Of a DNA stretch of 64,000 nt, positions 1-64,000 are shown in pieces; position 1 is the stretch's first letter, and each line of letters starts with the position of its first letter. Source of the DNA: Streptomyces sp. NBC_00190 (GTDB lineage Bacteria > Actinomycetota > Actinomycetes > Streptomycetales > Streptomycetaceae); the NCBI RefSeq assembly GCF_036203305.1, contig NZ_CP108131.1, forward strand, positions 3,472,001-3,536,000, written 5' to 3'. Below the pieces are notes generated by a model. It was not told the DNA's origin, did not search any database, and saw only the letters and a program-made list of their open reading frames with translations. A program made the position numbers and the translations under genes.

Positions 1-519
1 GCCGACCTCGGCGCGCAGGCAGTGGGCGAAGGCCTCGACGCCGGACTTGGAGGCGCAGTAGGCGGTCATCATGGGCGCCGGGGTGATCGCGGCGAGCGAG
101 GCGATCTGCAGGAAGTAGCCGCGGCTCTCGGTCAGGACGGGCAGGAAGGCCCGGGCGGTGACGGCCCCGCCGATGAGGTTGACCTCGATCACCCGGCGCC
201 AGGCGTCGGGGTCGGAGTCGGCGAACGGCCCGCCGGAGGCCACGCCCGCGTTGGCGACGACGATGTCGACCTTGCCGAAGCGCTGCTTGACCTCCTGCGC
301 GACCCGGGCCATTGCCTCGTGGTCGGTGACGTCGGCGTACCAGTGTTCGCTGTCGGTGTGCAGCCGCTCGGAGACCTCCTTGAGGGCCTCCGGCTCCAGG
401 CCGACGAGGGCGATCTTCGCGCCGCGCGCGGAGAGTTTGCGGGCGAGCAGTTCGCCGACCCCGCGGGCGGCGCCGGTGACGACGGCGACCTGGCCTTCCA
501 GACTCCTGCGAGCGCTCAC
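1..519 (-). CDS. Short-chain dehydrogenase/reductase (SDR), C-terminus cut by window edge
   Basis: Only the first 173 residues are in the window; the gene runs off base 1. The translation has the classical SDR landmarks: a TGAARGVGE dinucleotide-binding motif near residue 15, NAG near residue 90, a Ser in IASLAA and the catalytic YCASK. It should be an NAD(P)-dependent oxidoreductase acting on a small alcohol or ketone. The GTG start at 519 overlaps the TGA stop of the upstream hydrolase by 4 bases (GTGA), so the two are translationally coupled. As third gene behind a Baeyer-Villiger-type monooxygenase and a hydrolase it may feed or drain the same ketone/alcohol pathway; the substrate is unknown. 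Confidence 0.9.
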   Translation of the reverse strand, partial: MSARRSLEGQVAVVTGAARGVGELLARKLSARGAKIALVGLEPEALKEVSERLHTDSEHWYADVTDHEAMARVAQEVKQRFGKVDIVVANAGVASGGPFADSDPDAWRRVIEVNLIGGAVTARAFLPVLTESRGYFLQIASLAAITPAPMMTAYCASKSGVEAFAHCLRAEVG

Positions 520-1451
520 GGCGTCTTCTCCTTCTCGGTGGTGTTCGGCGCGGCGAGATACAGCGAGGCCAGCTCGCGCACGGCGTCGGTGACGGCCTCC
601 GGGGCCTCGATCGGTGTCATGTGCCCCATGCCGGTGAGCTCGGTGAGCCCCACGCAGTGCGGGAGCGCGGCCGCGAGCCCGCGGGCGTGCACGACGGGGG
701 TGAGCCGGTCGTCCTTGCCGCCGATGACGGCGGTGGGCACGGTGAGCCGGGCAACGTCTGCGTCCAGGTCCAGTCCGGCCAGCACGTGGGACCACGCGCG
801 GCGGACCGCGGTGGGGCAGGCGTGCACGATACGGGCGCACGCCTCGACCTTGTCGGGCGCGGAACCGGCGCCCATGGTCGCGTACTTGAGGACCTTCTTC
901 GTGACGGGCGTGACGGGCCCGAGCGGGGCGCGGGAGCCGAGGACCGCGCCGGTGATACGCGTCCGCGCGCTCCCGGGGCGCAGGGGCACGACGCGCGCCT
1001 CCGCGACCAGCCGGGCGCTGCCGGTGCTGCACAGCAGCGCGGCCGCCACACGTTCGGCGAACTCCGGGCGGGCCGCGGCCGCCATGATCGTCATGCCGCC
1101 CATGGAGTGCCCGGCGACGACCGCCCGCTCCCCCGGGGCGAGGGCCGCTTCGAGTACGGCGACCAGGTCGTCGGCGAGGGCGGTGGTGCTGTGCTCCCGG
1201 GCGGCGGGGCTGCGCCCGTGGCCGCGCTGGTCGTAGGCGATGACCCGGTGGTCCTCGGCCAGTTCCCGTATCTGGGCGGCCCAGAACGCGGTGGAGCAGG
1301 TCCAGCCGTGCGCCAGCACCACGGCCGGCGCGCCCTCGTCCCCGTGGACCTCGACGTGCAGCCGGGCCCCGTCGGCGGAGACGGCGGCGAACTCGCGGCG
1401 CGCGACCGGGGGCGCGTACCGGCCGGTGGTGACGTGCGGCGGGCGGCTCAC
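516..1451 (-). CDS. Alpha/beta-fold hydrolase (esterase-like)
   Basis: 311-residue protein with an oxyanion HGWTC segment after the first strands, the nucleophile elbow GHSMGG, and late Asp (KDDRLTP) and His (GMGHMTP) residues of the triad. It is probably a cytosolic ester or lactone hydrolase. The GTG start at 1451 overlaps the TGA of the flavin monooxygenase (GTGA), and its own stop overlaps the SDR start the same way. A Baeyer-Villiger oxygenase next to an esterase is a familiar pair: the oxygenase makes an ester from a ketone and the hydrolase splits it. The pairing is inference from context. Confidence 0.88.
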   Translation of the reverse strand: MSRPPHVTTGRYAPPVARREFAAVSADGARLHVEVHGDEGAPAVVLAHGWTCSTAFWAAQIRELAEDHRVIAYDQRGHGRSPAAREHSTTALADDLVAVLEAALAPGERAVVAGHSMGGMTIMAAAARPEFAERVAAALLCSTGSARLVAEARVVPLRPGSARTRITGAVLGSRAPLGPVTPVTKKVLKYATMGAGSAPDKVEACARIVHACPTAVRRAWSHVLAGLDLDADVARLTVPTAVIGGKDDRLTPVVHARGLAAALPHCVGLTELTGMGHMTPIEAPEAVTDAVRELASLYLAAPNTTEKEKTP

Positions 1452-3070
1452 GCGGCGCTCTCCTCGGCGGTGACTTCGGCGGTCGCCTCGACGCTCGCCT
1501 CGGCTGTTGTCCCGGCTGCCTTCGCGGCGACCCTCGCGGCGCCCCTGGAGGCGGCCTTCGCGGCGGCCGGTACAGGCTCGCGGTCCCGGACGCGCAGGAC
1601 CTCGTACTCCGAGAGGTCGACGCCCCTCGTCTCTTTGCGGAACTCGCCGGTCGTGCCGGGCCAGACGGTGGTGTTGCGGCCCCGGGCGTCCAGGTACCAG
1701 CTGGTGCAGCCGCCGGTGTTCCACACCGTGCGCTCCATCCGGGCCTGCACGTGCCGGTTCCACTTGTTGACGGCGGACGGCCTGGCCGCGAGCGCGACCC
1801 GCCCTCCCAGCACGCTCAGCTGCCGCAGGTAATCGGCCATGTAGTTGAGCTGCGACTCGATCATCAGGATCATCGAGCTGTTCCCGAGCCCGGTGTTCGG
1901 GCCGATGATCGTCATCCAGTTGGGGAAGCCGGCCGCGGTGGCCCCGCGCAGCGCCTGCATCCCGTCCTTCCACTCGTCCGCGAGGGTCATGCCCTCCGCG
2001 CCCACCACCCGGTCCGCGATCGGCATGTCCGTGACGTGGAAGCCGGTGCCGAAGACGATCGCGTCGACCTCTGTCTCCGTCCCGTCGGCGGCGACCAGCA
2101 CCGAGCCGCGGATCTCCTTCAGCCCGGAGGCGACCAGGTCCACATCGGGCCGGGCCAGGGCCGGGTAGTACTCGCTGGAGAGCAGGATCCGCTTGCAGCC
2201 GATCCGGTACGAGGGGGTCAGCTTGGCGCGCAGCGCCGGGTCCTTGATCGAGCGCGCCATGTTGGCCTTGGCGAGCGATTCGATGAGCCCGAGCTGGTTC
2301 GGCCGCTTGGTGAAGGCGCTGACCTGGAGTTCCCGGATGCCCCACAGCAGCCCGCGCCGCGCCGCCCGGGTGAACGGCAGCTGGCGGTGCAGCCAGCGCT
2401 CGACGGCGGTGATGGCCCGGTCGGTGCGCGGCATCACCCACGGCGGGGTCCGCTGGAAGAGCGTCAGGCGCTCCACCTCGGGGGCGATGGCCGGCACGAT
2501 CTGGATGGCGGAGGCACCCGTACCGATCATGGCGACGCGCTTGCCGCGGAGGTCGTAGTCGTGGTCCCAGCGCGCGGAGTGGAAGACCTTGCCGGGGAAC
2601 TCGGCGAGCCCGGGGATCTCCGGCATCTTTGGGTCGGACAGCGGCCCGGTCGCCGACACCACCACGTCGGCGGTGAGCGCACCGGCGGAGGTCTCGATCT
2701 CCCAGCGCAGCGCGTCCGCGTCCCAGCGCATCACCCGGACCTCGGAGTCGAGGCGGATGTGCGGGCGCAGGCCGAAGGTGTCGGCGACGTGCTCCAGGTA
2801 GGCGCGGATGGCCGGCTGTCCCGAGAAGGTCCGGGGCCAGTCGGGATTGGGCGCGAAGGAGAAGGAGTACAGGTGGGAGGGGACGTCGCAGGCGCACCCG
2901 GGGTAGCTGTTGTCGCGCCAGGTCCCGCCGACCGAGTCGGCCCGCTCCAGTACGACGAAGTCGGTGATCCCCTCGCGTCGCAGTCGCACGGCCGCGCCGA
3001 GCCCGCCGAATCCGGACCCGATCACCGCCACGCGTACGTGCTCACGTTGTGCGATGTCACTGCCGTTCAT
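1448..3070 (-). CDS. Flavin-containing monooxygenase, Baeyer-Villiger type
   Basis: About 540 residues from ATG 3070 (an in-frame extension to 3121 is possible). It has the FAD motif GSGFGGLGAA near the N-terminus, the type I Baeyer-Villiger fingerprint F-x-G-x(3)-H-x(3)-W-D (FPGKVFHSARWD) and a second Rossmann motif GTGASA for NADPH. Class I Baeyer-Villiger monooxygenases insert oxygen next to a ketone using FAD, NADPH and O2. It is the first gene of a three-gene operon with hydrolase and SDR, divergent from a MerR regulator whose start lies 145 bp away. A plain FAD hydroxylase activity cannot be excluded. Confidence 0.88.
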   Translation of the reverse strand: MNGSDIAQREHVRVAVIGSGFGGLGAAVRLRREGITDFVVLERADSVGGTWRDNSYPGCACDVPSHLYSFSFAPNPDWPRTFSGQPAIRAYLEHVADTFGLRPHIRLDSEVRVMRWDADALRWEIETSAGALTADVVVSATGPLSDPKMPEIPGLAEFPGKVFHSARWDHDYDLRGKRVAMIGTGASAIQIVPAIAPEVERLTLFQRTPPWVMPRTDRAITAVERWLHRQLPFTRAARRGLLWGIRELQVSAFTKRPNQLGLIESLAKANMARSIKDPALRAKLTPSYRIGCKRILLSSEYYPALARPDVDLVASGLKEIRGSVLVAADGTETEVDAIVFGTGFHVTDMPIADRVVGAEGMTLADEWKDGMQALRGATAAGFPNWMTIIGPNTGLGNSSMILMIESQLNYMADYLRQLSVLGGRVALAARPSAVNKWNRHVQARMERTVWNTGGCTSWYLDARGRNTTVWPGTTGEFRKETRGVDLSEYEVLRVRDREPVPAAAKAASRGAARVAAKAAGTTAEASVEATAEVTAEESAA

Positions 3071-3214
3071 GCCGCCCATGCCCGCCGCCTTCCGCATCCG
3101 CGCCCGCAACACTGCCAGCAATCACTGGCACAATCGGGAGAGTAGAGCAGCCCCGTACTCATGGGTAGGGGTCACACCCGGAAAGTTACTGCTGGTACGC
3201 CATAGGCTGCGGCT

Positions 3215-3904
3215 GTGGCGAAGGAAGAGACGGAAGCGAAGACAGTGCGCGAGTACCGCACGGAGGAACTGGCCGAGGCGGCGGGCATCCCCGTCCGCAC
3301 CCTGCGCTTCTACCGCGAGCGCAAGCTCCTGCCGCCACCGCGCCGCGAGGGCCGCATCGCCTGGTACGACGACCACCACCTGGCCCGGCTGCGCACCATC
3401 GCCGCCCTGCTGGAGCGCGGCCACACCCTCGGCGGCATCGCGGAGCTGACCGCCGCCTTCGAGAGCGGCCGCGACGTCAGCCAGCTCGGTCAGCTGCTCG
3501 GCATCGGCTGGTCGGAGGAGACCCCGGTCCGGCTGACCCCGGAGGCGCTGGCCGACTACTTCGAGGGCGAGGTCACCCCGGAGAACCTGGCGGCCTCGCT
3601 CGACCTCGGCTACCTCGCCACCGACGGCGACGAGATCGTGCACGTCAGCCGGCGCCTGCTGGACGTCTCCTCGGCCCTGGTCCGCGAGGGCGTCCCGCTC
3701 TCGGCCGTCCTGGAGACGGGCCGCCGCGTGCGCGAGCACGCGGACGCGATGGCGGCCCTGTTCACCGAGCTGATCACGGTCCACATCTCGCAGGATGCCC
3801 TCCCGCGCCTGCGCCCGCTGGCCAAGAGCGTGGTCGAGGCCGAACTGGCGATGGCGATGGACCGCCTCCTGGCGTCCGGATCCGGTCAAACACCCAGCTC
3901 GTAG
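3215..3904 (+). CDS. MerR-family transcriptional regulator
   Basis: 229 residues from GTG 3215. The N-terminus carries a MerR winged helix (RTEELAEAAGIPVRTLRFYRE, then a Trp-Tyr wing segment), followed by a helical dimerisation region. The C-terminal 130 residues are helical, contain no obvious metal-binding Cys cluster, and include repeated DVSSALVREGV-like segments also seen in longer actinobacterial MerR proteins. Divergent orientation to the monooxygenase operon suggests it controls that operon and itself. Its last 19 bases overlap the 3' end of the convergent exodeoxyribonuclease gene. Confidence 0.88.
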   Translation: MAKEETEAKTVREYRTEELAEAAGIPVRTLRFYRERKLLPPPRREGRIAWYDDHHLARLRTIAALLERGHTLGGIAELTAAFESGRDVSQLGQLLGIGWSEETPVRLTPEALADYFEGEVTPENLAASLDLGYLATDGDEIVHVSRRLLDVSSALVREGVPLSAVLETGRRVREHADAMAALFTELITVHISQDALPRLRPLAKSVVEAELAMAMDRLLASGSGQTPSS

Positions 3905-4689
3905 ACGACGGTCACGGGCGCGTGGTCGGACCAGCGCTCGGGGTGCGTCTCGGCGCGCTCGACGAACGCCTTCACCGCCTTCGCGGCCAGCCCGGGCGTC
4001 GCGACCTGGAGGTCGATGCGCCAGCCGGCGTCGTTGTCGAAGGCCCGCCCACGGTAGGACCACCAGGAGTACGGGCCCTCCGTGTCGGGGTGCAGCGCGC
4101 GCACCACGTCGACATAGCCGGCGTCGCCGTACACCTTCCCCAGCCACTCCCGCTCCTCGGGGAGGAAGCCCGCGTTCTTCCGGTTGGTCTTCCAGTTCTT
4201 GAGGTCGGCTTCCTGGTGGCAGATGTTCCAGTCGCCGCAGACCACGACCTCGCGGCCGTCCGCGGCGGCCCGCGCCTTCAGCGCCCGGAGGTAGGTGTGG
4301 AACTCCGCCATGAACCGGTACTTCTCGTCCTGCTTCTCGGTCCCGGCCTCGCCGGAGGGCAGGTAGAGGCTGGCGACCGTCACACCGGGCAGATCGATCT
4401 CCAGGTACCGCCCGCTGGCGTCGAACTCGTCACTCCCGAATCCGACCTGCACCCGCTCGGGCGCGCGGCGCGTGTACAGCGCGACCCCGGCCCGTCCCTT
4501 GGCGGCGGCCGGCGCGAACACGGTGTGCCAGCCCGCGGGAGTCCGGACCTCCTCCGGGATCTGCCCCTCCTCGGCCCGTACCTCCTGAAGGCAGACCACA
4601 TCGGCGTCGGATCCTTCGAGCCACGCCCCGAAGCCCTTCTTGGCGGCGGCGCGGATCCCATTCACATTCACGGAGGTCACGGTGAGCAT
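3886..4689 (-). CDS. xth: Exodeoxyribonuclease III / AP endonuclease
   Basis: 267 residues, typical for ExoIII. Visible family motifs are SVNVNGIRAA at the N-terminus, the metal-binding Glu in CLQEVRAEEG, GDWNICH, and the C-terminal W-R-I-D-L and SDHAPV segments. It cleaves DNA 5' to abasic sites and removes 3' blocks in base-excision repair. The ATG at 4689 is preceded by a TAAGGT -10 box (4701-4696) only six bases upstream, so the transcript is probably leaderless. It is convergent with and overlaps the MerR gene by 19 bases. Confidence 0.95.
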   Translation of the reverse strand: MLTVTSVNVNGIRAAAKKGFGAWLEGSDADVVCLQEVRAEEGQIPEEVRTPAGWHTVFAPAAAKGRAGVALYTRRAPERVQVGFGSDEFDASGRYLEIDLPGVTVASLYLPSGEAGTEKQDEKYRFMAEFHTYLRALKARAAADGREVVVCGDWNICHQEADLKNWKTNRKNAGFLPEEREWLGKVYGDAGYVDVVRALHPDTEGPYSWWSYRGRAFDNDAGWRIDLQVATPGLAAKAVKAFVERAETHPERWSDHAPVTVVYELGV

Positions 4690-4727
4690 CCCTGCACCTT
4701 AGCGGGATGGTTCCGTACGATATTCAA

Positions 4728-5231
4728 ATGTCTCACGGTATAAACCTCCACGCTGTGCCGTACGACCATCCGGACGCGGCCAAGCTCGATGCCCAGGTCC
4801 AGCTGGAGTACCAGGCGCGCTACGACGACGGTGAGGGCGACGCCACGTTCCTCGACCCCGCCATGTTCGCCCCGCCGCAGGGCCTCTACCTGCTGGCGTA
4901 CGACGCCGCGGGCGCCCCGGTCGCCAGCGGCGGGTGGCGCAGCCAGGAGCTGAACGACGAGGGCTACGCGGACGGCGACGCCGAGCTGAAGCGCATGTAC
5001 GTCATACCGGAGGCCCGCGGCCTGGGCCTGGCCCGCCGGATCCTGGCAGTCCTGGAGGACGACGCCCGCGCGGCGGGCCGTACCCGGATGGTCCTGGAAA
5101 CGGGCGACCAGCAGCCGGAGGCGATCGCCCTCTACCTGTCGTCCGGCTACGCCCTGTCTGCCAAGTTCGGCTACTACCGCTTCCACGACTCCAGCCGCTG
5201 CATGACGAAGCCGCTCCACAGCCAGGACTAA
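4728..5231 (+). CDS. GNAT-family N-acetyltransferase
   Basis: 167 residues from ATG 4728; a GTG further upstream at 4707 is possible but has no better ribosome site. The acetyl-CoA pyrophosphate loop is seen as R-G-L-G-L-A-R-R, preceded by a KRMYV beta strand and followed by ETG and AIALYLSSGY, which is classic GNAT topology. The acceptor is unknown. It lies between divergent xth and the convergent 180-bp inverted-repeat element. Confidence 0.88.
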   Translation: MSHGINLHAVPYDHPDAAKLDAQVQLEYQARYDDGEGDATFLDPAMFAPPQGLYLLAYDAAGAPVASGGWRSQELNDEGYADGDAELKRMYVIPEARGLGLARRILAVLEDDARAAGRTRMVLETGDQQPEAIALYLSSGYALSAKFGYYRFHDSSRCMTKPLHSQD

Positions 5232-5234
5232 GCG

Positions 5235-5414
5235 GCCTCGGGGAAGCGGGGTGCGTTTCCGCGTCGTCCGGTGCGGTGCATCGCAAGGCGGAGCAGTGCC
5301 GTTGTACTGGACGTACTCGGGTACTGCGACAACGCGGCGAGGTGCCGTGCCTGGGGGCACCTCCCAGCGGTAGCTGGGGAAGCGGCACGGGGACGTGCCC
5401 CACTTCCCCGAGGC
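5235..5414. repeat. 180-bp intergenic element with inverted terminal repeats
   Basis: The interval between two convergent genes begins with GCCTCGGGGAAG (5235-5246) and ends with its exact complement CTTCCCCGAGGC (5403-5414); imperfect complementarity continues inward for about eight more bases. The interior has further partial dyads, for example GCCGTTGT near 5288 against ACAACGCGGC near 5330, and GGTGCC/GGCACC copies at 5340-5362. The whole element could fold as one long branched hairpin and act as a bidirectional terminator. The sequence style resembles repeats I recall from intergenic regions of other Streptomyces genomes, but this was not checked. Confidence 0.6.
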
Positions 5415-5417
5415 GGC

Positions 5418-6773
5418 TCAGGGCCGGCGCGGGAGCCAGGCGGCGCGATCCGTGCCCCAGCGGGACGGACCCGCCGCCCAGTCCCCGAAGGGACTGATGG
5501 CGTACCGCAGCCGTCCGTATCCCGAGTCCGTTTCCCGGAGCCACGGCCGCGCCGAGTAGCCCGGTGCGCCGGGCCCGGCCGCCGGGACGTCGCGGGCCAG
5601 CCACGACGCCGTTCCCGCCAGCGAGAACCGCAGCGCGCGCCCGCGCCCGTCCGCCAGCGCCCTCAGCACCCCGGCCGCCACCAGGTATCCCGTGCCGTGG
5701 TCGAGCGCCTGCGCCGGCAGCACCCCCGGCACGCCGTCCGGACCGGCGTACCGGGCGGCGATCCCGTAGCCCGCCTGGACCAGCGAGTCGAACCCCCGCC
5801 GGCCGGCCCACGGCCCGTCCCAGCCCCACGCGCACAGCTGGGCCACCACCAGCCCCGGCCGCCGCTCCAGCAGCTGCGCCGCCCCGAGCCCGTGCCGCTC
5901 CAGAGCCCCCGGCCGGTAGCCCGTCACCACCACGTCCGCCTCGGACAGCAGCCCCTCGAACACCGCCCGGTCCGCCGTGGCCGCGAGGTCCAGCAGCGCC
6001 GATCGCTTGCCGAATCCGGTGTCCGCGTACGCGTCGGCCGCCTCCGGCAGCCCGGGCGGGTCGATCCGGAGCACGTCCGCGCCCAGCAGCCCGAGCGTGC
6101 GCGTCGCGACCGGCCCCGCGATCACCCGGGTCAGGTCCAGCACCCTCACCCCGGCCGCCGGCAGCCCCGCGGGGGCCGGCCCCAGCGGCCGGCCCTGCGC
6201 CCCGGATTCCTCCGCGGCCTCGACCAGCGGCCGCGGGTCCCCGTACTCCCGCGCCACGGCCACCGCGAGGCCGCCCTCCCCGTACACGCGTTCCTGCACC
6301 TCTGCGGCCGCCCGGCCCGCCACGGCGGCCCGTACCGCCTCCGGCGTCGCGGACGGCAGCCGCAGTGCCCGTACCAGCGCGGCCTCGTGGTGCGGATAGT
6401 TGGCGTGGGTGCGCACCCAGCCGTCGGCCGCCCGCCAGAAACCGGACAGCGGCGCGAAGCCCACCGGCTCCCGCCCCCGCACCCGCAGGTGCCGCTCGCT
6501 GACGAAGGCCGTCGCGACCGCGCCCTCGTCCACGACGGGCGGGGCCGCGTCGCCGGCCCCGCCCCCGGCCCGTACGGCGGCCAGCTCCGCCGCGGCCAGC
6601 GCGCACGCCCCGACCGTGGCCCGCGCCAGCTCCCGTACGGGCAGCGGCCCCCGCCCCAGCCCCGGCGCCCCTCGGTACCGCACCCGCCCGGCGAGCTCCG
6701 GTGCCCCGCCGAGCGCGACCCACGCCTGCGCCGTCGCGCCGTCCCGCCCGCTCGTGATCGTCATGGGATCCAT
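5418..6773 (-). CDS. CaiB/BaiF-type (family III) CoA-transferase
   Basis: 451 residues. The diagnostic part is the C-terminal half, beginning with VRVLDLTRVIAGPVATRTLG, a typical class III CoA-transferase strand, then LGADVLRIDPPG and DVVVTGYRPGALERHG. The N-terminal 170 residues look like a second, diverged copy of the fold. These enzymes move CoA between acyl groups through an Asp-linked mixed anhydride. The Asp expected near GYLVAAGVL is not obvious by eye, so activity is not assured. Alternative ATG at 6764. Divergent from the aldo/keto reductase. Confidence 0.8.
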   Translation of the reverse strand: MDPMTITSGRDGATAQAWVALGGAPELAGRVRYRGAPGLGRGPLPVRELARATVGACALAAAELAAVRAGGGAGDAAPPVVDEGAVATAFVSERHLRVRGREPVGFAPLSGFWRAADGWVRTHANYPHHEAALVRALRLPSATPEAVRAAVAGRAAAEVQERVYGEGGLAVAVAREYGDPRPLVEAAEESGAQGRPLGPAPAGLPAAGVRVLDLTRVIAGPVATRTLGLLGADVLRIDPPGLPEAADAYADTGFGKRSALLDLAATADRAVFEGLLSEADVVVTGYRPGALERHGLGAAQLLERRPGLVVAQLCAWGWDGPWAGRRGFDSLVQAGYGIAARYAGPDGVPGVLPAQALDHGTGYLVAAGVLRALADGRGRALRFSLAGTASWLARDVPAAGPGAPGYSARPWLRETDSGYGRLRYAISPFGDWAAGPSRWGTDRAAWLPRRP

Positions 6774-6839
6774 TCAACCCACTCAACACCCTTGCGGCTT
6801 GGATAGGTTGTGCGGATCCCGCTCTCGAAAGGCACCACC

Positions 6840-7826
6840 GTGAAATATCGCGTCATCGGCTCGGCGCCCGCAACGCGCCGCGAAGTGAGCGTGCTGAGCC
6901 TCGGCACCATGACCTTCGGCACCACCGTCGACGAGGCCACCTCGTACGCGATCCTCGACCGGTTCGCGGAGGCGGGCGGCACCTTCATCGACACCTCCAA
7001 CAACTACGCCTTCTGGGTGAACGGCACGCAGGGCGGCGAGAGCGAGGAACTGGTCGGCCGCTGGCTGCGCAACCGCGGCATCGGCGACGAGATCACCGTC
7101 GCCACCAAGCTCGGCGCCCGCCCCAACCAGCCGACCAGCGGTTTCAGCCTCGACGTGGAGGGCCTGTCCGCCAAGGTCATCCGCGAGTCCGCGGAGCGCA
7201 GCCGCGAGCGTCTCGGCATCGAGCGCATCCACCTGCTGTACGCGCACGTCATGGACGAGAACACCCCGCTGGAGGAGACCGTCCGGGGATTCGCCGAGGT
7301 CGTCGCGGACGGCACGGCCGGCCTGCTCGGCGCGAGCAACCACTGGGCCTGGCGCGTGGAGCGCGCCCGTACGCTGGCCGCCGCGGCCGGCGTACCGGGC
7401 TACGAGGTGCTCCAGCACCACCACAGCTACCTGCGCCAGCGCACCGACATCCCCAGCCTGCGCTCGCCCGACGGCAACCAGGGCCTGGTCAGCGGCGACC
7501 TGCTCAGCTACCTCCGGGACAACCCGTCGCTCACGCAGGTCTCGTACTCCCCGCTGATCGCGGGCGCCTACGTACGCGACGACAAGCCGCTCGGCCCCGG
7601 CTTCGAGCACGCGGGCACCGAGCCCCGCCTGCGCGCGGTCCGCGAGGTCGCCGCCGAGACCGGCGCCACCGTCAACCAGGTCGTCCTGTCCTGGCTGATG
7701 GGCGGCGGCATCCCGGTGCTCCCGCTGGTCGGCGCCTCCTCGGTGGCCCAGCTGGAGGAGAGCCTGGGCGCGGTGGAACTCGAACTGACGGCGGAGCAGC
7801 GCGCCACGCTCGACTCGGTGAACTGA
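6840..7826 (+). CDS. Aldo/keto reductase
   Basis: 328 residues from GTG 6840, chosen because GAAAGG lies about nine bases upstream; the reading frame is open back to 6810. Family features are LGTMTFG near the start, DTSNNY in place of the usual DTA-x-x-Y (catalytic Asp and Tyr), the Lys in VATKLG, an HVMDENTPLEET segment and a C-terminal cofactor region IPVLPLVGASS. It should reduce a carbonyl with NADPH. A TAGGTT -10-like box lies at about 6803-6808. No partner gene is evident. Confidence 0.87.
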   Translation: MKYRVIGSAPATRREVSVLSLGTMTFGTTVDEATSYAILDRFAEAGGTFIDTSNNYAFWVNGTQGGESEELVGRWLRNRGIGDEITVATKLGARPNQPTSGFSLDVEGLSAKVIRESAERSRERLGIERIHLLYAHVMDENTPLEETVRGFAEVVADGTAGLLGASNHWAWRVERARTLAAAAGVPGYEVLQHHHSYLRQRTDIPSLRSPDGNQGLVSGDLLSYLRDNPSLTQVSYSPLIAGAYVRDDKPLGPGFEHAGTEPRLRAVREVAAETGATVNQVVLSWLMGGGIPVLPLVGASSVAQLEESLGAVELELTAEQRATLDSVN

Positions 7827-7897
7827 CGGCCGAAGTCAGGCAGATCGTTTCCCGTGGGCAGGGCGCTGGGGCCGGAGGCAGGATCAGGGACGCCCGA

Positions 7898-8527
7898 TCA
7901 TTCGAACTCCGTGCCGAAGTACGGGTCGGGTTCGCCCGTGTAGGGGTCGATGCCGGACTCCCAGCGCCGTTGCTCCTCGCGCCAGTGGACGAAGTGCGGT
8001 GCGGGCTCTCCCCAGAGGGACGCATCGCTGAGCGGGCACTCGTCGAAGCCCTCGACGAACAGACGGCGGAGGAACTCCGCCATACCGCAGTCGTAGATCT
8101 TCCAGTGGGGCCGGCCGTGCCGTTCCCACACGATGACCGGCCAGTGGTCGGGGTCCTCGTCAACGGCGACCCAGCCGAGGATGTCGGCTCCGCAGCTGAC
8201 ACCCCACGCGATGACGGAGTCAGGGCCGGCGGTGGTTCCGTCGGGGCCTCCTTCGGTCGCCCATAGGTGCCGCATGGTGGCGGTCTCACCCGCCATGCTC
8301 CCGAGTTCCTGCCCGAAGGCCGGCTGCGTGGCCGCTTCGGGAGTGAGGACGCTGAACGCGTCATCGATGCCCCCGGCTCCGTAAGTGGTCATGAAGGCTC
8401 TGTAGTCGGACGGGAATCCGACCCGCCACGCTCCTCGCAGCGCGTCCCAGTCCACCTGCTCATCCGCACCGTCATGGGCCGGCATGACGGCCAGGAGTGC
8501 GGCGAGACGTGTTTCTTCAGGAGACAT
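7898..8527 (-). CDS. SMI1/KNR4 family protein
   Basis: 209 residues from ATG 8527 (MSPEETRLAAL). The core WRVGFPSDYRAFMTTYGAGG is the typical SMI1/KNR4 opening (LP-x-DY-x-x-F), and the tail has IVWERHG and the FLRRLF segment common in SUKH-fold proteins. Family members in bacteria are often immunity proteins to contact-dependent or polymorphic toxins, or stand-alone proteins of unknown role. No toxin gene is next to it, so no immunity function is claimed. Confidence 0.75.
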   Translation of the reverse strand: MSPEETRLAALLAVMPAHDGADEQVDWDALRGAWRVGFPSDYRAFMTTYGAGGIDDAFSVLTPEAATQPAFGQELGSMAGETATMRHLWATEGGPDGTTAGPDSVIAWGVSCGADILGWVAVDEDPDHWPVIVWERHGRPHWKIYDCGMAEFLRRLFVEGFDECPLSDASLWGEPAPHFVHWREEQRRWESGIDPYTGEPDPYFGTEFE

Positions 8528-8728
8528 GGCCCCTCCAGCGGTGTGTACGTCCGCCGCAACGTATCCGGCGTCACGGACATCGGGCCTCCAGGGGCATGGA
8601 AGCGGAGCAGCGCCCCGCCGCCCCTCGCGCACCCGAGCCACCGCGAACCCCAGGCCGGTCCTCCGCCGGGCAACCGCCCGGGTTCCCGCCCGCGTTCGGA
8701 CATCACCTCGAACGCACCCACAAACGCC
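8528..8728. other. 201-bp intergenic stretch without recognised gene
   Basis: Between the SMI1-family start and the tRNA terminator I see no convincing reading frame, RNA or dyad. It should contain the promoter of the SMI1-family gene, but no clear -35/-10 pair was found. Confidence 0.5.
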
Positions 8729-8764
8729 GAGATCCCGCCCAGCCTTTCGGCTGAACGGGATCTC
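8729..8764 (-). terminator. Stem-loop terminator downstream of tRNA-Ala
   Basis: GAGATCCCG (8729-8737) and CGGGATCTC (8756-8764) form a perfect 9-bp stem, extended inward by AGCC/GGCT around a TTTC loop. It sits about 40 bases after the tRNA 3' end. Confidence 0.75.
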
Positions 8765-8802
8765 GTGACGATTCCCGAGAGCTACTCGAGAACTGTCGTC
8801 TG

Positions 8803-8876
8803 TGGACCTGTGGGGATTTGAACCCCAGACCCCCTCGATGCGAACGAGGTGCGCTACCAGACTGCGCCACAGGCCC
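8803..8876 (-). tRNA. tRNA-Ala (anticodon CGC)
   Basis: 74-nt cloverleaf read on the minus strand. The acceptor stem is GGGCCTG paired with CAGGTCC and includes the G3-U70 wobble pair that identifies alanine tRNAs. The anticodon arm is CCTCG-TTCGCAT-CGAGG with anticodon CGC. The T arm has CTGGG-GTTCAAA-TCCCC with one weak pair. CCA is not encoded after the discriminator A. It decodes GCG, a heavily used codon in this GC-rich genome. Confidence 0.95.
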
Positions 8877-8890
8877 TTGCGACGTGTGAA

Positions 8891-8919
8891 ACATTAGCAT
8901 CCCCACGCGGGTGCTCCAA
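8891..8919 (-). promoter_or_regulatory. Housekeeping promoter of tRNA-Ala
   Basis: On the minus strand TTGGAG (8919-8914) and TAATGT (8896-8891) are separated by exactly 17 bases, a good HrdB/sigma70-type promoter. Transcription would start about 8 bases before the mature tRNA. Confidence 0.7.
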
Positions 8920-8954
8920 AACCGGTATCGGGGAGCGTCCGCGCAGGTCACCGA

Positions 8955-9989
8955 TCACTCGTTCGCGGCCCGCGGCCGGCCGTCGCTCTCGTACTGGTCG
9001 AAGAGCGGGGTACGGCCGCGCTCGCGGCCGCGCGGGCGCGGGGTGCTCGGGGTCTTCGGCTCCGGCTTGGGGGCCCCGGGCTGGGCGCGCAGGCGCGGCT
9101 CCGTCGGCTCGGCCGTGCTGGAGCGGGTCGGGCTCCACGCGTCCGGGGACGCCGGGCCCGTGGCGCGCGGGGCGACCGGAGCGGTCACGTACGTGGGCAG
9201 CGGGACCGGGACCGGCTCCCAGCTGTCACCGCGGGCGGGGCCGCGTTCGCGCTCGCGCTGCTGGTCCACCCACTCGGCGTGGTCGGTCTGCTCGACCAGC
9301 GCGCGCCGTCCGGCTTCCTGCGGGGAGACCGGTGGCGCGGGGTCCGGTTCGGTGTCCGCGGCGGCGGTGTCCTCGGGGTGGCGGCGGCGCGGGCGGTTCT
9401 CCCGCAGGTGCCGCGCGGCCGCCTCGGCACGCCGCCGGTCCATCGTGAACTCGTAGCGCCGCCGCTCCTGCACCCGCAGGTGGACGATGTAGGTGCTCAG
9501 CAGCAGGGCCGGCACGGCGGGGGCCCACAGGAAGCGCAGCCCGCCCACCGCGGCGACGACCGCGCCGAGGGTGAAGACGAGGAAGAGGAGCGCGGTCGTG
9601 CGCCGACGGCGCGCGAGGACCTGGAGCCGCTGTTCGCGCCGGGCCCGCTCCGCGCGGTGCTCCCGCTCGGCGGTGGCCGGTCTCGGCTCCGCCCTGGTCG
9701 GGGGCACGACGACGGCCCGGGCGTCGGCGTCCACGGAATTCACCGTTTCCGTCGCGGCGTCCGGGTCCGCGTGGGGCTGGGGCCCCGCCTGCTCGTCACC
9801 GCGCTCACGCAGCCCCTTGGCGTAACGGCGCTCCATTCCCGCCCGGCCGGAAAGCAGCCGAATGGCAGTGGAGAAGCGTTCCGTCGGACGGGCTTCGTTC
9901 AGCTCGTCCTGCCTCCGGAGCCACATGGGCACCAAGTAGGCGGCCCAGGCCCCGACAATGACTGCGTAGATGAGGCCGCTGCTGCTCAC
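8955..9989 (-). CDS. sepX: SepX/GlpR-like membrane protein of actinobacterial cell division
   Basis: 344 residues. It has an N-terminal membrane segment (LIYAVIVGAWAAYLVPMWL), a long charged cytosolic stretch, a hydrophobic hairpin at about residues 135-170 and a Pro/Arg-rich C-terminus. This layout matches the SepX (Streptomyces) and GlpR (Corynebacterium) family, reported as membrane partners of the gephyrin-like MoeA paralogue Glp in division. The assignment is strengthened by its place in the galU, moeA-like, rimJ neighbourhood. A TACGGT -10 box (10002-9997) lies seven bases before the GTG, indicating leaderless transcription from its own promoter in the 177-bp gap after rimJ. Confidence 0.7.
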   Translation of the reverse strand: MSSSGLIYAVIVGAWAAYLVPMWLRRQDELNEARPTERFSTAIRLLSGRAGMERRYAKGLRERGDEQAGPQPHADPDAATETVNSVDADARAVVVPPTRAEPRPATAEREHRAERARREQRLQVLARRRRTTALLFLVFTLGAVVAAVGGLRFLWAPAVPALLLSTYIVHLRVQERRRYEFTMDRRRAEAAARHLRENRPRRRHPEDTAAADTEPDPAPPVSPQEAGRRALVEQTDHAEWVDQQRERERGPARGDSWEPVPVPLPTYVTAPVAPRATGPASPDAWSPTRSSTAEPTEPRLRAQPGAPKPEPKTPSTPRPRGRERGRTPLFDQYESDGRPRAANE

Positions 9990-10166
9990 ACATCACACCG
10001 TAGAGGGACACGGGCGAGGGGATCGGCCAATTGGGCCGGTGTGTCGCGCGATCTCGCTGATATCACGGACTTTTTTTGTGATTCTTCGGATCAGGTTATG
10101 GGCGAATCGGTTCCGCGCCCGCATGAATTCGAACAGATATTCGCCTATGGTTTCAGCGGGCACGGG

Positions 10167-10787
10167 TCATTTCAGCGACTGCCGGGTCCGGTGCCAGCGG
10201 CGCAGCAGGCCGTCCGGCACCTCCTCCACCGTGACCGCGTACACGAGGTGGTCGCGCCAGGCCCCGTCGATGTGCAGGTACCGGGGCCGCAGTCCCTCCT
10301 CGCGCAGGCCCAGCTTCTCCACGACGCGCCGGCTCGGCTTGTTCTCCGGGCGGATGCACACCTCGATCCGGTGCAGCCCGACCTTCCCGAAGCAGTGGTC
10401 GATCGCGAGCGCGACCGCCGTCGGCATCACACCGCGGCCCGCCACGTCGCGGTCCACCCAGTAGCCGATGTGGCCGGCGCACATCGAGCCCCAGGTGATC
10501 CCGGCGACCGTCAGCTGTCCGACGAGCCGGCCCTGGTACTCGATGACGAAGGGCAGCATCCGGCCCGCGTTCGCCTCCGCTCGCAGGTGGCGGACCATCT
10601 GGCGGTACGTCGGCCGCTGGATCACCGGCCCCCACGGCGCGGGAGGCGGAATCGTCGCCTCCCACGGACGCAGCCAGTCGCGGTTGCGCCGGTTGGCCTC
10701 GCGCCAGGCCTTCTGGTCCCGCAGTTTTATCGGCCGGAGCGTGACGTCGCCGTCCGTCAGGACCGCCGGCCAGGAGGGGCCGTTCAG
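10167..10787 (-). CDS. rimJ: RimJ-like GNAT acetyltransferase
   Basis: 206 residues if started at CTG 10787. The frame has no ATG; the only GTG (10625) would delete the first conserved strand DGDVTLRPIKLRD. CTG 10787 overlaps the mog stop (CTGA) and is preceded six bases away by AGGGAG, so it is preferred. The GNAT core includes GYWVDRDVAGRGVMPTA and HRIEVCIRPENKPSRRVVEKLG, as in RimJ/RimL N-terminal acetyltransferases. The substrate here is unknown. It belongs to the moeA-like/moaC/mog operon. Confidence 0.85.
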   Translation of the reverse strand: MNGPSWPAVLTDGDVTLRPIKLRDQKAWREANRRNRDWLRPWEATIPPPAPWGPVIQRPTYRQMVRHLRAEANAGRMLPFVIEYQGRLVGQLTVAGITWGSMCAGHIGYWVDRDVAGRGVMPTAVALAIDHCFGKVGLHRIEVCIRPENKPSRRVVEKLGLREEGLRPRYLHIDGAWRDHLVYAVTVEEVPDGLLRRWHRTRQSLK

Positions 10788-11374
10788 CTCGTGCTCCCTG
10801 GGGCGTCCGCCGGTCTGGGGTGGTCGCCGCCGCGGATCTGCTCCACGGCGTGCGGCAGGAGGCGGGACAGGACGGCGAGGCCGTCGCGCACGCCGCCCGT
10901 CGACCCCGGCAGGTTGACGATCAGCGTGCGTCCGGCCACGCCCGCCATTCCCCGGGACAGGGCCGCGGTCGGCACCTTCGCCAGCCCTTCGGCGCGGATG
11001 GCCTGCGGGATGCCCGGGATCTCGTAATCCAGCACCGCCGCGGTGGCCTCCGGCGTCCGGTCGGTCGGCGAGATGCCGGTCCCGCCCGTGGTCAGGATGA
11101 CGTCGTAGCCGGCTGCCACGCCCTCGCGCAGCGCCTGCCCGACGGGATCCCCGTCGGGGACGACCCGGGGGCCGTCCACCTGGAAACCGAGCTTCTCCAG
11201 CGCCTCGGCCAGCAGCGGGCCGCCCTTGTCGGCGTACACGCCCTGCGAGGCCCGGTTCGAGGCCGTCACCACCAGGCCGCGCGGCGCGGGGGCCGCGGAG
11301 CCGGCAGGGGCGGCGGAGGGTTCGGCCGCCGGGGGGACGTGGCTGTGCACCTCGCCGCCGCGCGGGGCGTTCAC
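10784..11374 (-). CDS. mog: MogA/MoaB-type molybdopterin adenylyltransferase
   Basis: 196 residues from GTG 11374, which overlaps the moaC stop by GTGA. The first 30 residues are a low-complexity Ala/Pro leader. Then come LVVTASNRASQGVYADKGGP, the molybdopterin-binding TTGGTGISPTD, and the C-terminal LPGSTGGVRDGL. The family adenylylates molybdopterin before metal insertion. It is sandwiched between moaC and rimJ. Confidence 0.88.
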   Translation of the reverse strand: MNAPRGGEVHSHVPPAAEPSAAPAGSAAPAPRGLVVTASNRASQGVYADKGGPLLAEALEKLGFQVDGPRVVPDGDPVGQALREGVAAGYDVILTTGGTGISPTDRTPEATAAVLDYEIPGIPQAIRAEGLAKVPTAALSRGMAGVAGRTLIVNLPGSTGGVRDGLAVLSRLLPHAVEQIRGGDHPRPADAPGSTS

Positions 11375-11850
11375 GAGCGCGTCCAGTCGCCGGACTTGCC
11401 GCCGGTCTTCTCCTCCACCCGGACGTCCGTGATGACCGCGCCCTTGTCGACGGCCTTCACCATGTCGATCACCGTGAGCCCGGCGACCGCGACGGCGGTC
11501 AGGGCCTCCATCTCGACGCCCGTGCGGTCGGTCGTCTTCACCGTGGCGAGGATCTCGACGGCGTCGTCGGCGACCGACAGGTCGACCTTCACGCCCGACA
11601 CCGCCAGCGGGTGGCAGAGCGGGATCAGGTCGGGGGTCTTCTTCGCGCCCATGATCCCGGCGATCCGCGCGGTGGCGAGGGCATCGCCCTTGGGGACGCC
11701 CTCGCCGCGCAGCAGCTCGATCACCCGGGGGGAGACGAGTACGCGGCCGCTGGCGCGGGCCGTCCGGGTGGTGACGTCCTTCTCCGAGACGTCGACCATC
11801 CGGGCCGCGCCGGCCTCGTCGATGTGGGTCAGCCTGCTCTGCGTACTCAT
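11371..11850 (-). CDS. moaC: Cyclic pyranopterin monophosphate synthase MoaC
   Basis: 159 residues, full length. It contains MVDVSEKDVTTRTARASG at the start, the LIPLCHPL active-site segment, TTDRTGVEMEALTAV and the final GGKSGDW. MoaC closes the pyranopterin ring in the first phase of molybdenum cofactor synthesis, after MoaA, which is not in this window. It starts 74 bp after the moeA-like stop and overlaps mog. Confidence 0.95.
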   Translation of the reverse strand: MSTQSRLTHIDEAGAARMVDVSEKDVTTRTARASGRVLVSPRVIELLRGEGVPKGDALATARIAGIMGAKKTPDLIPLCHPLAVSGVKVDLSVADDAVEILATVKTTDRTGVEMEALTAVAVAGLTVIDMVKAVDKGAVITDVRVEEKTGGKSGDWTRS

Positions 11851-11924
11851 ACTCTGCGCGTCGCTTCCGTCCGGGCCCCCGAGGGGCCTGTGTGGTGCAA
11901 CACGCTACCCGCACCCGCCGGTCC

Positions 11925-13271
11925 TCAGCTGAGCAGGACCACTTCCAGCTCGCTCCCCGGCTCCACCGAGGTGACGTCCTCCGGTACGACCATCAGCGAG
12001 TCCGCGTGGGCCAGCGCGGCGATCAGATGGGAGCCCGATCCGCCGACCGGGCTGACCGTGCCGCCCTGCGCGTCGTACTTGCCCCGCAGGAACTGGCGGC
12101 GGCCGGCCGGGGAGCCGAGCGCCTTGTCGGCCTTGAGCACCGCCCGTACGGTCGGCCGGCCCACCTCGGACTCCGGCAGGCCCATGAGGGCGCGGATCGC
12201 GGGCCGCACGAACAGCTCGAAGGAGACGTACGAGGACACCGGGTTGCCGGGCAGCGCCAGCAGCGGGGTGTGGTCCGGGCCGATGGTGCCGAAGCCCTGC
12301 GGCTTGCCGGGCTGCATGGCGAGCTTGCGGAAGTCGATCCCGCCGCCGTCGATGTCCCCGGCGGCCGCGTCGCCCGCGGACACCGCGGTCAGCGCCTCCT
12401 TGACGACGTCGTACGCCCCGACGCTGACGCCGCCGGTGGTGACCAGCAGGTCGGCCCGGATCAGCTGGTCCTCGATCGTGGCGCGCAGGGTGTCGGCGTC
12501 GTCCGCGACGGCCCCGACCCGGTAGGCGATGGCCCCGGCGTCCCGTGCGGCCGCGGCCAGCGCGAAGCTGTTGGAGTCGTAGATCGTCCCGGCGGCCAGC
12601 GACTCGCCCGGCTGGACCAGCTCGCTGCCGGTGGACAGCACGACCACGCGCGGGCGCGGCCGCACCCGTACGGTGCCGCGCCCGATGGCGGCCAGCAGGG
12701 CGATCTGCGGCGGCCCGAGGACCGTGCCGGCCGCCAGGGCCAGGTCGCCGGCCTGTACGTCGCTGCCCCGCGAGCGGACGTGCGCCCGCGCCTCGGCCGC
12801 GCGGTGCACCCGCACCTCGCCGCCCGCGCCCTCGGGGGCGGCGCTGGCCGGGGTCATCCCGGAGGCCGCGCCTTCACCCGTACCGCCGTCGGTCCACTCG
12901 ACCGGTACGACGGCTTCGGCACCGGGCGGCAGCGGGGCGCCGGTCATGATGCGGGCGGCCTCGCCGGGGCCCACGGTGGGCAGCTCGCCGCTGCCCGCCG
13001 CGACGTCCCCGATGACCGTCAGCACCGCGGGGAACTCCTCGCTCGCACCCTGGACGTCGGCCGTACGGACGGCGTAGCCGTCCATGGAGCTGTTGTCGAA
13101 GGGCGGGAGGGCGACGGGCACGGTGACGTCCTCGACCAGGACACAGCCCTGGGCGTCCAGCAGCTGGAGCTCGATGGGCTCCAGCGGCCGGACGGTGGCG
13201 AGGACGTCCGCGAGGTGCTCGTCCACGGACCACAGACGGTGGCCGGTGTCCTGCGGTGCGGAACTGGTCAA
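11925..13271 (-). CDS. moeA: MoeA/gephyrin-like protein (probable Glp)
   Basis: 448 residues from TTG 13271, chosen because GGAGGAG ends ten bases upstream (inside the end of galU). Motifs are FDNSSMDGYAV, the TTGGVSVGAYD molybdopterin-binding loop and LPGNPVSSYVSFELFVRP in the C-terminal region. MoeA inserts molybdate into the cofactor. In Corynebacterium the homologue in the equivalent neighbourhood (galU, rimJ, membrane receptor) is the division protein Glp. Because the sepX-like gene is close by, this copy may act in division, in cofactor synthesis, or both. Four bases separate it from the galU stop. Confidence 0.88.
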   Translation of the reverse strand: MTSSAPQDTGHRLWSVDEHLADVLATVRPLEPIELQLLDAQGCVLVEDVTVPVALPPFDNSSMDGYAVRTADVQGASEEFPAVLTVIGDVAAGSGELPTVGPGEAARIMTGAPLPPGAEAVVPVEWTDGGTGEGAASGMTPASAAPEGAGGEVRVHRAAEARAHVRSRGSDVQAGDLALAAGTVLGPPQIALLAAIGRGTVRVRPRPRVVVLSTGSELVQPGESLAAGTIYDSNSFALAAAARDAGAIAYRVGAVADDADTLRATIEDQLIRADLLVTTGGVSVGAYDVVKEALTAVSAGDAAAGDIDGGGIDFRKLAMQPGKPQGFGTIGPDHTPLLALPGNPVSSYVSFELFVRPAIRALMGLPESEVGRPTVRAVLKADKALGSPAGRRQFLRGKYDAQGGTVSPVGGSGSHLIAALAHADSLMVVPEDVTSVEPGSELEVVLLS

Positions 13272-13275
13272 GGTG

Positions 13276-14178
13276 CTACATCTCCTCCGTGACGTAACGG
13301 TGAAGCCAGGTGCGGAACTCCGGGCCCAGGTCCTCACGCTCACACGCGAGGCGGACGATGGCCCGCAGGTAGTCGCCGCGGTCGCCGGTGTCGTAGCGGC
13401 GGCCCCGGAAGACCACTCCGTGCACCGGACCGCCGATGGTCTCGTCGGCGGCCAGCTTCTGCAGGGCGTCGGTGAGCTGGATCTCCCCACCTCGGCCCGG
13501 CTCGGTCTCCCGCAGTATGTCGAAGATCGCGGGGTTGAGGACGTAACGTCCGATGACCGCGTAGTTGCTGGGGGCGTCCTCGGGCTCCGGCTTCTCGACG
13601 AGGCCGGTGATCCGGACCACGTCCTCCTCGCCGGTGGCCTCGACGGCGGCGCAGCCGTAGAGGTGGACGCTGGCCGGGTCCACCTCCATGAGGGCGATGA
13701 CGGTGCCGCCGGTGCGGGCGTAGATGTCCGACATCTGACGCAGCAGCGGGTCGCGCGGGTCGATCAGGTCGTCGCCGAGCAGGACGGCGAAGGGCTCGCG
13801 GCCGACGTGCGGCTCGGCGCACAGCACGGCGTGGCCGAGGCCTCGCGGGTCGCCCTGGCGGACGTAGTGCATGGTGGCCAGGTCGCTGGATTCCTGGACC
13901 TTCTTCAGCCGGTCGTCGTCGCCCTTGGCGATGAGGGCCGACTCCAGCTCGTAGTTCCGGTCGAAGTGGTCTTCCAGCGCACGCTTGTTACGCCCAGTGA
14001 TCATCAGTATGTCGTCGAGCCCGGCCGCCACGGCCTCCTCGACCACGTACTGGATGGCCGGCTTGTCCACAACGGGGAGCATTTCCTTCGGGGTCGCCTT
14101 GGTCGCCGGAAGGAAGCGAGTGCCGAGGCCAGCAGCCGGAATCACGGCCTTCTTGATCACGGGGTGCAACATAGTCAT
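13276..14178 (-). CDS. galU: UTP-glucose-1-phosphate uridylyltransferase
   Basis: 300 residues. It has the nucleotidyltransferase signature AVIPAAGLGTRFLPATKATPKEML, then DKPAIQYVVEEA, GLGHAVLCAEP, the metal-binding GDDLIDP and a Lys in GLVEKP. It makes UDP-glucose for glycans. The first ATG at 14178 follows TATCGT (14191-14186) by seven bases, so the mRNA is probably leaderless. It heads the operon galU, moeA-like, moaC, mog, rimJ and is divergent from the cyclo-ligase gene. Confidence 0.96.
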   Translation of the reverse strand: MTMLHPVIKKAVIPAAGLGTRFLPATKATPKEMLPVVDKPAIQYVVEEAVAAGLDDILMITGRNKRALEDHFDRNYELESALIAKGDDDRLKKVQESSDLATMHYVRQGDPRGLGHAVLCAEPHVGREPFAVLLGDDLIDPRDPLLRQMSDIYARTGGTVIALMEVDPASVHLYGCAAVEATGEEDVVRITGLVEKPEPEDAPSNYAVIGRYVLNPAIFDILRETEPGRGGEIQLTDALQKLAADETIGGPVHGVVFRGRRYDTGDRGDYLRAIVRLACEREDLGPEFRTWLHRYVTEEM

Positions 14179-14273
14179 GCCCCGAACGATAGTGGGTCCT
14201 GCCGAACGCCAGCCCAGATCCCGGTAGGTAGGTCCACTTATGTGCCGATTTCACGACGAGATTTGAATCCCCT

Positions 14274-14894
14274 GTGACAGAGAACCCGCGCCCCGTCTCC
14301 GCCAAGGCGCAGCTGCGCCGAGAACTCCTCGCCGCCCGCCGCGCCTTGTCCCCCGAGACCTGCAGTACGGCGGCCACCGCGCTCGCCGTCACCGCACTGG
14401 ACCTGCCCGAACTGGCCGACGCCCGCACGGTCGCGGCGTACGTCTCCGTCGGCACGGAGCCCGGCACCCGCGCCCTGCTCGACGCCCTGCGCTCGGCCGG
14501 CAAGCGGGTGCTGCTCCCCCTGCTGCTGCCCGACAACGACCTCGACTGGGCGGCGTACGAGGGTCCGGGCAGCCTCGCCGAGGCCGCGCACCCGGGGAAG
14601 ATGCGGCTGCTGGAGCCGACCGGACCGGCGCTCGGGCCGGACGCGGTGACGGCGGCCGACGCCGTACTGCTGCCCGGGCTCGCGGTGGACGCGCGCGGGA
14701 TGCGCCTGGGCCGCGGCGGGGGCTCGTACGACCGGGTCCTGGAGCGGCTGGAGCGCGCCGGGGCGGATCCCGCGCTGGTCGTGCTCCTCTACGACGACGA
14801 GGTGGTCGCGCGGGTCCCGGAGGAACCGCACGACCACCCCGTTCAGGCGGTGGCCACCCCGTCGGGGGTGGTCCGTTTCACGGCTTCAGCGTGA
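14274..14894 (+). CDS. 5-formyltetrahydrofolate cyclo-ligase
   Basis: 206 residues from GTG 14274. Family landmarks are AKAQLRRELLAARRAL at the N-terminus, the substrate segment VSVGTEPGTRALL and the C-terminal ATP/phosphate loop LGRGGGSYDR. It converts 5-formyl-THF to 5,10-methenyl-THF with ATP. It is divergent from galU; 17 bases of its 3' end overlap the convergent penicillin-acylase gene. Confidence 0.93.
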   Translation: MTENPRPVSAKAQLRRELLAARRALSPETCSTAATALAVTALDLPELADARTVAAYVSVGTEPGTRALLDALRSAGKRVLLPLLLPDNDLDWAAYEGPGSLAEAAHPGKMRLLEPTGPALGPDAVTAADAVLLPGLAVDARGMRLGRGGGSYDRVLERLERAGADPALVVLLYDDEVVARVPEEPHDHPVQAVATPSGVVRFTASA

Positions 14895-17721
14895 GGGTGT
14901 CGACCGTGGCCTTGTCGACCGCGTCCTTCCCGAAGGGCCAGTCGAGCAGTTCGCCCTTGGCCCACATCGTCGTCTGGTCCGTGTAGTTGCCGTTGTACGC
15001 GTGACCCGAGGCGCCCGTCAGGTTGATCCAGCGGGACTTGTCGAGGTCGTTGAGGTTGACGACCATCCGCATCGACGGCACCCAGGTGACCCCGTAGCCG
15101 CTGGAGGCGTTCCACCCGGTCGCGTTGACGGTGGCCTCGCCGCCGCCCAGGTTCCACGGGCCGCGGTTGAGGAGCCACTGCATGAAGCCGGGGCCCTCCT
15201 TGCCGATGGTCTGGTTCTTCAGCGTCAGCTGGTGCAGCCGGCCCCAGCTCCAGGTGGACTGGTCCTTGCCGAGCTTGGCGGTCAGCTCCCACCGGGCGTC
15301 GTGCATGGCCCGGGCGAACAGCTCGTCGCGGGTGGCGGTCGCCGGCTGGGTGAAGCCCTTCTTGGGCGAGGACCACCACTGCGACTTCTCGTCCTTGACC
15401 AGGCGGCGGACCACCTCGAACCAGCGGTCGCCGCCGTCCGGCTGCGCCGAGTCGGGGCCGCGGGTACCGCATTCGCGGACCACTTCGGCGAGCTCGTCGG
15501 CCGGGCCCCTGCTGTCGGCGCGGACGTTCATGCAGCTGCCCTCGATGCGCAGCTCCTTGGGCATCTTGTCGCCGAAGGCCAGCTTGAGGATGTTGCGCCA
15601 GACCGCGTTGAAGTAGGCGGCGGCCGCCGAGTCGGGCTCCTGGGTGTAGTTCCATCCGTCCAGGAGCTTCTGCGCGGAGCGCACGTCCGGGTCGGAGACC
15701 TCGATCTTGGCCAGCATCGGGGTCAGCAGCGCGGCGATCTCGCTGCTGTTGTCCATCTGCATGGCCCGCATGTCGTCGGTCGAGATCTTGCCGCTGTCCT
15801 TGATCTTCGCCTCGATGAGGTCGTTGATCCGCTGGCTGCGGGCGCCGTAGCCCCAGTCGGTGGTCAGCATGTAGGGGTACTTGCCCGAGCCGGTGCCGGA
15901 CTCCACGACCGCCTGGTTGGCGGTGACGATGTAGCCGCGGGACGGGTTGAAGTCCCAGGGCATCTCGTTCTGCGGGATGTATCCGGCGTTGCCGTCCTTG
16001 CCGCCCTTCCAGGCGTACTTGGAGTCCCAGCCGGGGGCCGGCATGCGGCCGTCGCCCTGGCTGCGGACCGGGATCCGGCCGGGGGCCTGGTAGCCGATGT
16101 TGCCCTTGCCGTCGGCGTAGATCAGGTTCTGGGAGGGGACCTCGAAGTCCGCGGCCGCCTCCCGGAAGGACTTGAAGTCCTTGGCCTTGTCCAGCTTGAA
16201 GACCGCGTCCATCGACTTGCCCGCGTCCAGGGCGGTCCAGCGCAGGGCGACGGCGTAGCCGTTGCCGCGGTCGGGGGCCGAGCTGCCCACCGGGGCGCGG
16301 GCGCCGACCGTGGCGAGGTCGTCGCTGCGGTCGGAGACCAGCGGGCCGTTGTTCGTGGTGCGGACGGTCATCTTCTTGCTGGCGCCGCCCGCGACCTTGA
16401 TGACCTCTTCGCGGGTCTCGAAGGGGACCACCCTGTTGTCGTAGACGTAGCCCTCGGGCTTCACCTGCTCCAGGTAGAGGTCGGTGACGTCCGCGCCGAG
16501 GTTGGTCATGCCCCAGGCGATGTCGGCGTTGTGGCCTATGACCACGCCGGGCATGCCGGAGAAGGTGTAGCCCGCCACGTCGTACTGGCACTGGGGCGAG
16601 GCCGTGCGGCAGTGCAGGCCCATCTGGTACCAGACCGAGGGCAGCTGCGGGGACAGGTGCGGGTCGTTCGCGAGCAGCGGCTTGCCGGTGGTCGTGTAGC
16701 GGCCGGAGATCACCCAGGAGTTCGATCCGATGCCGCTGCCGTTGGGGCCGAGGATCGCGGGGATCTCGTCCAGGGTCTTGGCGAGGGAGGTCAGCTGGGT
16801 GCGCAGGCCCACGGTCGCGCCCTGGGCGGTGGCGTTGTCGGCGAGGCCGGACGCGGTGCTGGTGGCGGTGCCGGTGCCCGTTCCCGTGGAGGTCTGGGAG
16901 CCCGTGGCGGAGGCGGAGCCGCCGCCCGTCGAACCGGAGCCGCCGGAGCCGCCGGGGCTCTGGGGCGCGTACTTGCCGCCCTCGACCTTGCCGCCCTCGA
17001 CGATCGGCTTGTTCCGGTCGAAGGGGTACGGCGGGTAGAGCTCGTCGATCTGCGCCTGCGAGAGCTTGCTCGACATCAGCGCGCGGTCGATCTCGTCCTG
17101 CATGTTGCCGCGCAGGTCCCACGCCATCGCCTTGAGCCAGGCCACCGAGTCCACCGGCGACCACTGCTCGGGCTGGTAGTCGTCGCTGAGCTTGAGGGCG
17201 GCGTGCTCGACGGAGAGGTCCTTGCCGGACTTCCCCTTCAGGTACGCGTTGACCCCGTCGGCGTAGGCCTGGAGGTTCTTCTTCGTCTCTTCCGAGAGCT
17301 TCTTGTCGTACTCGGTCTGGGCGACCTGGCGCCAGCCCAGCGTGCGCAGGAAGGCGTCGGTCTCGACCTGGCCGGAGCCGAACATCTCCGAGAGCCGCCC
17401 CGACGTCATGTGACGGCGAACGTCCATCTCCCAGAACCGGTCCTGCGCGTGCACGAAGCCCTGTGCGCGGAAGAGGTCGTCGTCGTTGTCGGCGTAGAGC
17501 TGGGGAATGCCGTGGGCGTCGCGTTTGACCTCGACGGTCCCGGTGAGGCCCGGCACCTTGAGAGAGCCGGTGGTCTGGGGGAAGGAGGCGCGCACGCTGT
17601 CGACGCCCCAGTACGCCCCGTAGCCGAGGCCCGCGAAGAGAGCCAGGACCAGGACGAGCACGATCAGACGGGCGCGTCGTCCCTTCTTCTTGACGGGAGG
17701 AGCGGTTTCGTTGGCGGGCAT
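14878..17721 (-). CDS. Penicillin acylase family Ntn-hydrolase, membrane-anchored
   Basis: 947 residues from ATG 17721. After a basic KKKGRRAR stretch there is one hydrophobic segment (about residues 17-37), then the alpha-chain (HGIPQLYADNDDDLFRAQGFVHAQDRFW), a Gly/Ser/Thr-rich spacer around residues 265-300, and the predicted autocatalytic nucleophile Ser333 in SNSWVISG. Downstream are DPHLSPQLPSVWYQMGLHC and GVVIGHNADIAWGMTN. The family hydrolyses amide bonds, including beta-lactam side chains, acyl-homoserine lactones and cyclic lipopeptides; the true substrate is unknown. It should face outward, with the chain anchored by the N-terminal segment. Confidence 0.92.
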   Translation of the reverse strand: MPANETAPPVKKKGRRARLIVLVLVLALFAGLGYGAYWGVDSVRASFPQTTGSLKVPGLTGTVEVKRDAHGIPQLYADNDDDLFRAQGFVHAQDRFWEMDVRRHMTSGRLSEMFGSGQVETDAFLRTLGWRQVAQTEYDKKLSEETKKNLQAYADGVNAYLKGKSGKDLSVEHAALKLSDDYQPEQWSPVDSVAWLKAMAWDLRGNMQDEIDRALMSSKLSQAQIDELYPPYPFDRNKPIVEGGKVEGGKYAPQSPGGSGGSGSTGGGSASATGSQTSTGTGTGTATSTASGLADNATAQGATVGLRTQLTSLAKTLDEIPAILGPNGSGIGSNSWVISGRYTTTGKPLLANDPHLSPQLPSVWYQMGLHCRTASPQCQYDVAGYTFSGMPGVVIGHNADIAWGMTNLGADVTDLYLEQVKPEGYVYDNRVVPFETREEVIKVAGGASKKMTVRTTNNGPLVSDRSDDLATVGARAPVGSSAPDRGNGYAVALRWTALDAGKSMDAVFKLDKAKDFKSFREAAADFEVPSQNLIYADGKGNIGYQAPGRIPVRSQGDGRMPAPGWDSKYAWKGGKDGNAGYIPQNEMPWDFNPSRGYIVTANQAVVESGTGSGKYPYMLTTDWGYGARSQRINDLIEAKIKDSGKISTDDMRAMQMDNSSEIAALLTPMLAKIEVSDPDVRSAQKLLDGWNYTQEPDSAAAAYFNAVWRNILKLAFGDKMPKELRIEGSCMNVRADSRGPADELAEVVRECGTRGPDSAQPDGGDRWFEVVRRLVKDEKSQWWSSPKKGFTQPATATRDELFARAMHDARWELTAKLGKDQSTWSWGRLHQLTLKNQTIGKEGPGFMQWLLNRGPWNLGGGEATVNATGWNASSGYGVTWVPSMRMVVNLNDLDKSRWINLTGASGHAYNGNYTDQTTMWAKGELLDWPFGKDAVDKATVDTLTLKP

Positions 17722-17983
17722 CGCTGTCCTTAGAGGGGCAGGGTGGTCCTGGGAGTGCTGGGAGCAACCATAGGCGCAGGACCGTACCCGTTGATCCGCC
17801 AGGGTGGAGAGCCGGATTCGGCGGGACGCGGACCGGCATCCGAGGACAGGGCCGAACATGCGTTTCACAATGTGGTTATCACGTAAAAACTCCGTCAAAG
17901 ATTAGGTAAGGTAACGAAGTACTTGCCGACATATGCCACCGGCGGACGGATCCGTCGGCGCGCTTTGAGGAAAGGGCCGCCCG

Positions 17984-19504
17984 CTGACTGTCCACACGCT
18001 CAATGAGCTTCTGCTGGTCTGCTCGCTCGTGCTGCTCATCGCCGTCGCGGCGGTACGCATCTCTTCACGCAGCGGCCTCCCCAGCCTGCTCATCTACCTC
18101 GGCATAGGCATCGCGATAGGCCAGGACGGCATCGGGCACGTCGTATTCGACAACGCCGAGCTGACGCAGGTCATCGGCTACGCCGCACTCGTCGTGATCC
18201 TCGCCGAGGGTGGTCTGGGCACCAAGTGGAAAGAGATCAAACCGGCCCTGCCGGCCGCGATCGTGCTGTCGCTGGTGGGCGTCGCGGTCAGCGTCGGCGT
18301 CACGGCCGCGGGGGCGCACTACCTCGTCGGACTGGACTGGCGCCAGGCACTGCTGATCGGCGCGGTCGTCTCGTCGACCGACGCGGCCGCCGTCTTCTCC
18401 GTCCTGCGCAAGGTCCCCCTCCCCTCCCGGATCACGGGCGTCCTGGAAGCGGAGTCCGGCTTCAACGACGCCCCCGTCGTCATCCTCGTCGTGACCTTCT
18501 CCACCACCGCCGGACCGGTGGACGACTGGTACGTCCTCGTCGGCAAGATCGCCCTTGAGCTGGCGATCGGCGTCGCGATAGGCCTGACCGTCGGCTTCCT
18601 CGGCGCGTACGGCCTGCGGCACGTGGCACTGCCCGCCTCCGGCCTCTACCCGATCGCCGTGATGGCGATCGCCGTGGCCGCGTACGCGGCCGGCGCGCTG
18701 GCGCACGGCTCCGGCTTCCTCGCCGTGTACCTGGCGGCGATGGTGCTCGGGAACGCGAAGCTCCCCCACTGGCCGGCCACCCGGGGGTTCGCGGACGGCC
18801 TCGGCTGGATCGCGCAGATCGGCATGTTCGTCCTGCTCGGCCTGCTGGTCACGCCGCACGAGCTGGTCAACGACTTCTGGCCCGCCGTGGTCATCGGGCT
18901 GGTGCTGACGATGCTGGCGCGGCCGCTGGAGGTCTTCGTCAGCCTGCTGCCCTTCCGGATTCCGTGGCGGGAGCAGGTCCTGATGTCGTGGGCGGGCCTG
19001 CGCGGCGCCGTGCCCATCATCCTGGCGACCATCCCGATGGTGTCCGGGATCGAGGGCAGCGACCGCGTCTTCAACATCGTCTTCGTGCTCGTCGTCGTCT
19101 ACACCCTGGTGCAGGGGCCGACGCTGCCCTGGCTGGCGCGCAAGCTCAGGCTCGGGGAGTCGGAGGAGACCGCTTCCGACCTCGGCATCGAGTCGGCTCC
19201 GCTGGAGAAGCTGCGCGGACACCTCCTCTCCTTCGCGATCCCGCCGGCCTCGCGCATGCACGGCGTCGAGGTCAGCGAGCTGCGGCTGCCGCCCGGGGCT
19301 TCGGTCACGCTGGTGGTCCGGGACGCGAAGAGCTTCGTACCGATGCCGTCGACCGTGCTGCGGCGCGGGGACGAGCTGCTGGTGGTGGCCACGGATCCGG
19401 TGCGGGACGCGGCCGAGGCGCGACTGCGGGCGGTGGCCCGGGGCGGAAAGCTGGCCGGGTGGCTGGGGACGGGCGGGGACGGGTCTCCGCGATCCCGGAG
19501 CTGA
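17984..19504 (+). CDS. CPA1-type cation/proton antiporter with RCK-C (TrkA-C) domain
   Basis: 506 residues if started at CTG 17984, which has GAGGAAAGG eight bases upstream and restores the first membrane helix (LTVHTLNELLLVCSLVLLIA); the nearest GTG (18029) would cut that helix. About 12 membrane segments follow, with VVSSTDAAAVFSVLR and ESGFNDAPVV, the Asp-rich core of NhaP2/CvrA-type K+(Na+)/H+ exchangers. The C-terminal 90 residues form a TrkA-C-like domain (GVEVSELRLPPGASVTLVVRD, then RRGDELLVVA). It probably exports K+ or Na+ in exchange for protons. Confidence 0.9.
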   Translation: MTVHTLNELLLVCSLVLLIAVAAVRISSRSGLPSLLIYLGIGIAIGQDGIGHVVFDNAELTQVIGYAALVVILAEGGLGTKWKEIKPALPAAIVLSLVGVAVSVGVTAAGAHYLVGLDWRQALLIGAVVSSTDAAAVFSVLRKVPLPSRITGVLEAESGFNDAPVVILVVTFSTTAGPVDDWYVLVGKIALELAIGVAIGLTVGFLGAYGLRHVALPASGLYPIAVMAIAVAAYAAGALAHGSGFLAVYLAAMVLGNAKLPHWPATRGFADGLGWIAQIGMFVLLGLLVTPHELVNDFWPAVVIGLVLTMLARPLEVFVSLLPFRIPWREQVLMSWAGLRGAVPIILATIPMVSGIEGSDRVFNIVFVLVVVYTLVQGPTLPWLARKLRLGESEETASDLGIESAPLEKLRGHLLSFAIPPASRMHGVEVSELRLPPGASVTLVVRDAKSFVPMPSTVLRRGDELLVVATDPVRDAAEARLRAVARGGKLAGWLGTGGDGSPRSRS

Positions 19505-19927
19505 CATCCGGAATCGGACAACACCCGGAATCGGACATTCCGATAGAGGAACAGTTTAGAGCGGCGTTCTAATTCGGCCATTTTCGGTGCACTCTGAACT
19601 GCTTTGCCCCTGTTTACCGGGGCCTGGGATGGCGAAGCTCCCGTTAATCGCAGGTGAAGACACACCTTGTCACCGTAATCACAGGGCGTGGTAATGCATC
19701 CCCCTGTACGATGAAGGCACACCAGATCGAACCAACTCTGCCTGACGCAGAGCTGGCGCGACCGCAAAGCGGCCGTGGCACCCTCCCGCAGTGGGCGCCC
19801 AGGTATCACTCGGTTCTGCGCAAGAGGACAGCTCTCGGGGCTCCCACATGTACGGGTGCGGCCGCTCACAAGGCGAAGCACCGTCCGCAGACGGGGACGC
19901 TCTACCAGGCAGCGGAAAGGCAAGGCC
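19505..19927. other. 423-bp leader/intergenic region before the MFS gene
   Basis: No gene is called here. The downstream part looks like a long transcript leader: TGTACGAT near 19706 could be a -10 box, giving a leader of about 200 nt. An out-of-frame small reading frame opens with ATG at 19710 and a CTCTGC/GCAGAG hairpin lies near 19737-19753. Base composition is clearly less GC-rich in 19540-19720 than in flanking genes. Confidence 0.4.
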
Positions 19928-21337
19928 GTGACATCCGCGGTCACGACCGACACGTCCGCCCGCCCCGGCTACGGGCAGCTGCTGCGCACACCCGGCGCCC
20001 TCGGCTTCGTACTCCCCGGCTTCGCCGCCCGGCTCCCCTTCGGCATGCTGACCATCGGCATGCTGCTGCTCATCCAGCACACCACCGGTTCCTACGGCAG
20101 CGCCGGCATCGTCGCCGCCGTCACCGGCGTCTCGATGGCTCTGTCCGCCCCGCTGATGGGCATCTTCACCGACCGCTTCGGCCAGAGCGCCGTCCTGGTC
20201 CCCGTCGTGCTCACGCACGCCGCCTCCGTCAGCGGCCTGGCGGCGCTCGCCCTGCTGGACGCGCCGGTCTGGGCGCTGGCGCTCGCCGCCGTACCCGCCG
20301 GCGCCTCGGTACCGCAGGTCGGACCGATGGTCCGGGCGCGCTGGGCCGCCAAGCTGGAGGGCTCGCCCCTGCTGCCGACGGCCGCCGCCTTCGAGTCCGT
20401 CACCGACGAGTTCACCTTCGTCGTCGGCCCGGTCCTGGCGACCGCGCTGTGCACCGGCGTCCACCCGGCCGCCGGCCTGGTCACCGAGGCCACGCTGACG
20501 CTCTTCGGCGGTCTGCTCTTCGCGGCCCGGCGGGCCACCCAGCCCAAGCCGCACGCCCCGTCGGCCGCCGGCGAGAAGCGCGCCTTCGCGCTGTCCTTCC
20601 CGGGCCTGCGCGTCCTGATCTTCGCCTTCCTCGGGATCGGCGCCGTCTTCGGCGGCATGCAGGTCTCGCTGGCCGCCTTCTCCAACGAGATCGGCAACCC
20701 CGGCGCCAACGGCCTGCTCTACGGCGTCTTCGCGGCCGGCAACATGATCGCCGGCATCGCGATGGGTGCCGTCGCCTGGAAGATCGGCCCGCGTCGCCGC
20801 CTGATCCTCGGCTACATCGGCCTCACCGCCGCCGCGTCCGTGCTGTGGGCCGCCCACTCGATGATCCTGCTGGGCCCGCTCGGCCTGGTCGTCGGCCTGT
20901 TCATCGCCCCCGCCCTGATCACCGGCTACACGATGGTCGAGCAGCTGGTCCCGGCCAACGCCCGGACCGAGGCGTTCACCTGGCTGACCGGTTCCATCGC
21001 CTTCGGGCAGGCCATCGCGGTCACCCTGGCCGGCCGCCTGACGGACGCGCACGGGTCCTCGTACGGCTTCCTGGTGCCGATGGGTGCCACGGCGCTCGCG
21101 CTGGCCACGCTGCTGGCGCTGCGCGCGAAGCTGGCGCCGAAGGCTCCGAGCCGGGTCGTGAACGCGTCCGCGCCGGCCGGCGCCGCTGCTGCAGAGGCCG
21201 CCGCCCCTACCGAGGCCGCCACCGCGGCCGAGGCGCCGAGCACCGCCCCGCGTACCGCGCGGACCGCCTCGCCGGCCGCCCGGAACCGCGTGAACGAGCG
21301 TGGGATGGGTCACCGCGTGCCGGTGACGGTGGACTGA
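19928..21337 (+). CDS. MFS transporter
   Basis: 469 residues from GTG 19928, selected for GGAAAGG about nine bases upstream; the frame is open far upstream but the extra sequence is Arg-rich and unlike a transporter. Twelve hydrophobic segments are visible, beginning with LGFVLPGFAARLPFGMLTIGMLLLIQ, with PLMGIFTDRFGQ as a motif-A-like loop. The C-terminal 60 residues are Ala/Thr-rich and cytosolic. Probably a proton-driven exporter; the substrate cannot be told. Confidence 0.88.
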   Translation: MTSAVTTDTSARPGYGQLLRTPGALGFVLPGFAARLPFGMLTIGMLLLIQHTTGSYGSAGIVAAVTGVSMALSAPLMGIFTDRFGQSAVLVPVVLTHAASVSGLAALALLDAPVWALALAAVPAGASVPQVGPMVRARWAAKLEGSPLLPTAAAFESVTDEFTFVVGPVLATALCTGVHPAAGLVTEATLTLFGGLLFAARRATQPKPHAPSAAGEKRAFALSFPGLRVLIFAFLGIGAVFGGMQVSLAAFSNEIGNPGANGLLYGVFAAGNMIAGIAMGAVAWKIGPRRRLILGYIGLTAAASVLWAAHSMILLGPLGLVVGLFIAPALITGYTMVEQLVPANARTEAFTWLTGSIAFGQAIAVTLAGRLTDAHGSSYGFLVPMGATALALATLLALRAKLAPKAPSRVVNASAPAGAAAAEAAAPTEAATAAEAPSTAPRTARTASPAARNRVNERGMGHRVPVTVD

Positions 21338-21343
21338 TCGACC

Positions 21344-21369
21344 GGAATACGTCACCATGGAGCGTCGTT
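21344..21369 (+). promoter_or_regulatory. SigR-type promoter of the fmdB-like gene
   Basis: GGAAT (21344-21348), an 18-base spacer and GTT (21367-21369) match the thiol-stress sigma-R consensus GGAAT-N18-GTT. It is the only promoter-like signal in the 67-bp gap and is placed correctly for the gene at 21405. Its -10 end overlaps the CIRCE-like operator. Confidence 0.65.
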
Positions 21370-21394
21370 AGCACTCATTGAGTCAGAGTGCCAG
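21368..21394 (+). promoter_or_regulatory. CIRCE-like HrcA operator
   Basis: TTAGCACTC (21368-21376), nine bases, then GAGTGCCAG (21386-21394). The left arm is identical to the CIRCE consensus TTAGCACTC-N9-GAGTGCTAA and the right arm matches 7 of 9 bases. It covers the -10 end and expected start point of the SigR-type promoter and touches the AGGAGG ribosome site. Confidence 0.75.
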
Positions 21395-21404
21395 GAGGAT
21401 ATTC

Positions 21405-21710
21405 GTGCCGACCTACCAGTACCAGTGCACCGAGTGCGGTGAGGGCCTTGAGGCCGTGCAGAAGTTCACCGATGACGCACTGACCGTGTGCCCGAGTTGT
21501 GACGGACGCCTGAAGAAGGTGTTCTCCGCGGTCGGCATCGTCTTCAAGGGCTCCGGTTTCTACCGGAACGACAGCCGTGGCGCCTCGTCGAGCAGCACGC
21601 CTGCCTCGAAGCCGGCCTCGTCGTCCACGACGACGGCTGCCGCCGCCCCCGCCGCAGCGTCCTCCTCGACGTCGTCGAGCACGGGCAGCAGCTCGACCTC
21701 GGCCGCCTGA
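21405..21710 (+). CDS. FmdB-family zinc-ribbon protein
   Basis: 101 residues from GTG 21405, with AGGAGG (21393-21398) six bases upstream. The N-terminus PTYQYQCTECGEGLE and the second knuckle VCPSCDGRLKKVFS give two CxxC pairs typical of the FmdB regulatory-protein/zinc-ribbon family. The last 45 residues are low-complexity Ser/Thr/Ala. The function of the family is poorly known. The overlapping SigR-type promoter and CIRCE operator upstream suggest induction by thiol-oxidative and heat stress. Confidence 0.9.
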   Translation: MPTYQYQCTECGEGLEAVQKFTDDALTVCPSCDGRLKKVFSAVGIVFKGSGFYRNDSRGASSSSTPASKPASSSTTTAAAAPAAASSSTSSSTGSSSTSAA

Positions 21711-21782
21711 CCGTTTCCCCCTAGGCCCCGCCCGCCCTGACCGGCAGCGGGGCCTTCGGCATGCCCGGTTAGGGTGGGCCGC

Positions 21783-22616
21783 ATGGTGAACGCAGAGATC
21801 GGTGTCATTGGCGGTTCGGGCTTCTACTCGTTCCTGGAGGACGTCTCCGAGATCCAGGTGGAGACCCCGTACGGGCCCCCGAGCGACTCCCTGTACGTGG
21901 GTGAGCTGGCCGGCCGCCAGGTGGCCTTCCTGCCCCGGCACGGGCGCAGCCACACCGTCCCGCCGCACAAGATCAACTACCGGGCCAACCTGTGGGCCCT
22001 GCGTTCGGTCGGCGTCCGCCAGGTACTCGGCCCGTGCGCGGTCGGCGGCCTGCGGGCCGAGTACGGTCCGGGCACGCTGCTCGTACCCGACCAGCTGGTC
22101 GACCGTACGAAGTCCCGGGCGCAGACCTTCTTCGACGGGGAGCCGCTGCCCGACGGCAGCGTCCCGAACGTCGTGCACACCACCTTCGCGGACCCGTACT
22201 GTCCGGTGGGGCGCGAGGTGGCGCTGGCGGCGGCACGGGAACGGGACTGGGAGCCGGTGGACGGCGGCACCATGGTCGTCATCGAGGGGCCGCGCTTCTC
22301 CACGCGCGCCGAGTCGCGGTGGCACGCGGCGGCGGGCTGGTCGGTGGTCGGCATGACGGGGCACCCGGAGGCGGTCCTCGCTCGCGAGCTGGGGCTCTGC
22401 TACACCTCGATGGCGCTGGTCACGGACCTGGACGCGGGCGCGGAGACCGGTGAGGGCGTGTCGCACACGGAGGTCCTGAAGGTCTTCGGCGAGAACGTCG
22501 GCCGCCTGCGCGAGGTGCTCTTCGACGCGGTGGCGGCCCTGCCGGCGACGGAATCCCGCGCCTGCCTGTGCACGCACGCCCACGACGGCTGGGACCTGGG
22601 CATCGAGCTGCCTTAG
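21783..22616 (+). CDS. mtnP: S-methyl-5'-thioadenosine phosphorylase
   Basis: 277 residues from ATG 21783. Motifs are IGVIGGSGFYSFL, the phosphate-binding LPRHGRSHTVPPHKINYRAN and the nucleoside-site EGPRFSTRAESR followed by GMTGHPEAVLARELGLCY, as in MTAP/PNP phosphorylases. It splits MTA from polyamine or SAM-using reactions to adenine and methylthioribose-1-phosphate. TAGGGT (21770-21775) lies seven bases before the ATG, indicating a leaderless mRNA; the GTG at 21774 would lie inside that promoter. Confidence 0.92.
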   Translation: MVNAEIGVIGGSGFYSFLEDVSEIQVETPYGPPSDSLYVGELAGRQVAFLPRHGRSHTVPPHKINYRANLWALRSVGVRQVLGPCAVGGLRAEYGPGTLLVPDQLVDRTKSRAQTFFDGEPLPDGSVPNVVHTTFADPYCPVGREVALAAARERDWEPVDGGTMVVIEGPRFSTRAESRWHAAAGWSVVGMTGHPEAVLARELGLCYTSMALVTDLDAGAETGEGVSHTEVLKVFGENVGRLREVLFDAVAALPATESRACLCTHAHDGWDLGIELP

Positions 22617-22653
22617 CGGAGGCTTTGTCAGCGCCTCGGCCTAGCCTCCACGC

Positions 22654-23136
22654 ATGGGGAATTCAGGGGGGACGGCCGTGGCCCGCGCCACGGTGGAGGA
22701 GCTGCGGGAGTTCGCGGCCGAGGCCGGGTTCGGTGCGGCCGGGGGCGGTGAGGAAGCCGCTGAGCTGGGCGGAGGCTGGGTGATGTTGCACGTCGCCGAT
22801 CAGCCGGCCGGCGGGGCCGCGGCACTGTCGCGACGGACCGGGGCGCCGGTGATCACGGTGGCCTACCTCGACAGCGACGTCGGCTTCGTCGAGGCCGCCA
22901 CGTTCGCCGGCGGTCACTGGAAGGCCCTGCTGAACCGGGACACGGCACAGGACTACGGGATACCGCTCGACCGGTTCCCCGTCCAGCCGGCCCTTGAGGG
23001 CGCGCTCGACTGGGCGGCGGCCGCCGGTCTGACCGCCGACCCGGCGGGAGTCCGGACCGCCCTCACCGGCTCCGAGCCCTTCGCGGAGGACCTCGCCGAC
23101 CGGCTGCTCACGGCCCTCGGCCTGGACCTCGCGTGA
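22654..23136 (+). CDS. Conserved hypothetical protein
   Basis: 160 residues of alternating strands and helices, without membrane segments or Cys motifs. Two starts compete: ATG 22654 preceded six bases by TAGCCT (leaderless), or GTG 22678 preceded by a GGGGGGA ribosome site. The central GAPVITVAYLDSDVGFVEAATFAGGHW segment could be a sensor-type fold, but I do not recognise the family. It follows mtnP by 37 bases and may be co-regulated with the pyrF-like gene downstream. Confidence 0.65.
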   Translation: MGNSGGTAVARATVEELREFAAEAGFGAAGGGEEAAELGGGWVMLHVADQPAGGAAALSRRTGAPVITVAYLDSDVGFVEAATFAGGHWKALLNRDTAQDYGIPLDRFPVQPALEGALDWAAAAGLTADPAGVRTALTGSEPFAEDLADRLLTALGLDLA

Positions 23137-23194
23137 TCGGATCCCGCGCCTTCCCGCACGTTCCCGGGGAAGCGGCGGCCACGACAATGGCGAC

Positions 23195-23887
23195 GTGAAC
23201 ACCGAGAACCGGATCATCGTCGCCCTCGACTTCGACGACCACGCGGCCGCGGAGACACTCGTCGCGCGGCTCGGCGACACCTGCGGCCACTACAAGGTCG
23301 GCCTGGAACTGCTCACCAGCGCGGGCCCCGGGCTCGTCCGGGACCTCGCCGCCCGGGGGTACGAGGTCTTCCTCGACCTGAAGCTCTTCGAGATACCCCA
23401 CTCCGTGGCCGGCGCGGTCCGGGTGGCGGGCACGCTGGGCGCGTCGATGGTGACCGTGCACGCCATGGGCGGTACGGGCATCCTGACGGCGGCGGTCGAA
23501 GCGGCGCGGGAGTTCCCCGGGCTGAAGGTGCTCGCGCTGACCGTGGTCACGAGCATGACCGCGAGCGACCTCGCCGACGTCGGCGTCGTCGCCGCGAGTA
23601 CCGACGAACAGGTGCTGCGCCTGGGTCGGCTCGCGGTGGCCGCCGGCTGCGACGGACTCGTCGCCTCGCCCCGGGAAGCCGGCGCCTTGCGTGCCGCCCT
23701 GGGACCGGAGCCGCTGATCGTCACCCCGGGGGTGACGATGCCGGGCGGGGCCGGGGGCGGGCACGCGCGGGGCGGGACGCCGGGAGCGGCCTTCGGGGCG
23801 GGGGCGTCGCACATCGTGGTCGGGCGATCGGTGACGCGGGCGGCGGACCCGGTGGCGGCGCTGGAGCGGATCCGGGCGGGCCTCTGA
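23195..23887 (+). CDS. Orotidine-5'-phosphate decarboxylase homologue with altered active site
   Basis: 230 residues, normal for type 1 OMP decarboxylases: IIVALDFDDHAAAETL, HYKVGLELL, FLDLKLFEIPHSV, VTVHAMGG and C-terminal HIVVGRSVTRAADP. The family signature is Asp-x-Lys-x-x-Asp; here it is Asp61-Leu-Lys63-Leu-Phe-Glu66, so the second Asp, normally from the neighbouring subunit, is Glu. The loop after TPGV lacks the usual Gly-Asp-Gln-x-Arg and is Gly-rich instead. It may be a slow PyrF, or a relative acting on another ribotide. No other pyrimidine gene is near. Confidence 0.8.
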   Translation: MNTENRIIVALDFDDHAAAETLVARLGDTCGHYKVGLELLTSAGPGLVRDLAARGYEVFLDLKLFEIPHSVAGAVRVAGTLGASMVTVHAMGGTGILTAAVEAAREFPGLKVLALTVVTSMTASDLADVGVVAASTDEQVLRLGRLAVAAGCDGLVASPREAGALRAALGPEPLIVTPGVTMPGGAGGGHARGGTPGAAFGAGASHIVVGRSVTRAADPVAALERIRAGL

Positions 23888-23916
23888 ACCCTTGCGGGTG
23901 ACGCCGTCGTCCACAA

Positions 23917-23943
23917 CCTGGGGATCGTCCACAGGGCGGAGCG
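23917..23943 (+). promoter_or_regulatory. Two tandem DnaA-box-like nonamers
   Basis: TCGTCCACA occurs at 23917-23925 and again, same orientation, at 23935-23943. Both fit the relaxed Streptomyces DnaA box (TTGTCCACA family). They lie in the 140-bp gap downstream of the pyrF-like gene and are not part of a larger array. Confidence 0.4.
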
Positions 23944-24027
23944 GGATCCGGCGGGAGGCCGGATCGTGAGGTGTGTCCGGGCGCAAGGTCCGGGCACAGC
24001 GACTCACTCCGTCTGGTGGTGGCCCTC

Positions 24028-24642
24028 ATGTCCCGTACGCCCACGCCCTCTTCGGCATCTTCCCCGGCTTCACCCTCGGCTTCTCCCTCGGCGCCCTCTT
24101 CGAGTTCCTCCTCGTCGTCCGTTCCTGTCTTCCCTTCCGCGTGCTCGTCCGCGTGTCCCCCCGCGCGGCCGGTCCCGCCGTTTCCCCCGCTGCGGGTCGG
24201 ACGGGGCGGGGACCGGCTGCGCAGGGCCCTGCGGCGCCGGCGGCGGGCCGTCTCGGCCGGGCTGGCGGTCGCGGCGGCGGCACTGGCCGTCGGCGGGACG
24301 GAGGCTCAGGCCTCGCGGGGCGCCGCGCCCGCGGCGGTACGGGTCTCCCCGGAGCCGGCGCAGCAGCCCGCGGCGGTGCGGATGGTGTCGGCCCCGGTGC
24401 GCATCGCGGACGCGGCGACGGTGCGGCTGCTGCGGCCCGGGGACCGCGTCGACGTGGTCGCGGCGGAGCGCGCCGGACCGCCCAGGGTGGTGGCCGAGGG
24501 GGCCCGGGTTGCCGAACTGCCCGATCCCGACCAGGGTGTTGGGGACGGTGGGGCGCTCGTGGTCCTGTCCGTGCCCCGGGATACCGCACGCGCGCTCGTG
24601 GGGGTGGGCACGACGGCCCGACTGGCGGTGACGTTGTGTTGA
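24028..24642 (+). CDS. Hypothetical exported or membrane-tethered protein, SAF/RcpC-like C-terminus
   Basis: 204 residues from ATG 24028. It begins with a 50-residue Ser/Pro/Ala low-complexity stretch, then an Arg-rich patch and one hydrophobic segment (VSAGLAVAAAALAVGG). The C-terminal 80 residues (VRIADAATVRLLRPGDRVDVVAA, then VVLSVPRDTARALVG) resemble the RcpC/CpaB SAF-like domain. The role is unknown; no pilus genes are adjacent. The start is uncertain because upstream sequence is open but poor in coding character. Confidence 0.6.
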   Translation: MSRTPTPSSASSPASPSASPSAPSSSSSSSSVPVFPSACSSACPPARPVPPFPPLRVGRGGDRLRRALRRRRRAVSAGLAVAAAALAVGGTEAQASRGAAPAAVRVSPEPAQQPAAVRMVSAPVRIADAATVRLLRPGDRVDVVAAERAGPPRVVAEGARVAELPDPDQGVGDGGALVVLSVPRDTARALVGVGTTARLAVTLC

Positions 24643-24765
24643 TTCCCACATGCGGGCAGTCAAGTCGCCTCAGGGTGGGGGCCGATTGGACACGCCGCGC
24701 CCGGACTGCCGTAGCTTTCGGAACCGTTGGCTCCGTGTTCGGCACATGCGAAGAAAGGCTCAGTG

Positions 24766-25263
24766 GTGAGCGAGAAGAAGAAGGAGAGCGTCCTGGCGGG
24801 CTTCAAAGCCTTCCTGATGCGCGGCAACGTGGTCGACCTGGCGGTGGCCGTGGTCATCGGCGCCGCGTTCACGAACATCGTGAACTCGGTGGTCAAGGGG
24901 ATCATCAGCCCGGTGGTGGGCGCGGTGGGCACGCAGAGCCTGGATGGCTACAAGACGTGCATCAAGAACCCTTGCGCCATCGGCGCGGACGGCCAGCCGA
25001 CGGGGGTCGAGATCCTCTGGGGCTCCGTGCTGAACGCCACGCTGACCTTCGTGATCACCGCCGCGGTCGTCTACTTCCTGATGGTGCTGCCGATGGCGAA
25101 GTACCTCGCCAAGCAGGAGGCGCGGCGCAAGGCCCGGCAGGGCGTCCAGGAGACCATGGAGATCACCGAGCTGGAGGTCCTCAAGGAGATCCGGGACGCG
25201 CTCGTCGCGCAGCGCACCAACGGTGGCGGGACCGGTTCCGCGGGTCCGCGCGACGTGTTCTAG
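24766..25263 (+). CDS. mscL: Large-conductance mechanosensitive channel MscL
   Basis: 165 residues from GTG 24766 (a second GTG lies directly before it). The N-terminal amphipathic helix and first membrane helix are seen as [20 protein letters not shown] followed by [17 protein letters not shown], then a short periplasmic loop with a Cys pair, the second helix [16 protein letters not shown], and a C-terminal helix bundle. It opens under membrane tension to release solutes on osmotic downshock. Slightly longer than E. coli MscL because of the loop and tail. Confidence 0.95.
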
Positions 25264-25285
25264 CCGCTCCGGCCGCCCCGGCCGG

Positions 25286-25498
25286 TCAGATGTGGTGCGG
25301 GGGTTTCTCGTCGAGGAAGCGGGCCAGGTCGGCCGCGCTTCCGCCGGCGTGCGGCCGCTCGCCCCAGCCCCGGTCGGTGTCGTCCGACGACTGCTGGTCC
25401 AGCGGGTCGTCGAAGACCAGCCTGGGCTTCGGCCGGGGCTTGTCGGCCCCGGGCACGGGCTGCGCGGGCTGTGGGTCGGAGGCGGGGGCGGTGCTCAT
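25286..25498 (-). CDS. Small conserved hypothetical protein
   Basis: 70 residues with no membrane segment. The N-terminal half is Pro-rich; the C-terminus (DRGWGERP, then AADLARFLDEKPPHHI) looks conserved and acidic/aromatic. It is convergent with mscL, 22 bp away, with a short CCGGCC/GGCCGG stem between. No function can be given. Confidence 0.6.
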   Translation of the reverse strand: MSTAPASDPQPAQPVPGADKPRPKPRLVFDDPLDQQSSDDTDRGWGERPHAGGSAADLARFLDEKPPHHI

Positions 25499-25594
25499 GC
25501 CTCCAGGGTACGGCCGCCCCCACGCGCGTTCCCGCCTCCGGCCCCGGTCGCCCGGGGGGCACCGGGGAGCCGCTGCTCGTGCGGACGGACGTGG

Positions 25595-25891
25595 TCACCG
25601 GTCCTTCGGGTCGAGGAGCCACAGTCCGATCACGACGACGAAGGACAGGATCAGGAATCCCGCCCCCCACCAGGCCGTGCCGGTGTTGCCCTTCATCCAC
25701 TCGTTGACGGTCACGGTCAGCCCCCAGAGCTGCCCGATGACGACGGTGAGGGCCAGGGCCAGACGGGCGTTGAGCTTCGAGGACCGCTCCGGCTCCTGTT
25801 CCGTGCCGGCTCCCGGGCCGGGGCCCGTGTGCCGGATCCGCGGGTCGCCGTAGCCGCTGGTGGAGCGGATCTGCGGATACCGCTCACGCAC
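25595..25891 (-). CDS. Small two-helix membrane protein
   Basis: 98 residues from GTG 25891: a 45-residue polar N-terminus, then two membrane segments (ALALTVVIGQLWGLTVTV and GFLILSFVVVIGLWLL) ending in DPKDR. It starts nine bases after the stop of the truncated oxidoreductase. The frame stays open upstream through LSDYHPGSAQPRLNRP, so the original start may have been lost at the deletion junction described in the findings. Function unknown. Confidence 0.65.
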   Translation of the reverse strand: MRERYPQIRSTSGYGDPRIRHTGPGPGAGTEQEPERSSKLNARLALALTVVIGQLWGLTVTVNEWMKGNTGTAWWGAGFLILSFVVVIGLWLLDPKDR

Positions 25892-25899
25892 CGGCCGGT

Positions 25900-26334
25900 T
25901 CAGCCGGGGCTGGGCGCTCCCGGGGTGGTAGTCGGAGAGACGGTGAAGTCGAGGGCCTCGTCCCAGGAGACCTCCCGGAACTCCTCGTCCCGGGAGCGGC
26001 GCATCAGCGGGGCCGTCAGCCGGTCGGGGTGGTTGACCTGCTGGTACGCGTTGATGCCCTTGGGGCACAGCCGCATCCGGTTGATGTCGTGGTTGCGGGG
26101 TTCCACGCCGAAGACCTTGCCGCCCTTGTCCACGCGCAGGTACATCCCGCACTGCACGCCGCAGAAGCAGCAGTGGGTGGGGACGAGGGTCTCGCCGTTC
26201 TGGTCGGCGTGCCACCGGTCGGCGGGGAAGCCGCCGGCGTCGCGGAAGTTCCGGGTGCCGGGCGGGGCGATGGACGGGTCGATGGAGACGGGCACGGGCC
26301 GGGACGCGGCCTCGTCGGGTTCGGCCGAGGTCAC
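25900..26334 (-). pseudogene. Molybdopterin oxidoreductase (nitrate-reductase-like), truncated to N-terminal Fe-S segment
   Basis: 144 residues from GTG 26334. The 4Fe-4S motif HCCFCGVQCGM, then RLCPKGINAYQQ and REVSWDEALDFT, are typical of the first ~130 residues of assimilatory nitrate reductase/formate dehydrogenase large subunits, which normally exceed 650 residues. Homology stops at DFT, followed by a short unrelated tail and TGA, and nothing downstream continues the enzyme. It cannot bind the molybdenum cofactor. The start overlaps the stop of the cytochrome-b-like gene (GTGA), so it was once the second gene of an electron-transfer operon. Confidence 0.8.
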
Positions 26335-27473
26335 TTGAAGCCCTTCTTGACGCGGGTCAGGTAGGCGTTGCCGCGCAGCACCCGCTTGCAGCGCGGGCAG
26401 TACTCGGCCCAGGCGTCGAAGTCGAGCTTCAGGTCCTTCATCGTGCCGCGCAGGTTCTCCACGTACGGGGTGGTGTCGATGGGCTCCTCGCAGCGCTTGC
26501 AGGCGAAGACCTGCTCGTCCCGGCGGGCCGTGTACTTGAAGAGCTGCATGCCGACGGCTGCCGGGCGCTGGACGATGTGGAAGAACTTCCCGAACGGGAT
26601 GTAGATGAGGGTGAACACCACCGACACCATGTGCAGGATCGCGAGGAACTCGTAGCCGCCGCCGTGCAGGAAGATCGACGAGAAGGTCAGCAGGAGCCCC
26701 GTCACGGAGATCACGATCAGGCAGATCAGCGGCAGCAGGTCGTAGGCGAAGCGCTGGCCGGTGATGGCGCCGCGGTCCTTCATCCGGCGCCACAGGAAGT
26801 ACGAGGCCCCGGGAATGACCAGTACGGCGGCGACGTCCAGGCCGTGGAACATCGCCCAGCCCAGGAGGCTCAGCGAGTCGAAGCCGAGGACCTTGAAGCC
26901 CCAGATCCGCATCTCGTAGCCGGGGCCGGAACCGCTGTCGGAGGTGAAGGTGAACCAGCCCCAGGTCAGCGGGAAGGTGATGAGCGCGGCCAGGACGCAG
27001 CCCCAGAAGATGAGCTGGTGGGCGGCCCAGCGGGCGTGGGAGCGGGCGCCGAGGAACTTCTGGAAGCCGAGGTAGGTGGCGATCATCCTCGGCAGCGCGG
27101 TGGGCGCCTTCTTGAAGTTGTCCGCCGAGAAGAGGCTGCCGACGCCTTGTCTGAAGAGGCGGCGGGCGCCGGGCGCGGAGACCCAGACCGTGTACCGGTA
27201 GGCCACGCCGAAGGCCAGGAAGACGGTGGCGACGGCGTACGGCAGCAGGGCCGAGTCGAAGTCGCGCAGCAGCCGGCTGCCCAGCACGATCGCCGCGATG
27301 AGCAGGAGCGAGACGACGGTGCCGGCCAGGGTGGCCCGGGCGGTGACGGGCCGTCGCCCCGCGGGGGCGGTTCCCGGGTCCGACGGGGTCCCGCCGGACC
27401 CGTCGGAACTGGCAGTGCCGGGGCCCCCGGGTGGCGGAGGCGGGACGTCAAGGGCTTCTGAGGGCTCGGGCAC
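26331..27473 (-). CDS. Cytochrome-b-like membrane protein with C-terminal zinc ribbon
   Basis: 380 residues. After a Pro/Gly-rich cytosolic start there are about six membrane helices holding several His residues (AAHQLIFWG, AMFHGLDVA, FLAILHMV, GKFFHIVQRP) as in NarI/HdrE-type b-haem proteins, then a soluble tail with two Cys pairs (FACKRCEEP and YCPRCKRVL). It probably passed quinol electrons to the molybdopterin enzyme encoded immediately downstream, which is now truncated. Its present role is uncertain. Confidence 0.75.
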   Translation of the reverse strand: MPEPSEALDVPPPPPGGPGTASSDGSGGTPSDPGTAPAGRRPVTARATLAGTVVSLLLIAAIVLGSRLLRDFDSALLPYAVATVFLAFGVAYRYTVWVSAPGARRLFRQGVGSLFSADNFKKAPTALPRMIATYLGFQKFLGARSHARWAAHQLIFWGCVLAALITFPLTWGWFTFTSDSGSGPGYEMRIWGFKVLGFDSLSLLGWAMFHGLDVAAVLVIPGASYFLWRRMKDRGAITGQRFAYDLLPLICLIVISVTGLLLTFSSIFLHGGGYEFLAILHMVSVVFTLIYIPFGKFFHIVQRPAAVGMQLFKYTARRDEQVFACKRCEEPIDTTPYVENLRGTMKDLKLDFDAWAEYCPRCKRVLRGNAYLTRVKKGFK

Positions 27474-27631
27474 ATCACCACGCTAGGCGGCATGTTCCGA
27501 TTCAGCCCGTTATGCCGTATCCACGATGACGCCGAGCGGGGCCAGACGGCCCACAGCCCCCCGGGGGTCCGCCGACGGTGATTGACCCTCGACCTGGTCC
27601 AGGGCTCAGAGTTCGGGGTGTGGAGAGCGAG

Positions 27632-28717
27632 ATGCGCAGTATCGGGGAAATGGCTCGGGACAGTGGACTGGGCGTGAGCGCCCTGCGGTTCTACGACGGT
27701 GCCGGCGTGCTCGTCCCGGCCTGGGTGGATCCGGTGAGCGGCTATCGCTGGTACGCCCCCGAGCAGCTCGGCGAGTCCCTGCTGCTGGCGCGGCTGCGCC
27801 GGGCGGGCATGCCGCTGGCGGACATCCGGCTCGTGCTGGCCGGCTGGTCCCGTGCGGACACCGACCTGGTGCGGAACCTGCTTCAGGGGCACCTGCGCCG
27901 TCTGGAACGGGGGCTGTCCGACGCCCGAGTCGAGTTCTCCACGATCCGAGCGCTACTCGAACACAGGGAGAACCCCATGACTTCGCTCCGCACCGCCTCC
28001 GTCCGGTCGGTCGTCTCCGCCCCCGAGCTGGCCGCCGCGCTGGACGCGGTCCGTTTCGCCGCCAGTACCGACCCGGAGCTGCCGATGCTCGGCGGCGTCC
28101 TGTTCGACATCGAGGGCGACGCACTCGGTGTCGTGGCCACCGACCGGTACCGGATGGCTGTCGCCCGAGCCGGTGCCGACGGGCACGGCGGTCCCCGTGT
28201 GCAGGTCATCGTGCCGTCCCCGCTCGCCGACGCGATGCGGGCGCTGCTGACCGACGACGCGTCCGTCCAGCTCACCGTCGACGGTGACCGCGTGGCCTTG
28301 GAGACCGGGAACCGCCAGGCCGCCGGCCAGTGCCTCGATCACGACTTCCCCGATTACCGTCGCCTCGTCCGCCTGCCCGCCGACCGGCGCCGAGCCGTCG
28401 TCGATGTCCGGGCGTTCCGGGAAGCGGTGGCGACCGGTCCCGTCCGCGCGAGCGAGGTGCGCGAGCAGGACGGTCCGTCGCGCGACCTCAGCGTCCTCAA
28501 GGTGACGTCCGAGGGCGCCGTCACCGTCTGCGAGGACGGTGACGCCGACCGGGACACCGTCGCCGTGAACCGGGACTTCCTGCTGGACGCCCTCACCGCC
28601 GGAGCCGCGGACCGGCTGATTCTGGAGTTCGGCGCCCCCGACGCCCCCCTGGCGATCCGCCGCACCGACACCGAGGACACGTTTTCGCTCCTGATGCCCG
28701 TCCGCCTGGCCGACTAG
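27632..28717 (+). CDS. MerR regulator fused to DNA polymerase beta-clamp (DnaN)-like domain
   Basis: 361 residues from ATG 27632 (GTG 27620 also possible). Residues 1-70 are a MerR helix-turn-helix (IGEMARDSGLGVSALRFYDGAG, wing GYRWYAPEQ). After a coiled-coil-like linker, residues ~120-361 read like a beta sliding clamp: LPMLGGVLFDIEGDALGVVATDRYRMAVA is the DnaN pattern, followed by DFPDYRRLV and VNRDFLLDAL. In clamp-fold terms it covers about two of three domains. The clamp portion may be a ligand- or DNA-sensing module. Divergent from the cytochrome-b gene. Confidence 0.85.
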   Translation: MRSIGEMARDSGLGVSALRFYDGAGVLVPAWVDPVSGYRWYAPEQLGESLLLARLRRAGMPLADIRLVLAGWSRADTDLVRNLLQGHLRRLERGLSDARVEFSTIRALLEHRENPMTSLRTASVRSVVSAPELAAALDAVRFAASTDPELPMLGGVLFDIEGDALGVVATDRYRMAVARAGADGHGGPRVQVIVPSPLADAMRALLTDDASVQLTVDGDRVALETGNRQAAGQCLDHDFPDYRRLVRLPADRRRAVVDVRAFREAVATGPVRASEVREQDGPSRDLSVLKVTSEGAVTVCEDGDADRDTVAVNRDFLLDALTAGAADRLILEFGAPDAPLAIRRTDTEDTFSLLMPVRLAD

Positions 28718-28792
28718 CAGGCCCTCTCCCGCACGGCGTCCGTCAGCGCGTCCGGCCCGGCGAAGGGCGCGTCCTCTGGTGTGCTGGCCTGT

Positions 28793-29944
28793 ATGGCCTA
28801 CACCCCCATGACCGCCCGCAGCCGCGACGAGGACCACCGCGCGTCCACCCCGCTGGAGCTGTTCTTCGACCTCTGTTTCGTCGTCGCGATCGCGCAGGCC
28901 GGAGCCCGGCTGGTGCACGCGCTGGCGGAGGGCCATCCCGGCGCCGGAGTGATCGGCTACTTCTTCGTCTTCTTCGGCGTGTGGTGGGCGTGGATGAACT
29001 TCACTTGGTTCGCCTCCGCCTACGACGTCGACGACGTGCCGTACCGGATCGCGACCCTCGTGCAGATCGCCGGCGTGCTCGTCTACGCGGCCGGGGTGGG
29101 CCAGGCCTTCGACGAGAACGACTGGACGGTCGCCGTCATCGGCTACGTCATCATGCGCGTCGCCCTGACGGCGCAGTGGCTGCGGGCCGCCGCCGGGGAG
29201 AGCGGCGAGGCACGGTCGGCGGCGCTGAAGTACGCGGCCGGGCTGGTGATCTGCCAGGTCGGCTGGGTGTCGCTGCTGTTCGTCCCGGACGACGCCAAGC
29301 GCTGGCTGTTCCTGATCCTGGCCGCCGCCGAGCTGATCGTCCCGGTGATCGCCGAGCACGGGCACCAGACGCCCTGGCACGCGCACCACATCGTGGAGCG
29401 GTACGGCCTGTTCACCATCATCGTGCTGGGCGAGACGATCGCCGCGAGCACGGTGGCGGTACAGTCGGCGATCAGCGAGCACGAGGAGCTGGGGCACTTG
29501 CTGCCCATCGCGGCCGGCGGACTGCTGATCGTCTTCGCCGCGTGGTGGATCTACTTCGCGGTGCCGATGCACGAGCACCTGACCTCGAACCGCGAGGCCA
29601 TCCCTTGGGGTTACGGCCATCTGCTGATCTTCGCCTCGGGTGCGGCGATCGGTGCCGGCATCGAGGTCGCGGTCGAGCACACGGTGGGCAAGGCCCACAT
29701 CTCGCAGCTGTCCGCCAACGCGGCCGTCACCGTCCCGGCCGCGCTCTTCCTGTTCATGGTCTGGCTGCTGCACTCCCGCCACTTCAAGCGGGGACCCGCC
29801 CAGCAGCTGACCATCCCGCTCTCCGCCGCCGCGATCCTCGCCTGCACCTGGACGGGCTCGTACGCGGTCCTCTACGCGGGCCTGGTCGCGACGGCCACGG
29901 TGGCGATCGGCGTCACCCTGGCCGCCAGGTCCGACTCGGCCTGA
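28793..29944 (+). CDS. ltrA: Low temperature requirement A (LtrA) family membrane protein
   Basis: 383 residues from ATG 28793. It shows the LtrA opening STPLELFFDLCFVVAIAQ, WWAWMNFTWFASAYD and the central HIVERYGLFTIIVLGETI, with 10-12 membrane segments. The family was named for cold growth in Listeria; the biochemical role is unknown. It stands alone, 75 bp after the MerR/clamp gene. Confidence 0.92.
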   Translation: MAYTPMTARSRDEDHRASTPLELFFDLCFVVAIAQAGARLVHALAEGHPGAGVIGYFFVFFGVWWAWMNFTWFASAYDVDDVPYRIATLVQIAGVLVYAAGVGQAFDENDWTVAVIGYVIMRVALTAQWLRAAAGESGEARSAALKYAAGLVICQVGWVSLLFVPDDAKRWLFLILAAAELIVPVIAEHGHQTPWHAHHIVERYGLFTIIVLGETIAASTVAVQSAISEHEELGHLLPIAAGGLLIVFAAWWIYFAVPMHEHLTSNREAIPWGYGHLLIFASGAAIGAGIEVAVEHTVGKAHISQLSANAAVTVPAALFLFMVWLLHSRHFKRGPAQQLTIPLSAAAILACTWTGSYAVLYAGLVATATVAIGVTLAARSDSA

Positions 29945-30057
29945 CGCACGGGGCTCCGGGGCAGCGCCCGGCAACGGCGCCGCCCCGAACCCGTCACTCC
30001 CGCACCACCGCCGCCGTTCTCCAGCGCAGAACGACGCGCAGCAACTGGAGGCATGCC

Positions 30058-31305
30058 ATGACACTCCCCGCACAACGCCAAGGCACCGGCCCCGGAGGGG
30101 AGCTGGCCGAGCCGGGCTTCTGGCAGCAACCCCCCTCGCACCGCCTGGCGGCCTTCGCCCGCCTGCGCGCCCTCGACTCCCCCGTCTTCGTACCCGAAGG
30201 GAGCGGCCACTGGGCTCTGGTCCGCCACGCCCAGGTGCAGGAGGCGAGCCGGCTGCCCAAGGTCTTCGCCAGCGCCCCCGGCGTCACCACCCCCGAACCC
30301 GCCCGCTGGGTCCGCGCCCTGTTCGGGGACTCGATGGTCAACCTGGACGGCCCCGACCACGCCCAGCTGCGCAAGATCGTGCAGCGTGCCTTCACGCCCC
30401 GCCTGCTGGCGGCCGCCGAGGAGGACATCCACGCGGTGGCGGCCCGCATCGTGGACGACGTACTCGCGGACGAGCCCGACGAGTTCGTCTCGGCGGTGGC
30501 CTCCCGGCTGCCCCTGGAGGTCATCTGCAACATGATGGGCATCCCGGAGCACTTCCGTGCGGAGATCGCCGACCGCGTCAACCACGCCTCCGAGAACATC
30601 GGCGTGGAGCGCGGACTGGCCGCCCGGCTGCGGATGCCCGGGCGCGGCCTGCGGGCGCTCGCCAGGATGCAGCGGATGGTGGCCGGCATCGGACGGGAGC
30701 GGCGCAAGAACCCCACGGACGACCTGATCTCGGCTCTGGTGTGCGCGAACGTCGACGGCCAGGCCCTCGGTGCCCGCCAGCTCGGCGCCTTCTTCTCGCT
30801 CCTGATGGTGGCCGGGGTGGAGACGACCCGCAACGCGATCACGCACGGGCTGACCCTGCTGACCGACAACCCGGACCAACGCGACCTGCTGCTCTCGGAC
30901 TTCGAGAAGTACGCGGACGGCGCGGTGGACGAGATGATCCGCCACTCGACGCCGATCATCCAGTTCCGCCGGACGGTGGCCGCCGAGCACACCCTGGACG
31001 GGCACCTGTTCAGGCCCGGCGACAAGGTGGTCCTGTACTACGCCTCCGCCAACCGCGACGAGGCGGTCTTCCCGGACCCCGACGCCTTCGACATCACCCG
31101 CTCGCCCAACCCGCACCTGGGCTTCGGCGGCGGCGGTCCGCACTTCTGCCTGGGCGCGCACCTGGCCCGGGTGGAGATGAAGGCCCTCTTCCGCGAGCTG
31201 CTGACCCGCCCGGTGGGGCTGCGCGCGGTGGGACTGCCCGATCTGGCCGGGTCGAACTTCGACAACCGGGTCCGCTCGCTCAAGTTCGCCTTCGAACGGC
31301 CCTGA
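30058..31305 (+). CDS. Cytochrome P450
   Basis: 415 residues from ATG 30058, with CTGGAGG ten bases upstream. Signatures are the I-helix oxygen-binding MVAGVETTRNAI, the K-helix E-x-x-R in DEMIRHSTP, and the haem loop FGGGGPHFCLGAHLAR with ligand Cys364. The GGGGPHFCLG form and overall pattern recall CYP124/125/142-type bacterial P450s that oxidise sterol side chains or branched lipids; that subfamily call is tentative. No ferredoxin or reductase gene adjoins it. Confidence 0.94.
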   Translation: MTLPAQRQGTGPGGELAEPGFWQQPPSHRLAAFARLRALDSPVFVPEGSGHWALVRHAQVQEASRLPKVFASAPGVTTPEPARWVRALFGDSMVNLDGPDHAQLRKIVQRAFTPRLLAAAEEDIHAVAARIVDDVLADEPDEFVSAVASRLPLEVICNMMGIPEHFRAEIADRVNHASENIGVERGLAARLRMPGRGLRALARMQRMVAGIGRERRKNPTDDLISALVCANVDGQALGARQLGAFFSLLMVAGVETTRNAITHGLTLLTDNPDQRDLLLSDFEKYADGAVDEMIRHSTPIIQFRRTVAAEHTLDGHLFRPGDKVVLYYASANRDEAVFPDPDAFDITRSPNPHLGFGGGGPHFCLGAHLARVEMKALFRELLTRPVGLRAVGLPDLAGSNFDNRVRSLKFAFERP

Positions 31306-31426
31306 ACAGGAGCCGGGCGCGGAATCCCGGACACGGGAACCCGTGGGCCCGGGCACACGGAACCGGCCACCGGGCAGGCTGGGAGCCCGGCGGCCGGAGC
31401 GAGGGGGCGGCAGGCCCGGTACGCGC

Positions 31427-31921
31427 CTACTGCTGCAGGCTCTGCACCGTGATGACGCAGTGGGCGCTGCTGGTCAGCACTTCCTCGTCACCCGCGAACG
31501 CCTGGAGGACCTCGGCCGACACCGGCTGCCCCGGGACGGCTTCGGCCCAGGGCCGCGTGGCGAAGAGGAAGTACGCTTGGCCGCTCTCGCGGGCCGCGGC
31601 GACCCACTCGTCCGGGGCGGTGCAGGTCGCGTTCAGCCCGGGCAGGGTGAGCGCGATCTGGTTGCCCGCGAGCAGGATCTGCACCGCGAAGGTGCGCGGG
31701 CTGCGGGTGCCGTCCATGACCACGTCGCCGATGGGCAGGCCGATCTCCTCCAGGAGCCCGCGGGCAGCCTCCCCGCTGGCCTTCTCGCCCTTCGGGCCGT
31801 CGCCGAGGGTGTAGGCGAGGAGGTACGGGATGTCGTGGCCTTCGGAGGGGTCGCCGATCCAGGCGAGCACCGAAAGGGTGCCGAGCACGGACCGGTCGAT
31901 TTCGGCTTGAGTAGAAGTCAT
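31427..31921 (-). CDS. Conserved hypothetical protein (possibly DUF5949-like)
   Basis: 164 residues from ATG 31921 (MTSTQAEIDRSVLGTLSVLAW). Soluble alpha/beta pattern without signal peptide; conserved-looking segments are GHDIPYLLAYTLGDGPKGEKA and VLTSSAHCVITVQSLQQ at the end. It resembles a Streptomyces-specific family of about this size, recalled only vaguely. Convergent with the P450. Confidence 0.65.
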   Translation of the reverse strand: MTSTQAEIDRSVLGTLSVLAWIGDPSEGHDIPYLLAYTLGDGPKGEKASGEAARGLLEEIGLPIGDVVMDGTRSPRTFAVQILLAGNQIALTLPGLNATCTAPDEWVAAARESGQAYFLFATRPWAEAVPGQPVSAEVLQAFAGDEEVLTSSAHCVITVQSLQQ

Positions 31922-31989
31922 GCGCCGCACCCTAGTGGTCTGATGCCCGGCCCTTTCACGGCCTTTCACCCGGGCGGGCTAGACGTGGG

Positions 31990-32643
31990 CTAGACGGCCC
32001 AGAATCCCGATCCGGAATTCGCCTGCATGTTCGCGTCCTGGTACTGGAGGCGCACAATGCGCGCGTTTTCCGGGATTTCGAACACCACCCATCCCTCGGC
32101 CCGCTCACCGACCGCGAGGGAATCGAAGACGAGTGGTTTGCCGGTCGTCAGTTCACCGGTGGGCACCACCGGGTGGCGCTGCCCCGCGCTGTCGTGCGCC
32201 CACATGCGTCCGAGCGCCCCGTACGAGGCCCCGCCCACGTTGACGAACGACATCGACGCGGCCACCCAGCGCTTGCCGGCCGGCGGGGCGAAGTTCTTCT
32301 CCACGCTGACCGCGGGGTCCACGTACGCGCCCAGTACGGCCTGCAGGTGCCGGCCGATCTGGTCACCGTGCACCCGCACGGCTTCACCCACATGGGCATC
32401 CTTCGCCCCGGTCCGTACGGGAGCCTCCTCCGCACCGGGCGCCCCGTCGTCCATCACACCGCCGTCCACGGGGACGGGGGGCGCCGCGGCGGGCGCGAGC
32501 GAGGCCCCCTCGGGCGCACTCTGGCAGGCCGTGGCGCCCAGCAGGAGGAGCGGGAGGAGAGCGGCGGCGAGGACGGGACGGCGGAGCGCGGAACGGACCG
32601 GGAGCCGGGCGGGAAAACGGGCGGGAACGGCGGACTGGCGCAT
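31990..32643 (-). CDS. Secreted lipoprotein, DUF4352-like
   Basis: 217 residues from ATG 32643. A basic N-terminus and hydrophobic run lead to LLGATAC, placing the lipidated Cys at residue 40. After a Pro/Ala-rich spacer, the C-terminal ~130 residues (AGKRWVAASMSFVNVGGASYG, then LVFDSLAVGERAEGWVVFEIPE) have the beta-sandwich pattern of DUF4352/telomeric-repeat-like extracellular domains. Role unknown. Divergent from the DUF6299-like gene. Confidence 0.8.
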   Translation of the reverse strand: MRQSAVPARFPARLPVRSALRRPVLAAALLPLLLLGATACQSAPEGASLAPAAAPPVPVDGGVMDDGAPGAEEAPVRTGAKDAHVGEAVRVHGDQIGRHLQAVLGAYVDPAVSVEKNFAPPAGKRWVAASMSFVNVGGASYGALGRMWAHDSAGQRHPVVPTGELTTGKPLVFDSLAVGERAEGWVVFEIPENARIVRLQYQDANMQANSGSGFWAV

Positions 32644-32797
32644 GCGGGATCCCTTCGGGGGATGTATTTCGGTCAGTCTCACGCGCCCGAGCGGGCAATT
32701 GCACACACCGACACGAGCGTGGGAAGAGAGTTGCCGCCCATATGCCAGCACAATGCGTTCCGGCGGATCACCGCCCCCGCTTCCACCAGGAGGAACA

Positions 32798-33244
32798 ATG
32801 CGCACCATCGGCCGCCGGCTGACCCTGACCGCCTTCTCCGCACTGACCGCCGCCACGGTATTCACCGGCTCGGCACAGGCCACCGTTTTCGACCAGGGAA
32901 TTTCCGTACGGCCGTATGGTCACATTTCCGAGGACGGCACGGTCACCCTTTTCGGCACCTACCACTGCAACGCCCCGTCACCCAAGGGGACGAAGCTGCA
33001 GATCTCGGCCGCCGTCGTCCAGGACGGCACCCGGCTCGCCTTCGGCGGCGGCGAGGCGGACTGCGACGGGCAGGAGCACAAGTGGCAGGCCTCCGGCTCG
33101 CTCCGGTTCACCCCGGACGTCCACCCCGGCCCGGCGCTCGCCGAGGCCCAGCTCAACGAGATCCACTTCTCGGGCCTGATGCCGCGCTCCGTCGACACGG
33201 TCGCGGAGGACCGCCAGGAGATCAAGCTGACCGCCCACCGCTAG
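32798..33244 (+). CDS. Secreted DUF6299-like protein
   Basis: 148 residues from ATG 32798 with a perfect AGGAGG at 32788-32793. A signal peptide ends near SAQA (residue ~28). The mature part is a small beta-rich domain with two Cys (TYHCNAPSPKG and EADCDGQEHKW) likely forming a disulfide. Function unknown. The stop is followed at once by a 9-bp tandem repeat and a strong hairpin. Confidence 0.8.
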   Translation: MRTIGRRLTLTAFSALTAATVFTGSAQATVFDQGISVRPYGHISEDGTVTLFGTYHCNAPSPKGTKLQISAAVVQDGTRLAFGGGEADCDGQEHKWQASGSLRFTPDVHPGPALAEAQLNEIHFSGLMPRSVDTVAEDRQEIKLTAHR

Positions 33245-33249
33245 GACCA

Positions 33250-33294
33250 CCGGGGCAACCGGGGCAACCGGGGCAACCGGGGCAACCGGGGCAC
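33250..33294. repeat. 9-bp tandem repeat, five copies
   Basis: The unit CCGGGGCAA occurs four times in a row from 33250 and a fifth time with one change (CCGGGGCAC), grading into CGGGCCAC repeats up to about 33315. It starts five bases after a stop codon. Confidence 0.8.
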
Positions 33295-33335
33295 CGGGCC
33301 ACCGGGCCACCGGGGCCGCAGCGGCCGAGGGGACG

Positions 33336-33367
33336 CGAGTGCCGGTAGCAGCCGCTACCGGCACTCG
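33336..33367. terminator. Perfect 14-bp stem-loop, bidirectional terminator
   Basis: CGAGTGCCGGTAGC (33336-33349) and GCTACCGGCACTCG (33354-33367) are perfectly complementary with a 4-base loop. It ends the DUF6299-like gene on the plus strand and overlaps the last codons and stop of the small membrane protein on the minus strand. Confidence 0.85.
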
Positions 33368-33522
33368 GGCGCGACGCCCGTCATCGACATGAACGCCACC
33401 GACTGGCAGCCGGGGTCCGTGTGGGGCCGCCCCGTCGTCCAGTCCACGACCGTCGGTACTCCGGCGGCCAGCAGCAGCACGGCCAGGATGCCCGTCACGG
33501 CGCCCTTGCTCAGCCTGCGCAC
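33355..33522 (-). CDS. Small membrane protein (tentative)
   Basis: 55 residues from GTG 33522, the only start in frame: a basic start, one hydrophobic helix (AVTGILAVLLLAAGVPTVV) and a short outer tail with two Cys (DPGCQSVAF, APECR). Coding character fits, but the stop lies in the arm of a terminator hairpin and the gene is short. It lies 71 bp downstream of the phosphatase gene, same strand. Confidence 0.45.
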   Translation of the reverse strand: MRRLSKGAVTGILAVLLLAAGVPTVVDWTTGRPHTDPGCQSVAFMSMTGVAPECR

Positions 33523-33593
33523 AGCACGTTCCGTTTCATGGTCCGCATCATCACCCCGCCCCCGGCGCCCCACAACTCGACGTGACGGCACGC

Positions 33594-35690
33594 TCACCCG
33601 GCGCTCCGGGGGCTGCCCGCAACATCGAACTCGCACCACACGGCCTTGCCGTCGCCCCGGGGCTCCACACCCCAGTGCGTGGCCAGCGCGTCCACCAGCA
33701 GCAGCCCGCGCCCCGTCGTGGCGGCCTCGCCCGGGGTGCGCCGGCGCGGCCACACGCTGGAACGGTCCTTGACCCACAGCCGGATCCGCCGGACCGGCTC
33801 GGGCAGTACCTCCATGGTCAGCACCGCCCCGCCGTCGGTGTGCAGCAGGGCGTTGACCAGCAGCTCCCCGGCCGCCAGCTCCACGTCGTCGGCGAGGTCC
33901 GGCATGCCCCAGTCGCGCAGGGCCTGGCGCAGCGCGTAGCGGGCCTCCGACAGCCCTTCCGGGTCGGCCTGGTGGACGTACTGGTGGATGCGCGGGGCCC
34001 GGTGGGTGCCCGGGTCGGGGGCCCGGCGCAGCACCAGCAGGGCCACGTCGTCGCCGGAGCCCCAGCGCTCCCAGAGCCGGTCCAGGAGGTGGTCGGCGAG
34101 CGCCCCGGCCTCCTGCGGGCCGCTGCGCACCACGTGGGCGAGGGCCTCCATGCCCTGGCTGATGGCCGTGCCCGGCTCCTCCACCAGGCCGTCCGTGCAC
34201 AGCACCAGCGTCTCCCCGGGCACCAGGTCGAGGCGGGTCTCGGGGAACTCCTCCTGCTCGAAGACCGAGGCCAGCCCGAGCGGCAGGCCGCCGCGCACGT
34301 TGGGCCAGCCCGTACGGCCGTCGGTGTGCCGGATCAGCGGGCCGAGGTGGCCCGCGCGGACGGCCCGTACGCCGCCGCTCTCCAGGTCCACCTGGGCGTA
34401 CATGCAGGTCGCGAAGCGCTCGGTGTCCAGCTCGGCGAGGAAGCGCGAGGCCCGCGCCAGCACCGTGGAGGGGGGATGGCCCTCCCCCGCGTACGCCCGC
34501 AGCGCGATCCGCAGCTGGCCCATGATGGCCGCCGCGTGCGTGTCGTGGCCCTGTACGTCGCCCACGACGATGCCGACCCGGTCCCGGGGCAGCGAGATCA
34601 CGTCGTACCAGTCCCCGCCGACCTCCCGCCCGCTCCAGGCGGAGTGGTAGCGGACCGCGATCTCCCCGCCCGTGATCTCGGGGATCCGGCGCGGCAGCAT
34701 GGCCGCCTGCAGACCCGTCGCGAACTCCCGCTCCTGGTCGAAGAGGAGCGCCCGCTGGAGCGACTGGGCCACGATTCCCGCCAGACCCAGGCAGAGGTTC
34801 TTCTCCTCCGGGCTGAACTCGACGCGCCGGCGGTAGAAGAGGACCAGCCCGCCGATGGCCTTGGCCTGGGCGATCAGCGGCAGATAGGCGGCCGCGTCGT
34901 ACTGGATCCGGTTCAGATAGTCCCTGAGCAGCGGGAACTCCTCGCCGAGCGTGGTGAGCGAGGTGACGAAGCGTGGCTGCCGGGTGATCACCGCGTGCGA
35001 CAGCGGCAGTGTCCCGTCCAGCCGGGTGAGGTTGCGCTCGCTGAGGATCTCCAGCGTCTCCCCGCTCATCGCGATCATCTTGATCGTGCCGCCCTCGACC
35101 AGTCCCAGGGCCAGCCCGTCCGCGCCGAGCCGCTCCAGCGCGCCCGCGCCGGTCAGCGTGGCCGTGACGTCGTCGACGGTCACCGCCCGGGAAAGGGCCT
35201 CCGTGGTCCGCTGGACGATCGTCGTCTGCTGGGCCCGGGCCGTCTCCAGTTTGCGCAGGAGCGTGGCCTGCGCCAGCTCCGCCGTCGCGTCCCGGACGAT
35301 CCCCACGATCCGCCGCGGGTGCCCGTCCTCGTCCCGGATCACCCGGCCCTGTGTGTGCGTCCACTGGTCGCGGCCGTCGCGCCGCTGCACCGTGAAGTAG
35401 GCGCCGTACGACTCCCCGCCGCTCTCCAGGACCGCCGCGACGCCGTCGCGCAGCCGGACGCCGTCCTTCGGCGGGATCCGCCGCCCGAGCCCTTCCGGGG
35501 TGCCGTCGTACTCCTGCGGATCGACGTCGAAGACGACCGACCCGGCCTCGTCCAGGACGAGCGTGTTCGCGTCCAGGTCCCACTCGAAACTGCCCATGCC
35601 GTTGAGCGCGAGCCGTTCCCCGGGCCCGGTCACGGGGGACGGCCGGCTCTGCTCGGGGCTTTCGCGCTCCGCCGCTGCCAAGAGACTCAC
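33594..35690 (-). CDS. PAS-GAF-PP2C(SpoIIE)-HATPase signalling protein
   Basis: 698 residues from GTG 35690. In order: a PAS domain (~30-135), a GAF domain (~160-320), an RsbU/SpoIIE-type PP2C phosphatase (~345-560; GREVGGDWYDVISLP, VVGDVQGHD, LVLCTDGLVEEP and SGDDVALLVLRR carry the metal-binding Asp residues) and a C-terminal anti-sigma-type HATPase (~580-690; DVELAAGELLVNALLHT, GRGLLLVDALA). Such proteins dephosphorylate anti-anti-sigma factors and can bind them or sigma factors. Streptomyces has dozens. It starts five bases after the stop of the small upstream gene. Confidence 0.93.
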   Translation of the reverse strand: MSLLAAAERESPEQSRPSPVTGPGERLALNGMGSFEWDLDANTLVLDEAGSVVFDVDPQEYDGTPEGLGRRIPPKDGVRLRDGVAAVLESGGESYGAYFTVQRRDGRDQWTHTQGRVIRDEDGHPRRIVGIVRDATAELAQATLLRKLETARAQQTTIVQRTTEALSRAVTVDDVTATLTGAGALERLGADGLALGLVEGGTIKMIAMSGETLEILSERNLTRLDGTLPLSHAVITRQPRFVTSLTTLGEEFPLLRDYLNRIQYDAAAYLPLIAQAKAIGGLVLFYRRRVEFSPEEKNLCLGLAGIVAQSLQRALLFDQEREFATGLQAAMLPRRIPEITGGEIAVRYHSAWSGREVGGDWYDVISLPRDRVGIVVGDVQGHDTHAAAIMGQLRIALRAYAGEGHPPSTVLARASRFLAELDTERFATCMYAQVDLESGGVRAVRAGHLGPLIRHTDGRTGWPNVRGGLPLGLASVFEQEEFPETRLDLVPGETLVLCTDGLVEEPGTAISQGMEALAHVVRSGPQEAGALADHLLDRLWERWGSGDDVALLVLRRAPDPGTHRAPRIHQYVHQADPEGLSEARYALRQALRDWGMPDLADDVELAAGELLVNALLHTDGGAVLTMEVLPEPVRRIRLWVKDRSSVWPRRRTPGEAATTGRGLLLVDALATHWGVEPRGDGKAVWCEFDVAGSPRSAG

Positions 35691-35695
35691 ACCAC

Positions 35696-35971
35696 CTAAC
35701 GGCCGGGCCAGTACGGCTGGGAGATCAGCCGCTCCCACTCCTCGTCGGGATGACCGGGAAGGGTGCGGCCGGCCTCCCTCCAGCGCTTGACGAGGGAGAG
35801 GTAGATCGGGGGCGAGGCGGCATGGGGGGCCGTCGCGTACGGGGCACGGTCGTACCCGGCGGGCCTGGCCGCGGCGGGCCTGGCCGCGGCGGGCCTGGCC
35901 GCGGCGGGCTGTTCCGCACGGCTGGCGGGAATGCGTACCCAGCCGCGGCCCTGTGCTCGCTCCGCGCTCAT
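35696..35971 (-). CDS. Small conserved hypothetical protein with AAARP repeats
   Basis: 91 residues from ATG 35971. A 15-bp repeat (CCTGGCCGCGGCGGG, three copies at about 35869-35913 as read on the plus strand) encodes three consecutive PAAAR units. The conserved part is the C-terminus: PPIYLSLVKRWREAGRTLPG and EEWERLISQPYWP. No known function. Its stop is five bases before the phosphatase GTG, so they form an operon. Confidence 0.7.
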   Translation of the reverse strand: MSAERAQGRGWVRIPASRAEQPAAARPAAARPAAARPAGYDRAPYATAPHAASPPIYLSLVKRWREAGRTLPGHPDEEWERLISQPYWPGR

Positions 35972-35993
35972 CGCGGACCCCTCTCACCGCGTC

Positions 35994-37304
35994 TCACCGC
36001 GGATACGTCTTCGGATGCCCGGCCGCGGCCCCCGGGGGTCCTCCCGGACCTGGTCCGGGGGAGTACCGGACGTCAGCGGTGGAACCCGACAGCGGGCCCC
36101 GGGCACCGAGGCGCTTTCGGACTCCTCTCACCAGTCTCCCCGCCGTGAAGCCCGCACCATGCACGAATCGCATGGAAGGGCCGAATGAGGGAGCCGTCAG
36201 CAGCCCCGCGAAGAACAGTCCCGGCCACGAGGACTCGAAGCCGGGGCTCAGCTCCGGCGTCCGGCTCCCCCCTACGGTCTCCAGCGCGGCCCGCAGCCCC
36301 GCGTCGAGCAGCTCCAGCCGGCCCAGGTCCGGGGTGAAGCCGGTGGCCGCGATGACGTGCGCGGTGTCCAGGACCACGGACTCCCCCGCCCTGGTGGTCA
36401 GCCCGAGCCGGGTCCGCTCGCCCACCGCGACGGCCCGGTGCAGGTGGTGCCCGAGGAGTACGGGGACGCGCCGCTCGAAGCGGTCCCGCAGCCACCAGGC
36501 GCCGGCCGGGCCGAGCGCGGTCGCCGCGATCCGCTCCCGGGTGGCCGCGGGCAGCTGCCGGACCGCCCAGGGCAGCTCCGACCACACCCAGCTGCGCCAG
36601 CCGGTGCCGAGGCCGCTGTGCGGATCGCGCAGCGCGCGCAGCCGGGGCCTGGCCAGGGGCTGCGGCACGGTGTTCCAGTTCAGCCGGGAGCGCCGCGCGA
36701 CCAGGCACGGCCGGGCGCCGTGCTCGGCCAGCAGGGCGGCGGTCTCCAGGGCCGCCTGCCCGGCGCCGAGCACGGCGACCTCGTGGCCCGCGAAGCGGGT
36801 CAGGTCCCGGTGGCCGCTGCTGTGCGAGCAGTGGCCCGGCGGCAGGTCCCGCAGCGCCGGGGGGAGGTGGACGAACGGCATCACCCCGACCGCGAGGGCG
36901 ACCGTACGGGCGAGCAGCGGCGGTCCCTCGGCGATGCGGACGCGGAAACCGTCGCCCTGCGGGGTCACCTCCGTGACGGTCACCTCCTCCACCTCGGGCG
37001 CGGCAAGGCGGGCGAACCACATCCCGTACGCGCTGAACGTGCCGATGGGCAGCGGAGTGCCGTGTTCCGCGGCCAGTCCGCGCGTGGCGCAGTAGTCGGC
37101 CAGCGTGTACCGCCCGTCCGGCGCGGACAGGTTGGAGGACCAGGGCTCCGACTTCAGGTACATGCCCTCGGGCATGTGGTCGCGCCAGGACGCCATGGGC
37201 CGCCCCAGCAGCCGTACGGACAGCCCCGCACCCGCCGCGTGCGCGGCGATCGACAGCCCGTACGGGCCCGCGCCGACCACCACGAGATCGTCCATCCGCC
37301 TCAC
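35994..37304 (-). CDS. FAD-dependent oxidoreductase (lysine/ornithine N-monooxygenase-like fold)
   Basis: 436 residues from GTG 37304, preceded by GGAGG seven bases away. N-terminal GAGPYGLSIAAHAA binds FAD; ASWRDHMPEGMYLKSEP resembles the flavin-monooxygenase/SidA region; GAGQAALETAALLAEHGA is the NADPH site; AATGFTPDL and GLFFAGLL are typical late motifs. The substrate is unknown. Same strand as, and 45 bp after, the ATP-grasp gene. The last ~40 residues are Gly/Pro-rich. Confidence 0.82.
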   Translation of the reverse strand: MRRMDDLVVVGAGPYGLSIAAHAAGAGLSVRLLGRPMASWRDHMPEGMYLKSEPWSSNLSAPDGRYTLADYCATRGLAAEHGTPLPIGTFSAYGMWFARLAAPEVEEVTVTEVTPQGDGFRVRIAEGPPLLARTVALAVGVMPFVHLPPALRDLPPGHCSHSSGHRDLTRFAGHEVAVLGAGQAALETAALLAEHGARPCLVARRSRLNWNTVPQPLARPRLRALRDPHSGLGTGWRSWVWSELPWAVRQLPAATRERIAATALGPAGAWWLRDRFERRVPVLLGHHLHRAVAVGERTRLGLTTRAGESVVLDTAHVIAATGFTPDLGRLELLDAGLRAALETVGGSRTPELSPGFESSWPGLFFAGLLTAPSFGPSMRFVHGAGFTAGRLVRGVRKRLGARGPLSGSTADVRYSPGPGPGGPPGAAAGHPKTYPR

Positions 37305-37349
37305 GGCCGTTCCTCCAGCTCCATGGTCATCGACCCGGCCCGGGCGGGG

Positions 37350-38828
37350 TCAACGGGTCACCAGCTCGTCGGGCTCCGCGGATGCCTCCGGCGGCGCGGG
37401 CCGGAGGAGCGCCGGAGCGGGCTCCGGCTGCTCGCGGCCCCGCTGACGGGGTGTCCGGACCACCGCACGGGCCGTGCGACGCCCCTGCGCGGGGACGCCC
37501 CGCAGGACTCGCGCGCCCTTTCCGAACCCGCGCCCGAGGAAGGCGCCGAGCATCGCGAGGAACGGCAGCGGGTCGTCGGAGGCGAACCAGGCGGTCTCGA
37601 CTCGTTCCCGCTCGGCCTTCGGCGGCGGCCCCGCCGTCCGGGCCCGCCCGCGGCCGCCCGGATGCCCCGCCGCGGCCGCCGTCCCCGTGCCCGCCGGCGA
37701 AGGCGCCGCGCCCGGCTCCGGCGGGCCCGCCTGGACCGCCGTCGGACGGCGCGGCAGCGAGCGGCCCCGAACCGCCGCCAGCAGCGCGTAGTTCTCCGCG
37801 ACGAACACCCGGCCCGGTCCGCCCGAGGGGGCCGGCACCTGCTGGCCCGTCAGATCCAGGTACATCGCCCGTACGACGTCCAGCCCGGCGGAATCCGTGA
37901 ACAGCCGGAACTGGGCGCCCGGGCGGGGGTTGAAGTCCACCAGCCGGAAGGTGCCCCGCTCGTCCCGGCGGAAGTCCAGGTCCAGGATCCCTTGGTAGCC
38001 GAGGCGTCCGGCGAGCCGCAGCCCCGCCTCCTCCACCGCCGGATCCGGCAGCCAGCGCCCCACCGCCGTCAGTCCCGTGCGCACCGGCCAGGACAGCTCC
38101 TTGCGGCCCGATCCCACGAGCAGCGGTTGCCCGCCGCGGCCGAAGGCGCCGTGGAAGAACCAGTCGGTGTCCGTCCCGGCCGGCAGGAACCGCTGGAGCA
38201 GCAGCCGGCTCCCCGCCTCGGCGGAGCGCTCGTACAGCCGCCGCGCGTCGGCGGCGGTGTGCACCAGCGTGGTGCTCCGCAACCCGTCGGACCCGGCCGG
38301 CAGCAGCCAGGGCCGGCTCCACTTGGCGATCACCGGCAGGCCGAGCCGCCACGCCGCCTCCGCCGCCTCGGCGCCGCTCGCCGGGACGACGGTCTCCGGG
38401 TGCGGGATGTCCCACCGCGCGCACAGCCGCGCCAGCTCGCCCTTGTCGGCCACCCGGGCGGGCAGGTTGTCGGGCTGATGGGGAATCCGGAAACGGTCCG
38501 TCAGCATCGACGCCACCCGGGACACGGCGATGGCGCTCAGATCGTCCATGGCGACGAGCACCGCCGGCCGGCCGATCCGCTCCGACACCCCGGTCAGGCA
38601 CTCCAGCAACGGCTCGGGCGCCTCGGGGTCCAGTCCGCCGGGCGGCCCCGGATGCACGGCGCGCAGATACCTCGAACGCACCATGGGTCCTCCCCCGGCC
38701 TCGACGACGGCATGCACCTCCACGCCTTCGCGGCCAAGGGATCTGACGGCGCCAAGGGTTCCGTGGTGGAACGGATTCCGATCGAGTCTGAGCAGAACTG
38801 CGGGCACATGGTTGAGATACGCGTGCAT
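37350..38828 (-). CDS. ATP-grasp family ligase
   Basis: 492 residues from ATG 38828 (GTG 38846 possible). The first 380 residues have the carboxylate-amine ligase pattern: PAVLVAMDDLSAIAVSR, LPVIAKWSRPW (ATP-grasp Lys), LLLQRFLPAGTDTDWF, GILDLDFRRDE and FRLVDFNPRPGAQFR (metal-binding Asp/Asn). The C-terminus is a long Pro/Ala/Arg-rich disordered region with an AFLGRGFGKG segment. Related enzymes make peptide-like bonds, such as D-aspartate ligase on cell-wall peptides. It probably modifies an amine on a surface or small-molecule substrate. Confidence 0.78.
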   Translation of the reverse strand: MHAYLNHVPAVLLRLDRNPFHHGTLGAVRSLGREGVEVHAVVEAGGGPMVRSRYLRAVHPGPPGGLDPEAPEPLLECLTGVSERIGRPAVLVAMDDLSAIAVSRVASMLTDRFRIPHQPDNLPARVADKGELARLCARWDIPHPETVVPASGAEAAEAAWRLGLPVIAKWSRPWLLPAGSDGLRSTTLVHTAADARRLYERSAEAGSRLLLQRFLPAGTDTDWFFHGAFGRGGQPLLVGSGRKELSWPVRTGLTAVGRWLPDPAVEEAGLRLAGRLGYQGILDLDFRRDERGTFRLVDFNPRPGAQFRLFTDSAGLDVVRAMYLDLTGQQVPAPSGGPGRVFVAENYALLAAVRGRSLPRRPTAVQAGPPEPGAAPSPAGTGTAAAAGHPGGRGRARTAGPPPKAERERVETAWFASDDPLPFLAMLGAFLGRGFGKGARVLRGVPAQGRRTARAVVRTPRQRGREQPEPAPALLRPAPPEASAEPDELVTR

Positions 38829-38879
38829 GGCAACGGTGTCTTTCACCTAGTCGGACCAAGCGGGGGTGATACGCAGCTG

Positions 38880-38917
38880 CGAATGGCCTATGCGGCAGTC
38901 ACCGGACAGGCCATTCG
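38880..38917. promoter_or_regulatory. 10-bp inverted repeat in the divergent ATP-grasp / GH26 promoter region
   Basis: CGAATGGCCT (38880-38889) and AGGCCATTCG (38908-38917) are perfect inverted copies 18 bases apart, centred in the 150-bp divergent gap. This looks like a regulator binding site for one or both genes. Confidence 0.5.
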
Positions 38918-38978
38918 TCAGATCTGATGTCTAACGTCTTTGGTAAGCACACCGGTTCAGGAAAGCTCGGGAGACGCC

Positions 38979-40445
38979 ATGCCCACACCACGCCGCCGAC
39001 TGGCGAGCACCTGCATCGGTACGGTCACGGCCGGACTGCTCGCCACCGGGGCCGCCCTCGCGGAACCCGAGAGGGACCGGGCCCAGGGCTCGGACATCGC
39101 CATGGGCGCCTACCTCGACTACGGCCCGCCCGGCGTGGCCCGGATCCCCTACCTGTCGCGCTGGCTCGGCGGCAGGAAGATCCGGGTCGGGCACACGTAC
39201 CTGCCCGGCGACCGGTGGGCGGGCATCGAGGGCAACGTCACGTTCCTGGAGAGCTGGGCGCAGTGGCGCCGGGCCGAGGACGACCGGATGCTCGTCCTCA
39301 ACGTGCCCATGCAGGAGCGGAACGAAGGCGGGCTGTCCGACCGTCAGGTGGCCCGGCTGATCAGGGCGGGCGCGTCGGGGCAGTACGACTTCCACTTCAA
39401 GTGGCTCGCCGAGCGGCTGGTGTCCCTGGGCGTCCCGGACACGGTGATCGTGCTCGGCTGGGAGATGAACGGCAGCACCTACTCCCACCGCTGCGGGCCC
39501 GACCCGGAGAACTGGAAGGCGTACTGGAGGCGCGTCGTCAACTCGATGCGCTCGGTACCCGGCCAGAAGTTCACGTTCGACTTCGCCCCGAACAGGGGTA
39601 CGGACGCCATCGGCTGGACGTCCTGCTACCCCGGCGACGACGTGGTCGACGTCATCGGAATGGATTCGTACGACCAGGGTCCCGGCCGGGACTTCGACGA
39701 TCAGATCACCCAGCCGTACGGACTCCAGCATCACGTCGACTTCGCGAAAGCACACGGCAAGGAGATCTCCTACCCGGAGTGGGGGCTCTTCCGGCGCGGG
39801 GACAACGCGGAGTACGTCCGGCGCATGCTGAAGTGGATCGAGGAGCACAAGCCGCTCTACCACACCATCACCGACTACTGCCCGCACGGCGTGTGGCAGT
39901 GCAAGCAGAACCCGGAGTCCGCCAAGGTCTTCCGCAAGGCGCTGAAGCTGGAGAAGCCCGACCCGGTGATCCCGACCCCGGTGGTGCCCACGCCCGTGGT
40001 CCCGACCCCCGTCGTGCCCACACCGGCCGTCCCGACGCCCGAGGTCCCGAGCCCCACGGCCCCGACGCCCGCGGCCCCGAAGCCCTCGCCCGAGGTCCCG
40101 GTCCCGGTGACCCCGCTCCCCGTGACCCCCAGCCCGCTCGTCCCGACGCCCGAGGTCCCCGAGCCCGAGGTCCCCGAGCCGACCCCGACCCCGACCCCGA
40201 GCCCCGTGCCGTCCCCCGTCGTCCCGAGCCCGGTCGTGCCGAAGCCCGAGCCGGCGCCCTCGACGGCGGCACCCACGCCGACCCCGCCGCCCCGGCCGCT
40301 GCCGGAACCGGAGAAGCCGTCGGTCAACAGCAGGCAGTGGTGCATCCCGCTCAACTTCGGCGAGTGGCTCTCCAAGCTGGTCGGCATGCAGTCGGTCTGC
40401 GTCGAGCTCGACTGGGACGAGAGGTCGGGCTTCTGGCCCTTCTAG
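38979..40445 (+). CDS. Secreted GH26-like glycoside hydrolase with Pro-rich linker and C-terminal domain
   Basis: 488 residues from ATG 38979 (CGGGAG upstream). A signal peptide ends near residue 30. The catalytic domain carries VLGWEMNG, with predicted acid/base Glu162, and SYPEWGLF, with predicted nucleophile Glu267, a GH26 (beta-mannanase) arrangement. Residues ~330-450 are a Pro/Thr/Val linker with repeated PVVPTP units. The last ~35 residues (WCIPLNFGEWLSKLVGMQSV, then CVELDW) form a small Cys-containing cap, perhaps a wall-binding piece. It is convergent with the polysaccharide operon, five bases apart, and may trim or degrade the glycan that operon makes. Confidence 0.82.
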   Translation: MPTPRRRLASTCIGTVTAGLLATGAALAEPERDRAQGSDIAMGAYLDYGPPGVARIPYLSRWLGGRKIRVGHTYLPGDRWAGIEGNVTFLESWAQWRRAEDDRMLVLNVPMQERNEGGLSDRQVARLIRAGASGQYDFHFKWLAERLVSLGVPDTVIVLGWEMNGSTYSHRCGPDPENWKAYWRRVVNSMRSVPGQKFTFDFAPNRGTDAIGWTSCYPGDDVVDVIGMDSYDQGPGRDFDDQITQPYGLQHHVDFAKAHGKEISYPEWGLFRRGDNAEYVRRMLKWIEEHKPLYHTITDYCPHGVWQCKQNPESAKVFRKALKLEKPDPVIPTPVVPTPVVPTPVVPTPAVPTPEVPSPTAPTPAAPKPSPEVPVPVTPLPVTPSPLVPTPEVPEPEVPEPTPTPTPSPVPSPVVPSPVVPKPEPAPSTAAPTPTPPPRPLPEPEKPSVNSRQWCIPLNFGEWLSKLVGMQSVCVELDWDERSGFWPF

Positions 40446-40450
40446 ACGGG

Positions 40451-41593
40451 TCATCGCACCCGCAGTTCGTTGAGCCGCGCCCGCCAGTCCCGGGCGGCCG
40501 GCAGCGCCTCCCGCAGCGCGTCCACCGCCCGCTCGCGCCCCGTCAGCTGCGACTCGTGCAGCCGCAGCAGGGGCGTGAGCGCGCTCGTGGCCAGCAGGAG
40601 CCGCTGGTTCACCACGGTCTCGGGCCGCCAGTGGTTCTTGTACGGCTCGTTGCCGCGCAGGAAGCTCACCACCGGCCGGCCGTCGGCGAGCGCCCGCCCG
40701 GCCTCGTAGCGCAGCAGCAGCGTCGCCACGTCCACCTTGCGCGCGCGCAGGTCCGGATCGGCGCCGTACAAGTAGCCGCCGCTCAGCCCTGCCGACAGCA
40801 GCGTGACGTTGGCCGCGACCACCTTCCCGTCCAGCCGGAACTCCGTCAGCCGGCCCTCCCCCGCCCGCACCATCCGCCGGGTGGCCCGGGTCAGGTGCTC
40901 GGCGAAGCGGGGCCGCAGGTGTTCCGGGGTCACCCCGCGGCCGCGCCACTGCTTCTCGTGCAGCCGCAGCAGCGTCCGTACGGCACGCGGCACTTCCTGC
41001 TCGGTGACCTCGTGCTCCTCGATCCCGGCCGCGTCGGTCTTGCGGAGCTTGGCCCGCACCCGCTGGGCGCCGGAGGCCGGCATCCGCTTGACCAGCTCGT
41101 CGAAGGGCAGCGTGGGCAGCTCCATGCAGGTGGAGTCGGTGAGCTTGCCCCGGGCGCCGGTCCACGCCTCGTACACCGCCTCGGCGGCGGCCCCGGGGCG
41201 CACCTCGCGCAGGTCGACGACGGCGCCCCGGGCGGCCCGGTGCAGCCCGCGGGCCAGCGCCGGGACGACCTGGCCCGCGTACTCGGCGGCCACGAGCACG
41301 TCGAAGTAGTCGGTGATGGGGCCGCCGAGCGGCACCAGCAGCGGCAGCGGCCGGTGTACGAGCATCAGCGCGGCCGCACCGACCAGTTCCTCGCCGCGCC
41401 GTACGAGGACGATCCGGAGCCGGCCCTCCTTGCCGTACGACAGCCACCAGGAGTGCAGCCAGGCGTGGCTCTGGAAGGGGGTGGCGGTGGGGCAGGCGCG
41501 CAGGAGCCGGTTCCACGGCTCCTCCAGCGCGGCGAACTGCCGGGAGTCGCGGCACAGCGCAACCGACAGAGCCCCGGCGGAGCCCGGACTCAT
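40451..41593 (-). CDS. CelD/FemAB-like GNAT acyltransferase
   Basis: 380 residues from ATG 41593, overlapping the stop of the chain-length gene (ATGA). It shows PFQSHAWLHSWWLSYG near the N-terminus and a C-terminal GNAT half (LHEKQWRGRGVTPE, KVVAANVTLLSAGLSGGYLYG, DVATLLLRYEAGRAL). This is the double-GNAT pattern of CelD/BcsL proteins often found in exopolysaccharide loci, where they may acylate the glycan. Last gene of the operon. Confidence 0.82.
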   Translation of the reverse strand: MSPGSAGALSVALCRDSRQFAALEEPWNRLLRACPTATPFQSHAWLHSWWLSYGKEGRLRIVLVRRGEELVGAAALMLVHRPLPLLVPLGGPITDYFDVLVAAEYAGQVVPALARGLHRAARGAVVDLREVRPGAAAEAVYEAWTGARGKLTDSTCMELPTLPFDELVKRMPASGAQRVRAKLRKTDAAGIEEHEVTEQEVPRAVRTLLRLHEKQWRGRGVTPEHLRPRFAEHLTRATRRMVRAGEGRLTEFRLDGKVVAANVTLLSAGLSGGYLYGADPDLRARKVDVATLLLRYEAGRALADGRPVVSFLRGNEPYKNHWRPETVVNQRLLLATSALTPLLRLHESQLTGRERAVDALREALPAARDWRARLNELRVR

Positions 41594-42372
41594 CGCACGG
41601 ACTCCTTCTCCTTGGCCGAGGTCGGCTCACCCTGCGCGGGGAGCGAGGCGTACTCCTCGACGACCGGCTGACCGCTCTCCTGCCCGTTCTCCTGCACGTT
41701 CTCCGGCCCGCTCTCCTGACCGCCTTCCCGCTCCTCCTTGCGGCGGCCGGGCCGGGCGAGCAGCCACAGCCCGCCGAGCAGGCCGCCGGCGCACATCCCG
41801 ACGGCGCCGCTGATGGGGGCGGACGGGGAGGCGGGGGCGCCGGGCGCGACGGCCTGGTTGAAGAGGAGCAGCTGCACGCCCGTGTTCTTGGCGGCCTGAT
41901 TGCTGCTCAGCGACAGGGCGTCGGCGACCGCGTTGGCGATGTCGGCGGCCTCGGCGGGGCTGGTCGACGTACCGGTGATGGCGATCATCGGGGACTCGGG
42001 GGAGGTCTCGGCCCGCACCTGGGTCCGCAGCTTCTGGGCGCCGATGCCGGCGCGGGGCTGGGCGTAGGCCAGGGTGGAGCTGCTGGTGGCGATGCGGGCG
42101 TAGGCCTGGGCGAAACCGAGGGCGGTGGCCGGCTCGGTGGTGTCGTCCGGCACGGCGACGACGTAACTGGTGGCGGCGTACTCGGGCGCCTTGAGCACCC
42201 CGTACGCCCCGCCCGCGGCCAGCCCGAGCAGAGCGCACGCGGGCAGCGGCCACCACATGGGAGGCCGCTTGAACCGCCGCCGCTGCCTCTTCTCGGAGCG
42301 GTGGTCGGCCTTCTTCTCGGGCCGCTTCTCGGCCTTCTTCTCGGACGTCTTCTGCTCGGCGGTGTCGGCCAT
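41590..42372 (-). CDS. Wzz-like polysaccharide chain-length/co-polymerase protein
   Basis: 260 residues from ATG 42372. Lys/Glu-rich cytosolic start, a first membrane helix (LPACALLGLAAGGAYGVL), an outside domain (APEYAATSYVVAVPDD, ending in SPMIAITGTSTSPAEAADIAN) and a second helix (ISGAVGMCAGGLLGGLWLL), the two-helix Wzz/CapA topology. The C-terminal tail has repeated Gln-Glu-Asn/Ser-Gly units and lacks a tyrosine kinase domain. It should govern chain length together with the Wzy-like protein. 53 bp after the GT4 gene. Confidence 0.8.
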   Translation of the reverse strand: MADTAEQKTSEKKAEKRPEKKADHRSEKRQRRRFKRPPMWWPLPACALLGLAAGGAYGVLKAPEYAATSYVVAVPDDTTEPATALGFAQAYARIATSSSTLAYAQPRAGIGAQKLRTQVRAETSPESPMIAITGTSTSPAEAADIANAVADALSLSSNQAAKNTGVQLLLFNQAVAPGAPASPSAPISGAVGMCAGGLLGGLWLLARPGRRKEEREGGQESGPENVQENGQESGQPVVEEYASLPAQGEPTSAKEKESVR

Positions 42373-42425
42373 GTTCGTGCTCGCTTCCTGGATGAAGTAC
42401 GGGGTCCTGCGGGCGGGGGTAGGGA

Positions 42426-43655
42426 TCAACGGGCGCCGGCGCCGCGCCTCTCGGCGGCAGCCCGGGGAGCGTGCGGCGCGGGGTCCGGGGCGGAGCCCCG
42501 GGGGGCCCGGGCGAAGCCCGGCACCGGAGCGGCCGAAAGGGCGAGGTCGTACACGTCCAGCAGCTGCCGCGCGCTGCGCGCGATGTCGTAGCGCCGGACC
42601 ACCGGCGGCGCGGGCAGCCGGCGCGCGCCCGCCTCCATGTGCCCGCGCAGCGCCGCGACCAGCTCCTCCGTGCCGGTTCCGATCCGCCGGGCCCCGGGGG
42701 CCTGCGCGGCGGGCAGGTCGTCGATGGCGGGGCAGGTCACGTGCAGTACCGGCAGCCCGGCGGCCAGCGCCTCCACCACCGCCAGGCCGAAGGCCTCCTC
42801 CCGCGACGGCGAGACGAAGACGTCCATGGCGGCCAGCAGCGCCGGGATCCCCGGGGTGCGGCCGTCCGCGCTGTCGCCCAGCGGGTCCCGCTCGCCCAGC
42901 AGGTGGATCCGGCTCTGCGCGCCGAGCTCGGCGGCGAGCGTGCGCAGGGCGGCGCGCTCGGGCCCGTCCCCGGCCAGCAGCAGGTGCGCCCCCGGCAGCG
43001 CGGCCACGGCCCGCACCAGGACGTCGAACCGCTTGCCCGGCACCAGCCGGCCGACCCCGCCGACCACGAAGGCCCGCTCCGGCAGCCCGGTCCGGGCCCG
43101 GGCGGCCAGCCGTACGCCCTCGTCGAAGCGGAAACGGACGGCCTCGATCCCGTTCGGCACGACGTGCACCCGCTCGGCCGGCACGCCCCACGCCTCCAGC
43201 CGGGCGGCCACGGTGTCCGAGACGGCCACGGTCGCCGCCCCCAGCCGCTCACTGGCCAGGTACAGGGCGCGCACCCCGCCCGACAGCGGCCTTCCCTCGA
43301 TCTCACCCTCGCCGAGGGAGTGTTCGGTGGCCACGGTCGCCCCGGCGCCCGCGAGCCGGGCCGCGAGGCGCCCGTACAGGCAGGCCCGGTACAGGTGGGT
43401 GTGCACCAGGTCGTACCGGCCGCGCCGGATGAACCTCACCAGCCGCGGCAGCGCCCCCAGGTCCCGGTTGCCCCGCATCCCCAGGTGCACGACCCGGACC
43501 CCGTCGGCGCGCAGCCCCTCGGCCACCGGACCGGGGTTGGTCAGCGTCAGTACGTCGCAGCGCATCGGCATGTGCCGCAGCAGCAGCCGCAGTTGCTGCT
43601 CGGCGCCGCCGACCCCGAGCCCGGTGATGACGTGCAGGGCCTTGAGGTCCTTCAC
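42426..43655 (-). CDS. GT4-family glycosyltransferase
   Basis: 409 residues from GTG 43655, overlapping the deacetylase stop (GTGA). N-terminal ALHVITGLGVGGAEQQLRLL, middle TEHSLGEGE, VPNGIEAVRF, VGRLVPGKRFDVLV and the C-terminal E-x7-E region SPSREEAFGLAVVEALAAGLP give a GT-B retaining glycosyltransferase. Cytosolic; adds a sugar to the lipid-linked repeat unit. Confidence 0.92.
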   Translation of the reverse strand: MKDLKALHVITGLGVGGAEQQLRLLLRHMPMRCDVLTLTNPGPVAEGLRADGVRVVHLGMRGNRDLGALPRLVRFIRRGRYDLVHTHLYRACLYGRLAARLAGAGATVATEHSLGEGEIEGRPLSGGVRALYLASERLGAATVAVSDTVAARLEAWGVPAERVHVVPNGIEAVRFRFDEGVRLAARARTGLPERAFVVGGVGRLVPGKRFDVLVRAVAALPGAHLLLAGDGPERAALRTLAAELGAQSRIHLLGERDPLGDSADGRTPGIPALLAAMDVFVSPSREEAFGLAVVEALAAGLPVLHVTCPAIDDLPAAQAPGARRIGTGTEELVAALRGHMEAGARRLPAPPVVRRYDIARSARQLLDVYDLALSAAPVPGFARAPRGSAPDPAPHAPRAAAERRGAGAR

Positions 43656-44428
43656 CGCAGCACCGCCCGCCGCAGCTCCCGCACCTGGTGGCGCAGGTGC
43701 TTGACCCGCAGCCGCGCGCCTCCGTCGGCCTGGCTGATGTGCGTACGGGGCAGGGCGTACGGGCCTTCGAGCCGCCCGGGGTCGATGGCGCAGGCGTACC
43801 GGTACCCGGCGGCGCTGGTGGCGGCGACGACCCGGGCGTCGAGGTGCCCGTACGGGTAGCAGAACCCCTCGGGCAGGGTCCCGGTCAGCTCGCGCAGCAG
43901 GTCGCGGCTGCCCCGCAGCTCCTGCTGGAGCACGTCGTCGGGGGCCGCGGTGAGGTCCTGGTGGAGCAGCCCGTGGGAGCCGATCTCCTGCCCGGCCTCG
44001 GCGACCTCGCGGATGCCCTCGGCGGTGAGCAGGGACTTGCGGGGCCCCAGCGGGTCCCACACGTTGTCCACGCCGAGCCGCCCGGGCAGCACGAACAGGG
44101 TGGAGGTGCAGTCGTAGCGGCGCAGCAGCGGGAGCGCCTGGGTCAGGAAGTCGGTGTAACCGTCGTCGAAGGTCAGTCCGACCAGCCCGGCCGCGGTCCC
44201 GGCCGCCCGGGCCCGGAGCAGCTCGCCGACCGACACGCCGCGCAGGCCCCGGGAGCGCAGCCACTGCAGCTGGACCTCCAGGGCGCGGGGCGTGACGGTG
44301 ATGCCGTACGGGTCCTCGGCGGGGTCGGTGAACTCGGCGACCGAGTGGTACATCAGGACCCACGGCGATGCGGTCCGGCGGGCGGGGACCACCACGGCGG
44401 CGGGCGCCGTGTCGGTGTCAGCGGACAT
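43652..44428 (-). CDS. Polysaccharide deacetylase (CE4)
   Basis: 258 residues. The NodB motifs are visible: LTFDDGYTDF (catalytic and metal Asp) and IGSHGLLHQDL, where the usual His-x-x-x-His appears as HGLLH, followed by FCYPYGHLD. CE4 enzymes remove N-acetyl groups from glycans. There is no signal peptide, so it may act on a cytosolic lipid-linked intermediate. It overlaps the flippase gene by 11 bases and the next GT by 4. Confidence 0.88.
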   Translation of the reverse strand: MSADTDTAPAAVVVPARRTASPWVLMYHSVAEFTDPAEDPYGITVTPRALEVQLQWLRSRGLRGVSVGELLRARAAGTAAGLVGLTFDDGYTDFLTQALPLLRRYDCTSTLFVLPGRLGVDNVWDPLGPRKSLLTAEGIREVAEAGQEIGSHGLLHQDLTAAPDDVLQQELRGSRDLLRELTGTLPEGFCYPYGHLDARVVAATSAAGYRYACAIDPGRLEGPYALPRTHISQADGGARLRVKHLRHQVRELRRAVLR

Positions 44429-46382
44429 TGCGGAACCTCTGCGTGAACTGGGAGGAGGACTGGGCGATCTGACCGGGCAGGGCAGTGATTTCGAGGGCGC
44501 GTATGGCCACGCCGGTGGCTCCGAACATGGCGGGGACCAGCAGGCAGCCGAGCGCGGCGCTGAGCATCGGGTCGGGAACCATGGGCCCGGCGATCCAGCC
44601 CGTGGCGCAGGCCGCGGCCGCCGACACCGCGAGCCGGGCGATGCTGACGGCGACCCGGCGGACGTGGATGGCGATGATCTGCGAGCCGAGGCCGGTGAGC
44701 AGCAGGACGGCGGTCGTGGTGATGCCGGCCGCGTTGGCCGCGGCGATGCCGTAGATGCCCCACCAGTCGACGGCGAAGGCTCCGGCCACGATGTTGACGA
44801 GCAGTCCGGCGCCCATCGCGAGCGCCGGGAACCAGGTGGGCCGGGCGGTCGAGAAGAAGGGCCGGGACAGTGCCCCGACGAGGCAGTGGCCGAGGAGTCC
44901 GAGTCCGTAGACCCGCATGACGGAAGCGGTGGCGAGGGTGTCCCGGTGGGTGAAGGCGCCGCGTTCGAAGAGGACCTGGATGATCTGCGGCGCGTAGCCG
45001 ATGACGAGTGCGCTGCCCAGGAGGACGGCGAGGGCGGCGAGGGCGAGGTCCTGCTCGACCCGGCGCCGGGCCTTCTCGCGCTCGCCGTCGGCCATCGCCT
45101 GGGCGACGACGGGGAAGGTGACGGTGCAGATCATCAGGGAGAGCACCATCGGCATCTGTGCGACCTTCTGCGCGTAGTTGAGGTGCGAGATCGCCCCGGG
45201 TGGCAGGGAGGCGGCGAGGAACCGCTCGACGAGCACCTGCGACTGCCGGAAGACGGCGAAGAAGATCACGGGGGCGATGAGGCCGAAGGCGAGGAGGGTG
45301 GGGCGGTCGCGGTCGCGCTGGCTGCGCGGGGCGCCCTTGGCCCGGGGCGGGCCGAAGCCCACGTTGCGGATGAAGGAGGGCAGTTGGACGAGGACCATCA
45401 GCAGTCCGCCGGCGGCGACCCCGGCGGCGGCCGCCCGCACGCCCCACAGGGCGTGCAGCGCGACCATCGTGCCGATGATGCCGATGTTGTACGAGACGTA
45501 GATCGCGGCGGGCGGCACGAAGGACCGGTGTGCCCGCAGCGCCGCGCTGAAGTAGCCGGCGAGGCCGAAGGAGATCACGGTCAGGGCCGTCATACGGGTG
45601 CACTGGACGGCCAGTTCGGGGTCGGGCAGACCGGGCGCGAGCACGGAGACGACGAGCGGCGCGGCCACGACCAGTACGGAGGCCACGGCGGCCAGGAACA
45701 CGGCGAGCCGCGGCAGGGTCGCCCCCACGAGCAGCCGTACGGGGTCCTGCGCGCGGGCCTCCTTGCGGGTGAGCCCGACCCGGATGGCCGCCCGCCGGGC
45801 CAGGGCCTGGCTGAAGGCGGGCACCATCAGCAGCGCCATGGCGTCCTCGATGAGCAGCGTCGAGGCCATCTCGGGCACGGTCCAGGCGATCAGGAAGGCG
45901 TCGCTGTCGTGCCCGGCGCCGAAGAGGTGCGCGATGGTCTGGTCCCGCACGAGCCCGAACACCGCCCCGGCGGCGGTCAGCCCGGCGGTGACGGCGGCGG
46001 CCTTGGCCAGGAACCGCCCCAGCGGCGCCGGTCCGCCGCCACCGGGGGCGGCGGGCGCCGCGGGCGCTCCGTCCGCGCGGCGGGCCCGGGCGCGCGAAGC
46101 GTCGGCGGTGGCGTAGGCCGCCACCCGCACGCCTGACCGCCCGGCGGCGCCGGGCATCGCTCCGGCGATGAAGCCGGGGTCCTTCGCCGCCGGACCCACC
46201 TCGGCCCGGGCCGCCTCACCCGGTCCGGACTCGTCGCCGGAGCCGGGCAGGACCGGGCCCCGGAGCGGCCCCGGGACCGGATCCGGCACACGGGCGGGGA
46301 CGGCGGGGCCGCCCGGCACACGGGCGGGGCCCGCCCCGGCCGGGGGGCCGGAGGCGGGCCGCCAAGGCGTGGTGTCCGTCAC
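44418..46382 (-). CDS. MurJ/MviN-like flippase (Wzx-type)
   Basis: 654 residues from GTG 46382, overlapping the polymerase stop (GTGA). A 120-residue Pro/Ala/Arg-rich cytosolic extension precedes a 14-helix MATE/MOP core: AAAVTAGLTAAGAVFGLVRD, IAHLFGAGHDSDAFLIAWTV, PPGAISHLNYAQKVAQMPM, LFERGAFT, typical of MurJ. It should flip the lipid-linked repeat unit outwards. The genome will have a separate essential murJ, so this is taken as the pathway-specific flippase. Confidence 0.88.
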   Translation of the reverse strand: MTDTTPWRPASGPPAGAGPARVPGGPAVPARVPDPVPGPLRGPVLPGSGDESGPGEAARAEVGPAAKDPGFIAGAMPGAAGRSGVRVAAYATADASRARARRADGAPAAPAAPGGGGPAPLGRFLAKAAAVTAGLTAAGAVFGLVRDQTIAHLFGAGHDSDAFLIAWTVPEMASTLLIEDAMALLMVPAFSQALARRAAIRVGLTRKEARAQDPVRLLVGATLPRLAVFLAAVASVLVVAAPLVVSVLAPGLPDPELAVQCTRMTALTVISFGLAGYFSAALRAHRSFVPPAAIYVSYNIGIIGTMVALHALWGVRAAAAGVAAGGLLMVLVQLPSFIRNVGFGPPRAKGAPRSQRDRDRPTLLAFGLIAPVIFFAVFRQSQVLVERFLAASLPPGAISHLNYAQKVAQMPMVLSLMICTVTFPVVAQAMADGEREKARRRVEQDLALAALAVLLGSALVIGYAPQIIQVLFERGAFTHRDTLATASVMRVYGLGLLGHCLVGALSRPFFSTARPTWFPALAMGAGLLVNIVAGAFAVDWWGIYGIAAANAAGITTTAVLLLTGLGSQIIAIHVRRVAVSIARLAVSAAAACATGWIAGPMVPDPMLSAALGCLLVPAMFGATGVAIRALEITALPGQIAQSSSQFTQRFRNVR

Positions 46383-47785
46383 GTGCGGGCCGCAACCCGG
46401 GGGGCGCTGCCCCGCGAAACCGAACCGGAGACGGACCCGGCAGCCGAGGAGGCCCCACGCGGTGGACCGGCGTCCCCCGGGGAGGGCAGGGCCCACCAGG
46501 CGGCGAGCCCGATGATCACTCCGGTCAGGACGGTGGACGGCCCGCCGATGTCCGCGTAGAGGAAGTCGGTCAGCTGCCACACGAACAGTCCCGTGGCGAT
46601 CAGCCCGCAGTCCCGCGTGCGCCCGCCGGAGGCGATCCGGCGCAGCCCCGCCACCAGCAGCGCCGCCCAGCCGCCCGCCAGCGCGACCAGCCCGGTCAGC
46701 CCTTGCTCGCTCAGGATCAGGAGGTACATGTTGTGCGGGGAGAGCAGCGGCTGGCGGAGGTACGCCTGCCCCGCGCCCGCGGTGTCGCTGCCGGAGGAAA
46801 GCCCCAGCGAGGAGTGTCCGTCGCGGTTGGCCGGGAAGCCCTTCAGCCCCACCCCCACCGCCGGCCGCTCCTGCCACATCGACTCGGCGGCGGCCCACAT
46901 CGTGTAGCGGTCGGTCACCGACTGGTCGGGGGCGCTGGAGACCTGCGTGATGGAGGTCAGCCGCTCCGTGACCATCTCGGAGCCGACCCCGAGCCCGCCC
47001 ACCAGGACCATGCCCGCCGCGGCGAGCGCGAGGAGTACCTTCAGCGCCCGCCGGATCCCGGCCAGCACCATCACCAGCACCGCCGCGCCGACGGTGGCGA
47101 TCCACACGCCCCGGCTGAACGACAGCACCAGCGGCAGCACCAGCACCAGCGCCGCGCCCCCGGCGATGCGCCGGGTCCTTTGCGCCTGCCCCGGTGCCAG
47201 CGCGACGGCGGTCGCCACGACCAGCCCGTACGCCACCACGGTGGCCATGCCCATGACGTCGCCGGGGCCGAAGGTGCCCACGGCCCGGATGTCCTGGCCC
47301 TGGTAGGAGGCCCCGGTGTGGGTCGCGTACTGCACGACCCCCACCGCGCCCTGCACCAGCGCCAGGACCACGAAGCACCCGGCGGCGATCCGGAACTCCC
47401 GGGCGCCCTGCACCAGCAGCACCACGGCCGCCGGGACCAGCACGAACACCTGGAGGTAGCGCACGAAGCCGGGCAGGGCGGCGTGCGGGTCCCCCGCGGT
47501 CGTCGTCGCGACCGCGAGCCCGACGGCGGGCATCCCGAGCACGAGCACGCCCAGCGGGGTCAGCTCCCGCACCCGGCCGCGCAGCGCCTGCACCACGCAG
47601 GCGAACACCAGCAGCAGCGAGGCCGCATCGGCCGGACCGACCTTCCCGGAGGCGGCCGCGTCCCCCGCCGGGAGCGGGGCGAGCAGGAAGAGCACGGTCG
47701 CGGCGAGCGGCAGCAGCGGCCAGTGCCGCCGCACCAGGCCCGGCACGTCGGACCGTACACCGTTCAGGGTTACGGCAAGGCTCAT
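46379..47785 (-). CDS. O-antigen ligase/Wzy-like polymerase
   Basis: 468 residues from ATG 47785, which shares one base with the stop of the sugar-transferase gene. About 11-12 membrane helices; the large outside loop with AVGVGLKGFPANRDGH and LLSPHNMYLLILSEQGLTG is the Wzy_C/O-antigen ligase signature (PHN). It should polymerise repeat units outside the membrane. Confidence 0.88.
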   Translation of the reverse strand: MSLAVTLNGVRSDVPGLVRRHWPLLPLAATVLFLLAPLPAGDAAASGKVGPADAASLLLVFACVVQALRGRVRELTPLGVLVLGMPAVGLAVATTTAGDPHAALPGFVRYLQVFVLVPAAVVLLVQGAREFRIAAGCFVVLALVQGAVGVVQYATHTGASYQGQDIRAVGTFGPGDVMGMATVVAYGLVVATAVALAPGQAQRTRRIAGGAALVLVLPLVLSFSRGVWIATVGAAVLVMVLAGIRRALKVLLALAAAGMVLVGGLGVGSEMVTERLTSITQVSSAPDQSVTDRYTMWAAAESMWQERPAVGVGLKGFPANRDGHSSLGLSSGSDTAGAGQAYLRQPLLSPHNMYLLILSEQGLTGLVALAGGWAALLVAGLRRIASGGRTRDCGLIATGLFVWQLTDFLYADIGGPSTVLTGVIIGLAAWWALPSPGDAGPPRGASSAAGSVSGSVSRGSAPRVAART

Positions 47786-49287
47786 CAGCTGCCCCCCAGC
47801 CGGAAGCGGAAGAAGGAGGCCGCGGTGCGGGCGAGGATCCACAGGTCCTGCCACAGCGACCAGGTGTCGATGTAGTGGTTGTCGAAGCGGGCCCGGTCCT
47901 CGATGGAGGTGTCCCCGCGCAGGCCGTTGATCTGGGCCAGCCCGGTGATGCCGACGGGCATCCGGTGCCGGGCCTCGTAGCCGGGGTGGACGGTGGAGAA
48001 CTTGGCGACGAAGAACGGCCGTTCGGGCCGCGGGCCGACCAGGCTCATGTCACCGCGTACGACGTTCCACAGCTGCGGCAGCTCGTCCAGCGAGGACTTG
48101 CGCAGGAAGGAGCCGACCGGGCTCATCGCGCGGTCGCCCGCCACGGTCCAGCGGGTGGCGGACTCGTGCTCGTCGGCGCGCAGCGTACGGAACTTCAGCA
48201 GGGTGAAGGAGCGCCCGTAGAGGCCGACCCGCTCCTGCCGGAAGATCACCCCAGGCCCGTCCCAGACCCGTACGGCCAGCGCGCAGGCCCCCATCACGGG
48301 CGCGGCGGCGACCAGGGCGAGCAGGGCGAGCACGGCGTCGAGGCCGCGCTTGGCCCAGCGCTCCAGCGGCCGCGCCGACCGGGGCAGCAGCGGCTGTACT
48401 GCGTACCCCCACAGCTGGTCGGCGGGGTCCGCCACCCGCATGCCGGTGATCTTGGCGGTGCCGGCCGGGTCGGCGAGCCAGAGCCGGCAGCCGTGGTCGT
48501 GGAAGAGGCGGACCAGGGAAGCGGTGCGTTCGTCGGCCTCGGGCGGGCGGCTGAACACCGCGTGCCGCACGGAGTTCTGGATGACGGCGCGCCGGACGTC
48601 CTCGTGGGTGGTGAGCACCGGCAGGGGTCCGGTGTCCCCCTCGGCTGCGCCGGTGTCGGCGAGCCCGACGGGGCGCAGCCCGTACTCGGGCCGGCCGTGC
48701 AGGGCGGCGGCCACCGCGCCCGCCGCCGCGCCGGGTCCGACGACGAGGACGGAGGCGGGCCGGCGGATGCGGGTGCGGCGGCGGAGCTGGTTGACGAACC
48801 CGCGCCCCGCGCACGCCAGTACGACCTGGAGGCACATGGCGGTGAGCAGCACGCTCCAGCCGAGGGCCCGGCCCGGGTCCACGGCGGCCACGACCGTGGC
48901 GACCGTGCACCACAGGACGGCGGACCGCCCGGCCACCACGGGCAGTTCGAGGAGGGCCGAGGGGGCGAGCCGCGGCCGGTACAGCCCGGCCTGCGCGTGC
49001 AGCGCGGCGAGCAGCACCGCGATCGGCGCGGCCGCCGGGGCCGGCAGGCCCGGTCCGGACAGCGACGCCACGGTGAGTACGGCGGCCAGCGCGTCCGCGG
49101 TGAGCAGCGGCAGCACCCCCGTCGTACTCCCGTGGCGGCGGTTCGGGCGTACCGCGGGCCGGGCCTGGCCGGCCCTGGGCCCGCGCGGGGGGTGGATGGC
49201 GGTCGCGGAACGGCGAACGGCGGTGACGCCGGCGGGCCCCTTGCCGCCCTGCCCGGTGTGCCGGGCGGGTGCGCTGTCCATCGTCAT
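47785..49287 (-). CDS. Polyprenyl-phosphate sugar-1-phosphate transferase (initiating enzyme)
   Basis: 500 residues from ATG 49287, overlapping the GT4 stop (ATGA). Four or five N-terminal helices and a CoA-binding-like Rossmann segment (SVLVVGPGAAAGAVAAALHG) precede the catalytic part: KRGLDAVLALLALVAAAPVM, KFRTLRAD, LRKSSLDELPQLWNVVRGDM, SLVGPRPERP and GITGLAQINGLRG. This is the WbaP/WcaJ/CpsE family, which loads the first sugar phosphate onto undecaprenyl phosphate and so starts the glycan. Confidence 0.95.
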   Translation of the reverse strand: MTMDSAPARHTGQGGKGPAGVTAVRRSATAIHPPRGPRAGQARPAVRPNRRHGSTTGVLPLLTADALAAVLTVASLSGPGLPAPAAAPIAVLLAALHAQAGLYRPRLAPSALLELPVVAGRSAVLWCTVATVVAAVDPGRALGWSVLLTAMCLQVVLACAGRGFVNQLRRRTRIRRPASVLVVGPGAAAGAVAAALHGRPEYGLRPVGLADTGAAEGDTGPLPVLTTHEDVRRAVIQNSVRHAVFSRPPEADERTASLVRLFHDHGCRLWLADPAGTAKITGMRVADPADQLWGYAVQPLLPRSARPLERWAKRGLDAVLALLALVAAAPVMGACALAVRVWDGPGVIFRQERVGLYGRSFTLLKFRTLRADEHESATRWTVAGDRAMSPVGSFLRKSSLDELPQLWNVVRGDMSLVGPRPERPFFVAKFSTVHPGYEARHRMPVGITGLAQINGLRGDTSIEDRARFDNHYIDTWSLWQDLWILARTAASFFRFRLGGS

Positions 49288-50471
49288 CGGCTGATGCGCT
49301 CCTGGTTCGAGGGCCGGGGCCTGCCCAGCAGTTCGTGGTACAGACCGGTGACCGCGTCCGTGGTCCGCCGCACGTCGAAGTCGGTCCGGGCGTGCTGCCG
49401 GGCCTGCTCCCCGAGTTCGGCGAGGAGCCGTGGGTCGGCGAGGAGCCGTCCCAGGGCCTTGGCCAGCGCCGTCGGGTCCTCCGGCGGCACCAGGCACAGG
49501 CGTCCCTGGCCGGGCGGCAGGCTCTCCCGGGCACCGCTGACGTCCGAGACCAGGACCGGGCGACCGCAGGCCATGGCTTCGAGCGGGGCGAGCGCCATGC
49601 CTTCCCACCGCGACGGCAGTACAACGAGATCGGCGGCCCGAAGCCACGGTCGGATGTCGGTGGCGGTGCCGGCGAAGAGCACTCCGGGCGGGGCGGTGCG
49701 GCGCAGCCGTTCGGTGTCGGGGCCGTCGCCGACGAGGGCGAGGCGGGCTCCTGGGACGGTGCCCAGCAGCTCCGGCCAGGCCCGCAGGAGGATGTCCTGC
49801 CCCTTCTGGGGGCAGAGCCGGCCCACGCAGACGGCGAGGGGACCGTCGCCGCGGAAGTCGGCTGGCAGCGCGAGCCCGGCGCGGGCCCGGGCCTTGTCCG
49901 GGCCGGGTTCGGGTCCGCCGGGGCGGAAGTGTTCCAGGTCCACGCCGTTGCGGATCACCGACCAGCGGGCGGTGACGCCCTCGGCCTCGCCGGCGCGGCG
50001 CTCGGCCTCGCTGACGCAGAGCACCCGGTCGGCCCAGCGTGCCCCGTACCTCTCCCAGCGCAGCGCGAGTGCGCCGGTGGCTCCGGTGACGGCGTCGAAG
50101 GACCAGGCGTGGGGCTGGAAGACGGTGGGCAGGGACCCGCGCGCGGCGAGCCGCCCGGCCAGCCCGGCCTTGGCGCTGTGGGCGTGCAGGAGGTCGGGCC
50201 GGACCCGGCGCAGGAGCCGCCGGACGCCGAGCACCTCGGCGGGCAGCCCGGGCCCGGGGGCCCGCCCTGCGTGCCAGGTGAGCACCTCGGCGCCGGCTTC
50301 CCGGGCGGTTTCGGCGAGCGTGCCGCCGGGCGGGCAGCCGACGACGGCGCGCAGGCCGGCGCGGGTCTGGGCGCGCACGAGGTCGGCGACGACCCGGGCG
50401 ACACCGCCGTCTACGGGCTGGGCTAGATGGAGGACGGTCGTGGGCTTTGCCGCCCATGGCTGTGCGGGCAC
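49284..50471 (-). CDS. GT4-family glycosyltransferase
   Basis: 395 residues from GTG 50471. LHLAQPVDGGVARVVADLVR at the N-terminus, LHAHSAKAGLAGRLA, VIRNGVDLEHFRPG, CVGRLCPQKGQDILL and LPSRWEGMALAPLEAMACGRP are GT-B retaining-enzyme motifs. First glycan gene of the operon, 20 bp after the DUF3344 gene. Confidence 0.92.
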   Translation of the reverse strand: MPAQPWAAKPTTVLHLAQPVDGGVARVVADLVRAQTRAGLRAVVGCPPGGTLAETAREAGAEVLTWHAGRAPGPGLPAEVLGVRRLLRRVRPDLLHAHSAKAGLAGRLAARGSLPTVFQPHAWSFDAVTGATGALALRWERYGARWADRVLCVSEAERRAGEAEGVTARWSVIRNGVDLEHFRPGGPEPGPDKARARAGLALPADFRGDGPLAVCVGRLCPQKGQDILLRAWPELLGTVPGARLALVGDGPDTERLRRTAPPGVLFAGTATDIRPWLRAADLVVLPSRWEGMALAPLEAMACGRPVLVSDVSGARESLPPGQGRLCLVPPEDPTALAKALGRLLADPRLLAELGEQARQHARTDFDVRRTTDAVTGLYHELLGRPRPSNQERISR

Positions 50472-50491
50472 GGTGGAGTGGTCTCCTACGT

Positions 50492-51595
50492 TCAGCGGCG
50501 CGCGTCTGTCTGAACGAAGAGCACGCCGAGGAAATGACCCTGGCTTTCACCCGTGAACTTGAAACTCAGGCTGCGGGCCCCACCGGAGAGGGCGGGGGTC
50601 AGGTCGAACACGTCCGCGTCATAGCCGAGATTGTTCACATAATCGGGCTGCCGCACGAACGCTTGTTGTCCGAATTCCGTGATCGTGGAATTCATAACAT
50701 CATTAAAGGGATTTTCGGCGTCACTGAGGGCGACGCGGCGGCCACTGTCGGCCGTCACGGTGAGTGAGTCTTCGAGGACGCCCCGGTCTCCGTCGTACGC
50801 GACCACCCCGACCTTCCCCGCGGTCCCGGGGGGCGCGTCCAGGCCGTCGAGCTCGACCAGCCCCTCGCCGGCGCGGGCGGCGAGTCCTTCGAAGCCGTCC
50901 CACAGCGAGATCCGGCGGACCGGCTGCTGCGGGTGCTCGTAGGCGACGACCAGCGTCCAGCCGCCCCAGGCACCCACCTCGGAGTGGCCCATGGCGATGT
51001 TGAGCTGGGCCACCGTCCACATGCCGGCGCCGCCCTTGCGGACCAGCGGGGTCACGTCGGCGGAGGCCTGGTAGGCGTCGCTGCCCGCGTCCGAGCGGTG
51101 GCCCATCATCGTGTCGGCGATGACCTCCTTGTACGCGCCGCCCGGCTCGGCGACCAGCACCCGGCCGTTGTCCTCCGGCGGCTTCTGCTCGCCCACCCGG
51201 AGGTTCCCGCCCCAGTACAGGCGGGCGTACGAGACCTTCGCGCCCTGCGGGACCTTGAGTTCGGCCCGGGTGGAGTTGTAGGTGTCCGGGTCCTTGTCGA
51301 CCTCGCTGTAGAACATCTCGAAGTCGCCGTTGACCCCGGCCGCGCCCCGCTTCACGTCGGCGCACGGCTCGGCCTGCGGGGACTCCTCCCGGCGGCAGCT
51401 GATGCCGGAGTTGGAGGCCCGTACCAGCCCGCCGTGCTGCACGGCCTGGTAACGCTGGGTGAACGGGACCCGGGGTAGCTCTTTGGGAGCTGGGGCTTTG
51501 CGCGGTGGGATCGCCCCCGCCACCGGGACGTTCACGGAAAGGACGAGGCAGGACAGCAGACCGAGCGTGCCGAGGATTCTGCGGGAGGAACCCAT
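50492..51595 (-). CDS. Secreted DUF3344-like protein
   Basis: 367 residues from ATG 51595 with GGAG eight bases upstream. A signal peptide ends around PVAGA (residue ~28). The mature protein is beta-rich with VSYARLYWGGNLRVGEQKP, WTLVVAYEHPQQPVRRISLWDGF and VFDLTPAL, the pattern of the DUF3344 extracellular family (two Cys near SGISCRREE and EPCADV). Possibly a surface or adhesin-like protein. It opens the minus-strand polysaccharide operon and is divergent from the chaplin cluster. Its last codons are markedly AT-richer than its neighbours. Confidence 0.82.
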   Translation of the reverse strand: MGSSRRILGTLGLLSCLVLSVNVPVAGAIPPRKAPAPKELPRVPFTQRYQAVQHGGLVRASNSGISCRREESPQAEPCADVKRGAAGVNGDFEMFYSEVDKDPDTYNSTRAELKVPQGAKVSYARLYWGGNLRVGEQKPPEDNGRVLVAEPGGAYKEVIADTMMGHRSDAGSDAYQASADVTPLVRKGGAGMWTVAQLNIAMGHSEVGAWGGWTLVVAYEHPQQPVRRISLWDGFEGLAARAGEGLVELDGLDAPPGTAGKVGVVAYDGDRGVLEDSLTVTADSGRRVALSDAENPFNDVMNSTITEFGQQAFVRQPDYVNNLGYDADVFDLTPALSGGARSLSFKFTGESQGHFLGVLFVQTDARR

Positions 51596-51769
51596 GACCC
51601 TGTCTCCATTTTCGATCAAGGGGACAAAACAGGAGTGAACTTTGTCAGAAATCGGGCTGGAAATCACGTCGGACTCGCTCGTACGGCCTTTTGGGCGATA
51701 GCACGCACCCTTGAAGCGGGCGGGTCGTTATGGGTTGCACCATCGTTCGAACCGAAAGGAAAAGCGGAG

Positions 51770-52021
51770 ATGAAGAAGACGCTGATGCGCGGCACCACCC
51801 TGGCCTTCGCCGGCGCCGCCGTGCTGCTGGGCGGCGCGGGCCTCGCCTCCGCGCACGGCGGCGGCGCGACGGCGGACGGCATCGCGGCCGGATCCCCCGG
51901 CGTCGGGAGCGGCAACCTGCTCCAGATCCCCGTCGACGTCCCGGTGAACGTGTGCGGCAACACCGTCAACGTGATCGCCCTGCTGAGCCCCGCGTTCGGC
52001 AACACCTGCGTGAACGCCTGA
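51770..52021 (+). CDS. Short chaplin
   Basis: 83 residues from ATG 51770 (GCGGAG upstream). A signal peptide ends after LASA; the mature ~53 residues are one chaplin domain: HGGGATADGIAAGSPGVGSG, NLLQIPVDVPVNVCGNTVNV, then SPAFGNTCVNA, with the two conserved Cys. Short chaplins self-assemble into amyloid fibrils at the air-water interface and coat aerial hyphae. Confidence 0.96.
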   Translation: MKKTLMRGTTLAFAGAAVLLGGAGLASAHGGGATADGIAAGSPGVGSGNLLQIPVDVPVNVCGNTVNVIALLSPAFGNTCVNA

Positions 52022-52065
52022 GCGTCAACCGCGCCGCCCCAAACGGCGGCATCCGGGTGAAGCCA

Positions 52066-52094
52066 CGCAACCCGAGCGGGGGCAGGGCCGTTGT
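52066..52094 (+). promoter_or_regulatory. SigBldN-like promoter of the first rodlin gene
   Basis: CGCAAC (52066-52071), 17 bases, CGTTGT (52089-52094). It matches the SigBldN consensus as I recall it (CGTAAC-N16-CGTTGA) at 10 of 12 positions, about 45 bp before the rodlin ATG. SigBldN is the known regulator of rodlins and chaplins in S. venezuelae. Confidence 0.45.
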
Positions 52095-52139
52095 TCCGGG
52101 TGCTCCAGTACCGGGCAATCCTGCAAAAAAGGGACGACA

Positions 52140-52550
52140 ATGATCAAGAAGATGATGGCCACGGCAGCGGTTGCGGCCTCGGTCGTGGGCATGGGCGCCG
52201 CCATGGCGCCGCAGGCGATGGCCATCGGGAACGACAACGGCGTCAACACCGTCAACGGCAACGGCGCCGCGCAGATCTACGGAAACCAGGCCACCTACGG
52301 CAACATGAGCCCGCAGATGGCGCTGATCCAGGGCTCCTTCAACAAGCCCTGCATCGCCCTGCCCGCCAAGGCCAACGTGCAGTCCGTGCTCGCCCTGCTC
52401 AACGTCGGCGTCCAGGACATCCCGGTCCTGTCCAGCCCGCAGAACCAGCAGTGCACCGAGAACTCGACGCAGGCCAAGGGCGACGAGGCCCTCTCCCACA
52501 TCCTGGACAACATCCCGATCCTCTCCGGCAACGTCTCCGCCGGCAGCTGA
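52140..52550 (+). CDS. rdl: Rodlin
   Basis: 136 residues from ATG 52140. Signal peptide ends at APQAMA; the mature protein has the rodlin pattern IGNDNGVNTVNGNG, QIYGNQATYGNMSPQ, KPCIALPAKAN, SPQNQQCTENSTQAKGDE and LSHILDNIPILSGN. RdlA/RdlB organise chaplin fibrils into the paired rodlets on aerial hyphae and spores. 118 bp after the first chaplin, with its own candidate SigBldN promoter. Confidence 0.96.
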   Translation: MIKKMMATAAVAASVVGMGAAMAPQAMAIGNDNGVNTVNGNGAAQIYGNQATYGNMSPQMALIQGSFNKPCIALPAKANVQSVLALLNVGVQDIPVLSSPQNQQCTENSTQAKGDEALSHILDNIPILSGNVSAGS

Positions 52551-52564
52551 CCGCGAACGTCCCT

Positions 52565-52601
52565 GCGAGGCCGTCGCACCTTCGGGTCGCGACGGCCTCG
52601 C
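52565..52601 (+). terminator. Stem-loop terminator after rodlin
   Basis: GCGAGGCCGTCGC (52565-52577) and GCGACGGCCTCGC (52589-52601) form a perfect 13-bp stem with an 11-base loop, 14 bases after the rodlin stop. Confidence 0.85.
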
Positions 52602-52664
52602 CGCGTAAGAATCCGCCGCCCGGGATCCGGCTCCGCGAATAGTGACGCGAAATCCGGACCCCAT

Positions 52665-52693
52665 GAATTCACCCGGACCATCGGGGTGAATTC
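52665..52693. repeat. 10-bp inverted repeat upstream of second chaplin
   Basis: GAATTCACCC (52665-52674) and GGGTGAATTC (52684-52693) are exact inverted copies with a 9-base gap, about 95 bp before the chaplin start. It may be an operator rather than a terminator because a terminator already lies just upstream. Confidence 0.45.
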
Positions 52694-52788
52694 CCGGCCG
52701 GCCGCCGGAATTACGCGGTTTCTTTTTCCCGGACCACTCGTTGTTATTTCTGCAGCGGATACGCCTCTGCGGGAAGGATCGAAATCAA

Positions 52789-53022
52789 ATGAAGTACAAG
52801 AAGGCAGTGGTGCTGGCCGCCGGCGCTCTGATGGCCGTCGGCGCCGTCTCTCCCGCCATGGCCGACAGTGAAGCCGCAGGCAACGCCGTGGGCTCCCCCG
52901 GCGTCCTGTCCGGCAACAACGTCCAGGTGCCGATCAACATCCCGATCAACATCTGCGGCAACACCGTGAACGTCGCCGCGCTGCTGAACCCCGCGTTCGG
53001 CAACGTCTGCGTCAACCACTGA
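52789..53022 (+). CDS. Short chaplin
   Basis: 77 residues from ATG 52789. Signal peptide ends at SPAMA; the mature domain is SEAAGNAVGSPGVLSGN, NVQVPINIPINICGNTVNV, AALLNPAFGNVCVNH. Both Cys are present. It is the most Asn/Ile-rich of the three short chaplins here. CGTTGT at 52739-52744 could be a SigBldN -10 but has no good -35. Confidence 0.96.
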   Translation: MKYKKAVVLAAGALMAVGAVSPAMADSEAAGNAVGSPGVLSGNNVQVPINIPINICGNTVNVAALLNPAFGNVCVNH

Positions 53023-53061
53023 CGCAACGCTTGCGCCCGCGAGGGCAAGCCTCCTCGGGGT

Positions 53062-53095
53062 GGCCCCGGAGTGCACGGCGGTGCACTCCGGGGCC
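53062..53095 (+). terminator. Stem-loop terminator after second chaplin
   Basis: GGCCCCGGAGTGCAC (53062-53076) and GTGCACTCCGGGGCC (53081-53095): perfect 15-bp stem, 4-base loop. It lies between two chaplin genes on the same strand. Confidence 0.88.
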
Positions 53096-53143
53096 GCCTC
53101 CGATTCAGCACCGGCAGCAGCGCCGGTAGACAGGGAAGGACCC

Positions 53144-54232
53144 ATGCGACAGGTACTGAGCCGACAGGTACTGGGCAAGGGGATGCTCACGGCGGCGGCC
53201 GCGTCGAGTCTGCTGTCGATCGCGACCGGCGTGGCCTACGCACATTCCGGAGCGACGGCCGAGGCCTCGCATTCACCGGGTGTGCTGGCGGGCAACAGCG
53301 TCTCGGTACCGATCACCTTCGCGCCCAACGTGTGCGGCAACAGCGTGGACGGGGGTGCCGCGCTCAACCCCGCGATGGGGAACACCTGCGTCACCACGAC
53401 CGGCTCGCACACCGGCGACGGCTACGACTACGGGCGCTACCTCAGCCCCGAGAACGCCGAGGCCTTCGACCGCTACCTCCACGAACGGGAAGGGGTGGGG
53501 CGGCACAGGGTGCCGGAGCAGCGCCAGGAGACACCGCGGCACGAGACCCCGGCGCCGCGGCACGCGGCTCCCCGTCATGCTGCTCCCCGCCACGAGGAGC
53601 AGCGTGAGGAGGGCGGCTACGGCGGCCCGGAGGAAGAGCAGCACCAGGAGCAGCACGAGGAAGGGTGCGACGACCACCCCGAGTCCGCGCCGCCCCCCGC
53701 CCCGCCGGCGCACCGCGCGCCCCCCGCGGCCCCCGCACCCCCCGCACCCGACCGGCCGCACCCGATGCCCGAGCCGGTCGACGAGCACCCGGCTCCGCTC
53801 CCGGCCCCGGCGCCGGAGGAGCCCGCCCCGGTCGAGGAGGCGCCCCATCCGCTCCCCGCCCCCGTCGAGGAGGCCCCCCAGCCGCTCCCGGCCCCGGTCG
53901 AGGAGGAGGCGCCCGTACCGCTGCCGGCTCCGGCCCCGGTCGAGGAAGCGCCCGCACCGCTTCCCGCCCCGGGCCCGGGCCCGGGCCCGGAGGCTCCCGC
54001 GCCCCGGCCACCGCACGGGAGCCAGCCGGTGGAGCTCCCGGCAGCTCCGGCTCCGGCTCCGGCCCCCGCTCCGGTTCCCGCACCGGCACCGGCACCGGCA
54101 CCGGCACCGGCTCACGTCAGCTCGCCCGTGCTGGCCGCGACCGGCGCGGGTCAGCCCGCGGCCGCGGCGGCCCTCGCCACGGCGCTGATCCTGGGCGGCG
54201 CCATTCTGTACCGGCGGTCGCGCGAAGCCTGA
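53144..54232 (+). CDS. Long chaplin with single chaplin domain and sortase signal
   Basis: 362 residues from ATG 53144 (GGGAAGGA upstream). Signal peptide ends at GVAYA; one chaplin domain follows (SPGVLAGNSVSVPITF, NVCGNSVDGGAALNPAMGNTC). Residues ~90-325 are a polar Pro/Glu/His/Ala-rich spacer with repeated LPAPVEEAP units and a short Gly/Glu/Gln stretch. The C-terminus has LAATG starting at residue 330, a hydrophobic helix and RRSREA, the class E sortase signal LAXTG. Long chaplins ChpA-C of S. coelicolor carry two chaplin domains, whereas only one is visible here. Confidence 0.93.
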   Translation: MRQVLSRQVLGKGMLTAAAASSLLSIATGVAYAHSGATAEASHSPGVLAGNSVSVPITFAPNVCGNSVDGGAALNPAMGNTCVTTTGSHTGDGYDYGRYLSPENAEAFDRYLHEREGVGRHRVPEQRQETPRHETPAPRHAAPRHAAPRHEEQREEGGYGGPEEEQHQEQHEEGCDDHPESAPPPAPPAHRAPPAAPAPPAPDRPHPMPEPVDEHPAPLPAPAPEEPAPVEEAPHPLPAPVEEAPQPLPAPVEEEAPVPLPAPAPVEEAPAPLPAPGPGPGPEAPAPRPPHGSQPVELPAAPAPAPAPAPVPAPAPAPAPAPAHVSSPVLAATGAGQPAAAAALATALILGGAILYRRSREA

Positions 54233-54261
54233 CCGGCATTACCGGTAATCAGAAGAAATAT

Positions 54262-54294
54262 CGGCCGGAGAATCCTTGTCGGATTCTCCGGCCG
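54262..54294 (+). terminator. Stem-loop terminator after long chaplin
   Basis: CGGCCGGAGAATCC (54262-54275) and GGATTCTCCGGCCG (54281-54294): perfect 14-bp stem with a 5-base loop, 30 bases after the stop. Confidence 0.88.
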
Positions 54295-54425
54295 CTGTCA
54301 TGCCCTTGTTCCCAACCGCGTGCGCGCCGGCGTTTCCGTAGCGGCCGGGAATCGTTACCCAGGGCGAAAGCGGCGCGACGGTCGCCGCTGACGCCTCTGC
54401 ACACGAAAAGAAGAGGATTTCGATA

Positions 54426-54770
54426 ATGAAGCTCACGAAGGTCGCCGCTGTCGTCGTCGGCTCCGTCGCCGCCCTCGGCTCCTCCGCCACCGCTTTCGCG
54501 GCCGAGGCCCCGGCCGCGATGCCCATGAGCCTGACGAGCGGGGTGACCGCGGTGACCGAAGCCGTGAACCCCGTCTCCGAGTCGCTGCCGCAGACCCTGG
54601 GCAACGGACTGGCAGAGCAGGGCGAGAACGTCAACAAGGTCGTGGGCACCGTCCAGAGGGTCAACGAGGTCCGCAACAACGCGCCCGGCGAGGTGCTCGG
54701 CCTTGCGAACGGCGCCACCCAGGCGTCCCCGCTCCTGGGCGGCGTGAAGCTCAACGGCGGCGCGCACTGA
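54426..54770 (+). CDS. Small secreted protein in the sheath cluster
   Basis: 114 residues from ATG 54426 with AGAGGA upstream. Signal peptide ends at TAFA; the mature 88 residues are helical and polar with no Cys (LTSGVTAVTEAVNPVSESLP, NVNKVVGTVQRVNEVRNN, then LGLANGATQASPLLGG). It is not a chaplin or rodlin. Its position and terminators on both sides suggest co-expression during aerial growth. CGTTTC-N16-CGTTAC at 54331-54358 is a weak SigBldN-like promoter. Confidence 0.75.
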   Translation: MKLTKVAAVVVGSVAALGSSATAFAAEAPAAMPMSLTSGVTAVTEAVNPVSESLPQTLGNGLAEQGENVNKVVGTVQRVNEVRNNAPGEVLGLANGATQASPLLGGVKLNGGAH

Positions 54771-54783
54771 GCGACACCGACAC

Positions 54784-54823
54784 GACTGTGGGCGCCGCCG
54801 GCGAGGCCGGGGCGCCCACAGTC
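54784..54823. terminator. Bidirectional stem-loop terminator
   Basis: GACTGTGGGCGCC (54784-54796) and GGCGCCCACAGTC (54811-54823): perfect 13-bp stem, 14-base loop, between the convergent small secreted gene and the minus-strand chaplin. Confidence 0.85.
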
Positions 54824-54840
54824 GGTTCGTGCAGCCGACG

Positions 54841-55080
54841 TCAGTCGTTGACGCAGACGTTGCCGAACGCCGGGTTCAGCGCGCCGATGATGCTCACGGA
54901 GTTACCGCAGACGTTGATCGGAACGTGGACCGGGACCTGGAGCAGGTTGCCCGAGAGGACACCGGGGGAGCCCACGGCCGCGCCCTCGGCCGACGAGTCG
55001 GCCATAGCGGAGCCGGCGGCACCGGCCGCAGCGAGACCAGCGGTGGCCAGGACCAGGGCAGCCTTCTTGGCAGAGTTCAT
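54841..55080 (-). CDS. Short chaplin
   Basis: 79 residues from ATG 55080 (AGAAGGTG upstream). Signal peptide ends at GSAMA; the mature part is SSAEGAAVGSPGVLSGN, LLQVPVHVPINVCGNSVSI, GALNPAFGNVCVND. Both Cys are present. It is the only sheath structural gene of the cluster on the minus strand. Confidence 0.96.
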   Translation of the reverse strand: MNSAKKAALVLATAGLAAAGAAGSAMADSSAEGAAVGSPGVLSGNLLQVPVHVPINVCGNSVSIIGALNPAFGNVCVND

Positions 55081-55224
55081 GGGAAGTGCACCTTCTGTTC
55101 GATGTTCTGCCCCGATGCCGGGGCTCACACCGAGCGAAACGGTCCGCCTCCCCTGACGACACGGCCACGTCCGCGATCACACCTGTTCAGCTCAATAGTC
55201 GTAACCGCAGCACCGTCCGGACCG

Positions 55225-55680
55225 TTAAGGAAGATCGCTCAGCGGGTCCGGGATCGCCGGGACCTCGACGTCGGGGACCTCCGGCACGACCGGCGCCGCC
55301 GGATCCGGCAGCGTGGGCGGTTCGATCCCCGGGATCCCGGGGATCTCCACGCCCGGGATCGCCGGGAGCACCACGCCCGGGATGGCCGGGAGATTGATGC
55401 CCGGGATCTCCGGCAGCTTGATCTCGGGGAGCTTGATCTCCGGGATCTTGATGTCCGGCAGGCTGACGCCCGGTGGCAGGAGGGCCTTGATGGCGTCGAG
55501 GATGCCCTTCACCAGGTCGTCGACGGGACCGGCCGCCGCCGCTCGCCGGGGGTGGGCGACTCCGTGGTCACTCTCCACGGCGCCCGCGGGGGCCGCCGCG
55601 CCGGAGAGTATGACGACGGCGAGGGCCGACGGGACGAGGAGACGGGCGCGGCGCGCACGGGCGGGCTTCATGGAGTGCAT
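55225..55680 (-). CDS. Secreted protein made of IP-x-I/V short repeats
   Basis: 151 residues from ATG 55680 with GAGGA six bases upstream. Signal peptide ends at APAGA. After a short basic patch and an amphipathic helix (VDDLVKGILDAIKALLPPG), residues ~73-150 are dominated by units such as LPEIKLPEIPG, INLPAIPG, VVLPAIPG and VEIPGIPG, ending in acidic/proline DPLSDLP. There are no Cys. The hydrophobic periodic region suggests an extended fibrous surface protein; no known family is recognised. 144 bp upstream of the minus-strand chaplin. Confidence 0.75.
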   Translation of the reverse strand: MHSMKPARARRARLLVPSALAVVILSGAAAPAGAVESDHGVAHPRRAAAAGPVDDLVKGILDAIKALLPPGVSLPDIKIPEIKLPEIKLPEIPGINLPAIPGVVLPAIPGVEIPGIPGIEPPTLPDPAAPVVPEVPDVEVPAIPDPLSDLP

Positions 55681-55878
55681 GGATGTTCCTCACTGGTGGT
55701 CGCGCGGATACGGACCTTGAGCGATCCGCTCCCTCACCCACCGTGCGAACACCTCACACGGAGCGCAACCGGAGATCCGGTGACTGCGGGCTTCGTACGG
55801 GCTTCGCGCAGGCGTCCGGGGGCCTCTCACCCGGGACGGGGAAAACCCCGCCGCCCGCAGGCCGTTTGAGTGAAGCAG

Positions 55879-55907
55879 CGGAACCAACCCCCTGGCAGGG
55901 CAGTTGA
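55879..55907 (+). promoter_or_regulatory. SigBldN-like promoter of the second rodlin gene
   Basis: CGGAAC (55879-55884), 17 bases, AGTTGA (55902-55907), about 45 bp before the rodlin ATG, the same distance as for the first rodlin. Ten of twelve positions match CGTAAC/CGTTGA. Confidence 0.45.
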
Positions 55908-55952
55908 CCAGGGCGCTCCATCAGCGGGCACTCGTGCGACAGAAGGAACAAG

Positions 55953-56363
55953 ATGTTCAAGAAGTTCATGACCGCCGCCGCGGTCTCCGCCGTTGCGGTC
56001 GGCGCGGGCGCTGCCGCCGCGGCCCCGGCCATGGCCATCGGCAACGACAACGGGATCAACACCGTCAACGGCAACGGATCCCAGCAGATCTACGGCAACC
56101 AGAAGACCCACGGCGACCTGAGCCCGCAGCTCAGCCTGGTCCAGGGCACGCTGAACAAGCCCTGCATCGGTCTGCCGGCCAAGGTCAACGCCCAGTCGCT
56201 CATCGCCGCGCTCAACATCGGCGTCCAGGACATCAACGTCCTGTCGAACCCGCAGAACCAGCAGTGCACCGAGAACTCCACCCAGGCCAAGGGTGACGAG
56301 CCGCTCTCGCACATCCTGGACAACATCCCGATCCTCTCGGGCAACGCCTCCGTCGGCAGCTGA
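55953..56363 (+). CDS. rdl: Rodlin
   Basis: 136 residues from ATG 55953 with AGAAGGA upstream. Signal peptide ends at APAMA; the rest closely parallels the first rodlin (IGNDNGINTVNGNGSQQ, KPCIGLPAKVNAQS, NPQNQQCTENSTQAKGDE, LSHILDNIPILSGN). The two copies are the same length and lie in the same orientation 3.4 kb apart, unlike the adjacent divergent rdlA/rdlB pair of S. coelicolor. Confidence 0.96.
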   Translation: MFKKFMTAAAVSAVAVGAGAAAAAPAMAIGNDNGINTVNGNGSQQIYGNQKTHGDLSPQLSLVQGTLNKPCIGLPAKVNAQSLIAALNIGVQDINVLSNPQNQQCTENSTQAKGDEPLSHILDNIPILSGNASVGS

Positions 56364-56403
56364 TCGCCGGGCCCCGTGCCCGTGGAGCGATGCGTGACGC
56401 ATA

Positions 56404-56438
56404 GAGGGCCCCGGCGGCGTCCAGCTGCCGGGGCCCTC
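56404..56438. terminator. Stem-loop terminator after second rodlin
   Basis: GAGGGCCCCGGC (56404-56415) and GCCGGGGCCCTC (56427-56438): perfect 12-bp stem with an 11-base loop, between the rodlin and the convergent VKOR gene. Confidence 0.85.
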
Positions 56439-56455
56439 GTGCGCGCCCTCCGCCG

Positions 56456-57097
56456 TCAGCCGGTCCAGAAGTCCCACCACCGGGTGAGGATCAGCATGCC
56501 GATCACTCCGGTGTGCAGGGCGGGCGGCGCCCAGCCGAACTCGGTGAAGAAGCCCCGTAGCGGGCCGGGGGCCGGGAGTACGCCCGTACGCGCGTTGTGC
56601 GCGGTGACCGCCCAGAACATCAGCAGCGTGGCCACCCAGGCCAGGCAGCACCACAGGCAGAGCGCGTTGATCTCGTAGAGCGACTGGACCATCAGCCAGG
56701 AGCAGAAGCCGACGCCGAAGAGCGTCCCCGCGTTCAGGCCCAACCAGAACCAGCCACGGTAGCGGGCGCCGGCCAGCAGGCCCGCGCCGGCGCACACCAC
56801 GACGGCGTAACCGACCAGCCCCAGCATGGGGTTGGGGAAGCCGAAGGCCTGCGCCTGCTCGCTCTGCATCACGCTGCCGCAGGAGACCACCGGGTTGAGA
56901 CTGCAGGCGGGCTTGAAGTCCGGGTCCTCCAGCAGGAGGAACTTGTCGAGGGTGATCACCCAGGAGGCCAGCAGCCCGGCCGCCCCGGTCAGTGCCAGCA
57001 GCCAGGCCAACCCTCTCGGTGCGGCCGCCTGTTCGCTCTCGGTCCGGGTGCTGGGCTGCCCCTGCTGACGGGGAACGCCCACTGTATTCGTTGCCAT
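56456..57097 (-). CDS. Vitamin K epoxide reductase (VKOR) family thiol oxidoreductase
   Basis: 213 residues from ATG 57097. Five membrane helices with the loop Cys pair (PACSLNPVVSCG), and the active CxxC in EINALCLWCCLAW. Actinobacterial VKOR takes the place of DsbB, reoxidising DsbA-like proteins with menaquinone to make extracellular disulfides. Chaplins and rodlins contain Cys pairs, so the position next to their cluster is suggestive, but the gene is outside the terminators and may be unrelated. Confidence 0.93.
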   Translation of the reverse strand: MATNTVGVPRQQGQPSTRTESEQAAAPRGLAWLLALTGAAGLLASWVITLDKFLLLEDPDFKPACSLNPVVSCGSVMQSEQAQAFGFPNPMLGLVGYAVVVCAGAGLLAGARYRGWFWLGLNAGTLFGVGFCSWLMVQSLYEINALCLWCCLAWVATLLMFWAVTAHNARTGVLPAPGPLRGFFTEFGWAPPALHTGVIGMLILTRWWDFWTG

Positions 57098-57289
57098 GTG
57101 GCCCATAGTCCCGCTCTCCACCACAGAGCGGACCTAACCGTGCCCATCCATACGCAAGTTGACCTGAAGGGGTGGCGGGAACCCCTGTTGCTTCCCGGAC
57201 GTTTTACCGAACGCCGGACGTGATGTCAGGCCCAGGGGTTACTTTGAGCTTCCGCGAAGTGACAAGCTGCGACGGCCTGGAGACCCACC

Positions 57290-58060
57290 TTGAGCGATCC
57301 GTACGAGACAACCGAGGCGCACCTCGACCGACTCCTCGGTCGCGCCCTGAACTCCTTCGACCTGCCCGACAGGTTGGTCGAGCGCCTCGGTACGGCGCTC
57401 GCGCACAGCTCTTCGCTGTACAGCACCCACCACAGCCCGGCGACGGGCGTCTGGCGGGAGACCCACCAGCACACCTACCTGCTGGCCGACGGCGGTTCGG
57501 CGGCGCTGTGGGAGCTGGCGTACCGGCAGGAGGGCGACCGGACGGTCCGGCACGAGATCTTCGTGAGCAAGGCGGAGACCTGCCTGGCCGTGGCCCGGCT
57601 GTTCGGCGAGGTCCCGGCCCAGGCCGCCCTGGACCCGGCGTTACTCCCGGGCGACGAGGAGCCCGACGACGACGTGGCCGCGCTGGCCGCGCTGTTCGCG
57701 GCCGGTGCTCCGGCGCACCGGCACCGGGAGTACGCGGTGGAGCAGTCCGCCGACCACGCCCGGCGGGTGCTGCGCCGCGCTGAGAACCCGGACCGGCCCG
57801 GCAAGCCGGTGGCGGAGCGCCTGCGGTCGGCGTATGCCCACCAGATCACGCAGTCGTTCGGCGGCGGGCCGTTCCTGCCGGGCGGGCGGGACGTGGCCTT
57901 CAGCCTGTACGAGCACGCCTTCGTCCTGCTGGACGGGAGCGAGGTCAGCCTGTGGGAGGTCGAGCACACGGCGACGCCGGACGGGCGGCACATGTGCGAG
58001 GTGTACGAGAGCGAGACCGCCGCGCGGGGAGCCATGGAACTTCGCGCCCGGGTCCGGTGA
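57290..58060 (+). CDS. DUF6227-like Streptomyces protein with a TTA codon
   Basis: 256 residues from TTG 57290, with GGAG eight bases upstream. Soluble alpha/beta protein: HLDRLLGRALNSFDLPDRLV, THQHTYLLADGGSAALWELA, and a second half repeating the pattern (DVAFSLYEHAFVLLDGSEVS, then LWEVEHT), which suggests an internal duplication. It contains an in-frame TTA at 57641-57643 (codon 118). Function unknown; the family appears restricted to Streptomyces and relatives. Confidence 0.8.
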   Translation: MSDPYETTEAHLDRLLGRALNSFDLPDRLVERLGTALAHSSSLYSTHHSPATGVWRETHQHTYLLADGGSAALWELAYRQEGDRTVRHEIFVSKAETCLAVARLFGEVPAQAALDPALLPGDEEPDDDVAALAALFAAGAPAHRHREYAVEQSADHARRVLRRAENPDRPGKPVAERLRSAYAHQITQSFGGGPFLPGGRDVAFSLYEHAFVLLDGSEVSLWEVEHTATPDGRHMCEVYESETAARGAMELRARVR

Positions 58061-58066
58061 CGGAAA

Positions 58067-58100
58067 CGGACATGCCCGCCCATCAGGGCGGGCATGTCCG
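58067..58100. terminator. Bidirectional stem-loop terminator
   Basis: CGGACATGCCCGCC (58067-58080) and GGCGGGCATGTCCG (58087-58100): perfect 14-bp stem, extended by one pair at the base of a short loop, between two convergent genes. Confidence 0.88.
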
Positions 58101-58120
58101 TGGACGGGAGTCGGCCCGCG

Positions 58121-59725
58121 TCAGACGGCCGGGACCTTGTCCGTGGCCGCGTCCGGAGCCTGCGCCGTGTCCGGGGCCTGGTGCTCGGAGCCACCCTCGC
58201 GCTGCTCCATCGGGATCGAGGTGCGCGGCAGCATGAACATCACCGCCCAGATCACGACGAGGACGGCGACGATCCACCACATGGCGCTGCGGAACGCCTC
58301 TACGTACGGGGCGCCGAAGGCCATCTCGTTCTCGATCACGCCGAAGTACACGACGGAGGTGAGGCCGAGGCCGAGGGCGTTGCCCATCTGCATGGTCGAG
58401 TTGATCAGCCCGGAGGCGGATCCGGCGTGCTCGCGCGGCACCTCGGACAGCACGGCGTCGGTGAGCGGGGCCACGATCAGGCCCATGCCGAGACCCATGA
58501 CGGCGAGCGGCGCGGCCATCTGCCAGGAGGCGATCTCCATGCCGTAGTGCCCGGACTCCCAGATGTAGAGGAGCACACCCGCGGCCATGGTGAGCGCGCC
58601 CGCCTGGAGCACCTTGCGGCCGAAGCGCGGTACGAGCTTCTGGACGGACATGCCGGCGGCGACCGAGACGGCGATGGAGAAGGGGATGCCGGTGGTGCCG
58701 GCGCGCAGCGCGCTCCAGCCGAGGCCCAACTGCATCATGAGCGTCCACACCAGGAAGAAGATGCCGGTCGCGATCCCGAAGGTGAGCTGGACGGCCATAC
58801 CGCCGGCGAAGCTCCTGACCTTGAAGAGGGAGAGCTCGACGAGCGGGGAGCCGTCCTTCTTGATCTTGTGCTTCTCGTAGGCGATGAAGCCGACGATCAC
58901 GAGGGGCACCGCCCCCATGCAGAGGAAGCCCCACAGCGGCCAGTCGTTCTCCCGGCCCTGGGTGAGCGGGTAGATCAGCATGACCATGGCGGCGGTCGCG
59001 AGGACGACACCGATCAGGTCCAGGCGCAGCGCGTTCGGGGCCTTGGACTCGGTGATGAACTTGCGGCCCAGGATCACGCCCGCGATGCCAACGGGCAGGT
59101 TGATCAGGAAGATCGGGCGCCATTCGAGGCCGAACAGGTTCCACTGGGTGAGCAGCGCGCCGAGCATCGGGCCCGAGACGGCGCCGAGGCCCACGATCGC
59201 GCCGAACATGCCGAAGACCTTGCCGCGCTCGTGCGGCGGGAAGGTGACGTGGATGATCGACAGCACCTGCGGCACCATCATGGCGGCCATGCCGCCCTGG
59301 AGGAGGCGGGAGGCGACGAGGATGCTCGGGTTGGCGGCGATGCCGCAGAGCAGCGAGGCGGCCGTGAAGCCCGCGATACCGATGAGGAAGAGCCGCTTGC
59401 GGCCGTAGATGTCACCGAGGCGACCGCCGGTGATCAGGCCGGCGGCGAAGGCGAGCGCGTAACCGGCGGTGATCCACTGGATCGCGCTGGTGGAGGCGTT
59501 CAGGTCCTGGCGCATGCTGGGTATGGCTATGTTGACGATGGTGACGTCGACCAGGTCCATGAAGGCCGCGGTCATCACGATGGCGAGCGCCAGCCAGCGG
59601 CGCCGGTCGGCGGCTGAGCCGTTCGTGGGTGAGCCGTTCACGGGTGCGGTGGCTGTCTCGGTCCGCTCTTCTTGTACGGGCCCGTTCTCTCTTTCGGGCG
59701 ATGTCTTGGACGTCTCGGTGCTCAT
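58121..59725 (-). CDS. MFS drug exporter, DHA2 (EmrB/QacA) type
   Basis: 534 residues from ATG 59725. Fourteen membrane helices; motif A GGRLGDIYGRKRLFL, helix-1 MDLVDVTIVNIAIPSM and motif C GLGAVSGPMLGALL identify the 14-TM antiporters. Proton-coupled multidrug export. The acidic N- and C-termini are cytosolic. Divergent from the WYL regulator (63 bp), which probably controls it. Confidence 0.93.
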   Translation of the reverse strand: MSTETSKTSPERENGPVQEERTETATAPVNGSPTNGSAADRRRWLALAIVMTAAFMDLVDVTIVNIAIPSMRQDLNASTSAIQWITAGYALAFAAGLITGGRLGDIYGRKRLFLIGIAGFTAASLLCGIAANPSILVASRLLQGGMAAMMVPQVLSIIHVTFPPHERGKVFGMFGAIVGLGAVSGPMLGALLTQWNLFGLEWRPIFLINLPVGIAGVILGRKFITESKAPNALRLDLIGVVLATAAMVMLIYPLTQGRENDWPLWGFLCMGAVPLVIVGFIAYEKHKIKKDGSPLVELSLFKVRSFAGGMAVQLTFGIATGIFFLVWTLMMQLGLGWSALRAGTTGIPFSIAVSVAAGMSVQKLVPRFGRKVLQAGALTMAAGVLLYIWESGHYGMEIASWQMAAPLAVMGLGMGLIVAPLTDAVLSEVPREHAGSASGLINSTMQMGNALGLGLTSVVYFGVIENEMAFGAPYVEAFRSAMWWIVAVLVVIWAVMFMLPRTSIPMEQREGGSEHQAPDTAQAPDAATDKVPAV

Positions 59726-59788
59726 GGAGAGAAACCTAGACGGGATGTAGGTCAGGCGGTGTCCTATTTCGCTGGCAACCTGGATTCC

Positions 59789-60757
59789 ATGACCGACACC
59801 CCGGCACGGCTGCTCTCCCTGCTGTCCCTCCTCCAGACCCCGCGCGAATGGCCCGGGAGCGAGCTGGCGCAGCGGCTGCGGGTGAGCTCCCGGACGATCC
59901 GCCGCGACATCGAGCGGCTGCGGGACCTCGGGTACCCGGTGGAGGCCACGCTGGGGGCGGAGGGCGGATACCGGCTGGTGGCGGGGGCTGCGATGCCGCC
60001 GCTGCTCCTCGACGACGAGGAGGCGGTGGCGATCGCGGTGGGGCTGCGCGCGGGCGCCGGGCATGCGATCGAGGGGGTCGAGGAGGCCTCCGTACGGGCC
60101 CTGGCCAAGCTGGAGCAGGTGCTTCCGTCGCGGCTGCGGCGCCGGGTGAGCGTGCTGCAGTCGGCCACGACCGCGCTGGCCCGGGGGGACGGGCCGAGCG
60201 TGGACCCGGGGACGCTGACGACGATGGCGTCGGCGGTGGCGGGTCCCGAGCGGCTGCGGTTCGCGTACCGGGCGGGGGACGGGGTCCGGTCGCGCCGACT
60301 GGTGGAGCCGTACCGGCTGGTGAGCACGGGGAGCCGCTGGTACCTGGTCGCCTATGACCTGGAGCGCGAGGACTGGCGGACCTTCCGGGTGGACCGGGTG
60401 GGCGAGGTGTTCGCGACGGGGGCCCGGTTCGTGGCGCGGCAGCTGCCGATGGACCCGGAGGAGTTCGTGCGCAGGGGGCTGCGGGGCCGGGAGACGTCGT
60501 ACGCGGTCGAGGTCACCTTCGCGGCGGACGTGGCGGAGCTGCCGGGGTGGTTGCGGGAGTCGGCGGTCGGCGACGCGGGTGACGCTGCGGGCGGCGGCGA
60601 CGGCCGGACGCGGGTCCGGTTCGAGACCGCGGACGCCCCGGAGTGGCTGGTGGCGCGGCTGGCGCTGACGGGGGTGCCGTTCACGGTGCAGGCGCCGGCC
60701 GCGCTGGCGGCGGCGGCTCGGACGCTGGGGGCGCGGCTGGCGGGGGCCGGGGCGTAG
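59789..60757 (+). CDS. HTH-WYL transcriptional regulator
   Basis: 322 residues from ATG 59789. N-terminal DeoR-like helix-turn-helix (SELAQRLRVSSRTIRRDIER, then EGGYRLVAGAAM), a WYL domain around residues 145-210 (VEPYRLVSTGSRWYLVAYDL, RTFRVDRV), and a C-terminal WCX extension. WYL domains bind nucleic acid or small ligands. Likely regulator of the divergent exporter. Confidence 0.92.
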   Translation: MTDTPARLLSLLSLLQTPREWPGSELAQRLRVSSRTIRRDIERLRDLGYPVEATLGAEGGYRLVAGAAMPPLLLDDEEAVAIAVGLRAGAGHAIEGVEEASVRALAKLEQVLPSRLRRRVSVLQSATTALARGDGPSVDPGTLTTMASAVAGPERLRFAYRAGDGVRSRRLVEPYRLVSTGSRWYLVAYDLEREDWRTFRVDRVGEVFATGARFVARQLPMDPEEFVRRGLRGRETSYAVEVTFAADVAELPGWLRESAVGDAGDAAGGGDGRTRVRFETADAPEWLVARLALTGVPFTVQAPAALAAAARTLGARLAGAGA

Positions 60758-60796
60758 CGGGAGGCGTACCGGCGCCCTGGTTTCCGGGGCGCGAGG

Positions 60797-60832
60797 GAGC
60801 CCCGGCACCTGGGGGGATAGGTGCCGAGGCTC
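60797..60832. terminator. Bidirectional stem-loop terminator
   Basis: GAGCCCCGGCACCT (60797-60810) pairs with AGGTGCCGAGGCTC (60819-60832) with one mismatch and an 8-base loop, between the convergent WYL regulator and hrdD. Confidence 0.8.
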
Positions 60833-60844
60833 GTCCGGGGGGCG

Positions 60845-61822
60845 TCAGGCCACGGCGTCGAAGCCGGTGTCGCGGGCCATGCGCTTGAGTTCCAGAAGGG
60901 CGTGCTTCTCGATCTGGCGGATCCGCTCACGGGTCAGGCCGTGCTGCTTGCCGACCTCCGTCAGGGTCCGCTCGCGGCCGTCGACGATGCCGTACCGCAT
61001 CTTGATGATCGACGCGGTGCGCTGGTCGAGCTTGCCGAGCAGGTCCTCCAGCTCCTCGCTGCGCAGCAGCGAGAGCACGGACTGCTCGGGGGAGATCGCG
61101 GAGGTGTCCTCCAGGAGGTCACCGAACTGCGTCTCGCCCTGGTCGTCCACCGACATGTTCAGGCTGACCGGGTCGCGCGCCCAGTCCAGTACGTCGCCCA
61201 CGCGCTTCTCCGTCGAGTCGAGCTCGGCGGCGATCTCGGCGTGCTCCGGGTCCCGGCCGTTCTCGCGGTTGAACTCGCGCTGGATGCGGCGGATCCGGCC
61301 GAGCTCCTCGACCAGGTGGACGGGGAGGCGGATGGTGCGGGACTGGTCCGCGATGGAGCGGGTGATGGCCTGGCGGATCCACCACGTCGCGTACGTGGAG
61401 AACTTGAAGCCCTTGGCGTAGTCGAACTTCTCGACCGCGCGGACCAGACCGGCGTTGCCCTCCTGGATGAGGTCGAGGAGGGGCAGACCACTGCGCGGGT
61501 AGCGGCGGGCGACGGCCACCACGAGGCGCAGGTTGGACCGGATGAAGACTTCCTTGGCGCGCTCACCCTCGGCGGCCAGCGCCTCCAGCTCCTCGCGCGC
61601 GGGCGTCTCGCCCTTGCGCTCGATGACGCCGTCGAGGATCTGCTGGGCGTACACGCCCGCCTCGATGATCTGGGAGAGCTCCACTTCCTTGGCGGCGTCG
61701 AGCAGCGGGGTGCGTGCGATCTCGTCCAGGTACATGCCGACCAGGTCGCGGTCTGCGATCTCCCCGCCCACAGCGCGAGCGCTGCTCGTGGACTGCTGGC
61801 GGGCGACGGCGCGGGTTGCCAT
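60845..61822 (-). CDS. hrdD: RNA polymerase sigma factor HrdD (group 2 sigma70)
   Basis: 325 residues from ATG 61822 with AAGGGAG upstream. It carries regions 1.2 (DLVGMYLDEIARTPLL), 2.1-2.4 (NLRLVVAVARRYPRSGLPLLD through FSTYATWWIRQAI), 3 (LGRIRRIQREFNRENGRDPE) and 4.2 (LTEVGKQHGLTRERIRQIE). Length and N-terminus fit HrdD rather than the larger HrdB. The divergent PAT-like neighbour matches the known hrdD locus of S. coelicolor. Non-essential; its promoter preferences overlap HrdB. Confidence 0.9.
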   Translation of the reverse strand: MATRAVARQQSTSSARAVGGEIADRDLVGMYLDEIARTPLLDAAKEVELSQIIEAGVYAQQILDGVIERKGETPAREELEALAAEGERAKEVFIRSNLRLVVAVARRYPRSGLPLLDLIQEGNAGLVRAVEKFDYAKGFKFSTYATWWIRQAITRSIADQSRTIRLPVHLVEELGRIRRIQREFNRENGRDPEHAEIAAELDSTEKRVGDVLDWARDPVSLNMSVDDQGETQFGDLLEDTSAISPEQSVLSLLRSEELEDLLGKLDQRTASIIKMRYGIVDGRERTLTEVGKQHGLTRERIRQIEKHALLELKRMARDTGFDAVA

Positions 61823-61926
61823 GCGTGCTCCCTTGCGATGAGTTCGGTCGCGGTGCGGCTGCCGGACGGCACCGGTGGTGCGGTGTGCGTCCCCGGACAC
61901 TCTCCCGAGTGCCCGCATCCGAAGGA

Positions 61927-61956
61927 AACAACGACTGGAATCAGGACAGAATTCCC
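61927..61956 (-). promoter_or_regulatory. SigR-type promoter of hrdD
   Basis: On the minus strand GGGAAT (61956-61951), an 18-base spacer, then GTTGTT (61932-61927). This equals the SigR consensus GGGAAT-N18-GTT, about 105 bp before the hrdD ATG. hrdD is a reported member of the S. coelicolor SigR regulon. Confidence 0.75.
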
Positions 61957-62016
61957 ACGTCTCCCTCTCATTTTCGAGATCTTGCAGTATCCTGCCTCGC
62001 CACGAGAGGGGGCAGG

Positions 62017-62550
62017 GTGCCGCAAGGACTCGAAGAGGTGCAGGTCAGGCCCGGAACGGAGGCCGACCTGGCAGCCCTCACGGACGTGTACAACCACTAC
62101 GTCCGCGAGACCGCCGTCACCTTCGACACGGCCGTCTTCACTCCGGAACAGCGCCGCCCATGGCTGCACTCCCACCCTGAAGACGGCCCTCACCGCCTTC
62201 TGGTTGCCTGGGCCGGCCATCGAATCGCTGGATACGCGACAAGCAGTCCTTTCCGTCCGAAACCGGCCTACGCGACGTCGGTGGAGGCCAGCGTCTACCT
62301 CGCCCCGCACGCGGTGGGCCGGGGCGTGGGAACGGTGCTCTACGACGCCCTCTTCACGGCCCTGGCCGAGGAGCCGGTCCACCGCGTGTTCGCCGGCGTC
62401 GCCCTGCCGAACGAGGCCTCGGTCCGCCTCCACGAACGCTTCGGCTTCCGCCGGGTCGGGGAGTTCACGGAGGCGGGCTGGAAGTTCGGCCGCTACTGGG
62501 ACGTGCGCTGGTACGAGAAGACCCTGGGGCCGGACCGCCTGCACGGGTGA
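62017..62550 (+). CDS. PAT/bar-like GNAT N-acetyltransferase
   Basis: 177 residues from GTG 62017, with GAGGGGG upstream and TATCCT (61989-61994) as -10. QVRPGTEADLAALTDVYNHY, VTFDTAVFTPEQRRPWL, SVEASVYLAPHAVGRGVGT and GVALPNEASVRLHERFGF RRVGEF are the phosphinothricin/methionine-sulfoximine acetyltransferase pattern. A gene of this kind beside hrdD in S. coelicolor was shown to confer bialaphos resistance when overexpressed; the natural substrate may be an amino acid analogue. Confidence 0.88.
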   Translation: MPQGLEEVQVRPGTEADLAALTDVYNHYVRETAVTFDTAVFTPEQRRPWLHSHPEDGPHRLLVAWAGHRIAGYATSSPFRPKPAYATSVEASVYLAPHAVGRGVGTVLYDALFTALAEEPVHRVFAGVALPNEASVRLHERFGFRRVGEFTEAGWKFGRYWDVRWYEKTLGPDRLHG

Positions 62551-62611
62551 GGTGACGGCCGGCTCGGCGATGCGCGGTCGCCTCGCGCACGGCGGGCGGT
62601 CTAAGCGACGC

Positions 62612-63400
62612 TTAGCCGAACTGGAGCGAGCGCTTCGAGAGGCCCATCCAGAAGCCGTCCACCGCGTCGCGGCGGGCGGTGAGGTCGCCTGCCGCGTCCG
62701 CCGCGCCGAGGGTGACGAAGAGCGGGGCGAAGTGTTCCGTACGGGGGTGGGCCAGGCGGCCCGACGGGGATTTGGCCTCGAAGTCGAGCAGGGAGTCCAG
62801 GTCGCCCGCGGCCAGCGCCTCGTGGCCCCAGGCGTCGAATTCGGCGGACCAGGACGGCACGCCCGGGCCCGTGTGCCGCAGCGCGGCCAGGTTGTGGGTG
62901 AAGAAGCCGCTGCCGACGATCAGGACCCCCTCGTCACGCAGGGGCGCCAGCTTGCGGCCGATGTCCATCAGGCGGCGCGGGTCCAGCGTCGGCATGGAGA
63001 TCTGCAGGACCGGTATGTCGGCTTCCGGGAACATCTCCACCAGCGGGACGTACGCGCCGTGGTCCAGGCCGCGGTCCGGGATGTCCTGGACCGGGGTGCC
63101 GGGAGCCTGGAGGAGGCCCCGCACCGAGGCGGCGAGCCGCGGGGCGCCCGGGGCGTCGTACCGGACCCGGTAGTAGTGCTCGGGGAAGCCCCAGAAGTCG
63201 TAGACGAGCGGGGCCGAAACGGTCGCGCCGAGGGCGAGCGGGGCTTCCTCCCAGTGGGCCGAGACCATCAGGATCGCCGTGGGGCGGGGCAGCTCCGCGG
63301 ACCAGGCGGCCAGCTCGCCCGGCCATACGGGGTCGTCCGCGAGCGGCGGCGCGCCGTGACTGAGGTAGAGCGCCGGCATACGGGTCTGGGCGGTGGTCAC
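62612..63400 (-). CDS. DODA/LigB-type extradiol ring-cleavage dioxygenase
   Basis: 262 residues from GTG 63400, with GAGGAG eight bases upstream. SHGAPPLADDPVW, LMVSAHWEE, DHGAYVPLVEMFPEADIPVL and GSGFFTHNL hold the His/His/Glu-type metal ligands of the class III 4,5-DOPA dioxygenase (YgiD) family. It would cleave a catechol ring using Fe(II) or Zn(II). A 34-bp perfect palindrome lies 46 bp upstream. The stop codon sits in a small CTAAGCG/CGCTTAG palindrome (62601-62615). Confidence 0.92.
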   Translation of the reverse strand: MTTAQTRMPALYLSHGAPPLADDPVWPGELAAWSAELPRPTAILMVSAHWEEAPLALGATVSAPLVYDFWGFPEHYYRVRYDAPGAPRLAASVRGLLQAPGTPVQDIPDRGLDHGAYVPLVEMFPEADIPVLQISMPTLDPRRLMDIGRKLAPLRDEGVLIVGSGFFTHNLAALRHTGPGVPSWSAEFDAWGHEALAAGDLDSLLDFEAKSPSGRLAHPRTEHFAPLFVTLGAADAAGDLTARRDAVDGFWMGLSKRSLQFG

Positions 63401-63445
63401 GGGGGCGCTCCTCGGTCGTCGGTACGGGGTCGCCCGAAAAGCCTA

Positions 63446-63479
63446 ACCCCGCTTGGTTCAAATTTGAACCAAGCGGGGT
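63446..63479. promoter_or_regulatory. 34-bp perfect palindrome upstream of the dioxygenase
   Basis: The half-site ACCCCGCTTGGTTCAAA (63446-63462) is followed immediately by its exact complement (63463-63479). The core TTGGTTCAAA / TTTGAACCAA is unusually AT-rich for this genome. Continuous symmetry without a loop is more like an operator than a terminator, though it also lies 30 bases after the exporter stop. Confidence 0.7.
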
Positions 63480-63508
63480 GGTCAGTCATTCCCGGGTGGG
63501 CGCCCCCG

Positions 63509-64000
63509 TCAGTGGGCGATCACCGGAACCTTGATCTCGGCTTCCTCGGCAGCGCCGGAGCCGGAGCCCGAGGCCACCGGGCTGCCCGCGCCGGGACGGC
63601 CTGTGTTGATCAGGGTCAGCGCGATGGCCGAGCTGGTGGCCAGGATGCCGACCGCCCACCAGATGGCGGAGGAGTAGCCCTCGACCATGGCCTGCGCCTG
63701 GACGAGCTTGGCCGCGGCGCCGCCCGCCGCGGCCTCGGCCGCGTGGTCGGTCAGGTACGCGGTGGTCGCCGAGGCGGCGATGGTGTTCAGCAGCGCGGTG
63801 CCGATGGCGCCGCCGACCTGCTGCGAGGTGTTGACCATGGCGGAGGCGACACCGGCGTCGGCCGGGTTCACCCCGTGCGTGGCCAGGGACATGGCCGGCA
63901 TGAACGCCGTACCCATACCGAGGCCCAGCAGCAGCTGCGCCGGCAGGATCAGCGCCGGGTAGGAGGACCCGACCTCCAGCTGGGTCAGCAGGAGCATGCC
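63509..64000 (-). CDS. MFS drug exporter (DHA2 type), C-terminal part only
   Basis: The last ~163 residues of a transporter that runs off the right edge. ILPAQLLLGLGMGTAFMPAM, GVASAMVNTSQQVGGAIGTA and a final helix IWWAVGILATSSAIALTLI match the C-terminal third of EmrB/QacA-like 14-helix exporters. The tail GSGSGAAEEAEIKVPVIAH is cytosolic. Same strand as the dioxygenase, 108 bp upstream of it. Confidence 0.88.
   Translation of the reverse strand, partial: GMLLLTQLEVGSSYPALILPAQLLLGLGMGTAFMPAMSLATHGVNPADAGVASAMVNTSQQVGGAIGTALLNTIAASATTAYLTDHAAEAAAGGAAAKLVQAQAMVEGYSSAIWWAVGILATSSAIALTLINTGRPGAGSPVASGSGSGAAEEAEIKVPVIAH

Follow-up and report, generated by a model that had tools for sequence, protein, structure and literature searches.

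A predicted SigR promoter overlapped by a predicted HrcA operator upstream of a ruc-like fmdB gene in Streptomyces

In the window, a 64,000-nucleotide stretch of Streptomyces sp. NBC_00190 DNA, we identified an fmdB gene that is probably the Streptomyces orthologue of ruc from M. tuberculosis. By the same judgement, the region 21344–21394 in front of it is likely to be a stress-integrating promoter under the control of both HrcA and SigR, with a redox-regulated chaperone as the product.

Architecture of the predicted promoter and operator

The elements of this locus, in window coordinates, are as follows.

21344–21369 (+): SigR-type promoter, with −35 GGAAT at 21344–21348, an 18-base spacer at 21349–21366 and −10 GTT at 21367–21369
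21353–21358 (+): CACCAT, a CANNAT element in the SigR spacer; hypothetically a second −10
21368–21394 (+): predicted HrcA site (CIRCE), with TTAGCACTC at 21368–21376, a 9-base spacer and GAGTGCCAG at 21386–21394
21393–21398 (+): AGGAGG ribosome-binding site, whose first two bases are the last two of CIRCE
21405–21710 (+): fmdB/ruc-like gene, 101 amino acids plus stop; Pfam Zn_ribbon_8, 4.5e-15; NCBIfam TIGR02605, 71 bits (cut-off 31.3)
21783–22616 (+): downstream neighbour, S-methyl-5'-thioadenosine phosphorylase; NCBIfam NF005876, 451 bits (cut-off 306)

Both motifs, their two-base overlap and the reach of the operator into AGGAGG had been proposed in an earlier sequence-only reading of this DNA, and the coordinates bear out each of these points. 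The sequence 21344–21369 fits the SigR promoter pattern GGAAT-N18-19-GTT given in PMC9205884, bases 21368–21369 are common to the SigR −10 and CIRCE, and the gene starts with GTG at 21405. A scan of 21200–22900 found no terminator-like site.

CIRCE at fmdB departs from the strict palindromic consensus TTAGCACTC-N9-GAGTGCTAA at 2 of 18 fixed bases, or at 1 of 18 with R/Y allowed. Even with 3 mismatches allowed, nothing else in the window matches, and 100 shuffles gave 0 matches. Genome-wide, the strict palindrome with up to 3 mismatches identified 5 sites, and R/Y at the two variable positions with up to 2 mismatches identified 6; the reversed controls gave 0 in both cases. Of the located sites, groEL2 and groES-groEL1 have two each and fmdB and hrcA one each, so that CIRCE is single at fmdB and double at both groE loci. 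A chance origin of CIRCE at fmdB is ruled out by the shuffles, by the reversed genome controls and by shuffled upstream sequences of loci from across the class, where CIRCE occurred in 0 of 1680.

The genome has one hrcA match (TIGR00331, 337 bits, cut-off 197.2), and fmdB shares its operator with the Streptomyces HrcA/CIRCE regulon in a genome that encodes the same repressor. The hrcA gene, which is followed by a dnaJ-like gene, has the CIRCE-like sequence CTGGCACTC-N9-GAGTGCCAG (L059:2551–2577) 48 bases ahead of its start, and HrcA probably controls its own gene in this strain. The sequence-only reading had placed Streptomyces CIRCE sites at groES-groEL1 and groEL2; this agrees with the accessible part of PMC2687793, which names only these two loci, whereas here hrcA and fmdB carry CIRCE too. 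A second Cpn10 (groES-type) match at G000:C1:3195192–3195449 (−; 69.7 bits) lies near none of the six located CIRCE sites.

Exact matches to GGAAT-N18-GTT numbered 79 in the genome and those to the reversed pattern 11. By itself the motif is weak evidence, and its support comes from conservation: chance was not rejected for the motif alone and was rejected only together with conservation. The genome contains a SigR-type sigma gene (G000:C1:5215927–5216493; SigH_actino TIGR02947, 360.8 bits, cut-off 251.55), which itself has GGAAT-N18-GTT upstream. SigR and SigH are orthologues; Kim et al. 2012 refer in their title to SigR orthologues in actinomycetes. The fmdB promoter fits GGAAT-N18-19-GTT as do those of the S. 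coelicolor SigR thiol-oxidative stress regulon, but differs from them in being overlapped by a heat-shock operator.

The same 26-base match was also present at G000:C1:1663–1688, G000:C1:8632171–8632196 and G000:C2:1663–1688. It thus lies at a distance of 1663 bases from each end of C1, in inverted orientation, and from the beginning of C2, as if terminal repeats were common to the chromosome and a linear plasmid.

Conservation within Streptomyces and across the class

A protein match identified 48 named loci, 23 from Streptomyces and 25 from other genera. CIRCE is present upstream of fmdB in 23/23 of the Streptomyces loci, and so is the overlapping GGAAT-N18/19-GTT (22 with N18, one with N19). 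The expectation in the sequence-only reading that both motifs would be conserved upstream of orthologues therefore holds within Streptomyces, whereas outside the genus CIRCE is broad and the SigR-type site narrow in distribution. A 35-locus Streptomyces set, in which 7 loci were chosen because they had failed or looked odd in a composite-pattern scan of genus genomes, contained 30 loci with N18, 2 with N19, 1 with GAAAT and 2 without the −35. AGGAGG is invariant in all 35, and conservation drops downstream of AGGAGGA.

With up to 3 mismatches the composite pattern matched in 239 of 246 genus genomes, a figure that is an upper bound for fmdB since groE operators may also match at this threshold. 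Among the matches listed, 80 of 84 genomes had a 0-mismatch composite match (counted by eye), the other four being G039 (N19), G231 (GAAAT), and G022 and G130 (without GGAAT). Seven genomes gave no composite match; four of them (G001, G050, G032 and G201) gave no fmdB match, and the other three (G094, G142 and G187; loci L062, L063 and L067) have retained both motifs. In these three an additional base precedes CIRCE, the SigR spacing is still 18 and the overlap is reduced to one base. A looser pattern matched in 129 of 150 genus genomes but also had many reversed-control matches and does not enter these counts.

Loci L065 and L066 (genomes G022 and G130) are without the usual upstream gene end and GGAAT, have an unchanged CIRCE and represent natural SigR-minus variants. 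Because the −35 is missing at both loci, SigR control is predicted to be dispensable in these two Streptomyces genomes. Across the genus, dual control of fmdB by SigR and HrcA is well supported as a prediction by conservation.

FmdB is near-universal in the class, with a match in 193 of 196 genomes. At up to 2 mismatches, CIRCE was identified upstream of fmdB in 72 of 84 non-Streptomyces class loci and in 26 of 30 sampled families; these 84 were taken from the listed, best-scoring FmdB matches rather than drawn at random, and some genera are represented more than once. Loci retrieved twice (L153 and L157) were counted once, and the sample does not include families f20, f25, f26, f27, f29 and f36. 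CIRCE was missing from the loci of f5 (1/1), f15 (1/14, with 3 mismatches), f21 (2/2), f22 (3/8), f28 (2/3), f31 (2/2) and f34 (1/1). Among the 25 named non-Streptomyces loci, CIRCE was present within 150 bases upstream in 14; among the 11 without it are those of Aeromicrobium, Clavibacter, Brevibacterium and Ruania, as well as three loci that lie outside the phylum. A SigR-type site adjoins CIRCE in 4 of the 72 class loci (two in f4, one in f15 and one in f16, the last in the relaxed form GGAAC), and the named non-Streptomyces loci with such a site are those of Mangrovactinospora, Antrihabitans and Nonomuraea (four bases apart). The connection to HrcA is thus widespread, and that to SigR is restricted. 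Loss of the regulators does not account for the missing sites: hrcA scored above cut-off in 45/45 genomes tested, including some without CIRCE at fmdB, and 47/47 matched TIGR02947, 46 of them above cut-off.

The left arm of CIRCE reads GCAGTC for GCACTC in 40 of the 72 CIRCE-bearing class loci (for example L111, L118 and L156), and this one-sided change may tune HrcA binding at fmdB. In the 14 of 24 class genomes for which every CIRCE site was listed, 69 of the 72 sites could be assigned to a gene no more than 900 bases downstream, namely groEL (37), groES (11), hrcA (12) or fmdB (9), and three are unassigned; groES coordinates were available for 7 of the 14. The fmdB site is present in 9 of these genomes and absent in G306, G310, G321, G382 and G390. 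Three 0-mismatch sites (R/Y allowed; G248:C1:5021926–5021952, G261:C25:183781–183807 and G321:C1:2476543–2476569) are near none of the available groEL, groES, hrcA or fmdB coordinates.

Comparison with M. tuberculosis Ruc and alternative readings

In M. tuberculosis, the genes directly repressed by HrcA are three members of the Hsp60/Hsp10 family and a fourth, ruc (Rv0991c), which is induced by SigH from a promoter whose SigH and HrcA sites overlap (Becker et al, 2020, PMC7448276). Rv0991c is listed at 40.3 in a table of SigH-dependent transcription (PMC4803200). According to PMC7448276, reduced Ruc binds zinc, whereas oxidised Ruc is a chaperone in vitro and supports refolding by DnaKJE. The protein is described there as a zinc ribbon with a 17-residue region followed by a variable hydrophilic tail, and primer names place the mutated cysteines at 8, 11, 29 and 32.

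The Streptomyces protein, too, is small and combines a zinc ribbon, in which cysteines 8, 11, 29 and 32 form two CxxC pairs with 17 residues between them, with a low-complexity tail (19 S, 12 A and 7 T among the 46 residues after position 55). The two genes also have in common an HrcA operator overlapping a SigR/SigH-type promoter, predicted from sequence in Streptomyces, and the sharing of this operator with groES and groEL genes. They differ in the gene that follows, the S-methyl-5'-thioadenosine phosphorylase gene in Streptomyces and Rv0990c in M. tuberculosis; regulation and activity, measured for Ruc, are predicted from sequence in Streptomyces. The fmdB gene is most likely the orthologue of Rv0991c, judged by protein family, the positions of the cysteines, the tail and the regulation that the two have in common. 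SCO4084 was rejected as a counterpart, being a 437-aa protein.

An alternative, which we regard as unlikely, is that only the HrcA half of the region is functional, transcription starting from a vegetative promoter with CANNAT as its −10 and GGAAT and GTT being kept by chance or otherwise. This reading draws on the CANNAT element itself, whose C, A, A and T are invariant in 24 of 24 distinct N18 Streptomyces sequences and which occurs at 1 of the first 55 of the 79 GGAAT-N18-GTT genome sites, the one at fmdB. The vegetative −10 consensus is TANNNT, and the hexamers at this position in the two GGAAT-less loci, TAGTAT in G022 and TACCAT in G130, come closer to it. SigR-type sites are also rare beside CIRCE elsewhere in the class, and a figure legend of PMC7448276 shows that M. 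tuberculosis ruc has two starts, 19 bases apart. However, GGAAT and GTT are kept at 18 or 19 bases in 32 of 35 Streptomyces loci, whereas the six bases just before GGAAT, which follow the end of the upstream gene with its conserved final codons, are variable (0.26–1.11 bits over 24 distinct N18 sequences). In addition, a consensus scan of 21200–22900 found no sigma-70-type site or −35 partner, and induction of ruc by SigH (PMC7448276, PMC4803200) speaks for the sigma-factor half of the arrangement. The invariant CANNAT is not explained by SigR alone and may point to an additional promoter or to some other contact.

More doubtful still is a reading that keeps this regulation but has the Streptomyces protein regulate or serve another enzyme instead of acting as a chaperone. 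FmdB-family proteins carry the name of regulators, the FmdB alignment has two matches in the genome of Streptomyces sp. NBC_00190 whose roles may differ, and the C-terminal tail differs between species. Yet in 19 aligned sequences 16 of 55 N-terminal positions are invariant, all four cysteines among them, the operator is common to fmdB, the chaperonin genes and hrcA, and Ruc itself has chaperone activity in vitro (PMC7448276). A redox or chaperone role is, by analogy, the best reading for Streptomyces FmdB. The sequence-only reading had pointed in this direction and had called such a role undescribed, but it is already described for Ruc (Becker et al, 2020, PMC7448276).

It is highly improbable that the inverted repeat is an RNA hairpin by the ribosome-binding site rather than a DNA operator: its right arm touches AGGAGG and its 9-base spacer shows stronger conservation within Streptomyces than an operator would require, but folding was not significant against shuffles (z −0.61 for the leader with the whole repeat, +0.47 from the SigR start), by which an RNA leader element was rejected, and across families the spacer sequence and the distance to the start codon vary while the arms stay.

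Proposed mechanism and significance

Thiol oxidation frees SigR from its anti-sigma factor. In the dual-control model that we favour, HrcA bound to CIRCE would, in unstressed cells, keep RNA polymerase off the −10 and the region of the start, heat or protein misfolding would inactivate HrcA and end repression, and freed SigR would read GGAAT-N18-GTT. The SigR start is expected at about 21376–21378 from the usual distance. As CIRCE covers part of the SigR −10 and this expected start, bound HrcA should exclude polymerase; as the lifting of HrcA and the release of SigR are separate events, the promoter would behave as an AND-like switch, with full fmdB expression when the repressor is off and SigR is on. 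The product would bind zinc via its four cysteines and, upon oxidation, release zinc, hold unfolded proteins and transfer them to DnaK. We infer that the regulation and chaperone activity of M. tuberculosis Ruc also hold in Streptomyces.

The Streptomyces case, the class-wide CIRCE at fmdB and the invariant CANNAT in the SigR spacer were not found in the literature searched. We tentatively propose, with somewhat less than even confidence, that the actinobacterial chaperonin regulon has had Ruc as one of its arms from ancestral times, with HrcA/CIRCE control about as old as the class. Input from the thiol-stress sigma factor, together with a third conserved element in Streptomyces, would have been added or kept in few lineages, and the Streptomyces promoter of about 50 bases would be fully active only with heat-shock repression lifted and under disulfide stress.

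This work extends the Ruc system from one pathogen to Streptomyces, which is harmless and genetically tractable. It also provides natural variants for the dual switch, namely the two Streptomyces genomes without the SigR −35 but with CIRCE and, further, the genomes that keep hrcA but are without CIRCE at fmdB. The distribution of the operator suggests that coupling of a redox-switched holdase to the repressor of the chaperonins is a general feature of the class.
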